Of a stretch of DNA of 64,000 nucleotides, positions 1 to 64,000 are shown one piece after another. The position numbers and the translations under genes were made by a program. The stretch is taken from the NCBI GenBank assembly GCA_021850325.1, contig JAJZMF010000029.1:1-64000 (forward strand), read 5' to 3'. The notes below the pieces were generated by a model. That model saw only the letters and a program-made list of their open reading frames with translations. It searched no databases and had not been told where the DNA came from. Every line of letters starts with the position of its first letter. The stretch's first letter is position 1. This stretch comes from Actinomycetes bacterium. Lineage in GTDB: Bacteria; Actinomycetota; Acidimicrobiia; Acidimicrobiales; Palsa-688.

Positions 1-696
1 GTCCGAGGCGAGCTGGGCCTTGGCGTTGGACACGGCCTGGGAGAGCGAGGTCCTGTCCGAGGCCAGCTGCGAAGTTGCCTGGCCGATGCTCTGTTGCGCC
101 TGCGCCACCGACACCGAGTTGGAGCTCTTGGTGTAGGAGATGCTGGCCTGGTCCTGGCTCACCGTGGACTGGGCACTGCTCAGGGCGCCCTGGGCCGAGC
201 TCACCGACTGGGCAGCCTGGTCTGTCGCCAGCTTGGCGTCGGCCGCAGCCAGGGTGGCGCGGGCAGCCTGGACGTCTGCCTCGAGCTGGTTACTGACCAG
301 GGTGGCCAGCACCTGGCCGGCCCGGACATGGGTACCGGCGGCGACCCGGAGGGCTGCCACGGTGCCCGCGATGGGGAAGTTGACGTCCGCCTCAGTGGCA
401 GGGGCAATGGTCCCGGTCGTCGAGGTGGTCTGCTGTATGTTGCCCACAGTCACCGTCGCCGTCCGGTACCCGCTGGCTCCACCTTGCTGCGTGGTCAGGT
501 ACCAGGTGACGCCGCCGCCGGCCAGTGCCACGACGACCACTACGGCACCACCGGCCCGCCAACGGCGACGACGCCAACGCCGTGGCGCCGCAGGGGGCGG
601 CTGGTCCGAGGGGACGGGAACGGGGGCGCCGTCCCAGCTGGGCGGCTGGGCCTCCTGGTCGGCCGACGCCCGCCGCTCGTCCGGTGCGAGGGTCAT
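1..696 (-). CDS. HlyD-type membrane fusion/efflux adaptor (3' part beyond window)
   Basis: The frame is open from ATG at 696 to base 1 (232 codons) with no stop, so the C-terminal part lies left of the window. GGAGG sits 8 bases before the ATG. Visible order: a Pro-rich cytoplasmic N-terminus; an Arg-rich stretch and one membrane anchor (about residues 49-68); a lipoyl-like half-motif (AGTHVRAGQVLATL, 120-133); then a long Ala/Gln/Ser-rich coiled coil. This is the layout of periplasmic-adaptor-like subunits (HlyD/MacA family) that work with an ABC or RND transporter. The partner should be further left. The family is clear; the substrate cannot be told. Confidence 0.8.
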   Translation of the reverse strand, partial: MTLAPDERRASADQEAQPPSWDGAPVPVPSDQPPPAAPRRWRRRRWRAGGAVVVVVALAGGGVTWYLTTQQGGASGYRTATVTVGNIQQTTSTTGTIAPATEADVNFPIAGTVAALRVAAGTHVRAGQVLATLVSNQLEADVQAARATLAAADAKLATDQAAQSVSSAQGALSSAQSTVSQDQASISYTKSSNSVSVAQAQQSIGQATSQLASDRTSLSQAVSNAKAQLASD

Positions 697-733
697 GGCA
701 GGCACCTCCGGCTCACGGGGTTCACGCCGGCAG

Positions 734-739
734 ACGCTA
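734..739 (-). promoter_or_regulatory. candidate -10 (TAGCGT) of the HlyD-type gene
   Basis: TAGCGT on the minus strand lies 38 bases before the ATG at 696 and after the rpoC terminator, so the adaptor gene probably has its own promoter. No convincing -35 was found. Confidence 0.35.
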
Positions 740-811
740 AACCTGCCAGGTCAGCGCATCGTTAACGTGCCCTGAGCTTTGGGTAAAGAGGCTGCCCCCC
801 TTGACGCGGGG

Positions 812-858
812 ACGCCCCCTCCCCGACCTGAGCCCGGCTCAGGTCGGAGAGGGGGCGT
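812..858 (-). terminator. strong hairpin ending the rpoBC transcript
   Basis: A 22-bp stem with one mismatch and a 3-base loop (arms 812-833 and 837-858) starts 25 bases after the rpoC stop. There is no U-tract, as is usual in very GC-rich actinobacteria. It separates rpoC from the downstream HlyD-type gene on the same strand. Confidence 0.85.
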
Positions 859-882
859 GACGGCACGGGCCCCGGTCGCCCG

Positions 883-4914
<4,032 letters not shown>

Positions 4915-4917
4915 CGC

Positions 4918-7900
4918 CTAGAAGCTCCTCTCGCTCGCTCGCCGGGCGTCCTCCTCGTCCGAGCCCCGCTCCGGACGGCTGATGTCGATACCGAGCTCCT
5001 CGGCCGTGCGGAACACGTCCTCGTCCAGCTCCCGCATCTCGATCTGCTCACCCGTGGTCGACAGGACCTCGACGTTGAGGCAAAGGCTCTGCATCTCCTT
5101 GATGAGAACCTTGAAGCTCTCGGGGATGCCGGGTTCGGGGATGTTGTCCCCCTTGACGATGGCCTCGTAGACCTTGACCCGGCCCAGGACATCGTCGGAC
5201 TTGATGGTCAGCAGCTCCTGCAGGGCATAGGCGGCTCCATAGGCCTCCAGGGCCCACACCTCCATCTCACCGAAGCGCTGCCCACCGAACTGGGCCTTCC
5301 CACCCAGCGGCTGCTGGGTGATCATGGAGTAGGGGCCGGTGGACCGGGCGTGGATCTTGTCGTCCACCAGGTGGGCCAGCTTCAGGATGTAGATGTAGCC
5401 CACCGACACCGGGTTGTCGTACGGCTCGCCCGTGCGCCCGTTGTAGAGCTGAGCCTTGCCGTCGGGGCCGATCAGGCGACCGTGGTCGCCGTACTCGGTA
5501 CCGGGTGCCTCGGGGTGGAGGTTCTCGAAGATGCGCTTGATGGTGGGGTGCCGGCCCGCCTCGTCTTCCTCGTCCCAGTGGGCACCGTCGAAGCTGGGGG
5601 TCGCCACGAGCGTGGCCGGCTCGCCCACCGGGCGCGTCTTGCGCCCACGGGACCGGCTGACCGGGGTTACGGAGCTGCCCACCTCCCAGCCCCAGCGGGC
5701 AGCCCAGCCCAGGTGGCTCTCGAGCACCTGGCCCACGTTCATGCGGGAGGGCACGCCCAGGGGGTTGAGGATGATGTCGACCGGCGTCCCGTCGGCCAGG
5801 TGGGGCATGTCCTCGACCGGGAGGATCTTCGAGATGACCCCCTTGTTGCCGTGCCGTCCCGCCAGCTTGTCACCCTCGGTGATCTTTCGCTTTTGAGCTA
5901 CGTACACACGGACCAACTGGTTGACACCGGGCGGGAGCTCATGGGCGTCCTCACGGGAGAAAACCCTCACGTCGATGACCTTGCCCGACTCCCCGTGGGG
6001 CACCTTGAGCGAGGTGTCCCGCACCTCCCTCGCCTTCTCGCCGAAGATGGCCCGCAGGAGGCGCTCCTCGGGGGTCAGCTCGGTCTCACCCTTGGGAGTG
6101 ACCTTGCCCACGAGCACGTCGCCCGCCCCCACCTCGGCCCCGATGCGGATGATGCCCCGCTCGTCGAGGTCCTTCAGGATCTCCTCCGAGAGGTTGGGGA
6201 TGTCCCGGGTGATCTCCTCCGCCCCGAGCTTGGTGTCCCGGGCGTCGACCTCGTGCTCCTCGATATGGATCGAGGACAGCACGTCGTCGCGCACCAGGCG
6301 CTCGGAGAGGATGATGGCGTCCTCGTAGTTGTAGCCCTCCCAGGGCATGAAGGCGACCAGGAGGTTCTTGCCCAGGCCGAGCTCGCCACCCTGGGTCGAA
6401 GGCCCGTCTCCCATTACGTCGCCCGCCGCCACCACCTGGCCTTCTTCGACCGTGATGCGCTGGTTGAAGCAGGTGTTCTGGTTGGACCGACGGAACTTGT
6501 AGACCGGGTAGACCTTGCGCCCGAGCGGGCGACCGTAACGGTCGGACTGGCCCGGCTTGTAGTCCACGATGACGTGCTCGCCGGAGACCTCGGCCACCAC
6601 GCCATCGCCCTCGGCCAGGATCACGTCACCGGTGTCGCGTGCCGCCCGGCCCTCGACACCCGTGCCGACGAAGGGCGCCTCCGGGTGGACGAGGGGCACC
6701 GCCTGCTTCTGCATGTTGGCGCCCATCAGCGCCCGGTTGGCGTCGTCGTGCTCGATGAAGGGGATCAGGGCGGTGGAGATCGAGATGATCTGCTTGGGCG
6801 AGACGTCCATCAGGTCGACCTCGGAGGGCGGGACGAAGTCGACCTCGCTCGTCGTGCCGTAGGTGGTGCCACCGGCACCCACCCGCACACCGGGCCCCTG
6901 AGGTGCCCGCCGCACCAGGACGCGGCCGTCGGTGAGGGTGCCGTCCTCGGCCAACTTGGCGTTGGCCTGGGCGATGACGTACTCCTCCTCCTCGTCGGCG
7001 GCCAGGTAGACGATCTCGTCGGTGACCCGGCCATCGGTCACCCGCCGGTAGGGGGTCTCGATGAAGCCGTACTCGTTGATGCGCCCGTAGGTGGCGAGGT
7101 GGCCGATAAGGCCGATGTTGGGCCCTTCCGGGGTCTCGATCGGGCACATCCGACCGTAGTGGGAAGAGTGCACGTCACGGACCTCGAAACCCGCCCGCTC
7201 CCGGGAAAGGCCGCCGGGCCCCATGGCCGAGAGGCGGCGCTTGTGCGTGAGGCCGGACAGGGGGTTCGTCTGGTCCATGAACTGCGAGAGCTGGCTGGTG
7301 CCGAAGAACTCCTTGATGGCCGCCACCACGGGCCTGATGTTGATCAGGGTCTGGGGCGTGATCGCCTCTACGTCCTGGGTGGTCATGCGCTCCCGGACCA
7401 CCCGCTCCATACGGGACAGGCCGACCCTGACCTGGTTCTGGATCAGCTCACCCACCGAGCGCACGCGCCGGTTGGCGAAGTGGTCCTGGTCGTCGAGACG
7501 GTAGCCGGCCTCCCCCTGGGCCAGGTGCAGGAGGTAGGTGCTGGCGGCGAGCACCTCGCTCTTGGACAGCACGGTCTGGCCCGGGCCCGGCCGGTCGAGC
7601 TCCACTCCGAAGAGCTGCTCGAGCTTCTGGATCTCCGGCCCCAGCTTGCGGTCGAGCTTGTACCGGCCTACCCGGGTCAGGTCGTAGCGCTTGGGGTTGA
7701 AGAAGGCGTTCTCGAAGTAGGCCCGTGCCGACTCCACCGAGGGCGGTTCGCCCGGGCGCGCCCTCTTGTAGATCTCGAGCAGCGCCTCCTCCTGGGTGGG
7801 CGCCAGCTCGCGCTCGCGCTCCCACTGGGGCTCCAGGAACTGGAAGTGGCGCACGAAGCTGCCGAGGAAGGCCTCGTCGGCATAACCCAGGGCCCGCAGC

Positions 7901-8493
7901 AGCGTGAACAGCGAAAGGCGGCGCTTGCGCGCCACCCGGGACCCGGCGCTGATGTCCTTGCCCGGCTTGGCTTCGACGTCGAACTCGATCCACTCGCCCC
8001 GGTAAGGGTGGACCGTGCCCGTCACGATCGTCTTCAGGTCCCGGCCCGGCTGGAAGATGACACCGGGAGAGCGCACCAGCTGGGAGACCACCACCCGCTC
8101 GGTGCCGTTGATGATGAAGGTGCCCCGCTCGGTCATCACCGGGAAGTCCCCCATGAAGACCGTCTGTTCCTTGATCTCACCGGTGTTGGCGTTCTGGAAC
8201 TGCGCCCGCACGAAGATGGGCGCAGCGAAGGTCATGTCCTTTTCCTTGCACTCCTCGACCGAGAACTTGGGCGGAGGGCGCAGGTCCTGGTCCGTCGGGT
8301 CGAACTCGAGGATGAGCTTGAGCGACCCGGAGAAGTCTTCAATGGGGCTGATGTCTCGGAAGGCCTCGGCCAAGCCCTTGTCCAGGAACCACTGGAAAGA
8401 GTCGCGTTGAACTGAGATCAGATCCGGCAGCGGCAGAACTTCGTCAAGGTTGGCGAAGGAGAAGCGCTCCCGGGTAACGGGGCGAGTCGGCAA
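4918..8493 (-). CDS. rpoB: DNA-directed RNA polymerase subunit beta
   Basis: The 1191-residue product has intact RpoB core motifs. The rifampicin region spans about 398-425 and keeps the residues usually linked to sensitivity: D407, H417 and S422 ([13 protein letters not shown]), equivalent to E. coli 516, 526 and 531. The start is TTG at 8493: AAGGAG lies 6 bases upstream and an in-frame TAG (8497-8499) two codons before it excludes an earlier start. A dedicated promoter precedes it, so rpoBC can be expressed separately from rplJL. Confidence 0.98.
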
Positions 8494-8588
8494 GGACTAC
8501 TCCTTGGGAGATGCGGTGGCCAGAGCCGCGCGCCAGATCTCTGCCCTAGGAAGCAGGGACGCGAAAAGAGAGGGCACGGCAACTGACC

Positions 8589-8618
8589 ACTATACAACGC
8601 GCACCGCGCACGCGGCAA
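8589..8618 (-). promoter_or_regulatory. rpoB promoter (-35 TTGCCG, 18 bp, -10 TATAGT)
   Basis: On the minus strand TTGCCG (8613-8618) and TATAGT (8589-8594) are 18 bases apart, a good sigma-70-type match. The predicted start near 8580 gives a leader of about 85 bases before the rpoB TTG. Confidence 0.6.
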
Positions 8619-8743
8619 GTGGTGCGCGCGGGCATCTCGCTGCCTACTCGTCCAGGGTAAGCGAGCGGGCCCGGGCGGTCAAGCAATTGGTGAGGGGGTG
8701 CCGGGCCGGCACCGGTACGGCACCGGCTCGGCCCACCCGGCAA

Positions 8744-8777
8744 CCGCCGGCGGCCCCGCCCGGGGCCGGCCGGCGGC
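8744..8777 (-). terminator. GC-rich hairpin downstream of rplL
   Basis: A dense self-complementary stretch of C/G runs lies 12-45 bases after the rplL stop, with a further inverted repeat just beyond it (8700-8735). It could reduce read-through from rplJL into rpoBC. No U-tract is present; this is inferred from base pairing only. Confidence 0.4.
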
Positions 8778-8788
8778 GGCACCGGGTA

Positions 8789-9187
8789 CTACTTGAGCTC
8801 GACGGTCGCCCCGGCCTCGACCAGCTGGGCACGGGCCTTCTCGGCGTCCTCCTTGCTGACCTTCTCCAGCACCGTCTTGGGGGCACCGTCCACCAGGTCC
8901 TTGGCCTCCTTGAGGCCCAGGTTGGTGAGAGCACGCACCTCCTTGATCACCTGGATCTTCTTGTCGCCTGCAGTGGTGAGCACGACGTCGAACTCGTCCT
9001 GCTCCTCGACGGCGGGTGCGGCCTCGCCACCGCCGGCGGCCGGTGCGGCCACGCCTGCCACGGCGACAGGGGCGGCCGCGGTCACGCCGAAACGGTCCTC
9101 GAAAGCCTTGAGCAGCTCGGACAGCTCCAGCACGGTCATGCCGGAGATGGCGTCGAGGATCTCTTCCTGGGACAGGGTGCTAGCCAT
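8789..9187 (-). CDS. rplL: 50S ribosomal protein L7/L12
   Basis: The 132-residue acidic protein has the N-terminal dimerisation region ([17 protein letters not shown]), an Ala/Gly hinge at about 37-60, and the C-terminal factor-binding domain with [10 protein letters not shown] and [10 protein letters not shown]. It forms the ribosomal stalk with L10 and recruits translational GTPases. It follows rplJ by 53 bases in the usual order. Confidence 0.97.
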
Positions 9188-9240
9188 TGGTTTCTACGCT
9201 CCTGGGTGGGTTGGGAGATTTGGACTGGGAACGGGTCGCC

Positions 9241-9771
9241 TCAGGCCTCTTCGCCGGCGCGCTTGTCCCGCAGCGCCGCGAGGCCGTAGGCGAAGTTGCG
9301 TGGCAGTGCCGCCAGAAGGCCGGCGAACTGGCGCATGGGGGCTGCGAAGCCACCGGCCAGACGGGCCAGCAGGACTTCACGCGAGGGCAGGTCGGCCAGG
9401 GCCAACGTCTCGGCCGAGCCGAGCACCGAACGCCCGAGGAGGCTCCCCTTGATGAGCAGCAGAGGGTTGGTGCGGGAGAAGTCCCTCAGGGTCTTGGTCA
9501 CAGCCGCCGCATCGCCCCGGACGAACGTGAGGCCCGTCGGACCGGTCAGCAAGGCCTCCAACCCCTCGGGCCCCCCTTGGCTGGCGATCCGGACGAGCGT
9601 GTTCTTGAACACCCGGTACTCGCCGCCCAAGGGGGCCAGGCTGCGGCGCAACGCCTCCAGGTCCTTGACCTTGAGGCCTCGGTACTCCGTCACGATCACG
9701 GCGTCGGCCTGCTCGAAGCGGGCCTTCACCTCGTCGACGACCGCCGCCTTCTCCGGCCTCGGGTTGTCCAT
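9241..9771 (-). CDS. rplJ: 50S ribosomal protein L10
   Basis: The 176-residue stalk-base protein anchors L7/L12 dimers and represses its own operon by binding the leader RNA. The conserved VTEYRGLKVKDLEALR and FKNTLVRIA are present. ATG at 9771 is preferred because GGAG lies 5 bases upstream. A GTG two codons earlier (9777) overlaps that ribosome-binding site. The L10 leader lies directly upstream. Confidence 0.96.
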   Translation of the reverse strand: MDNPRPEKAAVVDEVKARFEQADAVIVTEYRGLKVKDLEALRRSLAPLGGEYRVFKNTLVRIASQGGPEGLEALLTGPTGLTFVRGDAAAVTKTLRDFSRTNPLLLIKGSLLGRSVLGSAETLALADLPSREVLLARLAGGFAAPMRQFAGLLAALPRNFAYGLAALRDKRAGEEA

Positions 9772-9784
9772 TGCCACTCCTATC

Positions 9785-9915
9785 TAGGTCTGTGCACGCG
9801 AGCGCGCACACCTGCCCAGGAGTGCCAGCTCGCCTCGTCGGGTAAGGCAGGGCGGTCGTTCCCGTCCGGCCTACTTAGGCGCTTCCAACGAAGCGCACCA
9901 GATGTCTACGGCGTT
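9785..9915 (-). ncRNA. ribosomal protein L10 leader (rplJL autoregulation)
   Basis: The minus-strand transcript between rplA and rplJ contains the conserved L10-leader core: the GUAGACAUCUGGUGCG block (about 9894-9910) followed by GCCUAAGUAGGC (about 9867-9881). L10 (with L12) binds this structure to repress rplJL in many bacteria. The boundaries are approximate; assignment rests on motif recall and position. Confidence 0.6.
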
Positions 9916-9961
9916 GTTCGGGGGCCGATGCTACCAGGCGGAGCACCAGGCCGGTCCGCCG

Positions 9962-9981
9962 GGCCGGGCACGAGCCCGGCC
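9962..9981 (-). terminator. hairpin after rplA
   Basis: A perfect 8-bp stem (GGCCGGGC/GCCCGGCC) with a 4-base loop lies 7 bases after the rplA stop. It probably separates the rplKA message from the rplJL leader, at least partly. Confidence 0.5.
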
Positions 9982-9987
9982 TCGGGC

Positions 9988-10716
9988 TCAGTCGGCTGCC
10001 GCAAGGTCCTCTTCGGCGACCCGGAGCCGACCGGGGTCGATGTCGACACCCGGCCCCATGGTCGAGGACATGGCAACGGACTTCACGTAGCGGCCCTTGG
10101 CTGAGGCGGGCTTGACCCTCTGCAGCTCGTCCAGCACCGCCCGGAAGTTGTCGAGGAGCTGCTCACGGCTGAAGCTGACCTTGCCGATGGGGACTTGGAC
10201 GACCCCACGGCTACGGGCGTCAGCTCTGTACTCGACACGGCCGCCCTTGAAATCGGTAACAGCCCGGCCAACGTCCACGGTCACGGTGCCGGTCTTGGGG
10301 TTGGGCATCAGGCCCCGAGGGCCGAGCTTGCGGCCCAGCCTCCCGACCTGGCCCATCAGGTCCGGGGTGGCGATCGCCACGTCGAAGTCCATGAAACCTT
10401 CGTCCACCCTGGCCACCAGGTCGTCCGAGCCGACCACGTCGGCACCCGCAGCACGAGCTGCCTCGGCTGCCTCACCGGCCGCGAACACGGCCACCCGCAC
10501 GCTCTTGCCGGTCCCTGCCGGCAACGACACCGTGCCTCTGAGGGCCTGGTCGGCCTTGCGGGGGTCGATGCCCAGCCGCACGGCCAGTTCCACCGTCTCG
10601 TCGAACTTGGCACGGGCCAGGTTCTTGACCACGTCGACAGCCTCCACCGGGCCGTACAACCGTTGCTGACCGAGGCTCTTCAGTGCCTCGTTGTACTTCT
10701 TGCCTCTCTTCGGCAT
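9988..10716 (-). CDS. rplA: 50S ribosomal protein L1
   Basis: The 242-residue product has the L1 N-terminus (MPKRGKKYNEALK) and the signature GRLGRKLGPRGLMPNPKTGT. L1 binds 23S rRNA at the mobile stalk near the E site and can repress its own operon. It lies 106 bases after rplK. Confidence 0.97.
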   Translation of the reverse strand: MPKRGKKYNEALKSLGQQRLYGPVEAVDVVKNLARAKFDETVELAVRLGIDPRKADQALRGTVSLPAGTGKSVRVAVFAAGEAAEAARAAGADVVGSDDLVARVDEGFMDFDVAIATPDLMGQVGRLGRKLGPRGLMPNPKTGTVTVDVGRAVTDFKGGRVEYRADARSRGVVQVPIGKVSFSREQLLDNFRAVLDELQRVKPASAKGRYVKSVAMSSTMGPGVDIDPGRLRVAEEDLAAAD

Positions 10717-10822
10717 TACGCCTCCCTCTCGGTTGTGCCCGGGACGGGCGAGGTGCTCCCTGCCCGGGGTTGGATGTGCTGTCCTCCAGCCGCCCCGTCG
10801 GACGGAGTGGCCCGGCGCCGGC

Positions 10823-11248
10823 TCAGCCGACCTTGACCCCCATGGAACGGGCGGTGCCCGCCACCTGGGCCTTTGCCGCCTCCAGGTCGTACGCGTTGAG
10901 GTCGGGCATCTTGACCTGGGCGATCTTGGTCAGTTGGGCGTCGTTCAACGTCCCCGCCACCTCCCGGCCCGTCGTCTTGGAGCCCTTGGCGAGCCCGAGC
11001 TCCTGGCGGATCAGTACGGCCGTGGGCGGGGTCTTCAGGACGAAGCTGAAGCTGCGGTCGGAGAAGATCGTGACCTCGACCGGGATCACCTGCCCCACGC
11101 GGTCCTCGGTCGCCGCGTTGTACTGCTTCACGAACTCCATGGTCTGGATACCGTGAGGCCCCAGGGCGGTGCCCACCGGGGGAGCCGGCGTGGCCTTGCC
11201 TGCCGGCAGCTGGATACGGACTATCGCGGTGACTTGGCGCTTGGCCAT
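10823..11248 (-). CDS. rplK: 50S ribosomal protein L11
   Basis: The 141-residue product matches L11 end to end: the N-terminal domain with PAGKATPAPPVGTALGPHG and the C-terminal rRNA-binding domain with GTARSMGVKVG. It forms the GTPase-associated centre with L10/L12 and 23S rRNA. It follows nusG by 49 bases. Confidence 0.97.
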   Translation of the reverse strand: MAKRQVTAIVRIQLPAGKATPAPPVGTALGPHGIQTMEFVKQYNAATEDRVGQVIPVEVTIFSDRSFSFVLKTPPTAVLIRQELGLAKGSKTTGREVAGTLNDAQLTKIAQVKMPDLNAYDLEAAKAQVAGTARSMGVKVG

Positions 11249-11297
11249 GCGGTGCTCCTCTGGGTGTCCCGGGGCTGTGCCTGCGACCTGGCGGCCG

Positions 11298-12020
11298 TCA
11301 GAGCTTGGCCACCTGGGCGAACTCGAACTCTACAGGGGTCTCGCGCCCGAAGATGTTGACGAGCACCTTGAGCTTGAGCTGGTCCTCGTTGATCTCCGCC
11401 ACGGTGCCACTGAAATCGGCGAAAGGCCCTTCCTTGACCCTGACCGACTCCCCCACCTCGTACTCCAGGCGTGGCTTGCTCTTCTTCGGTGCCGCTCCGC
11501 CCTCGACCTTGGTGACCAGGATGCCCTCGACCTCACGCCGGGAGAGGGGCGTGGGCCGGGCACCCAACCCGACGAAGCCGGTGACCCCAGGGGTGTTGCG
11601 GACCACGTACCAAGAGTCGTCGTCGAGGGCCATCCGGACCATCAGGTAGCCGGGGAAGACCTTGCGCGACACCACCTGGCGCTTGCCGTTCTTGAGCTCG
11701 ACCACGTCCTCCATGGGGATGACGACCTCGTAGATGCGGTCCTCCATGTTCATGGACGAGATCCGGCTCTCGAGGTTCGACTTCACCTTGTTCTCGTAGC
11801 CGGCGTAGGTGTGGACCACGTACCAGCTGCCCGGGCGGTCGTAGGGGCTCTCCTGGCGGACGACCTCCACCTCGGGGTCCTCGGTGGCGACGGCCGTCGC
11901 CACCTGCGCCTCTTCCTCGTTCACGGCCTCGGGCGCGTCCCACCCGTTGGCGTCCCGCCTCCGGCGCGCCGGCCGCTCGCTCGGCGCCTCGGTCACTTCT
12001 ACGTCCTGGTCTTCGGCCAT
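11298..12020 (-). CDS. nusG: transcription termination/antitermination factor NusG
   Basis: The 240-residue product has an acidic, variable N-terminal extension (1-60) typical of actinobacterial NusG. The NGN domain follows from about residue 65 ([19 protein letters not shown]), then a KOW domain in the last ~50 residues ([16 protein letters not shown]). NusG binds RNA polymerase and modulates pausing, Rho action and coupling to translation. It sits between secE and rplK in the standard order. Confidence 0.96.
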
Positions 12021-12076
12021 GGTGGTACCTCTGGGAGAATTTGCTCGGTCAGCTATCGGCGCAGGTCGGGACCGCG

Positions 12077-12379
12077 CTACTTGAACAGGTTGGACGCGCC
12101 GAGCGAGTACACGTAGTCGAGGCCGTACACCAGCGCCATGATGAACGCGAGGGTGAAGAAGACGACCACTGAGTAGTTTATTAGCTCGGAACGCTTCGGC
12201 CTCATGACCTTGCGCAGCTCGAGCAGGACCTCGTCGAGGAACTGGCGCGGGTTGCCCAGCCCACGGGACGTCGCCGTGGTGGGCCGGTCGCGCCGCGGTG
12301 CCGGCAGCTCGCTGCCCTCCAGGGTGCCCTGGCTCTGAACAAGCCCGTCCCGGGCCAAGCTGTCCTCGTTCATACTCAC
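12077..12379 (-). CDS. secE: protein translocase subunit SecE
   Basis: The ~100-residue product has one C-terminal membrane segment ([19 protein letters not shown]) after the amphipathic helix [16 protein letters not shown], the SecE pattern. It is the small clamp subunit of SecYEG. Two starts are possible. GTG at 12379 is preferred because GGAAGG lies 8 bases upstream. ATG at 12373 is the alternative. The same frame stays open back through tRNA-Trp, but that part is not coding. Confidence 0.9.
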
Positions 12380-12411
12380 GTCAGTGACCTTCCCATCGCG
12401 AAAGCCTGAGC

Positions 12412-12484
12412 AGGGCAGGAGGGACTTGAACCCCCAACCGCCGGTTTTGGAGACCGGTGCTCTGCCATATTGAGCTACTGCCCT
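12412..12484 (-). tRNA. tRNA-Trp (anticodon CCA)
   Basis: A 73-base cloverleaf: acceptor AGGGCAG/CTGCCCT, anticodon loop CTCCAAA and T-loop TTCAAGT. The 3' CCA is not encoded, as for the other tRNAs here. It lies just before secE, its usual actinobacterial position. Confidence 0.96.
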
Positions 12485-12605
12485 AGGGAGCCTTGCCCTG
12501 CGGCGGCGCACGGCCCGCGTACGAACCCTGGCCGCCTAGAGGATAGCACCTGTCCCCATCCTAGGCCTCCCGGCCGGCGCCCGGCACCGCGGCCCGGGGC
12601 CGGGG

Positions 12606-13055
12606 TCAGGAGGCGGTGGTCACGGCCGCCCGGACGTGCCTGCTGCTGAGGACAACGGCGGCCGCCAGGGCACCTCCGCCCAGCACGGCCACGCCGATCG
12701 TCCTGGCCGCGACGACAAGGGCCCGGCTCCCGGCCCGGGCGACCTCGCTGTCGTCCCGGTCCGCGGACATCCCCGCCACCATGGCCGCGCCGACCTTGCC
12801 CAACGTGACCGGCTCCTCCCTGAGGGAGCGAAGGAGGCGCAGGATCCGGCGGTAGGCGGCGAGCTCGGCCTGGCAACGCAGGCAACCCGCCAGGTGGTCC
12901 GCCACAGCAGGCGTGAGGCACCGGCTGCCGTCCACGACCAGGGGAAGCTCGTCGGCCACCGCATCGCAGCTGACCAGGGCCCTCAGGTGCCGGCGGGGCA
13001 GCCTGGCCCTGGTCGGCTCGTGCTCGAACGGCTCAGCTGGCCACGGCATCGTCAT
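12606..13055 (-). CDS. anti-sigma factor with zinc-binding domain and one membrane anchor
   Basis: The ~149-residue product carries HLAGCLRC, the Hx3Cx2C motif of ZAS-type anti-sigma factors, near residue 75. One hydrophobic segment near the C-terminus (VAVLGGGALAAAVVLSS) suggests membrane anchoring. It probably holds the adjacent ECF sigma factor inactive until a signal releases it. ATG at 13055 overlaps the end of the sigma gene by 23 bases. GTG 13061 and ATG 13049 are alternative starts. No other domain was recognised. Confidence 0.75.
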   Translation of the reverse strand: MTMPWPAEPFEHEPTRARLPRRHLRALVSCDAVADELPLVVDGSRCLTPAVADHLAGCLRCQAELAAYRRILRLLRSLREEPVTLGKVGAAMVAGMSADRDDSEVARAGSRALVVAARTIGVAVLGGGALAAAVVLSSRHVRAAVTTAS

Positions 13056-13731
13056 CCACACCGACAACCCGCCGGGCGGCCTGCACGGTTCCCTCTCCCG
13101 GCGACGCCTCCGTCGCGCGCCGGGCACGCCGCCTACCGTGCCCTGCCGCTTGAGCGGCGGGCGTACGGGCCAGGTCCTCGCGCAGGCGCTTGCGGGCCCG
13201 CTGCAGGCGGACCTTGGCCGCCGCCTCCGAGGTGCCGAGGCGTTCGGCGATCTCCCTGTGGGGCAGGTCGTAGACGTCCCTCAGCACCACCACCTGGCGC
13301 AGCTTCCAGGGAAGGCGCATGAGCGCAGCCGCCAGTTGCGCCCGCTCGTCGCGCGACGACGCCCAGGCCTCGGGATCGTGCTCCGGCCTCTGGTCGACCA
13401 GGTCCCCCGGGCCTCCCTCGCCCTCCGTGTCCAGCTTCTCGTGGCGCGACCGGTGGACCCGGGCCATGTGGTCGCTGGCACAGTTGGCCGTCACCCTGTA
13501 CATCCAGGTCGAGAAGCGCGCCTCTCCACGGAAACGCGGCAGGGCGCGCAAAGCCCTCAGGTAGGCCTCCTGGGCCACGTCCAGCGCGTGCTGGTCGTCC
13601 CCGGTGAGGCGTTGAGCCAGCCGGTACGTCGCCGGCCAGGTCAGGCGCACCAGCTCGGCCAGTGAGGCCCCGTCGCCCTTGCGGGCCCCTTCCACGAGGC
13701 CCTTGAGCGGCCCGTCACCGGCGTGGGCCAT
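13033..13731 (-). CDS. ECF-family RNA polymerase sigma factor
   Basis: The 232-residue product has sigma region 2 (DVAQEAYLRALRALPRFRG...FSTWMYRVTAN) and region 4 with a helix-turn-helix (HREIAERLGTSEAAAKVRLQRARKRLRE). Regions 1 and 3 are missing, which defines the ECF group. ATG at 13731 is 10 bases after the rpmG stop, so the two are probably co-transcribed. Its stop overlaps the anti-sigma gene. The regulon cannot be told. A basic C-terminal tail (~40 residues) follows region 4. Confidence 0.9.
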   Translation of the reverse strand: MAHAGDGPLKGLVEGARKGDGASLAELVRLTWPATYRLAQRLTGDDQHALDVAQEAYLRALRALPRFRGEARFSTWMYRVTANCASDHMARVHRSRHEKLDTEGEGGPGDLVDQRPEHDPEAWASSRDERAQLAAALMRLPWKLRQVVVLRDVYDLPHREIAERLGTSEAAAKVRLQRARKRLREDLARTPAAQAAGHGRRRARRATEASPGEGTVQAARRVVGVDDDAVAS

Positions 13732-13741
13732 CAGGGGAGGC

Positions 13742-13906
13742 CTACCTGGTCTCCTTGTGGAGCGTGTGCTGGCGGTCCCAGCGGCAGTACTTGCGCATCT
13801 CGATCCGGTCACGGTCGTTCTGCTTGTTCTTGCTGGTTATGTAGTTGCGGCGCTTGCAGACGTCGCAGGCCAGGGTCACCTTGACCCGGCGCTCGTTCTT
13901 GGCCAT
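13742..13906 (-). CDS. rpmG: 50S ribosomal protein L33
   Basis: A short 54-residue gene: [18 protein letters not shown], then RNYITSKNK and [15 protein letters not shown]. It has a CxxC pair but only one further cysteine (KYC), so it is probably not a full four-cysteine zinc-binding form. Position upstream of tRNA-Trp-secE-nusG is classical, except that a sigma/anti-sigma pair lies in between. Confidence 0.95.
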
Positions 13907-13946
13907 GTGGCGCTCCCTGTCTCCGATGGCAAATCGTTGCCTTGTG

Positions 13947-14019
13947 TAGCGGCGGTCGGACTCGAACCGACGACAACTCGATTATGAGCCGAGTGCTCTG
14001 CCAACTGAGCTACGCCGCC
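13947..14019 (-). tRNA. tRNA-Met (anticodon CAT)
   Basis: 73 bases, acceptor GGCGGCG/CGCCGCT, anticodon loop CTCATAA and T-loop TTCGAGT. The paired first acceptor base (G-U) argues for the elongator rather than the initiator form. Confidence 0.94.
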
Positions 14020-14041
14020 GTGCCTGTGCAGGACGGACTGC

Positions 14042-14115
14042 GAGCCCCCTGTCGGAATCGAACCGACGACACCAGCCTTACCATGGCTGTGCTCTGCCGA
14101 CTGAGCTAAGGGGGC
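14042..14115 (-). tRNA. tRNA-Thr (anticodon GGT)
   Basis: 74 bases, acceptor GCCCCCT/AGGGGGC, anticodon loop ATGGTAA. It is the first element of the tRNA-Thr, tRNA-Met, rpmG transcript. Confidence 0.95.
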
Positions 14116-14150
14116 AACGAGCCCCTGAACGGGGACCGTTTGCCCGCCCA

Positions 14151-14156
14151 ATAGTA
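14151..14156 (-). promoter_or_regulatory. candidate -10 (TACTAT) of the tRNA-Thr/tRNA-Met/rpmG transcript
   Basis: TACTAT on the minus strand lies 35 bases before the 5' end of tRNA-Thr. No clear -35 is seen. Confidence 0.4.
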
Positions 14157-14205
14157 GCGGCCGCGCGCAGGTGGCGCCCGTCCACGGCTCCCGCCACCGC
14201 TCCTC

Positions 14206-14211
14206 TAGCCT
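14206..14211 (+). promoter_or_regulatory. -10 box TAGCCT of a leaderless GNAT transcript
   Basis: TAGCCT ends 7 bases before the ATG at 14219, and no Shine-Dalgarno sequence is present, so transcription should start at or next to the ATG. Confidence 0.45.
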
Positions 14212-14218
14212 GTCCAGC

Positions 14219-14782
14219 ATGACATCGGCGCAACCGGGTACCGCCGCCGGGCCCGGTCGCGACCTGGCTCCTCCTCCCGCCGACAGGGCCTGGCGGCCCT
14301 CGCTCGTCATCGCCCGGGCTGCCCACGCCGAGGACCTGCGGCGAATCTACAACCACGCCGTGCAGACCAGTACCGCTACCTTCGACATCACCCCCCGGTC
14401 GCTGCCCGACCAGCTCCAATGGCTTGCCGAGCACTCCGGCGCCTACCCCGCGATCGTCGCCGTCGACGGTCGGGAGGTGCTCGGGTTCGGGTCCCTCTCG
14501 CCCTACCGGCCACGCCCCGCCTACAGCACGACGGTCGAGGACTCCGTCTATGTGGACGAGAGCGCCCAACACCGGGGCGTGGGCAGGGCCCTGCTGGAAG
14601 AACTGCTCGTGCTGGCCGAGGGCCACGGCTTCCACGCCGTGATCGCGCGCATCGCCGGTGACAACGAGGCCTCCGTTGCCCTGCACAGGGCGTGCGGCTT
14701 CGAGCACATCGGCACCGAGCGCGAGGTGGGGCGCAAGTTCGGCCGGTGGCTGGACGTGGTCTGCATGCAACGGCTGGTGTGA
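14219..14782 (+). CDS. GNAT acetyltransferase, phosphinothricin-acetyltransferase-like
   Basis: The 187-residue product has the acetyl-CoA binding motif QHRGVGRALLEELL at about 120-133 and the PAT-type stretch RIAGDNEASVALHRACGF. Proteins of this subfamily N-acetylate small amines or amino acids such as phosphinothricin and methionine sulfoximine. The stop overlaps the murL start (TGATG), so the two are coupled. A role linked to cell-wall amino acids is conceivable but only inferred from position. ATG 14219 was chosen because it fits the leaderless -10 box; the open frame extends to 14171. Confidence 0.8.
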   Translation: MTSAQPGTAAGPGRDLAPPPADRAWRPSLVIARAAHAEDLRRIYNHAVQTSTATFDITPRSLPDQLQWLAEHSGAYPAIVAVDGREVLGFGSLSPYRPRPAYSTTVEDSVYVDESAQHRGVGRALLEELLVLAEGHGFHAVIARIAGDNEASVALHRACGFEHIGTEREVGRKFGRWLDVVCMQRLV

Positions 14783-16152
14783 TGGCCGCCCCGTCGACTG
14801 CGCCCGGGAGGGGAGGTACCTTCCGTCTCACCGACAGGGAGCTCGGTCCCGACGGTCGGGCGGAGTTCGCGTTCGACCTCGACGGCGAGAGCTTCGTGGA
14901 GCGCGCCCACCTGCCCGAGCCGCTCGTGCCGTTGCCCCCGGGGGCCGTCGACCTCCTCTTGGACGTCTGCCACCTGGCCATGGGCACCAGCTACTTCAAG
15001 CTCTCGGCCCCCCGGCGGCTGGTCGTCGAGCGCCCCGTACAGGAGCCGGTGGCCCGCCTGGCGGGAGCGCTCTACGACGAGGGCCTGCGGGAGATGGCCT
15101 ACCGTAACGGGCTCCCCGTCCCCCTGCCCACCGAGCTGGTCTGGCATGAAGCGGGTCGTCGTGCAGACGACCACCGCCGGGTGGCCCCGGGCCGCGACGG
15201 GGGCACGGGCCCCGGAACGGGCCTGCTCGTCCCCGTCGGAGGCGGCAAGGACTCCGCGGCCGCCCTGGCCCTGCTCACCGACGCCGTCGGTTTCACCGTG
15301 TCCCCCACCCCCGCCCACTTCCGCCAGGCGGCCGCCGCCCACGTGCCCCTGCTCAGCGCCGAAAGGGTGCTCGACCCCCGGCTGGAGGCGGCTTCCGGAC
15401 GCCCCGGCGCGTTCAACGGCCACATACCGGTCACCGCCGTCAACTCGGTCCTGGGCGCCCTGGTGGCTGCCGGCCAGGGGTTGTGGGGCGTGGCCATGGG
15501 CAACGAGCGTTCCGCCAACGAGCCCACGGTCCTGGTGGACGGTACCCCTGTCAACCACCAGTACTCGAAGTCGCTCGGCTTCGAGCGCCTGCTCAGCAGG
15601 GCGCTGGCCGAGGCCGGTGTCGGCTACTTCTCGGTCCTGCGCCAACTGTCCGAGCTGGCGATCGCCGGGATGGTGGCCGGCCGGCCCGAACTGCACCGCT
15701 CCTTCCTCTCCTGCAACCGGGCCTTCCGCCGGGCACGACCGGCGGAGGAGGAGCAGACCTGGTGCCTGGAGTGCCCCAAGTGCCGCTTCACCTTCCTCTG
15801 CTTCGCTGTGTTCATGTCGCCCGAACAGGCCGAGGTGGTCTTCGGAGGCAACCCTTTGGCCGACAGCCATGCTGCCGAGGGCTTCGCCGGGCTGTGGGAC
15901 GGCGGGGCCAAGCCCTTCGACTGCGTGGGGGAACGAGCCGAATCGGCAGCAGCCATGGCCTGGCTGGGCCAGGCCCGGGCCTGGCGGGACCTCCCGGTCG
16001 TCAAGGAGCTGGCCGGGCCGGCAGCCGCCTTTGCCGTCCGGAGCGGCACCACGGTCGAGGACCTGCTGGAGCCCCAGGGCCCCCACCTGGCCCCAGCCGA
16101 CCTGGCCGACCTGGTGGCCAGGGCAGCCAAGCAGGTGCAGCCCCGGCGGTGA
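14782..16152 (+). CDS. murL: UDP-MurNAc-L-Ala-L-Glu epimerase MurL
   Basis: The 456-residue protein looks like MurL, which converts UDP-MurNAc-L-Ala-L-Glu to the D-Glu form in an ATP-dependent reaction, replacing glutamate racemase. A PP-loop-like PVGGGKDS is at 151-158. A cysteine cluster (CLECPKC, C328, C331, C334) lies in the C-terminal half. The next gene is a MurD homologue overlapping by 4 bases, exactly the murL-murD2 pairing known from Xanthomonas. It starts at ATG 14782 inside the GNAT stop. Identification rests on remembered family features plus gene pairing. Confidence 0.8.
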   Translation: MAAPSTAPGRGGTFRLTDRELGPDGRAEFAFDLDGESFVERAHLPEPLVPLPPGAVDLLLDVCHLAMGTSYFKLSAPRRLVVERPVQEPVARLAGALYDEGLREMAYRNGLPVPLPTELVWHEAGRRADDHRRVAPGRDGGTGPGTGLLVPVGGGKDSAAALALLTDAVGFTVSPTPAHFRQAAAAHVPLLSAERVLDPRLEAASGRPGAFNGHIPVTAVNSVLGALVAAGQGLWGVAMGNERSANEPTVLVDGTPVNHQYSKSLGFERLLSRALAEAGVGYFSVLRQLSELAIAGMVAGRPELHRSFLSCNRAFRRARPAEEEQTWCLECPKCRFTFLCFAVFMSPEQAEVVFGGNPLADSHAAEGFAGLWDGGAKPFDCVGERAESAAAMAWLGQARAWRDLPVVKELAGPAAAFAVRSGTTVEDLLEPQGPHLAPADLADLVARAAKQVQPRR

Positions 16153-17438
16153 GGCTCTCGGACCTCCAGGGGCGCCGCCTGGTCGTCCTCGGCCTGGGCG
16201 ACGACGTCTCAGCCGCTCTGGGCGCCGTCGTGGCCGCCGGCCCCGCCGACGTGCACCTCGTGGACGCCGACCCCCACCGGGCCTCGGCCCGCCTGCGCGC
16301 CGAGCACCCGGGGCTGGCCGGGAACGTCCCTGTGCTCGGCCGGCTGGAGGACGCCCCGTCCGCTGAGGTCGCCCTACGCAGCCCCGGCTTCTGCCTCTAC
16401 CAACCGGAACTGGCCCGCCGTACCGGTGCCGGCCTGGTGACGACCACACCTCTCGACCTCTGGGTCAACGAGCGGGGCGAGGGCCCGATGGTGGTGGTGA
16501 CGGGGACCAAGGGCAAGAGCAGCACAGCCGTCCTGGTCTCGGAGGCGCTGAGGCGGCTGGGGCACCCGGCGCTCGTGCTCGCCAACATCGGGGTCCCGCC
16601 ATGGACGGTGAGCCCGGGCGTGCCGGAGGTGGCGGTGCTGGAGGTGTCGAGCTACCAGGCAGCCGACCTGTCCAGGACCGCACCGATAGGCGCCCTGACC
16701 GCCATAGGTGAGGACCACGTCAACTGGCACGGTTCGCTGGAGCGCTACCTGGCGGACAAGGCCCGCACCTTCCTTGCCCCTGCCGGGGGTGAACGGCGTT
16801 GGTACGGGGTGCCGGACGACATCGTGCTCCCGCCGGCGTTCGTCCCGGCCGACCTCGTACCGGTCAGGACCGGGTCCCACGACGTCCGGCGGCGCAACGC
16901 GGTACTGGCCGCAGCCACAGCGCTGGCGCTGACCGGGCCCAAGGCCGACAGGGGCCACCTGGCCGGCCAACTGCTCGACGGCTACCCCCAGCTGCCGGGG
17001 AGGATGTCCCTTGTGGCCCGGGTGGCCGGCGTCGACTACGTCGACGACAGCCTGGCCAGCAACCCTCTGGGCCTGGCTGCGGCCCTGCGCTCGACCGGTG
17101 ACCGGGTCACCACTGTGATCGTGGGGGGCCACGACCGCGGCGTTGGCGCCGGCGCAGCCGTCCAGGCGGCACGCGAGCGGTCCGTCCGGGCTGCGCTGGT
17201 GTGGCTGGACGAGGGCAACGGCCTGGCCGAGGCTCTCTCCCCGTGGTGCACCTCGGCCCGGGCCGCCGGCTCGTTGGAAGAGGCGGTGGCACTCGGCGCC
17301 TCCCTGACCCCCCGGGGCGGCACGGTCGTCTTCTCCCCCGGGATGCCAACGCCCGAGGACCAGGGGAACTGGGCCACCCGGTCCGCCCGCTTCCGCCGGG
17401 CGGTGGAGGGCCTGGCGGGCGCGCCCGAGCCGGCTTAG
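16149..17438 (+). CDS. murD2: UDP-MurNAc-L-alanine--L-glutamate ligase MurD2
   Basis: The 429-residue Mur-ligase homologue has an N-terminal Rossmann-like domain, the ATP P-loop GTKGKSS at 119-125, a central domain with VLEVSSYQAADL, and a C-terminal domain with LPGRMSLVARV and DYVDDSLASNPLG. In the MurD2/MurL route this ligase adds L-Glu rather than D-Glu to UDP-MurNAc-L-Ala; MurL then inverts the residue. It starts with GTG at 16149 overlapping the murL stop (GTGA), so the two are translationally coupled. An ordinary MurD is the alternative, but the murL neighbour argues for MurD2. Confidence 0.8.
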   Translation: MRLSDLQGRRLVVLGLGDDVSAALGAVVAAGPADVHLVDADPHRASARLRAEHPGLAGNVPVLGRLEDAPSAEVALRSPGFCLYQPELARRTGAGLVTTTPLDLWVNERGEGPMVVVTGTKGKSSTAVLVSEALRRLGHPALVLANIGVPPWTVSPGVPEVAVLEVSSYQAADLSRTAPIGALTAIGEDHVNWHGSLERYLADKARTFLAPAGGERRWYGVPDDIVLPPAFVPADLVPVRTGSHDVRRRNAVLAAATALALTGPKADRGHLAGQLLDGYPQLPGRMSLVARVAGVDYVDDSLASNPLGLAAALRSTGDRVTTVIVGGHDRGVGAGAAVQAARERSVRAALVWLDEGNGLAEALSPWCTSARAAGSLEEAVALGASLTPRGGTVVFSPGMPTPEDQGNWATRSARFRRAVEGLAGAPEPA

Positions 17439-17451
17439 GCTACGGGCGACG

Positions 17452-20031
<2,580 letters not shown>

Positions 20032-20037
20032 GTGAGG

Positions 20038-20043
20038 AGGCTA
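20038..20043 (-). promoter_or_regulatory. -10 box TAGCCT of a leaderless lysC-asd transcript
   Basis: TAGCCT on the minus strand lies 6 bases before the lysC GTG. Confidence 0.45.
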
Positions 20044-20114
20044 CCAGCTGGACCGCTACCTGCCTCCCGGCCCACCGGCGCGCCCATGCCACCCCGCCCT
20101 GCCACCACATCGGC

Positions 20115-20120
20115 TACGCT
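20115..20120 (+). promoter_or_regulatory. -10 box TACGCT of a leaderless cyclophilin transcript
   Basis: TACGCT lies 8 bases before the GTG at 20129. No ribosome-binding site is visible. Confidence 0.4.
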
Positions 20121-20128
20121 GCGGCGCC

Positions 20129-20980
20129 GTGCCGTCAGATAAGCGTATACAGCAGCGCCGCAACCGCAGCATGAAGGAGCTGCGCCTGCAACAGGAGCAG
20201 AGGCGCCGCCGGCAGAAGCTCTTCCTGGGTGGCTTCGGGGCCGCACTGGTGATAATCGTGGTCGTCGTCATAGTCACGGTCCTCGTACCGGGCGGGGCCA
20301 AGAAGGCCAAGGTGGCCACGTCGGGCTCGTCTTCCAGTACAGCCGGTTCATCGACCAGCGCTGCCGCCACCACCAGCACCGCTCCCCCGGTCTCGGTGCC
20401 GCTGCTCAATGCCCCGGCCAAGGTCGGTTGCCCCGCCCTCAACGGCTCCTCACCTCATTACACCCACTTCAGCTCGGCTCCGCCCATGTGCATCAACCCG
20501 GCCAAGACCTATACGGCCACCATGAAGACCGATGTGGGCACGATAAAGATCGACCTGACGGCGGCCAAGGACCCCACCACCGTCAACAACTTCGTCTTCC
20601 TGGCCGGCTACCACTTCTACAACGGCACCGCCTTCCACCGCGTGGTGAGCGGCTTCGTGGACCAGGGCGGCGACCCGACGGGCACCGGTTCAGGCGGCCC
20701 GGGCTATTCGTTCAACGGCGGCGCCCCCAAGAGCTCGAGCGTCTACACCGCCGGCGCCCTGGCCATGGCCAACTCGGGTAGCCCGAGCTCGGACGGTAGC
20801 CAGTTCTTCATCGTCGTCGGCCAGGGCGGCAAGCAGCTGAGCCCCAACTACAGCTACTTCGGCCAGGTGGTCTCCGGCATGAGCGTGGTCAACAAGATCA
20901 ACGCGGACGGGAGCGCCGGGTCGGCGGGTACGCCCAAGGTCCTCCACAAAGTCCTTTCGGTGACCATCAGCGAGAGCTGA
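20129..20980 (+). CDS. membrane-anchored cyclophilin-type peptidyl-prolyl isomerase
   Basis: The 283-residue protein has a basic N-terminus, one membrane anchor (about 31-55), a Ser/Thr-rich linker, and a cyclophilin domain from about 125. Catalytic-core motifs include FHRVVSGFVDQGGD and GSQFFIVVG. It should isomerise prolyl bonds of exported proteins on the outer face of the membrane. GTG start; divergent from lysC. It ends 24 bases before the convergent CaCA gene. Confidence 0.9.
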   Translation: MPSDKRIQQRRNRSMKELRLQQEQRRRRQKLFLGGFGAALVIIVVVVIVTVLVPGGAKKAKVATSGSSSSTAGSSTSAAATTSTAPPVSVPLLNAPAKVGCPALNGSSPHYTHFSSAPPMCINPAKTYTATMKTDVGTIKIDLTAAKDPTTVNNFVFLAGYHFYNGTAFHRVVSGFVDQGGDPTGTGSGGPGYSFNGGAPKSSSVYTAGALAMANSGSPSSDGSQFFIVVGQGGKQLSPNYSYFGQVVSGMSVVNKINADGSAGSAGTPKVLHKVLSVTISES

Positions 20981-21004
20981 CCACCGCCTCCGGCCCACTC
21001 CGGG

Positions 21005-22003
21005 TCAGGCAGCGAGCACACCTGCCAGATAGGCGCCGTAGGCCGCCAGGAGCACCCAGCCCATCGGCCTGCTGACGCCCCGCCGGGCGAAGGCGGCGGT
21101 GGTGGCACCCGCGGTCATGGCCAGGTAGGACCAGGCGGCGAGCTGGGTGCCCACGCCCGTGCCGGCACCGACCAGGCCGACCAGCGCGGCCGGGACCACC
21201 AGGCCCCCCACCACGTTCATGGTGTTGCTGTTCATCGCCTCGGAGAGCATGGCCGCTCCCCGGCCCGCCCGGGCCAGGTACAGGGCCGCCACGACATTGG
21301 GCAGGCTGGTGACAGCGGCCAGTACGACGCCGCCCACCACCACCTCGGGCAGCCCGAGCGCGGCACCGCCCACCGAAGCGCTCTGCTCCATCAGGGCACT
21401 TGCCCCGACTACCACGACCAGCGCACCGAGAACGGTCGCGACCTGACGCCCCGGGTGCCCCGGGACGTCGCTCGGGTAACCACCCTGCAGGTCGTCCCTC
21501 TCCTCGGACACCGCCAGCGCCAACCACGACCGGGCCCGGGCCGGCACCGGGAGCCGCCGGACGGGCACGGCGGCCAGTACGAGGTAGGGGAGGAAGAAGG
21601 TACCAGCCAGAGCGGCAGACGCGGCCACGGGGACGACATGGTGCACGAGGAGCAGAGAGGCCCCGGCCACCCCGGTCGCCACCGTCCCTTCCAGGGCCAC
21701 GGCCCGCCGGCGGAAGCGGACCCGGCCCGCCACGACCGCGCCCAGGCCCAACAGGGCGGCGATGTTGAACACGTTCGAGCCGAACAGGACCCCGAGCCCG
21801 ATGGTGTGCTCGCCACGAAGTTGCGCAGTGAGGGCGCTGGTCAGCTCGGGGCCGTCAGCAGCCAGCGCTGCCATGAGGCCCAACAGGACCGACGGCACGG
21901 CCCACCGGTCGCCCAACGCCTCGAGGGCCTTTACCAGCCGGTGGCTCGCCAGAAGGCTGACCAGGGCGCAGGCGACGAAGACGGGCAGGGCCCAGGCGGG
22001 CAC
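21005..22003 (-). CDS. CaCA-type sodium/calcium exchanger-like membrane protein
   Basis: The 332-residue protein with about ten membrane segments shows two related alpha repeats: ADGPELTSALTAQL with GVLFGSNVFNIAALLGL, and TSLPNVVAALYLAR with EAMNSNTMNVVGG. This is the inverted-repeat layout of cation/Ca2+ antiporters, though the usual GTSxPE in repeat one is altered to ADGPE. A hydrophilic loop near the middle separates the halves. The GTG start has GAGG 7-8 bases upstream and lies 9 bases after the S51 peptidase stop, so the two form an operon. Confidence 0.78.
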   Translation of the reverse strand: MPAWALPVFVACALVSLLASHRLVKALEALGDRWAVPSVLLGLMAALAADGPELTSALTAQLRGEHTIGLGVLFGSNVFNIAALLGLGAVVAGRVRFRRRAVALEGTVATGVAGASLLLVHHVVPVAASAALAGTFFLPYLVLAAVPVRRLPVPARARSWLALAVSEERDDLQGGYPSDVPGHPGRQVATVLGALVVVVGASALMEQSASVGGAALGLPEVVVGGVVLAAVTSLPNVVAALYLARAGRGAAMLSEAMNSNTMNVVGGLVVPAALVGLVGAGTGVGTQLAAWSYLAMTAGATTAAFARRGVSRPMGWVLLAAYGAYLAGVLAA

Positions 22004-22012
22004 CCAGGCGCC

Positions 22013-22783
22013 TCAGCTTGGCGAGGGCCCGGCGCCACCACCAGCCGCCAGACGCTGCGCTGATAGCGCACCGGGCGGCTCCAATGGAGGATAGGTCGCA
22101 GCAGCGAGCACCTCGAGGCCGGCCTGCCGGCCCTCCAGCCACACGGTGACGGCTCCCTCGCCGGAAACCCTCCAGGTGCCGTCGGGCTGGCGCAGCAGGG
22201 CGGTCCGCTCCTCGATGCCGACTATGCGTAGCCCCCTGGAGGCCAGGGTCACCGTGCGCCGGGTCTTGTCCTCGGGCCAGCCGTCGGCATGCGGCAGGAA
22301 GGCCAGCTGGTCGAGCAGTCCCAGGCCGAGGGTGAGCGCCCCTCCCCGGGGGTCCACCATCGTGTCGCCGAGCACCATGGCCCCCGCCGAGGACCCGGCC
22401 AGCACGGCTCCCTCCGTCCAGGCGTCGACAAGTGCCTGCCACACGGGTGAGGCCTTGAGCACAGAGCGCAGGTGGAGCACCGAACCGCCGGCGATGTAGA
22501 TGAACGACGCCGAACGCACCATCCCCGCATTGACCCGGTCCTCGGCGTCGGCCCTGCGCAGCACGGGACAGGACCTGACCGTGCCGCCCAAACCGGCAAA
22601 GTACGAAGACGCCGTGGCAACCGCCCGCTCGGGGTGCCAGTAGGCGGCAGCGGTGGGGAGGACCAGGACCTCGTTGCCCCCCGAGGCCGCCAAGAGCTCC
22701 GAGTCGAAGGTCTCGCAGCCGGGCGTCCACTCCGCGCCCCCGACCAGTGCCAGGAGCCCGGGCCGTTCGGGTAACCCCGTCAC
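22013..22783 (-). CDS. peptidase S51/cyanophycinase-like protein
   Basis: The 256-residue protein has the nucleophile elbow AGSSAGAMV and, upstream, FIYIAGGSVLHLRS, as in the class-I glutamine-amidotransferase-like fold of S51 peptidases (cyanophycinase, dipeptidase E). The catalytic serine lies in GSSAG. It is probably a cytoplasmic peptidase; whether it uses cyanophycin or Asp dipeptides is unknown. GTG at 22783 has GGAG 8 bases upstream. It is co-transcribed with the exchanger downstream. Confidence 0.75.
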   Translation of the reverse strand: MTGLPERPGLLALVGGAEWTPGCETFDSELLAASGGNEVLVLPTAAAYWHPERAVATASSYFAGLGGTVRSCPVLRRADAEDRVNAGMVRSASFIYIAGGSVLHLRSVLKASPVWQALVDAWTEGAVLAGSSAGAMVLGDTMVDPRGGALTLGLGLLDQLAFLPHADGWPEDKTRRTVTLASRGLRIVGIEERTALLRQPDGTWRVSGEGAVTVWLEGRQAGLEVLAAATYPPLEPPGALSAQRLAAGGGAGPSPS

Positions 22784-22971
22784 CTGCTCTTCTCCGGTTC
22801 TCGCATGTTCAGGCGTTCGTTCATGGCGCTGGCCCAGTATTGCACGCCCGCTGTCGGCCCACCCTCCTCGCAGGCTCCTGTGGGCGCGGGCCCGGGGGGC
22901 GCCGGCCGGCGGCCACCTCCGAGCCGCCCAGGCCCGGCCGCGTGCTCCGGCGGCCGCGACAAAACGGTCTT

Positions 22972-22999
22972 TTGGCGCTGCACGGGGCCCAAGTAGTAT
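22972..22999 (+). promoter_or_regulatory. candidate bldC promoter in a 326-base gap
   Basis: TTGGCG (22972-22977) and TAGTAT (22994-22999) are 16 bases apart, about 110 bases before bldC. The gap 22784-23109 otherwise holds a 12-base direct repeat (AAACAGTTRGGA at 23028-23039 and 23086-23097). No further gene was seen. Confidence 0.45.
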
Positions 23000-23109
23000 G
23001 AAGGGGCCGGTGCGTGCGCGACAAATGAAACAGTTGGGACCACAGCGCAACGCCGGCACCCACTCGCACCTTTGAGGGAAGTTTCAAACAGTTAGGAGGC
23101 ACCCCCGAG

Positions 23110-23304
23110 ATGGTCGAGCAACAGCAGGCTGATTCTCTCCTTACCCCGGCCGAGGTTGCAGCACTCTTCCGGGTCAACCCCAAGACGGTGACCCGCTGGG
23201 CCCGGGCCGGCAAGATCACCGCCATCCGAACCCTGGGAGGTCACCGCCGGTTCCGTGAGACGGAGATCCGACGGTGCCTGGAGCAACTGGACATCGAAGG
23301 CTGA
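23110..23304 (+). CDS. bldC: BldC-family MerR-like transcription regulator
   Basis: A 64-residue one-domain protein: LLTPAEVAALFRVNPKTVTR then WARAGKITAIRTLGGHRRF, nearly the same as Streptomyces BldC, a small winged-helix protein that binds DNA head-to-tail and controls developmental timing. No effector domain is present. GGAGG lies 11 bases before the ATG. A strong terminator follows, so it is a single-gene unit. In this lineage its role is unknown. Confidence 0.9.
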   Translation: MVEQQQADSLLTPAEVAALFRVNPKTVTRWARAGKITAIRTLGGHRRFRETEIRRCLEQLDIEG

Positions 23305-23309
23305 GCTGA

Positions 23310-23359
23310 CCAACCTCGCCCGGCCTCCTGGCCACAGCCGGGGGGCCGGGCGAGGTTGG
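23310..23359 (+). terminator. bldC terminator, 16-bp stem
   Basis: Arms 23310-23325 and 23344-23359 are perfectly complementary over 16 bases with an 18-base loop, directly after the bldC stop. Confidence 0.8.
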
Positions 23360-23432
23360 CGCCCGGCGGCGGGCAGTGGCGCCGCTGGGGACGGCATCGC
23401 CGACAGGGCTCCCACCGAAGCCACCACAGCAA

Positions 23433-23458
23433 GAAAGGCCCTGCACAGAGGGCCTTTC
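23433..23458 (-). terminator. terminator of the tRNA-Asp/tRNA-Phe transcript
   Basis: A perfect 10-bp stem (GAAAGGCCCT/AGGGCCTTTC) with a 6-base loop lies just downstream of tRNA-Phe on the minus strand. It can also act on the plus strand behind bldC. Confidence 0.7.
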
Positions 23459-23464
23459 CCGGGG

Positions 23465-23537
23465 TGGTCGGAACCGGCGTCGATCCGGTGACCTCGCGCT
23501 TTTCAGGCGCGCGCTCTACCAACTGAGCTATCCGACC
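23465..23537 (-). tRNA. tRNA-Phe (anticodon GAA)
   Basis: 73 bases, acceptor GGTCGGA/TCCGACC, anticodon loop CTGAAAA. It lies 1 base after tRNA-Asp, so the two are processed from one transcript. Confidence 0.95.
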
Positions 23538-23538
23538 G

Positions 23539-23613
23539 CGGACCTGACGGGATTTGAACCCGCGGCCTCCGGCTTGACAGGCCGGCGTGCACTCCAAGCT
23601 GCACCACAGGTCC
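23539..23613 (-). tRNA. tRNA-Asp (anticodon GTC)
   Basis: 75 bases, acceptor GGACCTG/CAGGTCC with G discriminator, anticodon loop CTGTCAA and T-loop TTCAAAT. Confidence 0.95.
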
Positions 23614-23695
23614 CAGTTGTAACAACTGGTACACCGCCTGTCCCACGGAGCCTGACGGCGGGGCCAGTATAGAGGCTCCGCACAGTGAGGGGTAG

Positions 23696-26509
23696 TTGGG
23701 CCAGCTCGAGATCACCACCGGGACGGCTTCCCGCCGTCGTTCAGGCCGTCGACGAGGTCGGGCCCTGCTGGCGGCCTGCGCCGGGCTGGTCGTTGGGACG
23801 GTGCTGCCCGGGCCCCAGGTGGGCGCTGCCACCGGGCCGCGGACAACCGGCCAAGGGCATCTCTCCCGTGGGCGGATGGCCGCCCTGGCAGGCCAGACCG
23901 TGCCTCCGCCCGGGCTCGCCGGGGCCCGCGTCCTCGGTGCCGCGCCCGGTCGGGAGCAGCTCACCACCGAGCTCTTCTTCCGACCGGCTCAGGCGAGCGG
24001 GTTGGCTCAGGCTGCCCTGGCGGTATCGACACCCGGTACAGCGGGTTACCACCACTACCTGTCGGTAGCCGGGTTCAGGGCCCGCTTCGGCGCTCCGGCC
24101 ACCGCCGTGGCGGCCGTCGACTCATACCTGGAGAGGCACGGCCTGCACGTGGCGCCGCTGGCCCCCAACGGGCTCGGCCAACAGGTGACCGGCAGGGTGT
24201 CGGCGATGGCGAGGGCGTTCGGTGCGCCCTGGGCGCTGGCCAGGACGTCGTCGGGCCTGATCGTCACGGGCCTCGTCCGGCCCCCACGGTTACCCGCCAG
24301 GCTGGCCGGGGCGGTCGCCTACCTGGACGGCACTGCTCCCTGGGCTGTCCCCCACGACAACCTGGTCCGCCTACCCCGCCCCCGCCCTCCTGCCCGGGCC
24401 TCCGCGCCGACCGCACCGGGCAGGCGCCCCGTGCCGGCGGGGCCCGGCGGGCGCCGGGCACAGCCAGCCGACCAGGCGCCGGGCGCGCCGGGTTGCACGG
24501 GCATGCCGGCCGCCGGCATGACACCGTCCCAGCTCGAGCAGGCCTACCGCCTGTCCGGCTTCTACCAGCGCTTCGACCAGGGGCAGGGCGCGACCATCGG
24601 CCTGGTGGAGTACGCCTTGGCGGACACGGCCGCTGTGGCCCACTACCAGGCCTGCGCCGGCTCGGAGGTCCAGGTCACCTACGACCCCTCACCCTCGCCA
24701 CCTTCTCAGGTGGACGCCGAGGTGGCGGCCGACATCGAGGTGATAGCGGCAATGGCCCCCCGGGCCAGGGTCGTCGTCTACCAGTCGGACCAGTCCGGGA
24801 CCGGCCTGGCGCCCTGGCAGATGGCCGTGTCGGGGAGCGCGCCAGGAGGCTTGGCCCAGGTGCTCAGCTCCTCGTGGGGCTCGTGCGAGGCCCAGACCGG
24901 GATGGGCCCCGCCTACTACCAGGCAGAAGAGGAGCTCTTCGACGAGGCGGCCCTGCAGGGCCAGACCGTGGTGGTGGCCACGGGTGACGACGGTTCCGAG
25001 GGTTGCCACAGCCAGGACGGCAGCACCGCCCTCGGTGTTGACGACCCTGCGTCGGCGCCCCTGGTTACCGCAGTCGGAGGGACTTCGAGCTCAACCCTGG
25101 GCGGTCCCCAGGTGGTCTGGAACAGCCGTGACGCCAAGCCCAGCGACTGCCTGGGCACCGGTTGTTCAGTGGGTGGTGCCAGCGGCGGAGGGCAGAGCCG
25201 CGTCTGGCCGCGGCCCTCCTACCAGACAGCGCTCGGCGCCTCGGCCCCGGGCGCGGCGACCACCTGCACCCTGGGCGGCGCTGGCTGCCGGGAGGTGCCG
25301 GACGTCTCGGCACTTGCCGGCAACCCGTACGCCCAGTACTGCTCGGCCGCCGCCTGCGGGACCGGTGCCGGGTGGGTCAGCTTCGGTGGCACAAGCCTGG
25401 CTGCTCCGGCCTGGGCGGCCGTGGTGGCCCTCTCCGAACCTCTGTGCCGCACACCCGTGGGCTTCCTGGACGGCCTCCTCTACGACGACCCGTCGCAGCT
25501 GGTCGGCCCGGTGACAAGTGGTGACAACGACCTGGCCGGCGCCCAGGGCGGCCTCTACCAGGCATCGCCCTCGGGCGGCTACTCCATGGCGGCGGGGCTG
25601 GGGTACCTGGGCGGGACCGACCTTTCCGGGGGGGCGCTCTGCGGGCCGGGCAACCTGGCCGGCGCCCAGGTGGCCAACCCCACCACTACCACGCTCCCCG
25701 GCCCGTACCAGCCCGTGGTCCCGGCCGGGCCCAGGGCATGCTCCCCCCCTCGCCGGGTGCACCTCGGAGCGCCGGCCGTCGGCCTGGTGGCCACCCAGGA
25801 CGGCACCGGCTGCGCCGGGTACTGGTTGGTGGGTGCCAACGGCGCCGTCCTCAGCTTCGGTGCCGCCATCGGGTACGGGTCGCTCAGCGCCCGGGCGGCA
25901 GCCAGGTCCCCCGTGGTCGCCCTCGCGCCCACAAACGACTTCGGCGGTTACTGGCTGTTGCAGGCCGATGGCCGCGTCGACGCCTTCGGGGACGCGCACC
26001 TCCACGGCGAACCGGGGCCCGGGCAGCTCGGGGCTCCCGCTGTCGGCCTGGCGGCCACGCCCTCGGGCGACGGCTACTGGGTGGCGACCAGGGCCGGCCG
26101 CGTGCTCGCCCTGGGCGACGCCCACTACTACGGCTCTCTCTCGGGCCGCCACCTGTCCGCCCCGGTGGTCGGGATCGCCTCCACCGCCTCGGGCAGGGGC
26201 TACTGGCTCGTCTCGGCCGACGGAGGCGTCTTTGCCTTCGGTGACGCCACCTTTGCAGGGTCAGCTGCCGGAGGTGCGCCGCGGCCGGTGGTGGGCATGG
26301 CGCCGGGGCCGTACGGGTACCGCCTCGCTGACCGCAGCGGCGACGTGTACGCCTATGGGGCGGGCTACCTCGGCGGCCTGAGCGCAGGCGCCGGGCTTTC
26401 CATAACCGGCATCGCCCCCAGTGTCGACGGTCGGGGCTACTACCTCCTGGGCGCCACCGGCTCGGTGTACGCCTTCGGCGACGCGCCCTACCTCGGAGGT
26501 GCCCGCTGA
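23696..26509 (+). CDS. secreted sedolisin-family (S53) peptidase with C-terminal GYW/FGDA propeller-like repeats
   Basis: 937 residues. Order: Arg-rich signal sequence (1-45); S53 pro-domain (about 85-215); Pro/Arg-rich linker; sedolisin catalytic domain (about 280-640). Catalytic residues are E342 and D346 (EVAAD), the ATGDD aspartates at 431-432, and S567 in FGGTSLAAP. From about 690 there are roughly five ~50-residue repeats of the type GYWLV-x-DG-x-V-FGDA-x-YG-S. S53 enzymes are acid-active endopeptidases that mature by loss of the pro-domain. TTG 23696 is the only start that keeps the full signal; GAGGGG lies 3 bases upstream. Confidence 0.88.
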   Translation: MGQLEITTGTASRRRSGRRRGRALLAACAGLVVGTVLPGPQVGAATGPRTTGQGHLSRGRMAALAGQTVPPPGLAGARVLGAAPGREQLTTELFFRPAQASGLAQAALAVSTPGTAGYHHYLSVAGFRARFGAPATAVAAVDSYLERHGLHVAPLAPNGLGQQVTGRVSAMARAFGAPWALARTSSGLIVTGLVRPPRLPARLAGAVAYLDGTAPWAVPHDNLVRLPRPRPPARASAPTAPGRRPVPAGPGGRRAQPADQAPGAPGCTGMPAAGMTPSQLEQAYRLSGFYQRFDQGQGATIGLVEYALADTAAVAHYQACAGSEVQVTYDPSPSPPSQVDAEVAADIEVIAAMAPRARVVVYQSDQSGTGLAPWQMAVSGSAPGGLAQVLSSSWGSCEAQTGMGPAYYQAEEELFDEAALQGQTVVVATGDDGSEGCHSQDGSTALGVDDPASAPLVTAVGGTSSSTLGGPQVVWNSRDAKPSDCLGTGCSVGGASGGGQSRVWPRPSYQTALGASAPGAATTCTLGGAGCREVPDVSALAGNPYAQYCSAAACGTGAGWVSFGGTSLAAPAWAAVVALSEPLCRTPVGFLDGLLYDDPSQLVGPVTSGDNDLAGAQGGLYQASPSGGYSMAAGLGYLGGTDLSGGALCGPGNLAGAQVANPTTTTLPGPYQPVVPAGPRACSPPRRVHLGAPAVGLVATQDGTGCAGYWLVGANGAVLSFGAAIGYGSLSARAAARSPVVALAPTNDFGGYWLLQADGRVDAFGDAHLHGEPGPGQLGAPAVGLAATPSGDGYWVATRAGRVLALGDAHYYGSLSGRHLSAPVVGIASTASGRGYWLVSADGGVFAFGDATFAGSAAGGAPRPVVGMAPGPYGYRLADRSGDVYAYGAGYLGGLSAGAGLSITGIAPSVDGRGYYLLGATGSVYAFGDAPYLGGAR

Positions 26510-26602
26510 GGTGCTGCCGGTCGGGCTGGCCGGCCGGAGAGCGGGTGCCTACGCTTGGCCACGGTGGGCCACACGGGCGCAGCCCGAGCCGAGAGGGACA
26601 AG

Positions 26603-27373
26603 GTGAACGAGCTCAGCTACGAGGACCATGTGGAGAGCGTCCAACGGGAGGGTGAGGCCCTGCTCTCCCATGCGCAACGGGCCGGGCTCGGTGCAAGCGT
26701 CCCCTCCTGCCCGGGCTGGGAGGTTGCCGACCTCCTGCGCCACGTCACCCGCGTCCACCGCTGGGCAACGGGTTACCTCGTCCACGGGTACGACCAACGC
26801 GTGCCCCACCATGAGGAAGGCGGCCAGGGGAGCCCCCTCGGCGAGGACGAGATCGTGGGCAGGGCGGCCGAGGCTCATGCCGGCCTGGTCCGGGCCCTTC
26901 TCGGAGCGCCACCCGACCTGCAGTGCTGGGCCTTCCTCCCCGCGAGCTCGCCCCGAGGTTTCTGGGCCCGGCGACAGGCACACGAGACCGCCGTCCACCG
27001 GGCCGACGCAGAGCTGGCCGCAGGGGCACCCGTCTCCGCCGTCGGCCCGGCTACGGCAGCCGACGGCTTGGACGAGCTGCTCTTCGGCTTCCTGGCAAGG
27101 CCCTCGAGAGCGGGCTCTCCGACCCCGGACGACCAGGGGGTCGTGGCCCTGCACGCCACCGACCACCCCGGTAGGTGGTCGGTCCACATCGGGACGCAGG
27201 GAGCGCGCGCCCTGAAGGGCGGCTCCTCCGGGCCCGCCGCCGACCTGACGGTGACGGGGCCGGCCTCGGCGCTCTACTTCCTGGCCTGGAACCGCACCGG
27301 GGCAGGCCCCCTCGTCTTGGAGGGCCGTGAGAGCCTGCTGGCAGCGTTCTCCCTCACGGCCAGAGTGGGCTAG
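26603..27373 (+). CDS. maleylpyruvate isomerase/DinB-superfamily (mycothiol-dependent type) protein
   Basis: The ~256-residue protein has the MDMPI N-terminal four-helix domain. Metal-ligand-like histidines occur in LLRHVTRVHRW and RRQAHETAVHRADAE. A C-terminal SCP2-like domain includes DLTVTGPASALYFLAWNR. Relatives use mycothiol as cofactor in isomerase or transferase reactions; the substrate is unknown. GTG 26603 is preferred (AGAGGG just upstream, and the family usually begins near the ELSYEDH stretch). A longer form from 26555 or 26564 is possible. Confidence 0.78.
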   Translation: MNELSYEDHVESVQREGEALLSHAQRAGLGASVPSCPGWEVADLLRHVTRVHRWATGYLVHGYDQRVPHHEEGGQGSPLGEDEIVGRAAEAHAGLVRALLGAPPDLQCWAFLPASSPRGFWARRQAHETAVHRADAELAAGAPVSAVGPATAADGLDELLFGFLARPSRAGSPTPDDQGVVALHATDHPGRWSVHIGTQGARALKGGSSGPAADLTVTGPASALYFLAWNRTGAGPLVLEGRESLLAAFSLTARVG

Positions 27374-27434
27374 GGCTACCCGGTCCGACCGCGCCCGCCT
27401 GCGAGCTCTGCCCGCCAACCGCCCCGGAGGGCTC

Positions 27435-28292
27435 CTACAGGCTCCCGACCTCCCCTGCCGACAGCTCGACCAGGGCCGCGGCCATGTTGTCCTCCAGATG
27501 GGCGACCTTGGAGGTGCCGGGTATCGGCAGCATCACTGGCGAGCGGTGAAGGAGCCAGGCCAGCGCCAGCTGGGCCGGTGTCGAGCCCTTGGCCCGGGCG
27601 AGCTCCGAGAGGCGGCTGCCCGGGCGGGCAAGTTCGCCCGTGGCCAGGGGGAACCAGGGTATGAAGCCCCGGCTCGTCGCTTCGCAGTGCTCGAGCACGT
27701 CTTCGGAGGCCCGGTCGGCCACGTTGTAGCGGTTCTGCACGGTGGCGATGGGCGCGAGACGGGCGGCCTGCTCGATCTCGGCCACCGACACCTCGCTCAG
27801 CCCGATGTGGCGCACTTTGCCCTCCGACTGCAGCCGGGTGAGCTCGCCCAACTGGTCCTCGAGCGCGACCTTGGGGTCGATGCGGTGCAGCTGGTAGAGG
27901 TCGACCCGCTCCACGCCCAGGTTACGCAGGCTCATCTCGCACTGCTGGCGCAGGTACTCGGGGCGGCCCACCGGGAGCCAACGGTCGGGGCCCTGGCGCG
28001 TGAGGCCCGCCTTGGTGGCTATGACCAGGCCCTCTTTGTACGGGTGGAGAGCCTTCCGGATGATGGTCTCCGACACCACCGGCCCATAGGAGTCCGCCGT
28101 GTCGATGAAGTTGACCCCCAGCTCGACGGCCCGACGGAGCACTCTCACTGCCTCGTCAGGGTCCTCAGGCTCCCCCCAGACACCCGGGCCGGTCAGCCGC
28201 ATGGCCCCGAAGCCGAGCCGGTTCACCGGCGTGTCACCTCCAATGAGGAACGTCCCGGATCTTCCGGCCACCCCCGCTGGCACTTCGCTCAC
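27435..28292 (-). CDS. aldo/keto reductase
   Basis: The 285-residue NADPH-dependent oxidoreductase has a TIM barrel. The catalytic set is visible: DTADSYG (Asp, Tyr), ATKAG (Lys) and YQLHRID (His). The cofactor region [15 protein letters not shown] is near the C-terminus. GTG at 28292 has GGAGG 7 bases upstream; a TTG one codon earlier is less likely. It follows guaA by 97 bases. The substrate is not predictable. Confidence 0.9.
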
Positions 28293-28389
28293 CAAAACCC
28301 CTCCACTCGGATGCTCGCGGACAGGACCTGCCGGGCAACTGCCGACAGGGTCAGGCTAGTGGGCCACCGCCGGTGCCACCGAAAGAGGC

Positions 28390-29964
28390 TCATTCCCACT
28401 CGATGGTGGCCGGCGGCTTGCTCGTTATGTCGAGCACCACCCTGTTCACCTCAGGCACCTCGTTGGTGACCCGGCTGGAGATGCGCGCCAGCACGTCCCA
28501 GGGCAAGCGCGAGAAGTCGGCTGTCATGGCGTCGTCGCTGCTGACCGGCCGCAGGACCACCGGGTGGCCGTAGGTCCTGCTGTCACCTTGCACCCCCACC
28601 GAGCGCACGTCGGCCAGGAGCACGACCGGGCACTGCCAGATCTGGTCGTCCAGGCCGGCGGCGGAGAGCTCCTCCCTGACGATGGCATCGGCACGGCGCA
28701 CGGTCCGGAGACGGTCCGGGGTAACCGCTCCCACGATCCGGATGGCCAGGCCCGGCCCTGGGAAAGGCTGGCGCCACACCAGATCCCTGGGCAGGCCCAG
28801 CATCTCCCCCACGGCCCTCACCTCGTCCTTGAACAGGCGTCGCAGGGGCTCCACCAGTTCGAACGAGAGGTCGTCGGGAAGGCCCCCCACGTTGTGGTGG
28901 CTCTTGATGTTGGCCGTCCCCACTCCACCGCCCGACTCGACGACGTCGGGGTAGAGGGTCCCCTGGACCAGGAAGCGCGCACCTCCGGCGTGCCCGCCCG
29001 CCCGAGCGGCAACGACCTCGCCCGCTGCGGCCTCGAACGCCCTTATGAACTCACGTCCGATGGCCTTGCGCTTGGCTTCGGGGTCGGCGGGGTCGTCGAG
29101 GGCGTTGAGAGCGGCCAGGAACTGCTCTCCGGCGTCGACCGTGTAGAGCCTCGCACCCGTGGCCCGCACGAACTCCCGCTCGACCTGCTCGCGCTCCCCC
29201 TCGCGCAGCAGCCCGTGGTCGACGAAGACGCACGTCAGCTGGTCCCCCACCGCCCGCTGTACCAGGGCGGCGGCAACTGCCGAGTCGACACCACCCGACA
29301 GGCCGGCGATGACCAGGTTGCCGCCGACTCTTTCAGCGACCGCCTTGACGGCCTCCTCGACGATGTTGCCCGTGGTCCAGTCCGGGCTGAGGCCGGCGGC
29401 CCGGTAGAGGAAGTTCTCCAGGACCCTCTGCCCCCCCTGGCTGTGGGCGACCTCGGGGTGCCACTGGACACCGTAGAGACGGCGCGCCGGGTGCTCGAAG
29501 GCGGCGACGGGGGCTCCCCGGCTCGACGCAGTGCAGGAGGAGCCGGGCACGGCTGCGACGACCGAGTCGCGGTGCGACATCCAGACTGTCGCCCCCCCGG
29601 CGAGGCCCTCCAGGAGGACCGAGCCCGGCTGCACCCGGACCTCGGCCGGCCCGTACTCGCCCTCCTCCCGCCGTCCCACCTCGCCACCCAGGGAGGCCGC
29701 CATGAGCTGCATGCCGTAGCAGATGCCGAGCACGGGCACCCCGAGCTCGAACAACCCCGGGGGGGCCTGGGGGGCTCCCGGCGCGTAGACGCTCTCCGGG
29801 CCGCCCGAGAGCACGATGGCGCTGGGGCGACGGGCAGCTATCTCGGCCGCGCTGAGCGTGTGGGGGACGATCTCGCTGTAGACCTTTGCCTCACGCACGC
29901 GCCTGGCGATGAGCTGGGCGTACTGGGCCCCGTAGTCCACAACGAGCACAGGGCCCCGGTCCAT
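28390..29964 (-). CDS. guaA: GMP synthase (glutamine-hydrolysing)
   Basis: The 524-residue enzyme converts XMP to GMP. An N-terminal class-I amidotransferase domain carries the nucleophile C82 (LGICYG) with His/Glu in WHPEV. The ATP-pyrophosphatase domain has [11 protein letters not shown], and the C-terminal dimerisation domain ends [14 protein letters not shown] 29964 is preceded by a TACCAT -10 box and no Shine-Dalgarno sequence, suggesting a leaderless message. Confidence 0.97.
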
Positions 29965-29970
29965 CTGGAG

Positions 29971-29976
29971 ATGGTA
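29971..29976 (-). promoter_or_regulatory. -10 box TACCAT of a leaderless guaA transcript
   Basis: TACCAT on the minus strand lies 6 bases before the guaA ATG. Confidence 0.4.
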
Positions 29977-30086
29977 CACGGCGTGCCCTGCCGGTCCGGC
30001 CCGCCCGCAACGGGCACTGGCGCAGGGGCGCACCGGCACCCGGCCCAGCGCGGCGGTAGGTTGTCGGTGTTGAGAGGCGGTCTGTG

Positions 30087-31154
30087 ATGCCAGGCATGAA
30101 CACCCCAGTACTCGGGCTTCACAGCGCCCTCACGGCGTGGCAGTGGGGCCCCTTCGCCCTGCTCACGCTCGTCGTCCTGGTGGCCGTCGGGTACTGGTAC
30201 CTGAACGCCGAGTGGAGGCTGGCGGCTCGGGGCAGGAGGTGGCCGGCCCGGCGCACGGTGCCCTTCTTCCTGGGCCTCGTCTCCATCGAGCTGGCCGTCC
30301 AGTCCCCTGTGGCCACCTTCACCGGGCGGTACTTCCAGGCCCATGTGGTCCAGCACCTGCTCCTGATGGTGGTGGCACCCCCCCTCCTGGCCCTGGGCGC
30401 ACCGTCCACCCTGCTCCTGCAGACCGGACGCCGGAACCTGAAGAAGCGGTGGCTCGGGGTGCTCAGGTCCCGGCCCTTCGCCCTGCTCACGCACCCCGTG
30501 GTGGTGTGGTTCGCCTACTTCGGGGCGATGATCGGCTTCTTCCTCACACCCCTGGTCAACACGGCCATGCACCACATGTGGCTGATGGACGTGTGCAACT
30601 TCGCGTTCTTCTTCTCGGGGACGCTCTACTGGTGGCCCCTCGTGGGCCTGGACCCGATAGTGCACTGGCGCATGGGCTATGGGGCGCGCATCGCCAACCT
30701 GAGCCTCGGGGTGCCTTTCGAGGCCTTCCTCGGCATCGCCCTCATGAGCCTGCGCCAACCCGCAGCCAGCATGTACAGCCTCTCCAGCACGCATGCCGGC
30801 GGAGCACTGCTCTGGGCGGCCACGGAGCTGTCCACGTTCGCAGGCATGGTCCCGGTCTTCCTCCAATGGCTGAGAGCGGACGAGCGGGCCGGGGCCCGGT
30901 TCGACGCCCGCGCCGACGCGCTCGCCGAGAGCGCCGACCCGGTACCGGCCAGCGCCACCGTGGCACCCCGCAGGGAGAGCGAGACCACCTCCATGGGAGA
31001 ACAGTTCCGGCCCCTCCTGCAGCCCGGCAACTCGAGCTGGGAGGCCATGTGGCGGGCAAAAGCAGGGTTCGTGCCCTCCTCCGCCCGTCGCCGCGAACCG
31101 GAGGTGGGCGGCGGACCGGGCGGCGTGCCCCAGGGTGCCGGGCCGACCGCCTAG
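30087..31154 (+). CDS. ctaG: CtaG-like cytochrome c oxidase assembly membrane protein
   Basis: The 355-residue protein has about seven membrane segments and histidines in conserved-looking positions ([21 protein letters not shown], split here as QAHVVQHLL and [16 protein letters not shown]). This is the caa3-oxidase assembly factor family (CtaG, Bacillus type), thought to help copper loading. A ~90-residue hydrophilic C-terminal tail follows the last segment. AGGCGG lies 6 bases before ATG 30087. No oxidase genes are in the window. Confidence 0.8.
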
Positions 31155-31170
31155 ACGTCCCACCGCCGGA

Positions 31171-31191
31171 CCGGGCCCTGCGCGGGCCCGG
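31171..31191. terminator. bidirectional hairpin between convergent ctaG and moeA
   Basis: A perfect 8-bp stem (CCGGGCCC/GGGCCCGG) with a 5-base loop lies between the two converging stops. Confidence 0.6.
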
Positions 31192-31208
31192 AAGGGCTGC
31201 GCTCAGCT

Positions 31209-32444
31209 TCAGAGCTCGGGGCCGAGCACCCAGGTCTCGACGAGAGCCCCGGCGGGCACGCCGTGACCGTCAGGCAGCACCACGAGGCAGTTGGCGTGCG
31301 CCAGGGCACGCAGCTGGTGCGATCCCTGGCCCTCGATCAGGGCGACCTCGAAGCCCTCCGGGGTGGCCTGGAGGGTGGCCCGCAACAGGTACACCCGACC
31401 GTCCGGCACCCTCGGCAGGGCCTTCGGTGCCCGGGCCGGTACAGCCGTACGGTACAGGCGGCCGTGGCCTGCCATGCGGCGGAGCGCAGGGCGGGCGAAC
31501 AGCTCGTAGGACACCATGGCGGACACGGGGTTGCCCGGCAAACCGAAGAGGGGGGCACCGGTCGGCGGCAACCGGCAGAACCCGAACGGTTTGGCCGGCC
31601 TCACGGCCACCTGGGACCAACGGGCTTCGGCTCCCTGCATGGTGCTCAGTACGGCCTTGACGATGTCACGGTCGCCCACGCTGACCCCGCCACTGGTTAG
31701 CACAGCGTCACATTCCGTGGCGGCTACGGACAGCAGTGCTGCCAGGGCGGCCGGGTCGTCGGGTACCCGCCCCAGGTCGAAGGCCTCGAAACCGTCAGCG
31801 GCCAACTGGGCGAGCAGCGCAGGACGGTTGCTGTCGCGCAACTTGCCTGGCCCCAACCGGCCCGGCCCCTCCACGAGCTCGTCGCCCGTCGAGACAACGC
31901 CCACCCTGGGAGGCCGGACGACGGCCACGTCAGTGACCCCCAGGCTGGCCAGGACCCCCACATGGGCCGGCCCGAGCAGCGTCCCGGGCCCGAAAACGAC
32001 GCTCCCGGCTGTGACGTCCTCGCCGGGGTGGCGGACGTTCGCACCTCGGGGTACGGCCTCCTCGACAAGTACCCGCCCATCGGCGTCGGAGCTCGTGTGC
32101 TCAACCATGCAAACGGCGTCAGCTCCGAGAGGCACCACGGCCCCGGTCATGATCCTCACCGCCTCGCCCGGACCGACCACCAGGCCGGCGGGGTCGTCGC
32201 CCGCCATCAGGGAGCCGACCACGCTGAGCCCGGTCGGGGCGACCTCCACGTCGGCAGCCCGCAAGGCGTAACCGTCCATGGAGGAGCTGGCAAAACCTGG
32301 CACGTCCTCGTGGGCCACGACCTCCTCGGCCAGCACGCGGCCCGGGCAGTCGGCGATGTTCACCCTGGTGCTGCCCCGCGGGGGCGCAGCCGCCAGGACC
32401 ATCTCCCTGACCTCGGCCACCGGCACGAGCGACGGCGCAGGCAC
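31209..32444 (-). CDS. moeA: molybdopterin molybdenumtransferase MoeA
   Basis: The 411-residue protein matches MoeA throughout: FASSSMDGYALRAADV, RIMTGAVVPLGADAV, VSTGDELVEGP, SGGVSVGDRDIV and FGLPGNPVSAMVSYELF. It inserts molybdate into adenylylated molybdopterin. GTG 32444 follows a TACGAT box by 6 bases, with no separate ribosome-binding site. No other Moco genes are adjacent. Confidence 0.95.
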   Translation of the reverse strand: MPAPSLVPVAEVREMVLAAAPPRGSTRVNIADCPGRVLAEEVVAHEDVPGFASSSMDGYALRAADVEVAPTGLSVVGSLMAGDDPAGLVVGPGEAVRIMTGAVVPLGADAVCMVEHTSSDADGRVLVEEAVPRGANVRHPGEDVTAGSVVFGPGTLLGPAHVGVLASLGVTDVAVVRPPRVGVVSTGDELVEGPGRLGPGKLRDSNRPALLAQLAADGFEAFDLGRVPDDPAALAALLSVAATECDAVLTSGGVSVGDRDIVKAVLSTMQGAEARWSQVAVRPAKPFGFCRLPPTGAPLFGLPGNPVSAMVSYELFARPALRRMAGHGRLYRTAVPARAPKALPRVPDGRVYLLRATLQATPEGFEVALIEGQGSHQLRALAHANCLVVLPDGHGVPAGALVETWVLGPEL

Positions 32445-32450
32445 TCCGTC

Positions 32451-32456
32451 ATCGTA
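32451..32456 (-). promoter_or_regulatory. -10 box TACGAT of a leaderless moeA transcript
   Basis: TACGAT on the minus strand lies 6 bases before the moeA GTG. Confidence 0.45.
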
Positions 32457-32543
32457 GCCGGAGGCCCTCCCGCCCGGCCGGCGCCGGGCCGGGGTGGTGC
32501 GACCTTGGGCTAACGTCGTCGCGGCCGTGGTGGAGGAGGTGCC

Positions 32544-33326
32544 GTGCGGGCGTTGCTACCCCAGCCTGTAGAGGCCGTCGACCTGGTCGAGACCTATTCG
32601 GTGGGGGCACCGGGCAACGGCCCCTGGTTCGTGCGCGTCAGCATGGTCTCGAGCCTGGACGGGGCCGTAGCCCTGGCGGGGCGTTCCGGCGGGCTGGGGG
32701 GTGAGGGGGACAGGCAGGTCCTCCGGGCCCTGCGGTCCTTGTGCGACGTGGTCCTGGTCGGTGCCCGCACCGCCCGGGCCGAGCATTACCGGCGGGCCCG
32801 GTTGCCGGCAGAGCTGCAGCAGGCCCGACTGGCACGCGGCCAGGGCCCACTGCCACCTATTGCCGTGGTGACCAGGGGCACAGACCTCGACTGGTCATCG
32901 GACCTGTTCGGCGCCGGTGAGCCGAGGACGTTGCTCGTGGCCCCGGAAGGTGTGGAGCCGCCAGGGCCCGACCGGTCGGCTGTCGAGGTCGTGCCGGCGG
33001 GCAAGGGAGCAGTGGACCTGCGGGCCGCCCTCTCCGCCCTGCACGAGCGCGGACTGCACCATGTGCTCTGTGAAGGGGGCCCTACGCTCAACGCCGCGCT
33101 AAGCGCGGCGGGCCTGGTGGACGAACTGTGCCTGACGATGTCGCCCATGCTGGTCGGGCCCCGGGAAGGGGCACTGCTGGGCGGGTGGTCGGCCGGGCCC
33201 GCCCGCTGGGCGGACGGGCCCGGCGGCCCCGACGACCGGCCCCGGCGGCTCAGGCTGCTCTCACTGCTCGAGGAGGAGGGGTTCCTGTTCCTGCGGCTCG
33301 CCGCCTCCGAGCCGGGCGACGCCTAG
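32544..33326 (+). CDS. RibD C-terminal domain/dihydrofolate-reductase-like reductase
   Basis: The 260-residue protein is the free-standing reductase half of RibD: RVSMVSSLDGAVALAGRSGG, CDVVLVGARTARAEHYRR and HVLCEGGPTLNAAL. It probably reduces a pyrimidine or pterin with NADPH; a role in riboflavin synthesis is possible but no deaminase half is present. GTG 32544 has GGAGGAGG 4 bases upstream. It ends 1 base from a convergent gene. Confidence 0.85.
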   Translation: MRALLPQPVEAVDLVETYSVGAPGNGPWFVRVSMVSSLDGAVALAGRSGGLGGEGDRQVLRALRSLCDVVLVGARTARAEHYRRARLPAELQQARLARGQGPLPPIAVVTRGTDLDWSSDLFGAGEPRTLLVAPEGVEPPGPDRSAVEVVPAGKGAVDLRAALSALHERGLHHVLCEGGPTLNAALSAAGLVDELCLTMSPMLVGPREGALLGGWSAGPARWADGPGGPDDRPRRLRLLSLLEEEGFLFLRLAASEPGDA

Positions 33327-33327
33327 C

Positions 33328-33858
33328 TCAGAGGGCCGGCCCGGTCGGGGCCTGCCCTTCGACCGCAGGGCCGCCAGGCATACCCTCGAACATCTCCGGG
33401 GGCTGCATGGGCAGCAGGCGGAACGAGGTCCGGTCCATCTCGCGGCCGTCCACCCGGACGCTGAAGTAGTAGGGCCCGAGGTCGGGCAGGCCCAAGCCGA
33501 ACATGGGGATGGCCATCGGCATCGTCCATTCGTCGCCCGGCAGCATCTGGGGCGACCGGGGGGCGAGGAAGTAGGCGATGAACATGCCACGGTCGGCGGG
33601 GTCCCCACCATCGGGCACCTCGTCTGTCAGGGCGACGCGGGTCTCACCGGTCTGGCCCACCTGGACGAGCTCGAGGGTCAACTTGTGCTGGACGTCGGTG
33701 TCACCCAGGCCGATCAGGCCCAGGACGGCCAACGTGATGTTGACCCGGTAGGGAGGCTCAGGTGTGCCACTGGCCAACATGGCCAGGCCGGCACCGGATA
33801 TGAAGAGCTTCCCCCCACAGACTTCGGCGAAGTCGCAAAGTACAACTTTGGCGTCCAT
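33328..33858 (-). CDS. uncharacterised protein, DUF6941-like
   Basis: The 176-residue protein has no signal or membrane segment. MDAKVVLCDFAEVCGGKLFISGAG at the N-terminus (shown here only as CDFAEVCGGKLFISGAG) resembles the DUF6941 family, whose members begin with a short 'FLCDyA' strand. It is predicted to be mostly beta structure. Function is unknown. ATG 33858 lies 7 bases after a TAACTT box, suggesting a leaderless message. Confidence 0.7.
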   Translation of the reverse strand: MDAKVVLCDFAEVCGGKLFISGAGLAMLASGTPEPPYRVNITLAVLGLIGLGDTDVQHKLTLELVQVGQTGETRVALTDEVPDGGDPADRGMFIAYFLAPRSPQMLPGDEWTMPMAIPMFGLGLPDLGPYYFSVRVDGREMDRTSFRLLPMQPPEMFEGMPGGPAVEGQAPTGPAL

Positions 33859-33865
33859 CCCACAG

Positions 33866-33871
33866 AAGTTA
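33866..33871 (-). promoter_or_regulatory. -10 box TAACTT of a leaderless transcript
   Basis: TAACTT on the minus strand lies 7 bases before the ATG at 33858. The rest of the 347-base gap to the next gene (33859-34205) shows no other gene. Confidence 0.4.
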
Positions 33872-34205
33872 CGGCCTGGGCCACAACTGCGCCAAACCGG
33901 GCACGGCCGGCCCGGGTAAGGTGCCCAGGCGGCTGCCCGCACCCGCGCCGCACCGGCCAGCAGCGCTGCCCCGGATGACCGTATCCTGGGCAGCGGCGTG
34001 CACGTGCCCTGCTGTCTGGCGTGCGCCTTACGGACAGAGAGTGAAGGTGAGATGGCCGTAGCCCCCGTACCGCCGGCAGCACCACTGTCCGTCCGGGCAG
34101 GCAGGCAGCGCCATGGCGGCGACGTCCTCGGCAAGCCGGAGCGTTCCCCGCTCCAGCCGTTGACCGGCCGGCCCTTCGTCTGCCGGCGTTGAGGTGGGAG
34201 GAGCG

Positions 34206-36020
34206 TTGAAGGCCAGGCCCGGCACGGCCACCCCTCAGGGCACCCTCGGCAGTCTCGGTGGCACCATGGCACCGGAGAGGGCCGAGGTAGAGGAGCCGGT
34301 CCCGGGGAGCCCGGACGAGGCACCGGGCAGACTCCGGTCCGGGCCCCTGGCCCGGCGCTATCGGGAGCTGGCGGCCGCGGTCGCCCGCTCGGCCCGGCGC
34401 CGCGCCCGGGCTCCCCACTTCGACCTCCTGGTGGTGGTCGTGCTCATGGCCGTCGCCCTGGGCCTGCGCTGGCGGACCATAGCCACCAGCTACTGGGGTG
34501 ACGAGGCGATAGCGATCGGCATCGCCTCCCACTCCATCGCCTCCCTACCCCACTACCTCGTCCACGACGGGTCGCCCCCGCTCTACTACGTCGTGCTGCA
34601 CTTCTGGATGGAGGTCTTCGGTCGCTCGGAACCGGCCACCCACGCCTTGTCCCTCATCCCGGCCGTGCTCGCCGTACCGGCTGCATGGTGGGCCGGCAAC
34701 CGCCTCTTCGGACGGTGGGCAGCCAGGGCGTCGGCCACGCTCGTGGGCACCTGCTCCTATCTCGACTACTACGCCACCGAGACCAGGATGTACTCCTGGT
34801 TGGTCTTCACTGCGGTCATCGCCCTCACCTTCTTCGTGCTCGCCGTACGCGGAGAGGGGCGGCGGTACTGGGCCGGTGCGACCACCCTCATGGCCGTCAT
34901 CCTCTACCTCCAGTACTGGGGGCTCTACGTGCTGGCCGCCACGAGCCTGGTGGCAGGGGTGACGGCACTGCGCAGACGGGACGGGCGCCTGGCCCGCGCA
35001 GGCCTCGTCCACCTGGCGGTGCCGGTGGCAGCTTTTGCCCCCTGGGCACCGCAGTTCATACGGCAACTGCGCAACACCGGGGCCCCCTGGGCCCCCAAGC
35101 CCACGCTCCTCGACCTGACGGTCGACGTTTTCAACGCGGTCGCCTCCGCCGGCTGGCCCGGTGTGCTCCTCGCCCTGGCGGTGGCCCTCTGGGCCGGCTG
35201 GACGAGGCACCGCCGCGGCCTCACGGCGATGGCGACCCGGTCGGGAAGCGCCGACAGAGCGGCACCGGTCACGCCGCACCCGCCCGTGGCCCCGCCTTCA
35301 GCTCTGAGCCTGGCCGCCACCGTCCCGGTCGTGACCATCGCTGTGGCCTGGGTGGCGGGCCAGCTGGTCAACTCCTGGAACCCCCGCTACCTGGGCGTGG
35401 CCGTGGTGCCGGCCCTGGTCGCTCTCGCGGGCGGCCTGGCGGTGGCCAGGCGTGGGCTGCTGGCTCTGGCCATCGCGGTGTCCGCCATGGTGGCCACTGC
35501 CACGCCGATGCTCGTCGACCGCCCGGTGACGGTAGCCGCGGCCAAGAGCAATGCAGCCGACATCCTGGCCCGCCTGCGGCCGTTCATGCACCGCGGGGCC
35601 CTCATCGTGTCCGCCGACGTCACCGAGATGCCGGTGATAGCCCTGGACCTCGGCACGGGCTACCGGTACGCCACAGCCATGGGGCCCCTCAGCGACCCCA
35701 TGGTCGTGAACTGGACCGACCTGCCCACCAGGCTGCAGGGGGTCAGTGCCCAGGACAACCTCAGCCCCATGCTGGCGTCGCTCCCGGTGGGGGGCCAGGT
35801 ACTGTTGGTGAACCCGGTTGTCTGGGGTGGCCAGGAGACCCCGGCCCGCTACCTGGGCCCGGTCAAAGCTGAGGGGGTGGCCGCAAACGAGGTGATCGAC
35901 CAGGACCCCCAGTTGGTCAAAGTGGCCCAACAGGGAGTGGCACGTTGGACGCACCCCCTCTACCCGCTGACCGCCACCCTCTACGTGAAGGTGAGCGGGC
36001 ACCACAGCCGCGCTGGCTGA
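34206..36020 (+). CDS. GT39-like (ArnT/PMT family) membrane glycosyltransferase
   Basis: The ~604-residue protein has a cytoplasmic N-terminus of ~75 residues and about 10-11 membrane segments. The first outer loop carries SYWGDEA with the acidic residues typical of polyprenyl-phosphate-sugar-dependent transferases of the GT-C fold, then LVHDGSPPLYYVVLHFW. A C-terminal extracytoplasmic domain of ~150 residues follows. It probably moves a sugar from a lipid carrier to a wall polymer or protein. TTG 34206 has GGAGG 4 bases upstream; ATG 34266 is the alternative. Confidence 0.75.
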   Translation: MKARPGTATPQGTLGSLGGTMAPERAEVEEPVPGSPDEAPGRLRSGPLARRYRELAAAVARSARRRARAPHFDLLVVVVLMAVALGLRWRTIATSYWGDEAIAIGIASHSIASLPHYLVHDGSPPLYYVVLHFWMEVFGRSEPATHALSLIPAVLAVPAAWWAGNRLFGRWAARASATLVGTCSYLDYYATETRMYSWLVFTAVIALTFFVLAVRGEGRRYWAGATTLMAVILYLQYWGLYVLAATSLVAGVTALRRRDGRLARAGLVHLAVPVAAFAPWAPQFIRQLRNTGAPWAPKPTLLDLTVDVFNAVASAGWPGVLLALAVALWAGWTRHRRGLTAMATRSGSADRAAPVTPHPPVAPPSALSLAATVPVVTIAVAWVAGQLVNSWNPRYLGVAVVPALVALAGGLAVARRGLLALAIAVSAMVATATPMLVDRPVTVAAAKSNAADILARLRPFMHRGALIVSADVTEMPVIALDLGTGYRYATAMGPLSDPMVVNWTDLPTRLQGVSAQDNLSPMLASLPVGGQVLLVNPVVWGGQETPARYLGPVKAEGVAANEVIDQDPQLVKVAQQGVARWTHPLYPLTATLYVKVSGHHSRAG

Positions 36021-36040
36021 ACGGCCTGGACCGGGCCACC

Positions 36041-36072
36041 CTCGCCGGAGCCCTCCCCGGGCCTGCGGCGAG
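36041..36072 (+). terminator. hairpin after the GT39-like gene
   Basis: Outer arms CTCGCCG (36041-36047) and CGGCGAG (36066-36072), with an inner GCCC/GGGC pairing, lie 20 bases after the stop. Confidence 0.55.
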
Positions 36073-36112
36073 AGGTCACGTCACCTGAGCGCCCACGGTG
36101 AGGAGCCCTGAG

Positions 36113-36201
36113 CGGAGAGGGAGGGATTTGAACCCTCGGACGGGTGTTGGCCCGTCAACTCATTAGCAGTGAGCCCGATTCGGCCGCTCTCGCACCTCTC
36201 C
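36113..36201 (-). tRNA. tRNA-Ser (anticodon GCT)
   Basis: 89 bases with a long variable arm, acceptor GGAGAGG/CCTCTCC, G discriminator and anticodon loop CTGCTAA. The 213 bases between it and the response-regulator stop show no gene. Confidence 0.95.
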
Positions 36202-36414
36202 CTGAGGCCCTATGGTAGCGCACCCCCACTTCGCCCGCAGCGGCAGCACAATTGGCACCCGAGCTGCGCTTATGGCCGCTCGGTCCAACCACGGCCACCC
36301 GGTCCGCCCATGGTCACCCGGTGCCCCCTGTCTTTCGCCACCGGCCGGCCACGCCCGGCCACCAATGGCACCGGCAAGCTCAACCGGGACTGGTGGGAGC
36401 TCGTGCGGAGGGGC

Positions 36415-37092
36415 TCAGGGCGCAACGAGGCGATAGCCGGCCCCGCGCACGGTGACTATCAGGGGCTCCTCGTCGCTCGCGTTCAGCTTGCGCCGCAGGT
36501 AGCCCACGTAGACGTCCACGACGTTGCTGGCCACGTCGAAGTCGTAGCCGAAGACCTCGTTCATGATCTGAGCACGGGACATGACGTGTGTGGGGTGGCG
36601 CATGAACAGCTCGAGCATGGCCCATTCCCGTTGAGCCAGCTCTATGCGCCGACCGTTCCTGTGGGCCGTCTTGGTCAGCAGGTCGAAGTGCAGGTCCCGC
36701 ACCACGAGCTCGGTGGGGACGGACTGTTCCCTGGTCCTCAACGCAGAGCGGGCCCGGGCTACGAGCTCGGCAAAGGAGAAGGGCTTGGTGACGTAGTCGT
36801 TGGCCCCCAGGTTGAGGCCCCGCACCTTGTCCTCGACCTCTCCCCGGGCAGTGAGGATGATGACGGGCAGGGCAGGTGAGCGGTCGCGGATGTTCCCGAG
36901 CAGCTCGTAGCCGGACATCCCGGGCAGGCCAAGGTCGAGCAGGACCAGGTCCGGTCCCTCGTCCCCCACGCTGAGAGCCTCGAGCGCCTCATGCCCGTCA
37001 TAGGCGACAGCCGTGGTGAACCCCTCGGCGTTCAGCCCCTTGACCAGGAACGACACGATCCGTCGGTCGTCCTCGACGATCAGCACCTTCAC
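36415..37092 (-). CDS. OmpR-family response regulator
   Basis: The 225-residue protein has a receiver domain with acidic pocket E7-D8-D9, phosphoacceptor D53 (LLDLGLPG) and Lys in VTKPFSF. A winged-helix DNA-binding domain follows from about 130 and ends VTVRGAGYRLV. GTG 37092 overlaps the kinase stop (GTGA), so the pair is coupled. The signal is unknown; the first gene of the operon is a Thr-rich surface protein. Confidence 0.95.
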   Translation of the reverse strand: MKVLIVEDDRRIVSFLVKGLNAEGFTTAVAYDGHEALEALSVGDEGPDLVLLDLGLPGMSGYELLGNIRDRSPALPVIILTARGEVEDKVRGLNLGANDYVTKPFSFAELVARARSALRTREQSVPTELVVRDLHFDLLTKTAHRNGRRIELAQREWAMLELFMRHPTHVMSRAQIMNEVFGYDFDVASNVVDVYVGYLRRKLNASDEEPLIVTVRGAGYRLVAP

Positions 37093-38570
37093 GGTGTCCT
37101 CCCGCCCAGGACCCGGCTGGCCGGCAGGACGATCGCTACCCGAGCGCCTCCCAGGGCCTCGGAACGGTCGATCGAGATCGACCCCCCGTGAGCGAGAGCC
37201 ACCGCTTTGGCGATGGCAAGGCCCAGGCCGGAGCCGTCTTCCTCCCGGGCACCAGGGCGGGAGAAGCGACGGAGGGCAGCCTCTCGCTGGGCAGGGGGTA
37301 TGCCGGGCCCGGAGTCCTCCACCACCAGTTCCACGTCCCCTGAAGGCAGGGCCGTACCGCTGAGCACGACCGCAGCCCGGGGCCCGGGCGACGGCCGGCT
37401 GCCGGCACCGGCCGGGCCCGCCCCCGCCGGGACCGCCTTGGCGGCGCGCAGGGCGTTGCCCACCAGGTTGACCACTGCCCCCCTCAGCTGGTCCCGGTCC
37501 GCGAGGAGGAAGATGGGTTCCACCCGGCCGAGGGCGAGGCCGTCGTTGGCCAGCACGGACAGCGAGTCCCTCACCCCTTCGAGCAGGTCCTGGACCGGCA
37601 CCGGTGCTGCGACCAACAAGCCCGGCTCCAGGGCGCGACCGAGCATGAGGAGCCGGTCGACCAGGGACGTCATGTGGTCGAGCTCGTCGATACCCACACC
37701 GATGGCCTCGTGCAGCGCCGCCGGGTCCGACGTACCGGTGCGGGCCAGCACCTCCAGGTGCCCACGGACCACCGTGAGCGGTGTGCGCAGCTGGTGGGAC
37801 ACGTCCGCCAGAAGCCGGCGCTGGGCCTGCATGGCCTCCTCGAGGCGGTCCAGCATCCCGTCGAAGGTCCGGGCCAGCTGCGCAACCTCGTCGTTCGTTC
37901 CCTGGTCACCCAGGCGGCGCTCCAGCCTGCCTTCACCGATCTCATGCGCTGTGGTGGTGATGCGGCCGACGGCACGGAGCAGCCTCCTGAGGAGCAGGTA
38001 GGCGCTGGTCACCCCCACCAGGAGAGCCAGCCCCGCCTCGGCGGCTGCGAGCGCGGTGACGCGGGCCCTCTCGGCCACGTAGGTCTTCATGTCCTTGGCC
38101 TGGACATAGGTGCCGACGGCGCGCCCCCCTGAGCGCAGCGGCGCACCGACCACCTCGTAGGTGGTGCCGGCGATCGTGGCCATGAAAGACATGGTCCGGG
38201 GCGGCGGGCTCCGGAACCAGGCCGAAACCGCGGGATAGGTGAGCAGCGGCCCCGAGCCACCGGTCACCACCAGGCCGTCGCCCACCACCGACACGACCAC
38301 GATGTCGTCGGCGGCCACGGGGCTGCCGCTCAGGAAGTTGACCGCGAAGGCGCGCAGGCTCTGCCCGGGCGGCCGGGCCTGGGCATGGGTCTCGAACTCC
38401 CGCAGTTCGGTCCCGATCCTGGTGAGGGTGGCCCGCTGGTAACTACGGGCAAAGCTGTCCGACATGGCCACCACGGCCGCTCCCAGGACGACCGTCAGGA
38501 ACAAAGCGTGCAGGACGGCCAAGCGGGTGGCCGAGCCCGGGCGGCGACGCGGAGACCTGTCGGTTGCCAA
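37089..38570 (-). CDS. membrane sensor histidine kinase (HAMP, HisKA, HATPase)
   Basis: The 493-residue protein has TM1 (about 19-36), an extracytoplasmic sensor of ~120 residues, and TM2 (about 175-195). A HAMP linker follows, then the phospho-acceptor H259 in DVSHQLRTPLT, and ATP-binding boxes VNLVGNALRA (N), VEDSGPGIPP (G1) and GSGLGLAIAKAV (G2). TTG 38570 is used: GAGGGG overlapping the stop of the upstream gene lies 5 bases before it. It is co-transcribed with the response regulator. Confidence 0.93.
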   Translation of the reverse strand: MATDRSPRRRPGSATRLAVLHALFLTVVLGAAVVAMSDSFARSYQRATLTRIGTELREFETHAQARPPGQSLRAFAVNFLSGSPVAADDIVVVSVVGDGLVVTGGSGPLLTYPAVSAWFRSPPPRTMSFMATIAGTTYEVVGAPLRSGGRAVGTYVQAKDMKTYVAERARVTALAAAEAGLALLVGVTSAYLLLRRLLRAVGRITTTAHEIGEGRLERRLGDQGTNDEVAQLARTFDGMLDRLEEAMQAQRRLLADVSHQLRTPLTVVRGHLEVLARTGTSDPAALHEAIGVGIDELDHMTSLVDRLLMLGRALEPGLLVAAPVPVQDLLEGVRDSLSVLANDGLALGRVEPIFLLADRDQLRGAVVNLVGNALRAAKAVPAGAGPAGAGSRPSPGPRAAVVLSGTALPSGDVELVVEDSGPGIPPAQREAALRRFSRPGAREEDGSGLGLAIAKAVALAHGGSISIDRSEALGGARVAIVLPASRVLGGRTP

Positions 38571-38577
38571 TGGCCCC

Positions 38578-39747
38578 TCAGTGGTCCGAGGAGGATGAGG
38601 AGCTCGTCGTGGTGGTCTGGCTGTCCTCCACGCTCACGTCCGAAGACGGCTTCACGACCGTGACCGGCCCGCTCACCCCCGGTACGGTGGACGTGCTCGC
38701 GGGTGCAGGGGGAACGGTCGAGCTCGATGTACCGAGCACCTGCGTGGTGGTCGTGGACGCCGGCGACGTGGGCGTCACAAGGGTTGTGGGGACCGGAGGC
38801 GTGGTGGTCGTTCCAGCAGGCGGGACGGCAGGCCTCGGGGCCTCTGTCGTGGTGGTCGCCCTGGGGGCCCGGGCCACGGGGCGCCGGTGGGCGCGGGTGA
38901 CGGGGCGCCGGTGGGCCCGCGTCGTGGTGGTCAGCCTGGGGGCGCGTGTCGTGGTGGTTGTCGGCCGGGCCCTGGCGGCCGACAACCTCGGGGCCCGGGT
39001 CACCCTCGGCGTATGAGCCTGTGCAGTGGTCGGCACGAAGGCCCTGGTGGTGGTGGTCGGCCTGGGGGCGCGCGTCGTGGTGGTCGGCCTGGGGCCGCGC
39101 GTCGTGGTGGTCGGCCTGGGGGCGCGCGTCGTGGTGGTCAGCCTGAGAGCGAGCGTGGTGGTCGTGGTGGGCAGGGGGGCCCTGCCGGCTGACTGCCTCG
39201 GGGCCCGGGTCACCCTCGGCGCGTGAGCCTGTGCAGTGGTCGGCACGAAGGCCCTGGTGGTGGTCGTCGGCCTGGGGGCACGCGTCGTGGTGGTCGGGCC
39301 GGCAACCGGGGCCGTGGTCGTCATTTGGGACTGCGTGCTGGTCGGCCCGGGGGGCTGGGCGGTGGTCGTCCTGGGGCCCGGGGCCCTTGTGGCCGGCTCC
39401 CGGGCCGGGGTCGTGGCCCTGACCGGGGCCTGCGTGGTGGTCGGGCTGGGAGCCCGCCTGGTGGTCACGGTCGTGGTCGACCTGGGGGGTTGTGCGGCGC
39501 TCGGGCCGGTGCGTCGCGCGGTGGTCGTGGGGGGACCGCCCAGTGGTCGCGGCACCTGGTTGGACAAGTCGACGTTCAGGTATGAGGGCAGAGGGGGCCC
39601 CGAGCCGGCTGGGCCCACCAGCGCGTAGGTCACGGCTCCCACCGCCATCAGCACGGCCCCGGCCAGGAGGAGGCTCAGTACGCGCCGCACGTGTGGAGAT
39701 CCCAAAGCCGAGACGGTTGCCTGCAGGCCCGTCGGGCCGGAGGGCAC
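38578..39747 (-). CDS. membrane-anchored Thr/Pro-rich low-complexity protein
   Basis: About 389 residues: one membrane segment (about 25-46), then ~340 residues dominated by Thr, Pro, Arg and Ala. The unit TTTTRAPRP is repeated in tandem, and a 70-residue block (TTAQAHxPRVTRAPR) occurs twice. The C-terminus is Ser/Thr-rich. Such tails are often O-mannosylated spacers crossing the wall; no enzymatic domain is visible. Start GTG 39747 is the longest option; GTG in HVRRV (nearer the membrane segment) is possible. The stop is 7 bases before the kinase start, so it leads the kinase/regulator operon. Exact repeat number could vary by slippage or assembly error. Confidence 0.7.
   Translation of the reverse strand: MPSGPTGLQATVSALGSPHVRRVLSLLLAGAVLMAVGAVTYALVGPAGSGPPLPSYLNVDLSNQVPRPLGGPPTTTARRTGPSAAQPPRSTTTVTTRRAPSPTTTQAPVRATTPAREPATRAPGPRTTTAQPPGPTSTQSQMTTTAPVAGPTTTTRAPRPTTTTRAFVPTTAQAHAPRVTRAPRQSAGRAPLPTTTTTLALRLTTTTRAPRPTTTTRGPRPTTTTRAPRPTTTTRAFVPTTAQAHTPRVTRAPRLSAARARPTTTTTRAPRLTTTTRAHRRPVTRAHRRPVARAPRATTTTEAPRPAVPPAGTTTTPPVPTTLVTPTSPASTTTTQVLGTSSSTVPPAPASTSTVPGVSGPVTVVKPSSDVSVEDSQTTTTSSSSSSDH
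38986..39265. repeat. 210-base internal duplication and 27-base tandem repeats in the Thr-rich gene
   Basis: A block of ~70 bases at 38986-39055 recurs almost unchanged at 39196-39265 (offset 210 bases, 70 codons). Between them several 27-base units (nine codons, TTTTRAPRP) lie in tandem at about 39042-39150. All are in frame. Confidence 0.8.
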
Positions 39748-40244
39748 CCGTGGGCACTCGCTGCAGTTCTACCAGTAACCGGGACGTGCGGGCTTCGCAT
39801 CGCCGCCCTCCTTCCAGGGCTGCTCCCGGGCGGGCCGAGCGGCGCCGGGCGGGCATGCTGCCTACTGACAGTACCGGGGACCGACCTGACACGACCGTGA
39901 GGAGCCGATGAGGTTCTTCTCACCTTCTGCCCCGGGGCGGCCTGCACTGCCTCCTCCAGCCTCGTGGCCTGACGGTTAGCGCCGGGCGTGGACCTGGCTT
40001 CACAGGCGGGCGGCGCAGGGGTCCGCCGCGTGGAGCGGCATGGGATGGGGGCGGTAGTAGCCGAGCACGGTCGCACGGGCCCTGGCCGCCCTCCTAACGG
40101 CGTGCCGGCAATGAGGCCTACCGGTTCCGTCAGGCCGACCCTGCCGTGCAGCGGACGCCCGCCTCGGCCCCGCCAGCACAGGCGGGTCTCCCCCCGACCC
40201 ACGCCCCGGCCGGAGGCCCGCACTGCAAGGCTTCCGTAACCGCT
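39748..40244. other. 497-base gap with no recognised gene
   Basis: This stretch separates the GGDEF gene stop from the Thr-rich gene start. Open frames here have no recognisable similarity or ribosome-binding site. It should carry the promoter of the Thr-rich/kinase/regulator operon, but no clear -35/-10 pair was found. Confidence 0.5.
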
Positions 40245-41342
40245 CTAACCGGCGGTGGGCCCGGGCGCCCCCGTACGGCCGGCCTTGCTCCTGTAGAGGG
40301 CGGCATCGGCCCGGGCCAGGAGGTGGTTCACGTCCTCGTCCGGGGCCCATTCGGCCAGGCCGGCCGACCACCCGCATGCGGTGGGGACCGATCGCAACCG
40401 CTCCAGGAGCCGCTCGGCCTGCACGGCGTCGGCCCCGGGCATGACCATGACGAACTCGTCCCCGCCGACCCGGGCGACCATGTCCGTCGGGCGCAAGCCC
40501 TGCGACCACAGGCCGGCCAGGTCCGCCAGCACCTTGTCCCCGGCGTGATGGCCCTGCCCGTCGTTGACCTCCTTGAAACCGTCCAGGTCAACCATGGCGA
40601 CGCTCAGAGGCACACCCGTACGGCCTGCCCGGGCGAGCTCCACTTCGAGCGCCCTGTACATCTCCTCCCGGTTGGGCAGGCCGGTGAGGAAGTCCGTCCT
40701 CGCCAGAGCCGTGAGCTCCGACCGGTTGTACGCGGTCACCACGGCCGCCACGCAAGCTGTGCCCACCACATAGACGGTGGCGGCCGGGGCCGATGGCCCA
40801 CCCACCAGGGCCATGACGACGCTGAAGACCACCGATATCCCGCCCACCTGCAGCGCGGCCCGCCGGGGCGGCAGGAACAGGGCGGCCGCCAGGGCCACCC
40901 AGACCAGGAAGACGGCCGAGCTCATCGACAGCGACGACCCCCCTCCCAGCGCCAGGCCGGTGCACAGGACGGCGCCCGCCAGGTCGACCAGGACATGGAC
41001 CCAGAGCTCCGCCAACGGAGGGGAGGCCCAGACCGCGGCGCCGACCAGTCCAGCGACCACCGCCGACAGCAGCGCCCCGGCGACGTTGAAGGTGTGCCCA
41101 TGGGGCACAACGGCACTGGTCAGCGAGAAGAGCCCGCCCGCCACGTAGAGGCCCCCCAGCGCGCGGTTGGGAAGGCGGGGCGACCCGTTGGCCAGGCGGG
41201 GCAGGGGAGGGTGCCAGCCGCGGCCACCGTGAGCCTCACCCCGGTGGGCCCGGCGCGCCACGGTGCCGGTTGCACGCCCACCACCGACAACGTGGCCCAT
41301 CTGCGCCGTCACGTCCCTTCGCCCCGCCAGGCGTACATCCAC
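40245..41342 (-). CDS. membrane-bound diguanylate cyclase (GGDEF)
   Basis: Up to 365 residues. Five or so membrane segments (about 60-205) precede a GGDEF domain: DFLTGLPNREEMY, DLDGFKEVND and an intact GGDEF at 293-297. An RxxD motif (RPTD) lies 5 residues before GGDEF, matching the inhibitory c-di-GMP site. It should make c-di-GMP from two GTP. The start is unsure: GTG 41342 has GGGAG nearby, while ATG 41300 would drop a basic N-terminus. Confidence 0.85.
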   Translation of the reverse strand: MDVRLAGRRDVTAQMGHVVGGGRATGTVARRAHRGEAHGGRGWHPPLPRLANGSPRLPNRALGGLYVAGGLFSLTSAVVPHGHTFNVAGALLSAVVAGLVGAAVWASPPLAELWVHVLVDLAGAVLCTGLALGGGSSLSMSSAVFLVWVALAAALFLPPRRAALQVGGISVVFSVVMALVGGPSAPAATVYVVGTACVAAVVTAYNRSELTALARTDFLTGLPNREEMYRALEVELARAGRTGVPLSVAMVDLDGFKEVNDGQGHHAGDKVLADLAGLWSQGLRPTDMVARVGGDEFVMVMPGADAVQAERLLERLRSVPTACGWSAGLAEWAPDEDVNHLLARADAALYRSKAGRTGAPGPTAG

Positions 41343-41468
41343 CTGCTCCCATCACCATCGGCCCGTTAGCAGCCGTCTTGACCCCCGGGCACGCCCACCG
41401 CCGCGGCCCCGGAGAAAGGGGACGAAGCACGCTGTACCTCTGCAGGCCGCCCAGGGCTGCGGCGACGA

Positions 41469-42284
41469 CTATCTGCCCCGGCCCTCGAGCCCGAGCACCG
41501 GTCCGAGCGGCGGCGGTGCGTCCGGGCGCCTCAGCTGGGCGACGAACTTGTAGCGGTCTCCGCGGTAGAACGAGGTGGCGAACTCCACGGGCAAGCCGTC
41601 CTGGTCGCGGCTGTGCCTGGTGAGCAGGAGCATCGGGTAGCCAACCGTGGTCTGGAGCATCGCGGCCTCACGGGGGGCGGCAGGGACCGTTTCAATGGTC
41701 TCCTCGGCCGCCACCGGGTGCACCCCGTAGTCCGAGGCCAGCAGGGCGTACAGCGACACCGAGTCGTCAAGCCTGCGGGCGAGCCCAGCGAAGCGGGCGG
41801 CATCGAGATGGGTGGTCTCGATGGCCATCGGCTCGTCCCCCGCCATGCGGAGACGCTCCACCCGCAGGACACGGGCGCGGGGCCGGGTGCCCAGGCGCCG
41901 GGCCATCTCGTCGTCGGCTCTCACGTAGCCGACCGACAGCAGGCGCGACCGGGATGGCAGGCCCTGCCGGCGCATGTCCTCTGTGTAGCTCGTCATCTTG
42001 AGCGGCTGTGCCATCTTCGGCAGAGCGGCGAAGGTGCCACGGCCCTGCGTACGCACCAGGCGGCCCTCGATCGTGAGCTCGGCCAGGGCCTGGCGGACCG
42101 TGGTACGGCTCGTGGAGAAGCTCGCGGCCAACGACCGCTCGGGGGGCAGGGGCTCGCCCGGCGCCAGGCGCGCCAGCATCTCGGCCAGGTGGCCCTTGAC
42201 TACGTAGTACTTCGGTAGCTGCCTGTTCGGCTGGTCCTCTGCGCCAGTGGGCACCGGCACCTGGCCCGCCACGTCCGTACGCAT
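41469..42284 (-). CDS. dasR: DasR, GntR/HutC-family regulator of GlcNAc use
   Basis: The 271-residue protein aligns along its whole length with Streptomyces DasR. The winged helix has [10 protein letters not shown] and [18 protein letters not shown]. The UTRA effector domain has [44 protein letters not shown] and [12 protein letters not shown]. DasR is a repressor released by GlcN-6-P or GlcNAc-6-P. ATG 42284 is preferred since GAGGAGG lies 5 bases upstream; ATG 42359 is an unneeded extension. Tandem dre sites lie upstream, between it and nagB-II. Confidence 0.9.
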
Positions 42285-42384
42285 ACCTGCCTCCTCGCCG
42301 GCGAGCTGTGCCGGCCACCCCTGAGCTTGCCAGCTGTCGGCGCCGGTCGCTGTTGACATGAGCCTAGGCGTGCGCGAGCATCGG

Positions 42385-42411
42385 TGGTCTAGACCACATT
42401 GGTCTAGACCG
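42385..42411. promoter_or_regulatory. tandem DasR operators (dre) between dasR and nag genes
   Basis: TGGTCTAGACCA (42385-42396, perfect palindrome) and TGGTCTAGACCG (42400-42411) are 3 bases apart and match the Streptomyces dre core. A weaker copy, TGGTCGTGACCT, is at 42426-42437. Placement suggests control of nagB-II/nagA and autoregulation of dasR. The remaining gap to 42647 shows no gene. Confidence 0.88.
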
Positions 42412-42647
42412 TACCGTACGCAACCTGGTCGTGACCTTGTCCCTGACCCCGAGCAGAAGCTGGTCGACGGCGCCGGGGGGCGTGCGTACCTGCGTCCTGC
42501 CCTCCTCCAGGCCCAACGTGGGCACCGACTACGGTTGCCTGTTGGCCGACGGCACGTCCTTGCCGCCGCCGGTTGCTGTCCCTTTGTCCTCCGTAGGACG
42601 ACGCCATATCGCCGGCGGGACCGCCGGTGCAGTGAAGGGCTGAACAG

Positions 42648-43697
42648 ATGCCGACTTCGCCTTCCTCAGAGGGCAACCAGCTGGGCCGGACCATGCAGGC
42701 CGAGATGCTCCAACAGCCGACCACCCTGGCGCACCTGCTCGACAGAAGAGACGAGGTGGCCGAGCAGGTCCGCCGGCTGGCCCCCGTCCCTCTCGCCGGC
42801 ACCGTGCTCGTGGCCCGCGGCTCGTCCGACCACGCGGCCACGTGCGGGCGGTACTACCTGGAGATGGCCACCCGGCGACCGGTTGCTTCAACCTCGCCCA
42901 GCCTCGCCACCATGTACCACTCGTCCACCGATTTCTCCGGGTACCTGATGGTGGCGGTCAGCCAGTCGGGGCGCACCCCCGAGATCGTCGAAGTCACCGA
43001 GCGCGCCCGCCGGGCAGGGGCGAAGGCCATCGCGGTGACCAACGACGCGGCCAGCCCGCTGGCCCTGGCCGCCGACCTGGTGGTCGACCTGTCGGCAGGT
43101 GAGGAAAGAGCCGTCCCGGCCACCAAGACCGTCACCGCCCAGGTCACGGCCTTCGCCATGATCGCCCAGGCGCTGGGGGACATCGGGCTCACGGACAGTG
43201 CGGCCCGCCAGCTACCGGGCCAGGTGTCCGAAGTCCTCGCCGATCAGGCATCGGCCGCCGCGGTGGCTGCCTGGCTGGCGCCCCACGACCGCCTGGTGAC
43301 GGTCGCACGGGGCCTGCTCTACGGCGCAGCGGCCGAGACGGCCCTCAAGGTCGAGGAGACGACAGCACGGATCACCGCCGCCTTCTCTGCTGCCGACCTG
43401 CGCCACGGGCCGATCGCCATGGCGGCTGCCGGCCCTCCGGTGCTGGCGTTCGGCCATCCCGGCCCGGCCAGCGCCGACCTCGTCGACCTGGTGCGCGAGC
43501 TGGTGGCGCGTGGCGCCGATTGCCGCCTGGCGGGGCCCCTCGAGGGCTCCGAGCTGCGCTGGCCGGAGGAGGCGCCCGAGGTCCTGGCACCGGTGCTGGC
43601 CGTGGTGCGGGGCCAACAGGTCGCCTTGGAGCTGGCCCGGTTGCTCGGCCGCGACCCCGACGCCCCGGAAGGCCTGACAAAGGTGACCATCACATGA
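42648..43697 (+). CDS. nagB: SIS-domain glucosamine-6-phosphate deaminase (NagB-II type)
   Basis: The 349-residue protein has two SIS domains like the isomerase half of GlmS but no glutaminase domain. Substrate-loop motifs are [34 protein letters not shown] and the C-terminal EGLTKVTIT (GlmS ends with a similar KSVTVE). With nagA overlapping and dre upstream, it most likely converts GlcN-6-P to Fru-6-P and ammonia. An AgaS-type deaminase or GlmS-like isomerase is the alternative. ATG 42693 is another possible start. Confidence 0.8.
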
Positions 43698-44908
43698 GCG
43701 GTTACGTGCTGCACGTCGGGAGGTTGGCCGCGCCCGGAGGTGTGCTGGACGACGCCTACCTGGTGGTGGAGCAGGGCCGGTTGGTGAGCACCGGGACAGG
43801 GGCGCCGCCCGGCACCGACGGGCCCGTGGTGGATCTCCCGGGGCTGCTCGCCGCACCGGGGTTCATCGACGTGCACGTCCATGGGGGCGGCGGCTTCGAG
43901 GTCAACCGCCCCACCGTGGCGGAGGTGAGCCGGTCCGTAGTGGGCATGGCCCGGTTCCACGTCGCCCACGGCACGACAGCACTACTTGCCACCACGGTCT
44001 CGGACAGCGCCGAAGCTCTGCTCACCGCCGTGGAGGGTGTGGCAGACGTGGTGCTGTCACCCGACGGTCCGGGCGCCGGGGCCCAGGTGCTGGGCTCCCA
44101 TCTCGAAGGGCCCTGGATCGCACCCTCCCGCGCCGGTGCCCAGTACCCGGCCGCCATCCGTCCACCCTCTGTCTCCGAGCTGAGCTCGCTCGTCGCCAGG
44201 AGCCGCGGCACCGTGCGCCTGGTCACCCTGGCGCCGGAGGTGCCCGGCGCGACGGAGGTCGTGCGGGCGGCAGCCAGTGCCGGCGTGGTGGTGTCGATAG
44301 GGCACACCGACGCCGACGCCGACGCCGCCCGGGCCGCCTTCGATGCCGGTGCCCGCCACGTCACCCACCTCTTCAACGCCATGCCCCCCGTCCACCACCG
44401 CCGGCCCGGTCCCGTGCCTGTGGCTCTCGCGGACGACCGCGTGTTCGTTGAGCTCATAGCCGACGGCGTCCACGTCCACCCCACCGTCATCTCTGTTGTG
44501 GCCGCGGCCGCCCCCGACCGCCTGGTGCTGATCACCGACGCCATCGGCGCCACCGGCGCCGGGCCGGGCCGGTACCGCCTCGGCCCGTTGGAGGTGCTCG
44601 TCGAGAGGGACAGGGCCGTACTGGCGGACCACCCCGAGACCGTGGCCGGCAGCGTTCTCACCATGGACCGCGCAGTCGCGTTCGCCGTGAACAGCGCCGG
44701 CGTGCCCCTGGAGGTGGCGCTCCGGGCCGCCTCCCTGCACCCGGCCACCGTGCTCGGCGAGACAGCCAAGGGCCGCCTGGCTCCGGGGGCCGACGCTGAC
44801 ATCGTGCTTCTCGACGAGGACCTGGGCGTGGCGGGGACGATCGTGGCCGGCCGGGTAGCACACGACCCGGGCGGCCTCCTGGCGTCACTGGCCGGCGACC
44901 GGGGCTGA
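43694..44908 (+). CDS. nagA: N-acetylglucosamine-6-phosphate deacetylase
   Basis: The 404-residue amidohydrolase has HVHGGGG with H61/H63 and SHLEGPW with E138 as metal ligand. IGHTD and HLFNAM follow, and the catalytic Asp is D282 (LITDAIGATG). It removes acetate from GlcNAc-6-P to give the NagB substrate. ATG 43694 overlaps the nagB stop (ATGA), so the two are coupled. Confidence 0.93.
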   Translation: MSGYVLHVGRLAAPGGVLDDAYLVVEQGRLVSTGTGAPPGTDGPVVDLPGLLAAPGFIDVHVHGGGGFEVNRPTVAEVSRSVVGMARFHVAHGTTALLATTVSDSAEALLTAVEGVADVVLSPDGPGAGAQVLGSHLEGPWIAPSRAGAQYPAAIRPPSVSELSSLVARSRGTVRLVTLAPEVPGATEVVRAAASAGVVVSIGHTDADADAARAAFDAGARHVTHLFNAMPPVHHRRPGPVPVALADDRVFVELIADGVHVHPTVISVVAAAAPDRLVLITDAIGATGAGPGRYRLGPLEVLVERDRAVLADHPETVAGSVLTMDRAVAFAVNSAGVPLEVALRAASLHPATVLGETAKGRLAPGADADIVLLDEDLGVAGTIVAGRVAHDPGGLLASLAGDRG

Positions 44909-44982
44909 CCCGAGCGGGCCTCGGAGCCTGACGGCGCTAGGTTCGGCCCGAACGGCACACGGGCTGATCGAAAGGAGCGGTT

Positions 44983-46614
44983 ATGAACTTGGTGGGCACG
45001 ACGGCTGCCACAGTGGTACCCCGTCCCAGGCGCTGGTCGGAGAGCGCAGGCTCGGCGGTACTGAGCGACGGGCTGGTGATCGAGGCCGGTGCCCCCTGTG
45101 AGGGCTTGGGCCGGCTCCTGGCCCGGGAGCTGTCTGCGCCCACCGGCTGGTCCGTAGGAGCGGTCGAACCGGGCACGGCACCGGGGGCCAACAAGGTGTC
45201 CATCGGCCTCTCCCCTGCCCTCGGGCCCGAGGAGTACCGCCTGACGGTCAGTACCGCCGGTGTGTCGGTCCTGGGCGGCTCGGCCGCCGGGGCGTTCTAC
45301 GGGACCAGGACCCTGCTTCAGTTGCTGCCGGCCGAGCTGGGACGCCGGGCCCCGCTGGGGCAGGTCGGGCAGGTCGGCCTGCCGGCCACCGAGGTGGAGG
45401 ACGGCCCCCGGTTCTCCTGGCGGGGCGTGGGCCTGGACGTTGCCCGCCACTTCATGCCCAAGCGCTTCCTTTTTGAGCTCGTCGACCTGGCTGCCCTGCA
45501 CAAGCTGAACGTGCTGCACCTCCACCTCACCGACGACCAGGGCTGGCGCTTCCAGGTGGACGGCTACCCGATGCTCACCGCCGTCGGTGCATGGCGCCGG
45601 GAGTCCCCGGTCGGCCACTACCGGGACGGCGTCAGCGACGGGAGGCCGCACGGAGGCTTCTACACCAAAGCCGACCTGTCGGAGCTCGTCAGCTACGCTG
45701 CCGAGCGCCATGTGACGGTGCTGCCCGAGGTCGACATGCCGGGGCACATGCAGGCTGCCATCGCCGCCTATCCCGAGCTGGGCAACCTCACATCGCCGTT
45801 GGAGGTGTTCACTAGCTGGGGGATCAGCGACCACGTGCTCAACATGGAGGAGCCCACCCTCCGCTTCTGCGCCGACGTGCTCGACGAACTGATGGACCTT
45901 TTCCCCAGCCAGTACGTGCACATCGGTGGTGACGAGTGCCCGACGACAGAATGGTCGTCCAGCCCCGCCGCCCGCCAACGGGCGACCGACCTCGGCCTCG
46001 ACGGGCCGGAGCAACTGCAGGGGTGGTTCACGGCTCGGATGGCCGAGGTGCTCGCCCAGCGCGGCCGGTCGCTGGCCGCCTGGGACGAGGTCATGGACGC
46101 CGGTGCCCCTCCGGGGTCCCTGATCGTGGTCTGGAGAGCCGAGCACGCCCGCCGCATCGCCCTCGCCGCGGCGCGCCACGGCCACGACGTGGTCATGGCC
46201 CCCCAGACCTCGTGCTACTTCGACTGGGCCTACGAGGACAGCCCGGACGAGCCCGTGGCCATCCAGCCCGCGCTCAGCGTCGAGACGGTGTACGGCTTCG
46301 AGCCCGTTCCCGAAGGCCTCGAGGAGGAGCACCACAGCCGGGTCCGGGGTGCCCAGTGCCAGCTCTGGACGGAGTACGTCGGCACCCCCGAGCACGCGGA
46401 GTACATGTACTTCCCGCGTCTTTGCGCCTTCTCGGAGGCGGTTTGGAGCGACGGGTCACGGGACTGGCCCGCCTTCGAGGAGCGCCTGGGGCAGCACGTG
46501 GCCCGCCTCGACGCCCGGGGGACCAACTACCGCCCCCTCTCCGGCCCCACGCCCGGCCAAGCCAGGGTGTGGCACCAGCCGGCGACGCCGGGACGCCTCC
46601 CGGGCACCGACTGA
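44983..46614 (+). CDS. beta-N-acetylhexosaminidase, GH20, apparently cytoplasmic
   Basis: The 543-residue protein has a GH20b-like N-terminal domain (about 1-140) and the GH20 barrel. Motifs: FSWRGVGLDVARHFMP, LHLTDDQGWR, LPEVDMPGHM and catalytic D317-E318 in HIGGDECP. It releases GlcNAc from chitobiose or muropeptide fragments. No signal peptide is visible, so it probably acts on imported disaccharides. AAAGGAG lies 5 bases before the ATG. It follows nagA by 74 bases and so probably belongs to the DasR unit. Confidence 0.93.
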   Translation: MNLVGTTAATVVPRPRRWSESAGSAVLSDGLVIEAGAPCEGLGRLLARELSAPTGWSVGAVEPGTAPGANKVSIGLSPALGPEEYRLTVSTAGVSVLGGSAAGAFYGTRTLLQLLPAELGRRAPLGQVGQVGLPATEVEDGPRFSWRGVGLDVARHFMPKRFLFELVDLAALHKLNVLHLHLTDDQGWRFQVDGYPMLTAVGAWRRESPVGHYRDGVSDGRPHGGFYTKADLSELVSYAAERHVTVLPEVDMPGHMQAAIAAYPELGNLTSPLEVFTSWGISDHVLNMEEPTLRFCADVLDELMDLFPSQYVHIGGDECPTTEWSSSPAARQRATDLGLDGPEQLQGWFTARMAEVLAQRGRSLAAWDEVMDAGAPPGSLIVVWRAEHARRIALAAARHGHDVVMAPQTSCYFDWAYEDSPDEPVAIQPALSVETVYGFEPVPEGLEEEHHSRVRGAQCQLWTEYVGTPEHAEYMYFPRLCAFSEAVWSDGSRDWPAFEERLGQHVARLDARGTNYRPLSGPTPGQARVWHQPATPGRLPGTD

Positions 46615-46628
46615 GCGGGCCCGTTGTA

Positions 46629-47441
46629 GTGCCGGCCCACAGGCCGACGGTGGCCGTGACGGCCGACCGGCGACGCGACGACCAGGCCGTGATGCTCGAG
46701 CGCCTCGGCCTGGACGTGGTGATGTTCCCTCTCTTGCAGACATCGGTCACACAGGGGGAGGAACTGGTCGAGCTGACGCGCCGGACGGCCCAGTCGCCAC
46801 CCGACTACCTGGTCGCCAACACCGGTTACGGGATGCGGACATGGTTTGACGACGCCCGGGCCGCTGGGCTGCTGGACGACCTGGCAGCGGCCCTCCGGGC
46901 CCGGACCACCATCGTGGCCCGCGGGGCCAAGGCCCTGGGAGAGCTCCGCCGGGTCGGCCTGGACGCCGCCTACCGGGCGCCGGGGGAGGTCCTGGAGGAG
47001 GTCGTCGCCCACATACTGAGGGAGGGCGTCGACAGCCGCTCGGTCCTCGTGCAACTGCACGGCGAGGAGGCCCCGGACGTGCTGGCCCCCTTGCAGGCCG
47101 CAGGAGCGGACCTCCGGCTGCTCCCCGTGTACCGGTCCCGGCCGGCCGCCGACGGCACAGGAGCAGCCCTGGCCCAGCTGGTGGCCGGAGGGGAGCTCGA
47201 CGCCGTGAGCTTCACCGCTGCCCCTCAGGTGGGTGCCCTGCGTTCTGCTGCGGTCTCTTCGGGTCGGTGGGAACAGGTGCTTGCACGCTTCAACCGGGGC
47301 GAGGTCATAGCCGCCTGCATAGGCTCGGTCTGTGCCACCGCGGCGCACGAGGCGGGTATAGAGCTGACCCTGGTGCCCGAGCACCCGAGGTTGGGCTCGC
47401 TGGCCTCGGCTCTGGCCGACCGCCTGCTCCGGCCGGGCTGA
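46629..47441 (+). CDS. hemD: uroporphyrinogen-III synthase
   Basis: The ~270-residue protein has the two-lobed HemD pattern: PTVAVTADRRRDDQ, DYLVANTGYGMRTWFD, ARGAKALGELRRVG in lobe one, and LLPVYRSRP, DAVSFTAAPQVGALR, ACIGSVCATAAHEAGI in lobe two. It cyclises hydroxymethylbilane for haem, sirohaem and cobalamin. GTG 46629, 14 bases after the hexosaminidase stop, is the best start, with no clear ribosome-binding site. No other hem genes are adjacent. Confidence 0.85.
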   Translation: MPAHRPTVAVTADRRRDDQAVMLERLGLDVVMFPLLQTSVTQGEELVELTRRTAQSPPDYLVANTGYGMRTWFDDARAAGLLDDLAAALRARTTIVARGAKALGELRRVGLDAAYRAPGEVLEEVVAHILREGVDSRSVLVQLHGEEAPDVLAPLQAAGADLRLLPVYRSRPAADGTGAALAQLVAGGELDAVSFTAAPQVGALRSAAVSSGRWEQVLARFNRGEVIAACIGSVCATAAHEAGIELTLVPEHPRLGSLASALADRLLRPG

Positions 47442-47503
47442 GGTCCCTGGCACCACGCAGAGGCGGACGGGGGGCGCCACCCGCGCCGCCCAGGTGGCGG
47501 CCC

Positions 47504-49282
47504 TCAGGCCGTGGCGATGCCCACGACGCGGCCCACGCCGCAGGGCAACGAACCTGCCGGGGCCGGAGGGGCCCCCTCCAAGGCGAGCACCCGGCCATTG
47601 CCCTGGGAGAGGTACAGGCCGGGCCCTGACGGTGGTGCTGCGATGCCCACCACGTCACGTGCCCCCGTCGAGAGCGGGCGGGAGAGGAGCGCCGAGCCGA
47701 ACCCGTAGACACGCCCTCCCGCTGTGGCCACCCAGTAGCCGGCGCCGTCCGGGGCCGGTGCCAGGCCCACGGCACGCCCCGCCCCTACGGGCAGGGAGCC
47801 GAACAGGCGTGCCCCGCCAAAGGCCTCCACTCTGCCCCGAGCCGTGAGCAGCCAGTAGCCCTTGCCCCGCGGACCGGCGGTGATGCTGACGAACCCGCCC
47901 TGGGAAGCGGAACCGGCACCATAGAACCGGGCGTGCCCGAAACTGTAGACACCACCGTCCCGGGAAAGGAGCCAGTACCCCTGTCCCTTGGGGGCCGCCG
48001 CAATGCCCACCACGGGACCGGTCAGGTGCCACCCCGCCGCCGAGCCGAAGAAACGGGCGTCTCCGAACGAGAACACCCCGCCACCGGCGGCCACCTCCCA
48101 GTAGCCGCCACCGTCCGGCGTAGCTGCGATCCCTGCCACCGGGCGGTGCAGGTCCAGGCTCTTGGCCGACCCGACGAGGACGCCACCGGCATGGGCCACC
48201 ACGGCACCGGTGTCGGTCGCCTCCCAGTACCCATGGCTCGCGTAGGCGTAGACCCCCACCCGGGCCGTCCTCGCCCCGAGGTGGACGGTCACCGTCGCGT
48301 GCGCCGGGCCGGTCTGGTAGGGCACGAACGTCACGACCAGGTGGCAGGGGCCGCCGTGGCCGACCTGGCACGTGGGGGTGACAGCCCAGTGGCCATGGTC
48401 GCCCGCCACCATGGCACGGGCCAGCAACGGCGCTCCCCCGTCGTGGACGGTGATGGAGGCACTGTTGGGGACGGCCCTGGTCACTCCTATGTGCAGCAGG
48501 GCCGGCGTGATGGTCGTGACCGCGGGAGCGGCCACGACCGCTGTCGCACCAGCCGGCGAGGGCGCCGTCAGGGCGAAGTCGAGGCCACCAGGGGGCGCTG
48601 AGGAGAAGACCTCGGCCATGGAGGAGGCTCCGCCCACCGTGGTGACCGCGGCACCCATGGACGGGTCGGCTCCGTAGTCGCCCAGGATGTTGCGGCGGTG
48701 GCCCCAGCAACCGGGAGCCGACGGCGCCGGGCAGTCCAGGTTGGGCGAACCCGGGCCGTCGTCGTACATCCAATCGAAGTCGGCCAGGAGGGCCGAGCCC
48801 TCGCCGCCGGCCCAGTTGGACCCCCACTGTGTGCCGGCGGGGCCATTGGGGTCGTTGTCGGCCCGCGCGCCGGCAACTGCCAGGTTGTCGAGGGAGCTCG
48901 ACAACCCCAGGAAGCCAGGGAGGCCGCGGGCCTCACGCTCCAGGTTGGCCAGCACGAGCAACTGCTCCGCCTGGCCGAGCTGGTCATAGCCCGCAGGCAG
49001 CACCAGTGGGCCAACTCCCTCGGTCGCCCGGGCCTGGTCGATGGCGGCCAATGCCGCTTCCTGGCACACCTGGCTGGCACCAACCGTGCAAGCCGCTTCC
49101 AGGGCCGCCGTACGCGGTGCGTTGACCAGCGCGCCGGCCGGCCCGGCTGCGTATGCCTGCGCCCCGGCTGCCGCGGTGACCATGGGGAAGGCGACTGCTG
49201 CCAGCAGTGCCCCCACGGCCTTGCGGCCCGCTCGCTTCTCTGCCCGGCGTACCCGACCGCCCGACCGTGCCCGAGAGCCCAT
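47504..49282 (-). CDS. secreted CAP/SCP-like protein with GYW/FGDA propeller-like repeats
   Basis: 592 residues. Order: signal sequence (1-45); a CAP/SCP-like domain (about 55-240) with LLVLANLEREARGLPGF and CWGHRRNILGDYG; an Ig-like linker (about 250-350); then about six ~45-50-residue repeats of the form GYWE/L...GGVFSFGDARFFGS. The same repeats end the S53 peptidase at 23696-26509. CAP domains bind lipids or act as wall-associated hydrolases; the catalytic histidines are not certain here. GAGG lies 6 bases before ATG 49282. Confidence 0.82.
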   Translation of the reverse strand: MGSRARSGGRVRRAEKRAGRKAVGALLAAVAFPMVTAAAGAQAYAAGPAGALVNAPRTAALEAACTVGASQVCQEAALAAIDQARATEGVGPLVLPAGYDQLGQAEQLLVLANLEREARGLPGFLGLSSSLDNLAVAGARADNDPNGPAGTQWGSNWAGGEGSALLADFDWMYDDGPGSPNLDCPAPSAPGCWGHRRNILGDYGADPSMGAAVTTVGGASSMAEVFSSAPPGGLDFALTAPSPAGATAVVAAPAVTTITPALLHIGVTRAVPNSASITVHDGGAPLLARAMVAGDHGHWAVTPTCQVGHGGPCHLVVTFVPYQTGPAHATVTVHLGARTARVGVYAYASHGYWEATDTGAVVAHAGGVLVGSAKSLDLHRPVAGIAATPDGGGYWEVAAGGGVFSFGDARFFGSAAGWHLTGPVVGIAAAPKGQGYWLLSRDGGVYSFGHARFYGAGSASQGGFVSITAGPRGKGYWLLTARGRVEAFGGARLFGSLPVGAGRAVGLAPAPDGAGYWVATAGGRVYGFGSALLSRPLSTGARDVVGIAAPPSGPGLYLSQGNGRVLALEGAPPAPAGSLPCGVGRVVGIATA

Positions 49283-49571
49283 TACCTACCTCGTTCTCCA
49301 CCCGCAGGAGACGGGGCACGTCCCGGGGCGAAGGACCGGGCGTTGAGGCCCGGGCCCGGCACCAGGCCGCTCCTGTCAGCCGCTCCTGCGCCTCACCGCA
49401 CGGAACGTGCCCTGCGCACCTCTCCGAATAGTTCCGACACCGGGGTTCTCGGAGCCGCAGGGAGGCCACCTTTAGCTGGCCGCTCCACGTCGGGGGTCTT
49501 CGGGCCGTGGCACGGGCGAAATGTGAAAGCGGCGAAAGACCGGTAGCGTCGGTCTGCAGGAGGAGGGCGCC

Positions 49572-50816
49572 ATGGCACGCGACAAAGGGCTCGGCCGGCA
49601 CATGCGGGCGCCGGACGTCCGGCACCGCTGGTCCGTGGTACTGGTCCTGGGCGCGGGTGGGCTGGTGACGGCCAGCTTGGCGGTTGGCGCCCTGGGCGCA
49701 CAGGCGGGCAGCGCCCGCGAGGTGCCCGCCCTTGCCTCTCGGTCCGGGGCCCGCGTGGCCCGGGCCGCAGCTACGGCACCCGCCCGGGCGGCCCCCTCCC
49801 GCACAACCGTCGCCCCGGTGCCCCCGCCCCGGGCGGCGGCCGGCCCGCCACCCACCGTTCTCTCGATCGGGCCGGCCCAACCAGCAGGCGGCTTGCCCCT
49901 CCACACCGTCGTCACCGTCAGGCTCTCCCATGCACCCGTGAGCGGGGCACCGATGCCCTGGCTCTCCCCGGCGGTGGACGGGAAGTGGGCCGTGCACGGC
50001 AGTACCCTGTCCTTCACCCCGGCCAGCTCCTTCGCCGCTTGGGCAACCGAGCGCCTCGTGGTCCCCTCTCGGCTGGCAGCCGCTCCCTCACAACTGCCGG
50101 TCCTGCACTTCGCCGGCGTGCCCCTGCTCAGAGCGCAACAGCTCCTGGCCGAGCTGGGTTACATACCCCTGCGCTTCGGCCCCACCCCGAGCACCTCGGC
50201 CCTGCCAGCCGAGCCCCACCTGGCATCCGAGGTCCGCACCGTGCCCCAACCGGGTACTTTCACCTGGCGCTACCCGAACATCCCCCCGTCGCTCGAGGCC
50301 GCCTGGGTACCGGGGGACAACGTCATAACCCGGGGGGCCATCATGCGCTTCGAGGCGGACCACGGCCTGGTGGTCGACTGGAACTTCGGCCCACAGGTGT
50401 GGAACGCCCTTGTCAGGGCCGTCGCCGCCCGTCAGCTCGCGCCAACGCCTTACGACTACCTGATGGTGAGCGAGGCCCTGCCCGAGCGCCTGGTGGTGTG
50501 GAGCAACGGGAGGGACGTGTACCAGAGCCTCGCCAACACAGGCGTGCCAGGCGCCACCACACCACCTGGCACCTACCCGGTCTACGAGAGGTTCCTCAGC
50601 ACCACCATGCAAGGGACCGATGTCAACGGGGCACGCTACGACGTCAGCGGCGTGCCCTGGGTGGCCTACTTCTACGGTGGGGACGCCGTCCACGGCTACT
50701 GGAGGGCCTCGTACGGCTACCCCCAGAGCAACGGCTGCGTCGAGCTCCCCGTGGCCAACGCCCGGGTCGTGTGGTCGATGGACCCTCTCGGCACCCTGGT
50801 CAACGTCTCCGCCTGA
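49572..50816 (+). CDS. L,D-transpeptidase (YkuD) with peptidoglycan-binding-like region
   Basis: The 414-residue exported protein has one N-terminal membrane/signal segment (about 21-45), a Pro/Ala-rich linker and a beta domain (about 95-165). A peptidoglycan-binding-like repeat follows (VITRGAIMRFEADHGLVVD). The YkuD domain carries H374 (VHGYW) and the catalytic C389 in SNGCVELP. It makes 3-3 crosslinks or attaches proteins to the wall. AGGAGG lies 7 bases before the ATG; TAGCGT further upstream (49545 region) may be the -10. Divergent from the CAP gene, with a 289-base gap holding both promoters. Confidence 0.92.
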   Translation: MARDKGLGRHMRAPDVRHRWSVVLVLGAGGLVTASLAVGALGAQAGSAREVPALASRSGARVARAAATAPARAAPSRTTVAPVPPPRAAAGPPPTVLSIGPAQPAGGLPLHTVVTVRLSHAPVSGAPMPWLSPAVDGKWAVHGSTLSFTPASSFAAWATERLVVPSRLAAAPSQLPVLHFAGVPLLRAQQLLAELGYIPLRFGPTPSTSALPAEPHLASEVRTVPQPGTFTWRYPNIPPSLEAAWVPGDNVITRGAIMRFEADHGLVVDWNFGPQVWNALVRAVAARQLAPTPYDYLMVSEALPERLVVWSNGRDVYQSLANTGVPGATTPPGTYPVYERFLSTTMQGTDVNGARYDVSGVPWVAYFYGGDAVHGYWRASYGYPQSNGCVELPVANARVVWSMDPLGTLVNVSA

Positions 50817-50938
50817 ACCCGGCCGAGCGGTGGCCACCGGTCGGCGCCGCTCTCCCCGGCCCGGCGCGGTTGGTCGGGCACCCCAACGCGCACTCACCCG
50901 TCGACAGTGGCCGACAGGCGGCCCGGGGAAGGTGTGAG

Positions 50939-51724
50939 ATGACCGGCAAGCTGATGATGAGCGGAGGCCTGGGCGCCCTTGCCTTGTTGAGCGCGCTCGG
51001 GGCGCCCTGGGCAGGGGGCCCCGCCGCTGGGACGGCCGCTCGCTCCCACCCGGCGCAGTTGACCTCCGTACTGAGCGTGTGCGCCCCTGGGGCCCCGAGC
51101 CTCACCGTGCAGGGGACGGGGACGGTGACGGCCGTCCCTGACCTGCTCAACATCTCGCTCGGGGTCGAGACGACGGCTGCCACCGCCAATGCCGCCCTGG
51201 CAGCCAATGACACCAAGTCCCAGGCCATGGTCGCCACCCTCGTAGCGAGCGGGGTGGCCAAGGCCCAGATCCAGACCTCGGGCCTGTCCGTCCAGCCCAA
51301 CTACAACAACAGCGGGCGCATCACCTCCTACGTGGTCGACAACTACGTGAGCGCCAACCTGTTGGACATCGCCAAAGCGGGCAGCGTCGTCGACGCGGTC
51401 GCTGCGGTGGTCGGCAACGCAGTGCGGGTCAACGGCCTCAACTTCGGGTTCCAGCACCCTTCGGCTCTCGTTGGCCAGGCCGAAGCGGCCGCGGTCCGCC
51501 AGGCTCAGGCCCAAGCTGCCGCCATGGCAGCCGCAGCCAAGCTCACCCTGAAACAGATCTGCTCCATCCACGAGGACAGCAACTCCACACCGACGCCGCA
51601 ACCGCTACCGGGGATGGCTGCCACAGCCAGGCCCAGTACGCCGATCGAGGCCGGCACCCAGCAGGTGACGGCCTCGGTCACGGTCACCTATCTGCTCGGC
51701 GCCACGCCCACCAGCGCGCCCTGA
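50939..51724 (+). CDS. SIMPL (DUF541) domain exported protein
   Basis: The 261-residue protein has a signal sequence (1-35) and a SIMPL domain: [20 protein letters not shown], then [18 protein letters not shown]. The family is widespread and periplasmic or surface-exposed (e.g. BP26), with poorly known function. GGAAGG lies 6 bases before ATG 50939. It follows the L,D-transpeptidase by 122 bases and may be co-expressed. Confidence 0.88.
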
Positions 51725-51887
51725 GAGCGGGCCTTCGTGCTCTTCGGCAACCCGGGGCGCGCCGCGGTCGCGTACGGCCAGAACGGGGAGAAAACTGGAA
51801 CTGCCGCGCGTACGGCCGACCTTAGGTGCTCAGGCACATTTGGAACTTTGTGCCCCAAACGCAAACCGGACGAGACGAAGGCACCAC

Positions 51888-53462
51888 ATGCGCATAGCCC
51901 GTAACATGAAGATATCAACTCGGTTGATGGTCGATTTTAGCCTTGTAATGGTCCTTTTCGTAGGCCTGGCCGGCGTGGCCTGGGCCAGCAACGGCACGGC
52001 ACGCTCCAACGACAGGACGACAACCTCCCTGGTCAAGGCCAGCCTCCCCCGGCAGCGGCTGCTCGTCGACGCCCTGCGCATGGGCTTGGACGAGAACTCG
52101 GTGGCGGCCGATTACCTCTCACACGCCCCAGCCGCCGGGGACCTTGCTTCCTTCCAGGCCGACAGTCACCAGTTCCTCGTCGACTACAGTTCCGACCACA
52201 ACGTTGCGGGTTACTACGAAACATCTCGGCGTGCCGCAGAGCTAAATGCGTACAAGACGTACGTGTCCATCTCCGGACAGGCCAACGCAGCTTTTGCTGC
52301 GGGGCACGGCTCCCAGGGCATTGCCCTCGTGGCCCAGCTCGCCGACGCGTCCATGGCGGTGCCGGCCCAGCAGATGCTCAACCACCAGCTCAACCAGGTC
52401 CTGGCGGGAGCACGCTCCTCAACGGCCGCCGCTAGTTCGGGCCAGACCCTGGACCTGGTCATCAGCATCGTCGCCCTGGCGCTTGCGCTGGGCCTCGCAG
52501 CCTGGACCATACGCTCCATCACCAGGCCGCTCGCTGAAGCCAAGCGGGCCCTCGACCTGTCGGCCCAGGGCGACATGACCACCCGCGCCGACATCGGCTC
52601 GGGTGACGAGCTGGGCCAGATGGCCGGGTCGCTCAACCGCCAGCTCGACGCCTACCAGGACATGATGCGCCAGGTCTCCGACACCGCGAAGAGCCTCAGC
52701 GGCGCCGCAGACGAGCTCCGCCAGGTCTCCACGCAATTGGCCGGTGGCTCCGAACAGGCCGCTGTTCAGGCCCAGGCGGTCTCCGCCGCCGCCGGCCAGG
52801 TATCGGCCAACGTGGGCTCGGTGGCCGCAGCCACCGAGCAGCTCTCGGCCTCGGTCGCCGAGATCTCCCGGTCGGCCGCTGAAGCCTCTGACCTGGCCAG
52901 CCAGGGACTGGAGTACGCAGGGTCGACCAATACCACGGTGAGCCAGCTGAACGAGTCCAGTACCCGGATCGGCGAGGTGGTGAACCTCATCAACTCGATA
53001 GCTGAGCAGACCAACCTCCTGGCCCTGAACGCCACCATCGAGGCGGCGCGTGCCGGTGAGGCCGGGCGGGGGTTCGCCATCGTCGCCAACGAGGTCAAGG
53101 AGCTCGCCAAGCAGACAGCGGGCGCGACCGAGGAGATCTCGAGGACCATCGCAGCCATCCAGGACGACTCCCAGGCCGCCATCCGCGCCGTGGCCCAGAT
53201 GGACGAGATCATGGCCAAGGTGAACCACGCCCAGACGACGATCGCTTCTGCGGTCGAGGAGCAGACGGCGACCACCTCGGAGATCGGGCGCACTGTGAAC
53301 GAGGCAGCGGTCGGCTCGGGCGAGATCGCCCAGAACATCGCCGGAGTGGCCGACGTGACCAAGCAGACCAGCGTGGGCGCCACGAGCACCCTGGAAGCCT
53401 CGGCACACCTGTCCGAGATGGCTGGACGCCTCGAGTCCCTGGTGGGGGGCTACCGGTTCTGA
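51888..53462 (+). CDS. methyl-accepting chemotaxis protein
   Basis: The 524-residue receptor has TM1 (about 17-35), a four-helix-bundle sensor (~150 residues), TM2 (about 190-210) and HAMP. The long coiled-coil signalling domain has the conserved tip [20 protein letters not shown] and [18 protein letters not shown] 51888 has GAAGG 6 bases upstream; the open frame extends to 51840. A lone receptor: no che or fla genes lie in the window. The C-terminal CheR-docking pentapeptide is not seen. Confidence 0.95.
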
Positions 53463-53609
53463 CACCCGCTCGGCGAGCACGCCACCATGCTGGCGGGCCC
53501 AAAGTGCTGCCCCGGCCCACGGCGAACCGCCCGGCCGGAGGGCCGGCCCGAGCTCACGAGGGCCAGCACAGGTCGTACCGTGGGCCCGCGAAGGCTGCCG
53601 ATAGCGACG

Positions 53610-53651
53610 AACCCCTCGCCGCAGGCCTACACGGGCCGGCGGCGAGGGGTT
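53610..53651. terminator. bidirectional terminator between the chemoreceptor and tRNA-Ser
   Basis: A 13-bp perfect stem (53610-53622 with 53639-53651) has a 16-base loop. On the plus strand the 3' arm ends in TTT. Confidence 0.7.
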
Positions 53652-53692
53652 TCGTAACCTCGAGGCCCTCAGTTTCGTAAGGGCCCCCTTGG

Positions 53693-53778
53693 CGGAGGGA
53701 GTGGGATTTGAACCCACGGTGGGCAAGGCCCACAACGGTTTTCGAGACCGTCCGATTCGGCCGCTCTCGCATCCCTCC
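53693..53778 (-). tRNA. tRNA-Ser (anticodon CGA)
   Basis: 86 bases with a long variable arm, acceptor GGAGGGA/TCCCTCC and anticodon loop CTCGAAA. Confidence 0.95.
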
Positions 53779-53870
53779 GGGCGGCTTTGACCAGCTAGTT
53801 TACACGCCGCGCAAGCGCGGGTCCAAGGCCGGGCCGGTCGGCCCCAGCCGGGGCCGGCAGGCTGGCGCCC

Positions 53871-54353
53871 TCAGGGCACGCCGGAGGCGCGCCGGGGGGC
53901 GAACCAGCGGGACAACAACAACGATGCCTCGTCGGCCAACAGCCCGCTGGTCACCTCCACCTCGTGGTTGAGGCGGGGGTCCGAGCACAAGTTGTACAGG
54001 CTCCCGCACGCTCCTGCCTTGGGGTCGGCTGCAGCGAACACCAACCTGGCCACCCGGGCCTGGACCAGTGCCCCTGCGCACATGGGACAGGGCTCGAGGG
54101 TGACATAGAGCGTTGCACCCTCCAGGCGCCACGTGCCCGTAGCGGCTGCGGCGGCCCTGAGCGCCACCACCTCGGCGTGCGCTGTCGGGTCGGCGCCCGC
54201 CTCCCTGAGGTTCGCACCCGTGGCCACCACCCGGCCTCCCTGGACCACCACCGCCCCCACCGGGACCTCACCCTCCCGGCCCGCTTGGCGGGCCAGTTCG
54301 AGGGCCTGGAGCATGAAGGCCTCGTCGGCAGGGCCGGGCGTACCGGGCAGCAA
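53871..54353 (-). CDS. tadA: tRNA-adenosine deaminase TadA-like nucleoside deaminase
   Basis: The 160-residue zinc deaminase has the Zn/proton-shuttle HAEV and PCPMCAGA. DEAFMLQALELARQA at the start and GAVVVQGGRVVATG are typical of TadA, which makes inosine at tRNA-Arg position 34. TTG 54353 is 2 bases after the hisN stop. It is close to the expected N-terminus, but no strong ribosome-binding site is seen. A guanine/cytosine deaminase is the less likely alternative. Confidence 0.88.
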   Translation of the reverse strand: MLPGTPGPADEAFMLQALELARQAGREGEVPVGAVVVQGGRVVATGANLREAGADPTAHAEVVALRAAAAATGTWRLEGATLYVTLEPCPMCAGALVQARVARLVFAAADPKAGACGSLYNLCSDPRLNHEVEVTSGLLADEASLLLSRWFAPRRASGVP

Positions 54354-54355
54354 AG

Positions 54356-55126
54356 CTAGGCCTCGGCCGCCAGGGCCGCCAGCACCTGGTCGTGCAGCAA
54401 CCCGTTGCTGGAGATGGCGCTGGCGCCGTCCAGACGGGCCTGCCCGCTGAAATCTGTGAACCGTCCACCCGCCTCCTCGACGATGACCTGGAGCGCTGCC
54501 ACGTCCCAGACCGAGACGACCGGGTCGAGGCCCACGTCACACGCCCCCTCGGCCACCAGCATGTGGTTCCAGAAGTCACCGAAGCCCCGGTCGCGCTTGA
54601 CCCGCGCCGCCAGACGGGCGACGCGTGCCGGGTCCTCGAAGTCACCCACGCAGCTGGAGGTGATGGTGGCCTCCGACAGCTCGCTCACCGACGAGACGTG
54701 GAGCCTCTGGGGCTGCCCGCCCGGGCCGGCAGCGAAGGCGCCCTCCCCCCGTACGGCCCACCAACGACGGCCCAGAGCCGGTGCCGAGACCACGCCCACC
54801 TGTATACGCCCGTCCACCTCCAGGCCGATGAGAGTGGCCCAGACCGGCACCCCGGTGACGAAGTTGACCGTGCCGTCGATGGGGTCGAGGAGCCAACGCC
54901 GGCCCCCCTCACCCGACAGGCCCATCTCCTCGCCCAGCACAGCGTCGGACGGGCGCTCCCGGGTCAGCAGCTCCCGTATGGCCCGCTCGGCTGCCCGGTC
55001 CGCCTCGCTGACCGGGCTGTCGTCTGCCTTGGTCTCCACATGCAGGGAGGGGCGTCGGAAGGCGTCCAGGGTGATCCGCTCGGCGACGTCGGCCGCCTCG
55101 AGAGCCAGTTGCAGATCGGGGACCAT
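54356..55126 (-). CDS. hisN: inositol-monophosphatase-family histidinol phosphatase
   Basis: The 256-residue Mg-dependent phosphatase has GEEMG, DPIDGTVNFV and WDVAALQVIVEEAGG, the three metal sites of the IMPase family. The stretch GVPVWATLIGLEV is typical of the actinobacterial HisN type, which dephosphorylates histidinol phosphate. Inositol-1-phosphatase is the alternative. ATG 55126 follows a TAGCGT box by 8 bases without a Shine-Dalgarno sequence. Confidence 0.85.
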   Translation of the reverse strand: MVPDLQLALEAADVAERITLDAFRRPSLHVETKADDSPVSEADRAAERAIRELLTRERPSDAVLGEEMGLSGEGGRRWLLDPIDGTVNFVTGVPVWATLIGLEVDGRIQVGVVSAPALGRRWWAVRGEGAFAAGPGGQPQRLHVSSVSELSEATITSSCVGDFEDPARVARLAARVKRDRGFGDFWNHMLVAEGACDVGLDPVVSVWDVAALQVIVEEAGGRFTDFSGQARLDGASAISSNGLLHDQVLAALAAEA

Positions 55127-55134
55127 GGGCTCAC

Positions 55135-55140
55135 ACGCTA
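55135..55140 (-). promoter_or_regulatory. -10 box TAGCGT of a leaderless hisN-tadA transcript
   Basis: TAGCGT on the minus strand lies 8 bases before the hisN ATG. Confidence 0.4.
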
Positions 55141-55190
55141 GGCGATGGGCCGGGGGGCGCTGGGCGGGACGGGCACCGGGGCTCGCCCGC

Positions 55191-56423
55191 TCAGTTCGGC
55201 CTTTGCCCTTCCTCAGCTGCGAGGCCCGTCCCCCGTCCCCCGGCCACCGTGATGGCCGCCTCGGCCAGGCGCACCACCTCTGCCAGGGGGCGGCCCGTGG
55301 CCCGGGCCACTTCCACGCAGTCCTCGTACTCGGGCTTGGCCCGGTGGGGCCCGACCTTGACCCGGACGGGACGGCCGTCCACCTCGACGCCGGCCCAGTG
55401 CCTGGCCAATGCCGTCCGCTCCACTTGGTGGCGGCGCACGCCGAGCGTCCCGCCCTCCTCGAACATCACGGCCGCGACCCGGCCCGCATCGTCCGGGGTG
55501 ACCAGAGCGTTGACCACCTGCACGGGTCGGCCCTTCTTGCCGATGGCGGGGACCAGCCAGGCATCGAGCGCCCCTACGGCCAACAAGGCGGGCACCAGGT
55601 AGCCGAGCACCTCGCCGCTCACGTCATCCAGGTTGGCCTCGACCACCACGAGGTCCTCCTGAGCCGACGGCACCCCGGCCACCTGGCCCTCCTGGTGCTC
55701 CACCACCTGGCCCAAGAGGGCTTGGAGCACGTTCGGCCTTCCGGGCCCGTCGCGGGTGCCGGCGCCGTAACCGGACAGCTCGAGGGCCATGGCAGGGACG
55801 GGCCCGAACGACCGGGCCAGTGCCGCCAGGATGGCGGCACCGGTCGGGGTGGTCAGCTCGACCGGCTCGTCGCGCCCGAAGACCGGCTTGCCCGCCAGTA
55901 GGGCCACCACAGCCGGGGCCGGGTTTGGCAGCTCGCCGTGGGCCGAGCGCACCGTTCCGTACCCCAGGGCCACCGGGCCGGCATGCACGCTGGAGACGTC
56001 CAACAGCTCCAGAGCGAGGCAGGTGCCGACGATGTCCACGATGGCGTCGAGTGCCCCCACCTCGTGGAAATGGACATCATCGACCCGTTGGCGGTGCACC
56101 GTCGCCTCGGCAGCCGCCAGTGCGGCGAACACGGCGAGCGCCCTTTCGCGGGCACGTTCGGGCAAGCCGTGCGCCCCTTCGAGCAGTTCGCGGATGCGCG
56201 CCCAGTCTCGCGGCTCGCCCGGCTCCTCCACCTCGACCTGCAGGTGGGTGGCGGCGACCCCTGCCCTGGTGACGTGCTCGGCACTGAGGGACCAGCCGGG
56301 CACTCCGAGGGCCCGGAGACCCTCGACCACCCGGTCCAGGTCCGCGCCGGCGTCCACCAGGCTCCCGAGCGCCATGTCCCCGGCGATGCCCGAGGAGCAC
56401 TGCCACCAAAGAGCGCGCGCCAC
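55191..56423 (-). CDS. larC: LarC, nickel-pincer-cofactor nickel insertase
   Basis: The 410-residue protein is an undivided LarC. The N-terminal half has SSGIAGDMALGSLVDAGAD, HFHEVGALDAIVDIVG and LPNPAPAVVALLAGKP. The C-terminal half has ANLDDVSGEVLGYL and GPHRAKPEYEDC. LarC inserts nickel into the pyridinium dithiocarboxylate to make the cofactor of lactate racemase-type enzymes. GTG 56423, 4 bases after the larB stop, has GGGAG 9 bases upstream. Some species need a programmed frameshift for full-length LarC; here the frame is continuous. Confidence 0.92.
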   Translation of the reverse strand: MARALWWQCSSGIAGDMALGSLVDAGADLDRVVEGLRALGVPGWSLSAEHVTRAGVAATHLQVEVEEPGEPRDWARIRELLEGAHGLPERARERALAVFAALAAAEATVHRQRVDDVHFHEVGALDAIVDIVGTCLALELLDVSSVHAGPVALGYGTVRSAHGELPNPAPAVVALLAGKPVFGRDEPVELTTPTGAAILAALARSFGPVPAMALELSGYGAGTRDGPGRPNVLQALLGQVVEHQEGQVAGVPSAQEDLVVVEANLDDVSGEVLGYLVPALLAVGALDAWLVPAIGKKGRPVQVVNALVTPDDAGRVAAVMFEEGGTLGVRRHQVERTALARHWAGVEVDGRPVRVKVGPHRAKPEYEDCVEVARATGRPLAEVVRLAEAAITVAGGRGTGLAAEEGQRPN

Positions 56424-56427
56424 CCTC

Positions 56428-57222
56428 TCAGGCTCCCCGCACCGGCACGGCCCCGGAGGCAGCAGGGGCTGCGACGCGTCCGGCCCGCCCCAGGATGCGG
56501 CCCACAGCCCAGGCGGCACCGAAGCCGTTGTCGATCCCCACCACGCACAGACCGGGAGCACAGCTGGCGAGCATGGCGAGAAGGGCCGTTACACCCTGCA
56601 GAGAGGCCCCGTAACCCACGCTGGTGGGCACGGCGACCACAGGTGCGGGGGTCAGGCCACCGACGAGGCTGGCCAGGGCCCCCTCCATACCGGCGACCAC
56701 GACGAGGGCATCTGCGCGTTCCAGCAGGTCGAGATGGGGCAGCAGGCGGTGCACGCCCGCCACGCCGCAGTCGACCACCACCTCGGGCACGAACCCCAGG
56801 GCCCGCAACGTGGCAACAGCTTCCTCTGCCACCGGGAGGTCCGCCGTACCGGCGGAGAGCACGCCCACTGTCTCACCCCGGGGTGGGGCCGGCCTCCAAA
56901 CCACCGTGCGCCCGTGGCGCTCGCCCCCGGGATGGACCGCCAGGGTCGCCGCGGCCTGCTCCTCGGAGGCACGGGAGAGCACCACCGGGCCCCCGTCGGG
57001 CTCCGAGAGGAGCTCACCCACGATCGCCACACAGTGCTCAACCGCCTTGCCCGGGCCGTAGACGGCTTCCGGCAGGCCCTGACGCAGCGACCGGTGGTGG
57101 TCGACCCGGGCGAAGCCCAGGTCCCCGTAGGGCAGCCGGCGCAGGCGCGCCACCGCCTCGTCGGCACCGATGCGGCCGTCCTGTAGGTCGTTCACCAAAC
57201 GGTAGAGAGATGCTTCGTCCAC
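56428..57222 (-). CDS. larB: LarB, nicotinate-dinucleotide carboxylase for the nickel-pincer cofactor
   Basis: The 264-residue protein has an N-terminal helical region with LRRLPYGDLGFARVDHHRSL and a PurE-like C-terminal domain (about 110-250): GVLSAGTADLPVAEEA, VAGMEGALASLVGG and GIDNGFGAAW. LarB carboxylates and hydrolyses nicotinic acid adenine dinucleotide. It is followed by larC; larE is not in the window. GTG 57222 is the first in-frame start consistent with family length. Confidence 0.92.
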   Translation of the reverse strand: MDEASLYRLVNDLQDGRIGADEAVARLRRLPYGDLGFARVDHHRSLRQGLPEAVYGPGKAVEHCVAIVGELLSEPDGGPVVLSRASEEQAAATLAVHPGGERHGRTVVWRPAPPRGETVGVLSAGTADLPVAEEAVATLRALGFVPEVVVDCGVAGVHRLLPHLDLLERADALVVVAGMEGALASLVGGLTPAPVVAVPTSVGYGASLQGVTALLAMLASCAPGLCVVGIDNGFGAAWAVGRILGRAGRVAAPAASGAVPVRGA

Positions 57223-57262
57223 CCGGCCATGCTGCCACGGACCGACGGTCTCCCCGCCAGGT

Positions 57263-57967
57263 TCAGCTCGGCGCCGAGCACACCCCCTGGGGACCACCGG
57301 CCCGCAGGCCGTCGCAGATGATGTCGACAAGCGGCCGTATGGGCCGGCCACCGGGCAGGCAACCAGCACCGAAGCAGGCACCGAGCAACAGGCTGGTCAC
57401 GTCCCCGCTCGTCACATCGGCCCTGACGGCCCCCGCCTGCTGGGCCCGCTCCAGCAGGCGGGCCAGCACGGCGTCGAGCTCCTCTTTGAGGTTGCAGGAC
57501 GTGCCGGAGAGCAGGCCGACCATGCTCATCATGTCCGCCAGGTCCTTCTTGCGGCTGGCCGAGTCGGCCAGCTCGCCCAGGAAGCCGAAGAAGGCATCCG
57601 CCGGGTCGAGGGCCTCGAGCTCCCGGGCCCGGCGCACCAGGGCGTCTTTGTGCTCCATGACCACGGCCTGGAAGAGGGCTTCCTTCGTGGGGAAGTGCCG
57701 GTAGAGGGTACCGACGCCCACTCCTGCCCGGGACGCGATCAGGTCCACGGGCACGTGCAGGCCCTCGGTGGTGAAAAGCTCCTCGGCCGCCTTCAGGATG
57801 CGGCCCACGTTGCGCCGGGCATCGGCCCGCTGCCGGCGGGGCACCTCCGCTCCGTCCCCGGGCTCGGTGACGACCGTGAGCGCGTCCGACGGAGCCGAAG
57901 CGCCCACCTCGGCTCGCCCTTCCGGGCCCTGGACCGGCCCGGCCTCGTTTGCTGTGACGGATGTCAC
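57263..57967 (-). CDS. TetR-family repressor, divergent from an MFS efflux gene
   Basis: The ~234-residue protein has a basic stretch (RRQRADARRNVGRILKAAEE), then the TetR helix-turn-helix PVDLIASRAGVGVGTLYRHF, and a ligand-binding C-terminal half. GTG 57967 was chosen; the open frame extends to 58066 across the promoter. Inverted repeats lie in the intergenic region shared with the DHA2 transporter, so it probably represses that gene and itself. larB lies 40 bases downstream and may be reached by read-through. Confidence 0.85.
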   Translation of the reverse strand: MTSVTANEAGPVQGPEGRAEVGASAPSDALTVVTEPGDGAEVPRRQRADARRNVGRILKAAEELFTTEGLHVPVDLIASRAGVGVGTLYRHFPTKEALFQAVVMEHKDALVRRARELEALDPADAFFGFLGELADSASRKKDLADMMSMVGLLSGTSCNLKEELDAVLARLLERAQQAGAVRADVTSGDVTSLLLGACFGAGCLPGGRPIRPLVDIICDGLRAGGPQGVCSAPS

Positions 57968-57987
57968 CTCTGTCTCGCCTAATTCCT

Positions 57988-58038
57988 TTGACAAGCGGAA
58001 CTGTCGTTCCGTATCGTGGTAAGCGGAAGACCCGTTCC
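57988..58038 (+). promoter_or_regulatory. MFS promoter with two TetR-type operators
   Basis: TTGACA (57988-57993) and TATCGT (58012-58017) are 18 bases apart. Between them lies the palindrome CGGAAC-TGTC-GTTCCG (57996-58011). A second, less perfect copy, AAGCGGAAGACCCGTTCC, is at 58021-58038, 28 bases after the first AAGCGGAA. Binding here would block the polymerase directly. Confidence 0.7.
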
Positions 58039-58199
58039 ACATATTACCGGCAACCACGGGAGGCACGTAACGGTACTCGGGCAGCGCCCGGGCAGCACCG
58101 TGCTCCGCTCAGGGCGCCGAGCCCCTGCGGCCGCTCCGCCCGGCACCGCCCCGTTCGAGCTGTACCCCGACCAGTAGTACCCGAGAGGTAGAGGCACCC

Positions 58200-59690
58200 A
58201 TGACAACGACCGTCGACGCGCTGGCCACCGGTACCCACCGGGAGGCCTCTCCGGGCCAGGACCCCCAGAGGTTCCGGGCCTTGTTCATCATTGCCATTGC
58301 CCAGTTGATGATCGTGCTCGACGCCTCCGTCGTGACGATCGCCCTGCCCTCCGCCCAACAGGCACTGCACATCTCCGTGCAGAACCGCCAGTGGGCCCTC
58401 ACCGCCTACACGCTGGCCTTCGGCGGCCTGCTCCTCATCGGTGGGCGGGTGGCAGACTTCCTCGGCCGCAAGCGGATGTTCGTGATCAGCCTCCTGGGCT
58501 TCGCCGCTGCTTCCGCCCTGGGCGGCCTGGCCCAGGACGCAGCGATGCTGTTCGGGGCGCGCGCCCTGCAGGGGGCCTTCGCCGCCATCATGGCGCCTGC
58601 TTCGCTGTCCCTGCTCACCGTGACCTTCACCGAGGCACGCGAGCGGGCCAGAGCCTTCGGGGTCTACGGAGCGGTGGCCGGCGGCGGGGCGGCCATCGGC
58701 CTCGTCCTCGGCGGCCTGCTCACGCAGTACGCGTCGTGGCGCTGGACGCTGCTCATCAACACCCCGATCGCCATCGTCACCGCCCTGGCGGCGTCGCGCT
58801 ACGTGCGGGAGAGCAAGTCGGAGGGTGAGCGCCGTTACGACCTCCCGGGTGCCTTCAGCGCGACGGCTGGGCTGCTACTGCTCGTCTACGGCTTCACCAG
58901 GGCCGGCAGCAGCGGTTGGGGCTCGGTGCCAACCGTGGCCATGTTGGCGGTCGGTGCTCTGCTCCTGGTCACCTTCGTGCTGGTCGAGCGAGGGAGCCGC
59001 GCCCCCCTGCTACCCCTGCGGGTGGTCATGGACCGCAACCGCGGCGGGTCGTTCCTGGCCTCGCTCCTGGTCGGCATCGCCCTCATGGGCACCTTCCTCT
59101 TCCTCACGTACTACCTGCAGGGCACCCTGCACTACTCGGCCCTGAAGAGCGGCTTCGCCTTCCTGCCCTTCTCGGGCGGGATCATCGTGTCGGCCATGGT
59201 GGCCAGCCAGGTGCTGCCCCGCACGGGGCCCCGGGTGCTGATGACCGGGGGCCTCGCCATGGCCACGCTGGGACTGGCCTGGTTCACCCAGATAGGTGCC
59301 CACACCGCCTATCTCACCCACGTGCTGCCAGCGGAGCTGATCGTGAGCACCGGCCTGGGCTTCGTCTTCGTGCCCTTCAGCAGTACCGCCCTCGTCGGCG
59401 TGGCCCATCAGGACGCAGGCGTCGCCAGTGCGCTCGTCAACGCCACCCAGCAAGTCGGAGGTTCCCTGGGCACGGCGCTGCTGAACACCATCTTCACCTC
59501 GGCCATGACGTCCTACCTGCTGGTGCACCATGGGCCGGGAGCACAACTGGTGGCACCCGTGCACGGTTACACGGTGGGCTTCATGGCCAGTGCCGTGATC
59601 CTCGCCCTGGCCATGGCAGTGAGCTTCACCATGGTCAGGGCGTCCCGCCACGACATCCCGGCCGGCGAGGGCGGTCACCTGGCCCTCTAG
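58200..59690 (+). CDS. DHA2-family (14-TM) MFS drug efflux transporter
   Basis: The 496-residue protein has about 14 membrane segments. MIVLDASVVTIALPSAQ in TM1, GGRVADFLGRKRMF (motif A) and GAVAGGGAAIGLVLGGLL (motif C) define EmrB/QacA-type proton antiporters. A TetR gene is divergent, with operators in the promoter. The 5' leader is long (~180 bases). GAGG lies 5 bases before the ATG. Substrates are unknown. Confidence 0.93.
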   Translation: MTTTVDALATGTHREASPGQDPQRFRALFIIAIAQLMIVLDASVVTIALPSAQQALHISVQNRQWALTAYTLAFGGLLLIGGRVADFLGRKRMFVISLLGFAAASALGGLAQDAAMLFGARALQGAFAAIMAPASLSLLTVTFTEARERARAFGVYGAVAGGGAAIGLVLGGLLTQYASWRWTLLINTPIAIVTALAASRYVRESKSEGERRYDLPGAFSATAGLLLLVYGFTRAGSSGWGSVPTVAMLAVGALLLVTFVLVERGSRAPLLPLRVVMDRNRGGSFLASLLVGIALMGTFLFLTYYLQGTLHYSALKSGFAFLPFSGGIIVSAMVASQVLPRTGPRVLMTGGLAMATLGLAWFTQIGAHTAYLTHVLPAELIVSTGLGFVFVPFSSTALVGVAHQDAGVASALVNATQQVGGSLGTALLNTIFTSAMTSYLLVHHGPGAQLVAPVHGYTVGFMASAVILALAMAVSFTMVRASRHDIPAGEGGHLAL

Positions 59691-59707
59691 GACAGGGTGC
59701 TCTCACC

Positions 59708-59740
59708 CCCTCGGGCCCGGTGCAGCGCCGGGCCCGAGGG
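59708..59740 (+). terminator. MFS gene terminator, 13-bp stem
   Basis: CCCTCGGGCCCGG and CCGGGCCCGAGGG pair perfectly around a 7-base loop, 18 bases after the stop. Confidence 0.75.
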
Positions 59741-59746
59741 TGGACC

Positions 59747-59784
59747 GGGCCACAGGTCGGGGCCACAGGTCGGGGCCACCGGTC
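59747..59784. repeat. three 13-base tandem copies upstream of pheA
   Basis: GGGCCACAGGTCG is present twice exactly and once with a changed base, with a 13-base period, between the MFS terminator and pheA. Confidence 0.6.
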
Positions 59785-59831
59785 TTGGGCACAGGCCGGG
59801 AAATCACGCCGGAGGTACCCCGGAGGCCTCC

Positions 59832-59837
59832 TATGCT
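59832..59837 (+). promoter_or_regulatory. -10 box TATGCT of a leaderless pheA transcript
   Basis: TATGCT lies 6 bases before GTG 59844. Confidence 0.45.
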
Positions 59838-59843
59838 TTGGAG

Positions 59844-60827
59844 GTGCAGGTGACCCCGGCCACCGTGACCGCGTACCTCGGCCCGGCGGGGACCTTCACC
59901 GAGGAGGCTCTCCTCGGTGAAGCTGACCTGGCAGCCTCGCACCGGGAGCAGTACCGCACCTTCGCCGATGTGCTGCAGGCGGTTGCCGACGGCCGGGCAG
60001 ACCTCGGGGTCGTGGCCTTGGAGAACTCCATCGAGGGCACGGTCAACGTGAGCCTCGACCGCCTGGTCTTCGACCACGACCTGTGGATCGTGCGGGAACT
60101 GCAGATCTCGGTGGCCCAGTGCCTGGTAGGCCTGCCCGGCACGACCCTCGCGGACGTCAAGCAGGTGCTCTCCATGCCGGTGGCGACTGCGCAGTGCCGG
60201 GCCTGGCTATCCCGTAACCTTGCCCGAGCCGAGCACGAGCCGTGCAGCTCCACGGCAGAAGCCGTGCGGCGGGTCGCCGAGCAGGGCGACCGTGCCGCGG
60301 TGGCCATAGGCACAGCCCACGCGGCCCATCTGTACGGGATGGAGGTCCTCGCTCGGGACATTGAGGACCACGATGCCAACACGACCCGCTTCGCTGTCGT
60401 GGCCCGTCCCGAGTGGGGAATACCCCCGCTCACGGGCCACGACAAGACGACTGTCGTGTGCTTCCAGTCCTCGGACCACCCGGGCAGCCTGCACACCATC
60501 CTGGGCCAGTTCGCGGCCCGCAGCCTCAACCTGACCAAACTGGAGTCCCGGCCCACCAAGAAGGCCCTGGGTGAGTACTGCTTTGTCATCGATGTCGACG
60601 GCCACATCGCAGACGAGGTGGTGGCGGACTGCCTCCGTGACCTGCACGCCACGCTGCCTGCGGTGAAGTTCCTCGGCTCGTACCCGGCAGCGGGTGCAGC
60701 CGGCGAGCAACGCCGCCGGGAAGCCGCGGCGGCCTGGACCGCAGCCGATGCCTGGGTGCAGGACCTGCGCCAGCACCTGGCCAAACCCGAGGCAGCCGGG
60801 GGCCCGGTCGCCACGGGGACGTCCTAG
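59844..60827 (+). CDS. pheA: prephenate dehydratase
   Basis: The ~327-residue protein is a monofunctional dehydratase. YLGPAGTFTEEAL and VVALENSIEGTVNVSLD form the catalytic domain, with the Thr-Arg-Phe motif in NTTRFAVVAR. An ACT domain follows with TKLESRPTKKALGEYCF, the Phe-binding feedback site. Two GTG starts are possible: 59844 (leaderless, 6 bases after TATGCT) or 59850 (GGAGG 5 bases upstream). The stop overlaps the convergent GGDEF gene by 4 bases. Confidence 0.95.
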   Translation: MQVTPATVTAYLGPAGTFTEEALLGEADLAASHREQYRTFADVLQAVADGRADLGVVALENSIEGTVNVSLDRLVFDHDLWIVRELQISVAQCLVGLPGTTLADVKQVLSMPVATAQCRAWLSRNLARAEHEPCSSTAEAVRRVAEQGDRAAVAIGTAHAAHLYGMEVLARDIEDHDANTTRFAVVARPEWGIPPLTGHDKTTVVCFQSSDHPGSLHTILGQFAARSLNLTKLESRPTKKALGEYCFVIDVDGHIADEVVADCLRDLHATLPAVKFLGSYPAAGAAGEQRRREAAAAWTAADAWVQDLRQHLAKPEAAGGPVATGTS

Positions 60828-61654
60828 GTCGTCTCCGCCTCGTCCAGCCGCAACAGGCGGGCCGGCAGCTCGCTGCGGTCGGCGGTGCGCACCCTCTTGG
60901 CCCTCTTGTCGAGGAACATCTCGTGGTCGGCGGCACTCAGCGCCCGGTCCACAGAGGCTCCCACGTCCAGCCGGCTACTGCCCACAGAGGCGCTCACCCA
61001 ACAGGACTGGCCTCCGCCCAAGGAGACCCTCCAGCCGGCCAGGCGTGTGCCGACGGCGTGACCGGCCGATTCGTCGAGGTGGAGGACCACGAACTCGTCA
61101 CCTCCAAGACGGGCAACCCAGCCCCTTTCCCCGACGCAGCTCCTCAGGGTGTCAGCCAGGGCGCACAGCACAGCGTCCCCCGCCATGTGGCCCATCGTGT
61201 CGTTGACCGCCTTGAACTCGTCCACGTCCACCGTGCAGATGGTCATGGGGACAGCCGGGCGGGACTGGCAGACCTCGAAGAAGCCGCGCCGGTTGAGGGC
61301 ACCGGTCAGCGGGTCGTGACGGACCTCGTACTCCAGTCGCTCCTGGGCCCGCTGGCGTTCGGCCACCTCCGTGGCAAGCTGGGCGCGCGCGCTCTCCACC
61401 TGGGCCAATAGGTCGACCGACCGACGGCGGGAGCGCTCGAGCGGGACCATGACGACCGGGGTCACTACGAGCGGGGTGACCAGAGGAGCCCAGAACGCGA
61501 TGACGCCACCCACCCCTGAGGAGATGATGGCCAGCCCCAGGATGGCGTAGAGCGTGTAGCAGAAGGCTGCCGACCCGGCCACGGAGACCGCGACGATCAA
61601 GGCCACACGCCTGGGCAGCGTGGCCCGCCGCTCCACCCCTCTCATCATGAGCAC
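60824..61654 (-). CDS. diguanylate cyclase (GGDEF) with two membrane segments
   Basis: The ~276-residue protein has two N-terminal membrane segments (about 16-70), a short coiled coil (VESARAQLATEVAERQRAQE) and a GGDEF domain with DPLTGALNRRGFF, DVDEFKAVNDTMGH and GGDEF at 184-188. The position of the inhibitory RxxD site reads VGER, so product inhibition is probably missing. GTG 61654 or ATG 61648 may start it; TATTGT just upstream fits a leaderless transcript. Confidence 0.88.
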   Translation of the reverse strand: MLMMRGVERRATLPRRVALIVAVSVAGSAAFCYTLYAILGLAIISSGVGGVIAFWAPLVTPLVVTPVVMVPLERSRRRSVDLLAQVESARAQLATEVAERQRAQERLEYEVRHDPLTGALNRRGFFEVCQSRPAVPMTICTVDVDEFKAVNDTMGHMAGDAVLCALADTLRSCVGERGWVARLGGDEFVVLHLDESAGHAVGTRLAGWRVSLGGGQSCWVSASVGSSRLDVGASVDRALSAADHEMFLDKRAKRVRTADRSELPARLLRLDEAETT

Positions 61655-61841
61655 CCGTACAATATCGGCTCACCGCTCGATCTCTATGAGGGCCGCCTAT
61701 ACCCTACAGCTCCCCCGACGGCGCCGCCCCCGGGCTAAGGAGCAGGCGCCAGTGGCACGGCCCCGCCCGCCATCGGGCTGCTGGCGGCGCCGGGTCGCCC
61801 GGCCTCCCGTTCCGACCGGGCACTACACTCGTCGCTGACTT

Positions 61842-61928
61842 GGAGGGATGGCAGAGCGGCCGAATGCGAGGCTCTTGAAAAGCCTTGGGAGTGCAAGCTC
61901 CCCGTGGGTTCAAATCCCACTCCCTCCG
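61842..61928 (+). tRNA. tRNA-Ser (anticodon TGA), probable integration site
   Basis: 87 bases with a long variable arm, acceptor GGAGGGA/TCCCTCC and anticodon loop CTTGAAA. TACACT (61824-61829) is a candidate -10. The integrase gene starts 105 bases downstream of the 3' end, the usual arrangement when a mobile element has used the tRNA as attB. Confidence 0.95.
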
Positions 61929-61979
61929 CAGCTCAGAGGCACTTTTCTTCTTCTCTCCCGTCCCCCCTGAACCGGCCGC

Positions 61980-62000
61980 TGGTCCAAAATTGGTCCAAAA
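61980..62000. repeat. 11-base-period direct repeat before the integrase (possible arm sites)
   Basis: TGGTCCAAAA occurs at 61980-61989 and again at 61991-62000. Direct repeats between att and int are often integrase arm-type or excisionase binding sites; this role is inferred. Confidence 0.45.
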
Positions 62001-62032
62001 CGCGGGCCGTGACGCTACCCAGGCCATAGGGC

Positions 62033-63193
62033 ATGCGAGGCAGCGTGAGGCAGAAGGGCGAGGGGCGCTGGCAAGTGCGCGTCTCGCACGGCCGGGGCCC
62101 GGTCACCGGGCGTTACCGGACGATCGCCCGCGAGGTGCGAGGGCGCAAGCGTGACGCCGAGCTGCTGGCGGCCAAACTGGTCGCCGAGGTCGAGCGGGGT
62201 GCCTACCGCGACCAGGAGGCCAACCGGCTCACCGTCACCGACCTGCTCGGACATTGGATGGCCCATATCGAGGCGCAAGGACGGGCGGCATCGACGCTCA
62301 CCCGGTACCGGTCCGTGATCTCGGTCAACATCCTGCCCCGGCTCGGCGGCGTGCAGGTCACCAAGCTCGGGCCAGCGCAGATCGACACCTTCTACGGCCA
62401 ACTGCGCAGTGCCGGCTTGGGGACGCTGAGCATCCGTAAGAACCATACGGTCCTGTCCGCCGCGTTCAACCAGGCCGTGCGCTGGGGTTGGGTGGAACGC
62501 AACCCTGTCGAGCGTGCCTCCCCGCCGACTGCACGACCGAAGGAGATCCGCCCTCCCAGTCGCGACCAGCTGCGCCAGCTCCTCGAGGCATGCATGGACG
62601 ACCACCAGGACCTCGGCAGGCTCATCTACGTGGCCGCCACCACGGGCGCCCGCCGGGGGGAGCTGTGCGGCCTGCGTTGGAGCGACATCGACCTGGGCAC
62701 TGGGTCGATGACCATTGCCAGGTCGATCTCCGACGCAGGCTCGGTCGTGGCCGTGAAGCGCACCAAGACCCACCAGGCCCGGCGCTTGGCGCTGGACCCG
62801 TCCACCGTCGCGGTGCTCGTAGACCAGCGCCGACGGGCCCAGGAGCTTGCGGAGGCCGCCGGCACCCGCCTCTCAGACGACGCCTACGTGTGGTCGCAAG
62901 CCGTCGATGCTGCCGCCCCGTACCGTCCGGACCGGGTCAGCGGTGCCTTCCGCACCCTGCGGGACCGCCTGGGCATGCATGACGTCACCTTCCACGGCCT
63001 ACGCCACTTCGCCGCCACGACGCTCGCGTCCCAGGGCATCGGAGTGCGGACGATCGCCGGGCGTCTGGGCCACGCCAACCCGGCAGTGACCCTTCGTACC
63101 TACGCCCACTTCCTCGACACGGCCGACCGTGAGGCCGCTACCGCCCTCGGGGCAGTTCTCGACGGCCTTCATCCGGCCTCCAGCAAGTGGTAG
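62033..63193 (+). CDS. int: tyrosine recombinase (phage/ICE integrase)
   Basis: The 386-residue protein has an N-terminal arm-binding region, a core-binding SAM-like domain (about 65-150) and the catalytic domain. TTGARRGELCGLRW carries Arg I, VKRTKTHQARRLAL the Lys region, TFHGLRHFAATT the His-x-x-Arg, and RLGHANPAV the second His. TLRTYAHF carries the Tyr nucleophile. All catalytic residues are present, so it may be active. It faces away from the tRNA-Ser, so the element should extend to the right. Confidence 0.95.
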   Translation: MRGSVRQKGEGRWQVRVSHGRGPVTGRYRTIAREVRGRKRDAELLAAKLVAEVERGAYRDQEANRLTVTDLLGHWMAHIEAQGRAASTLTRYRSVISVNILPRLGGVQVTKLGPAQIDTFYGQLRSAGLGTLSIRKNHTVLSAAFNQAVRWGWVERNPVERASPPTARPKEIRPPSRDQLRQLLEACMDDHQDLGRLIYVAATTGARRGELCGLRWSDIDLGTGSMTIARSISDAGSVVAVKRTKTHQARRLALDPSTVAVLVDQRRRAQELAEAAGTRLSDDAYVWSQAVDAAAPYRPDRVSGAFRTLRDRLGMHDVTFHGLRHFAATTLASQGIGVRTIAGRLGHANPAVTLRTYAHFLDTADREAATALGAVLDGLHPASSKW

Positions 63194-63252
63194 AGGGCCT
63201 CCTCCAGCGCCCGGCGAGGCACGACCAACCGGCGTCCTAGGCGGCGGAACGG
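63169..63252 (-). pseudogene. C-terminal remnant of an excisionase-like HTH protein
   Basis: Read on the minus strand to a stop at 63169, the frame gives PFRRLGRRLVVPRRALEEAL, the wing/C-terminal part of small HTH_17 excisionases (Xis). The expected N-terminal helix-turn-helix is not in frame upstream, suggesting truncation or a frameshift. It overlaps the 3' end of the integrase gene by 25 bases. Confidence 0.45.
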
Positions 63253-63465
63253 TTGTCGGACCTTCTGGTGTCCTCCGGGGCCAGCCGGGAGATCGTGTAC
63301 CAGGTGGACGCCGGCCCGTGCGCCGGAGCGCTGGCCGGCGCGCTAAGAGACGCTGAGTCACGCGGACTGGATGTCTACGAGGGCCTGCTCAGCCTGATAG
63401 CAGCGCGCCCCCTCACCGGCACAGATGATCGAGCTGCGCTGCTGTACAAGCGGGTCGAGAGATAG
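63241..63465 (+). pseudogene. fragment of a MobF/TraA-type conjugative relaxase
   Basis: 75 codons after an in-frame TAG (63238). DLLVSSGASREIV, ALRDAESRGLDVYEGLLSLI and DDRAALLYKRVER resemble a stretch found towards the C-terminus of actinobacterial TrwC/TraA relaxases. No relaxase catalytic region is present. It is probably a leftover of conjugation genes. The 130 bases after it hold no recognised gene. Confidence 0.4.
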
Positions 63466-63595
63466 GCGAGCGCCCCCGGTCGCTCGCAACGAGAGTACCT
63501 GGCACCGACGACCTTCAATCCCCTACCTGCCATCTGCTATCCCAGCGTGGGCAATCCCGGCCGACGAGGTGGGACCACCAGCCAACCGTTTCTGA

Positions 63596-63910
63596 AGCCC
63601 GCGCGCAGCTAAGATCTCGAACTGCGAGAGGAAGTCCCATTGCGACCGCTATATAGGGGGCATGCCGCTGCTCTGGTTAGCCGTACCCGGGCGAGAGGAC
63701 CGGGCCTACCTGGAGCGCAATATCATCGCTCTGCTGAGCGCGATGACTGGGGGTTCCGAAAGAGCTTCGCCGAGCTGGTTGGGCCACCAGGCGGTGAACC
63801 CCGCCATCGCGAGGTCGGGGCTTTGGAACGTCAAATGTGTCGACGAGCGGTACTCGCCCGAGGTGCTCGTTCGCTTCGCCGCTCATGTGGGAGAGCCATG
63901 GCCCAGATGA
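63596..63910 (+). pseudogene. C-terminal part of a GIY-YIG-type endonuclease-like protein
   Basis: The frame opens after TGA 63593 and runs to TGA 63908. CDRYIGGMPLLWLAVPG, YLERNIIALLS and PSWLGHQAVNPAIARSGLWN fit the C-terminal half of a GIY-YIG-like family often found with restriction or defence genes. The recognisable similarity begins before the ATG at 63662, so the N-terminal part seems lost. If ATG 63662 is used it would encode 82 residues. It overlaps the next gene by 13 bases. Confidence 0.4.
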
Positions 63911-64000
63911 TCCCGCCTGGATACCCTGCGGGCACCAGCCTGGGAGAAAGGTTTGCATTTGAGGCCCTGCGCGGCCCCGAGGTCGAGCCGAGCTGGGTGG
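63898..64000 (+). CDS. start of a NERD-domain protein (runs off the window)
   Basis: ATG 63898 has GGAG 4 bases upstream. A second ATG at 63907 overlaps the previous stop (ATGA). The 34 visible residues (MAQMIPPGYP...SLGERFAFEALRG) resemble the N-terminus of nuclease-related-domain proteins, which are often fused to UvrD/DEAD helicases. The call rests on a short stretch. The identity of the full gene needs the sequence to the right. Confidence 0.45.
   Translation, partial: MAQMIPPGYPAGTSLGERFAFEALRGPEVEPSWV

What the first reader, a model, noticed from the sequence alone, without database searches (positions are those of the whole stretch)
63596..64000. GIY-YIG-like fragment overlapping the start of a NERD-domain gene: possible defence cargo
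The short GIY-YIG-type remnant overlaps by 13 bases with a gene whose visible N-terminus looks like a NERD domain. Nuclease-plus-NERD/helicase pairs on a mobile element would suggest an anti-phage or anti-plasmid system, perhaps one not yet described. Only 34 residues of the second protein are visible.
Basis: inference. Interest (0 to 1): 0.52.

Follow-up and report, generated by a model that had tools for sequence, protein, structure and literature searches.

The report
Broken remnants of two defence genes
The end of this stretch holds the broken-off tail of one DNA-cutting gene running into the broken-off head of another, left behind in an old mobile element beside a tRNA gene; both resemble genes thought to help bacteria resist viruses, but neither can work here and the two are not usual partners.

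Summary
Window 63596-63910 encodes the C-terminal ~100 residues of a GIY-YIG-type nuclease. Its stop overlaps by 13 bases the ATG (63898) of a NERD-domain gene. The right-hand sequence (contig to 72,524) shows both are wrecks. The first lacks its N-terminal half, including the GVY, RVGT and catalytic-Arg region. It belongs to PADLOC candidate family PDC-M57B, which I identify by motif and predicted fold as GIY-YIG. The NERD gene keeps only ~101 of ~575 residues (half the NERD domain, no helicase) and ends against a convergent, intact TM0106 RecB-like nuclease-helicase gene. A likely relaxase-helicase scrap lies just upstream; an integrase and tRNA-Ser(TGA) complete the picture of a decayed integrative island.

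The proposed pairing is not conserved. A DUF6884 gene (PDC-M57A) lies within 1.5 kb of the GIY-YIG gene in 79 of 98 loci (once fused to it); a NERD gene is adjacent in 1 of 98, of another subfamily. None of 22 contexts around NERD relatives contains the GIY-YIG gene; 6 contain DISARM-like drmA/drmB.

So: not a new nuclease-plus-NERD system, but debris of two known or candidate defence families.

The parts
61842..61929 (+). tRNA-Ser (TGA), likely attachment site of the element
   Evidence: ARAGORN; its 3' half is repeated, followed by an 86%-identical integrase start, on a contig of a same-genus genome
62033..63193 (+). tyrosine integrase, 386 aa, intact frame
   Evidence: Phage_integrase E 3.3e-23; PHROG 1 integrase E 1.7e-75
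63253..63465 (+). 70-aa fragment resembling the region after the helicase domain of TraI/TrwC-type relaxase-helicases (probable remnant)
   Evidence: Matches frames of 469-1367 aa in 3 other genomes of 396, best E 2.8e-5; two of those loci carry AAA_30 and TraI_hel_assoc_N. No hit in Pfam, NCBIfam, PADLOC, PHROGs, plasmids or IMG/VR
63596..63910 (+). C-terminal remnant of a PDC-M57B GIY-YIG nuclease gene; keeps the positions of the invariant Glu and Asn, lacks the GVY, RVGT and Arg motifs
   Evidence: PDLC04714 E 1.7e-16, 5.8e-18; alignment with intact relatives
63898..64000 (+). start of the truncated NERD-helicase gene; on the contig it runs to 64266 (122 aa), with homology only to 64197
   Evidence: PF08378 E 1.7e-7; 45% identical over 100 aa to a 574-aa NERD-UvrD-like helicase; nothing more of that protein elsewhere in the genome

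Best explanation
The two overlapping frames are dead fragments of two separate defence-type genes in a decaying integrative island at tRNA-Ser(TGA). Fragment 1 is the last ~100 residues of a PDC-M57B GIY-YIG nuclease. Fragment 2 is the first ~101 residues of a ~575-residue NERD-UvrD-type helicase. Probably they were once neighbours in one transcription unit (inferred from the 13-base overlap of the stop of one with the start of the other), and deletions removed the front of the first and the back of the second. As they stand neither should have activity: the first lacks the two strands and the helix that carry three of the five GIY-YIG motif positions, the second lacks half of the NERD fold and the whole motor. 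In intact relatives (inferred, not shown here) the GIY-YIG protein would cut DNA at sites recognised by its DUF6884/YaaA-like partner, and the NERD-helicase would be a helicase-coupled nuclease, sometimes alongside DISARM-like DrmA/DrmB.
For: Truncation of fragment 1: profile 137/153-231 of 238 only; the intact family is ~230 aa with invariant G40, Y42, R61, G63, T64, R78, E166, N205 and the remnant aligns only from about residue 131. Truncation of fragment 2: match stops at residue ~100 while relatives have frames of mostly 575-650 aa; no further match of the full helicase in the genome or in the next 500 bases beyond chance. Wreckage around: probable relaxase-helicase scrap, integrase and tRNA-Ser. 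Same hotspot in a same-genus genome, with a truncated copy of the same integrase. Families not paired.
Against: The 13-base overlap is the spacing of coupled genes, and one other actinobacterial locus (G202) has a NERD-UvrD gene directly after its M57B gene, so some functional link cannot be excluded. Single assembly of 49 contigs; a local misassembly could mimic truncation. No attR found. Fragment 1 could still be translated as an 82-aa protein.
Confidence: 0.88

Rival explanations
1. A rare, real operon: M57B GIY-YIG nuclease plus NERD-helicase, the helicase taking the place of DUF6884, here seen only as a broken copy.
For: 13-base overlap; G202 locus L027 has M57B followed directly by a 748-aa NERD-UvrD protein and no PDC-M57A match in its genome; its M57B is among the closest to the remnant (52% over 82 aa).
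Against: 1 of 98 loci; the G202 NERD-UvrD is another subfamily (no tblastn match to the window's NERD fragment) in a cluster with an HNH-type gene and a large helicase gene (names by eye), so chance clustering in a defence island explains it. 0 of 22 NERD contexts hold M57B.
Confidence: 0.08
2. A split-gene or assembly artefact: the genes are intact in the organism and the draft contig is wrong.
For: Draft genome, 49 contigs; reads could not be inspected.
Against: The missing parts are nowhere else in the assembly, the assembly is 95% complete, three successive genes are partial, and flanking genes are intact frames.
Confidence: 0.03
3. Fragment 1 is a functional mini-protein (for instance a DNA-binding or inhibitory leftover).
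For: Open frame with ATG at 63662; keeps conserved Glu and Asn.
Against: Lacks the core strands of the fold; the 68 relatives aligned for the model cover the full domain (rows were chosen for covering it). One short relative is known (Deinococcus plasmid, 166 aa as annotated).
Confidence: 0.01

Closest known systems
PDC-M57 (PADLOC phage defence candidate; M57A = PDLC04712, M57B = PDLC04714)
   Same: Fragment 1 is a C-terminal piece of M57B
   Different: N-terminal half and catalytic motifs missing; M57A absent from the genome
NERD-UvrD helicases (PF08378; PADLOC RTasNERD-Hel PDLC03813, C3a187 PDLC01087)
   Same: Fragment 2 matches residues 1-100 of PDLC03813 (E 5e-7)
   Different: Second half of NERD and the whole helicase missing
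DISARM and DISARM-like operons (DrmA/DrmB)
   Same: Three of the nearest intact NERD-helicases (G114, G147, Rhodococcus opacus pROB02) sit beside DrmA and DrmB
   Different: No DrmA in this genome; tree placement of the 100-aa fragment unresolved (support 45)
TALON (YprA-like helicase with NERD nuclease; PMC12458937, passages read)
   Same: A NERD protein in an operon with a YprA-family helicase
   Different: TALON is described as rare and largely in Chloroflexota, with TPR-CSD and TBP genes; not tested against here

Membership tests
PDC-M57 system | M57B profile match | tested here: met
   E 1.7e-16, but only the C-terminal third
PDC-M57 system | complete M57B protein | tested here: not met
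   profile 1-136 absent here and elsewhere in the genome
PDC-M57 system | M57A (DUF6884) partner | tested here: not met
   no match in G000, while 5 of the 7 other genomes given have one
GIY-YIG nuclease (the M57B family, intact relatives) | fold | tested here: met
   The rows shown by VIA-align are all GIY-YIG (UvrC 85-88 of ~90 residues, Z 5.1-5.3; R.Eco29KI Z 4.4). Middling Z; plain Foldseek gave nothing significant
GIY-YIG nuclease (the M57B family, intact relatives) | GIY / YIG / Arg / Glu / Asn motif positions | tested here: met
   GxY, RxGT, R78, E166, N205 invariant in 68 sequences; assignment to the catalytic roles is recalled
GIY-YIG nuclease (window fragment) | GIY, YIG and Arg motifs present | tested here: not met
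   fragment starts after them
NERD (PF08378) | profile match with the E-D-ExK core | tested here: met
   E 1.7e-7 over profile 4-59; E51, D53, E67, K69 shared with six relatives
NERD (PF08378) | complete domain | tested here: not met
   profile 60-111 missing
NERD-helicase | helicase domain | tested here: not met
   frame ends at 122 aa; rest absent from the genome
DISARM | drmA present | tested here: not met
   0 matches in G000 with PDLC02575
Integrative element | integrase next to a tRNA gene | tested here: met
Integrative element | direct repeat (attR) at the other end | tested here: not met
   no second copy in L003, contig 61001-72524; in the genome only tRNA-Ser(CGA) within 2 mismatches

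The most novel reading that the evidence does not exclude
M57B GIY-YIG nucleases can swap their usual DUF6884 partner for a NERD-UvrD helicase; this locus and the G202 locus would be two independent traces of a nuclease-plus-helicase form of the PDC-M57 system.
Probability: 0.08. Interest if true: 0.45.

Novelty: new member of a known kind. Interest (0 to 1): 0.17.

Why it matters
By itself little: the locus is debris of known or candidate defence families. It matters as a correction (the right-hand sequence removes the proposed new pair) and as a pointer to two better questions: what the widespread, apparently little-studied DUF6884 plus GIY-YIG pair does, and why NERD-helicases recur in a DISARM-like branch.

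Tried and rejected
Tried: family scans of the fragments in Pfam, NCBIfam, PADLOC and PHROGs. Only PADLOC saw fragment 1. Phage records held no relative of fragment 1; IMG/VR held none of fragment 2. Plain Foldseek against PDB gave nothing significant for the M57B model, and a profile search of PDB sequences gave nothing meaningful; the fold call rests plus motifs.

Rejected: that the GIY-YIG fragment is part of the DISARM-like operons. The ORF before the NERD gene in those operons (512, 507 and 690 aa) shows no GIY-YIG match (sequences read). Rejected: that the missing NERD part follows in another frame (only chance-level matches). Unresolved: whether the NERD fragment descends from a DISARM-linked or a stand-alone helicase (bootstrap 45). 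Not found: attR. A search for NERD within the short DrmA loci was uninformative because the flanks were too short; it was redone with larger regions.

Limits: the genome-contig scan kept 80 of 114 confirmed loci. Of 101 loci located I dropped three as duplicates of contigs already held (L035, L051, L093), leaving 98. In one search, 14 of 98 had no downstream and 11 no upstream ORF by my rule. Of 87 upstream ORFs I passed on 86 (L117, open at the end, left out). One search printed 25 of 35 families and 25 of 78, so a NERD among the upstream genes could be unprinted; the NERD profile looked at all ORFs of 60 aa or more within 6 kb and found two loci only: L027, which was itself in that profile, and L026, about 7.7 kb upstream of its M57B gene by start and on the other strand. 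One search's 79 of 98 comes from an iterated profile and is more generous than the curated Pfam counts (26 of 84 downstream, 35 of 86 upstream).

Full report
What is there. The window is bases 1-64000 of a 72,524-base contig, so the right-hand sequence could be read. Beside tRNA-Ser(TGA) (61842-61929) lies a complete tyrosine integrase (62033-63193). After it come three broken genes in a row. First, a 70-aa frame (63253-63465) that resembles the region behind the helicase domain of TraI-type relaxase-helicases (weakly: best E 2.8e-5; domains of two of the matched loci). Second, the frame 63596-63910. Third, the frame starting at 63898 and ending at contig position 64266. Then, on the other strand and ending at 64254, stands an intact 1210-aa frame with a TM0106 RecB-like nuclease domain (TIGR03491, E 5e-70) and AAA_11/AAA_12 helicase domains; its first ~120 residues are probably not coding, because relatives match from residue 121.

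Fragment 1. It matches only the C-terminal part of PADLOC's PDC-M57B: 153-231 of 238, E 1.7e-16; 137-231 as a genome match. PDC-M57B occurs in 12 of 396 sampled genomes of the phylum including this one, but among 99 near relatives, this genome included, only in this one; 80 loci were taken from named species genomes (114 confirmed) and 5 from IMG/VR. Intact members are about 230 aa. In 68 of them G-x-Y, R-x-G-T, one Arg, one Glu and one Asn are invariant, the expected spacing of a GIY-YIG nuclease (role assignment recalled). The model of one member has mean pLDDT 95.9 and pTM 0.92. VIA-align rows are UvrC GIY-YIG domains (Z 5.1-5.3, 85-88 of about 90 residues) and the restriction enzyme R.Eco29KI (Z 4.4) (Z under 8 is middling by the tool's own note, and Foldseek alone found nothing). 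The remnant aligns from about residue 131: it keeps the Glu and Asn but has lost the GVY and RVGT strands and the Arg helix. It cannot be a working GIY-YIG nuclease.

Fragment 2. Residues 1-101 match NERD-helicases (45% identity to the 574-aa protein of genome G114 over 100 residues), including the E51, D53, E67-x-K69 core shared with six aligned relatives. Homology ends at 64197, in the middle of the NERD domain (profile 4-59 of 111). The remaining ~470 residues, with the UvrD-like helicase seen in relatives, are not in the genome.

Are the two partners? No general pairing. I located M57B genes in 101 loci, 98 after dropping duplicates. Pfam on the next gene downstream (84 loci) found DUF6884 in 26 and NERD in 1; on the gene upstream (86 loci) DUF6884 in 35. 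With an iterated profile, 79 of 98 have a DUF6884-like ORF on the same strand within 1.5 kb. In an uncultured actinobacterium the two are fused in one 453-aa frame (L042:2229-3587; DUF6884 E 2.1e-42 and PDC-M57B E 1.2e-70). PDC-M57A is this DUF6884 family. The single adjacent NERD gene, in genome G202, is a 748-aa NERD-UvrD protein of another subfamily, beside an HNH-type gene and a large helicase gene (by eye; Pfam). The NERD fragment itself finds nothing near M57B genes. Conversely, no M57B gene lies in 22 contexts of NERD relatives, whereas DrmA and DrmB lie beside the NERD-helicase in 6 of the 22.

How it most likely arose (inferred). The overlap of stop and start suggests the two genes were once translated in sequence on an integrative element. 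Deletions then removed the front of the first and the back of the second. The same tRNA-Ser is a hotspot: in a same-genus genome the tRNA 3' half recurs on two further contigs, one followed by the first ~130 bases of an integrase 86% identical at the DNA level to this one. No attR was found.

How the intact families probably work (inferred). Pfam's authors relate DUF6884 to YaaA and to DNA-lesion binding (PMC11701544, passages read). A DUF6884 recogniser plus a GIY-YIG cutter would make a 'find an odd base, then nick' system. PADLOC also sees a resemblance of two DUF6884/YaaA-like partners to DpdC. None of this was tested. In the held library I found no paper naming PDC-M57, two naming DUF6884, and four holding both 'NERD' and 'GIY-YIG'. 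I read passages of two of those four: one (PMC10952713) lists both domains among many defence systems, the other (PMC10853773) describes both among nucleases near Dnd modification genes. The other two I saw only as listing entries.

Verdict. A true observation, an interpretation that the next 300 bases undo, and low interest for this locus. The GIY-YIG/DUF6884 system itself, and NERD-helicases in DISARM-like operons, deserve more attention than this place in the genome.

Noticed in passing
L163:5060-16001, L172:3876-12300, L175:5961-15134, L176, L179, L182, L240: NERD-UvrD helicase genes sit beside DrmA and DrmB in a DISARM-like branch (6 of 22 NERD contexts; one more, L240, among 20 DrmA loci), in L163, L172 and L175 preceded by an ORF of 507-690 aa without Pfam hits; none of the 12 highest-scoring DrmA loci (L223-L234) has one.
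   Followed up: partly
L042:2229-3587: DUF6884 (PDC-M57A) and the GIY-YIG nuclease (PDC-M57B) fused in one 453-aa frame, supporting a two-part system.
   Followed up: partly
contig C39 64254-67886 (just right of the window): Intact TM0106 RecB-like nuclease fused to a Dna2/UPF1-type helicase; found in 4 of 21 near relatives including this genome, not in the two other genomes of the genus, so probably acquired island cargo.
   Followed up: partly
L161:1418-2732 (same genus) and L003:6709-6816: In a sister genome an HTH-nucleotidyltransferase gene and a HepT-looking gene (names by eye) lie before a copied att core and a truncated integrase; a scrap 72% identical to the HepT-looking gene lies behind the TM0106 gene here.
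   Followed up: no
contig C39 67896-69959: 687-aa frame of repeated 'FVAN...DASSGALVRVIS' units (beta-propeller-like, by eye) with a repeat relative on the same contig as the att core in the sister genome.
   Followed up: no
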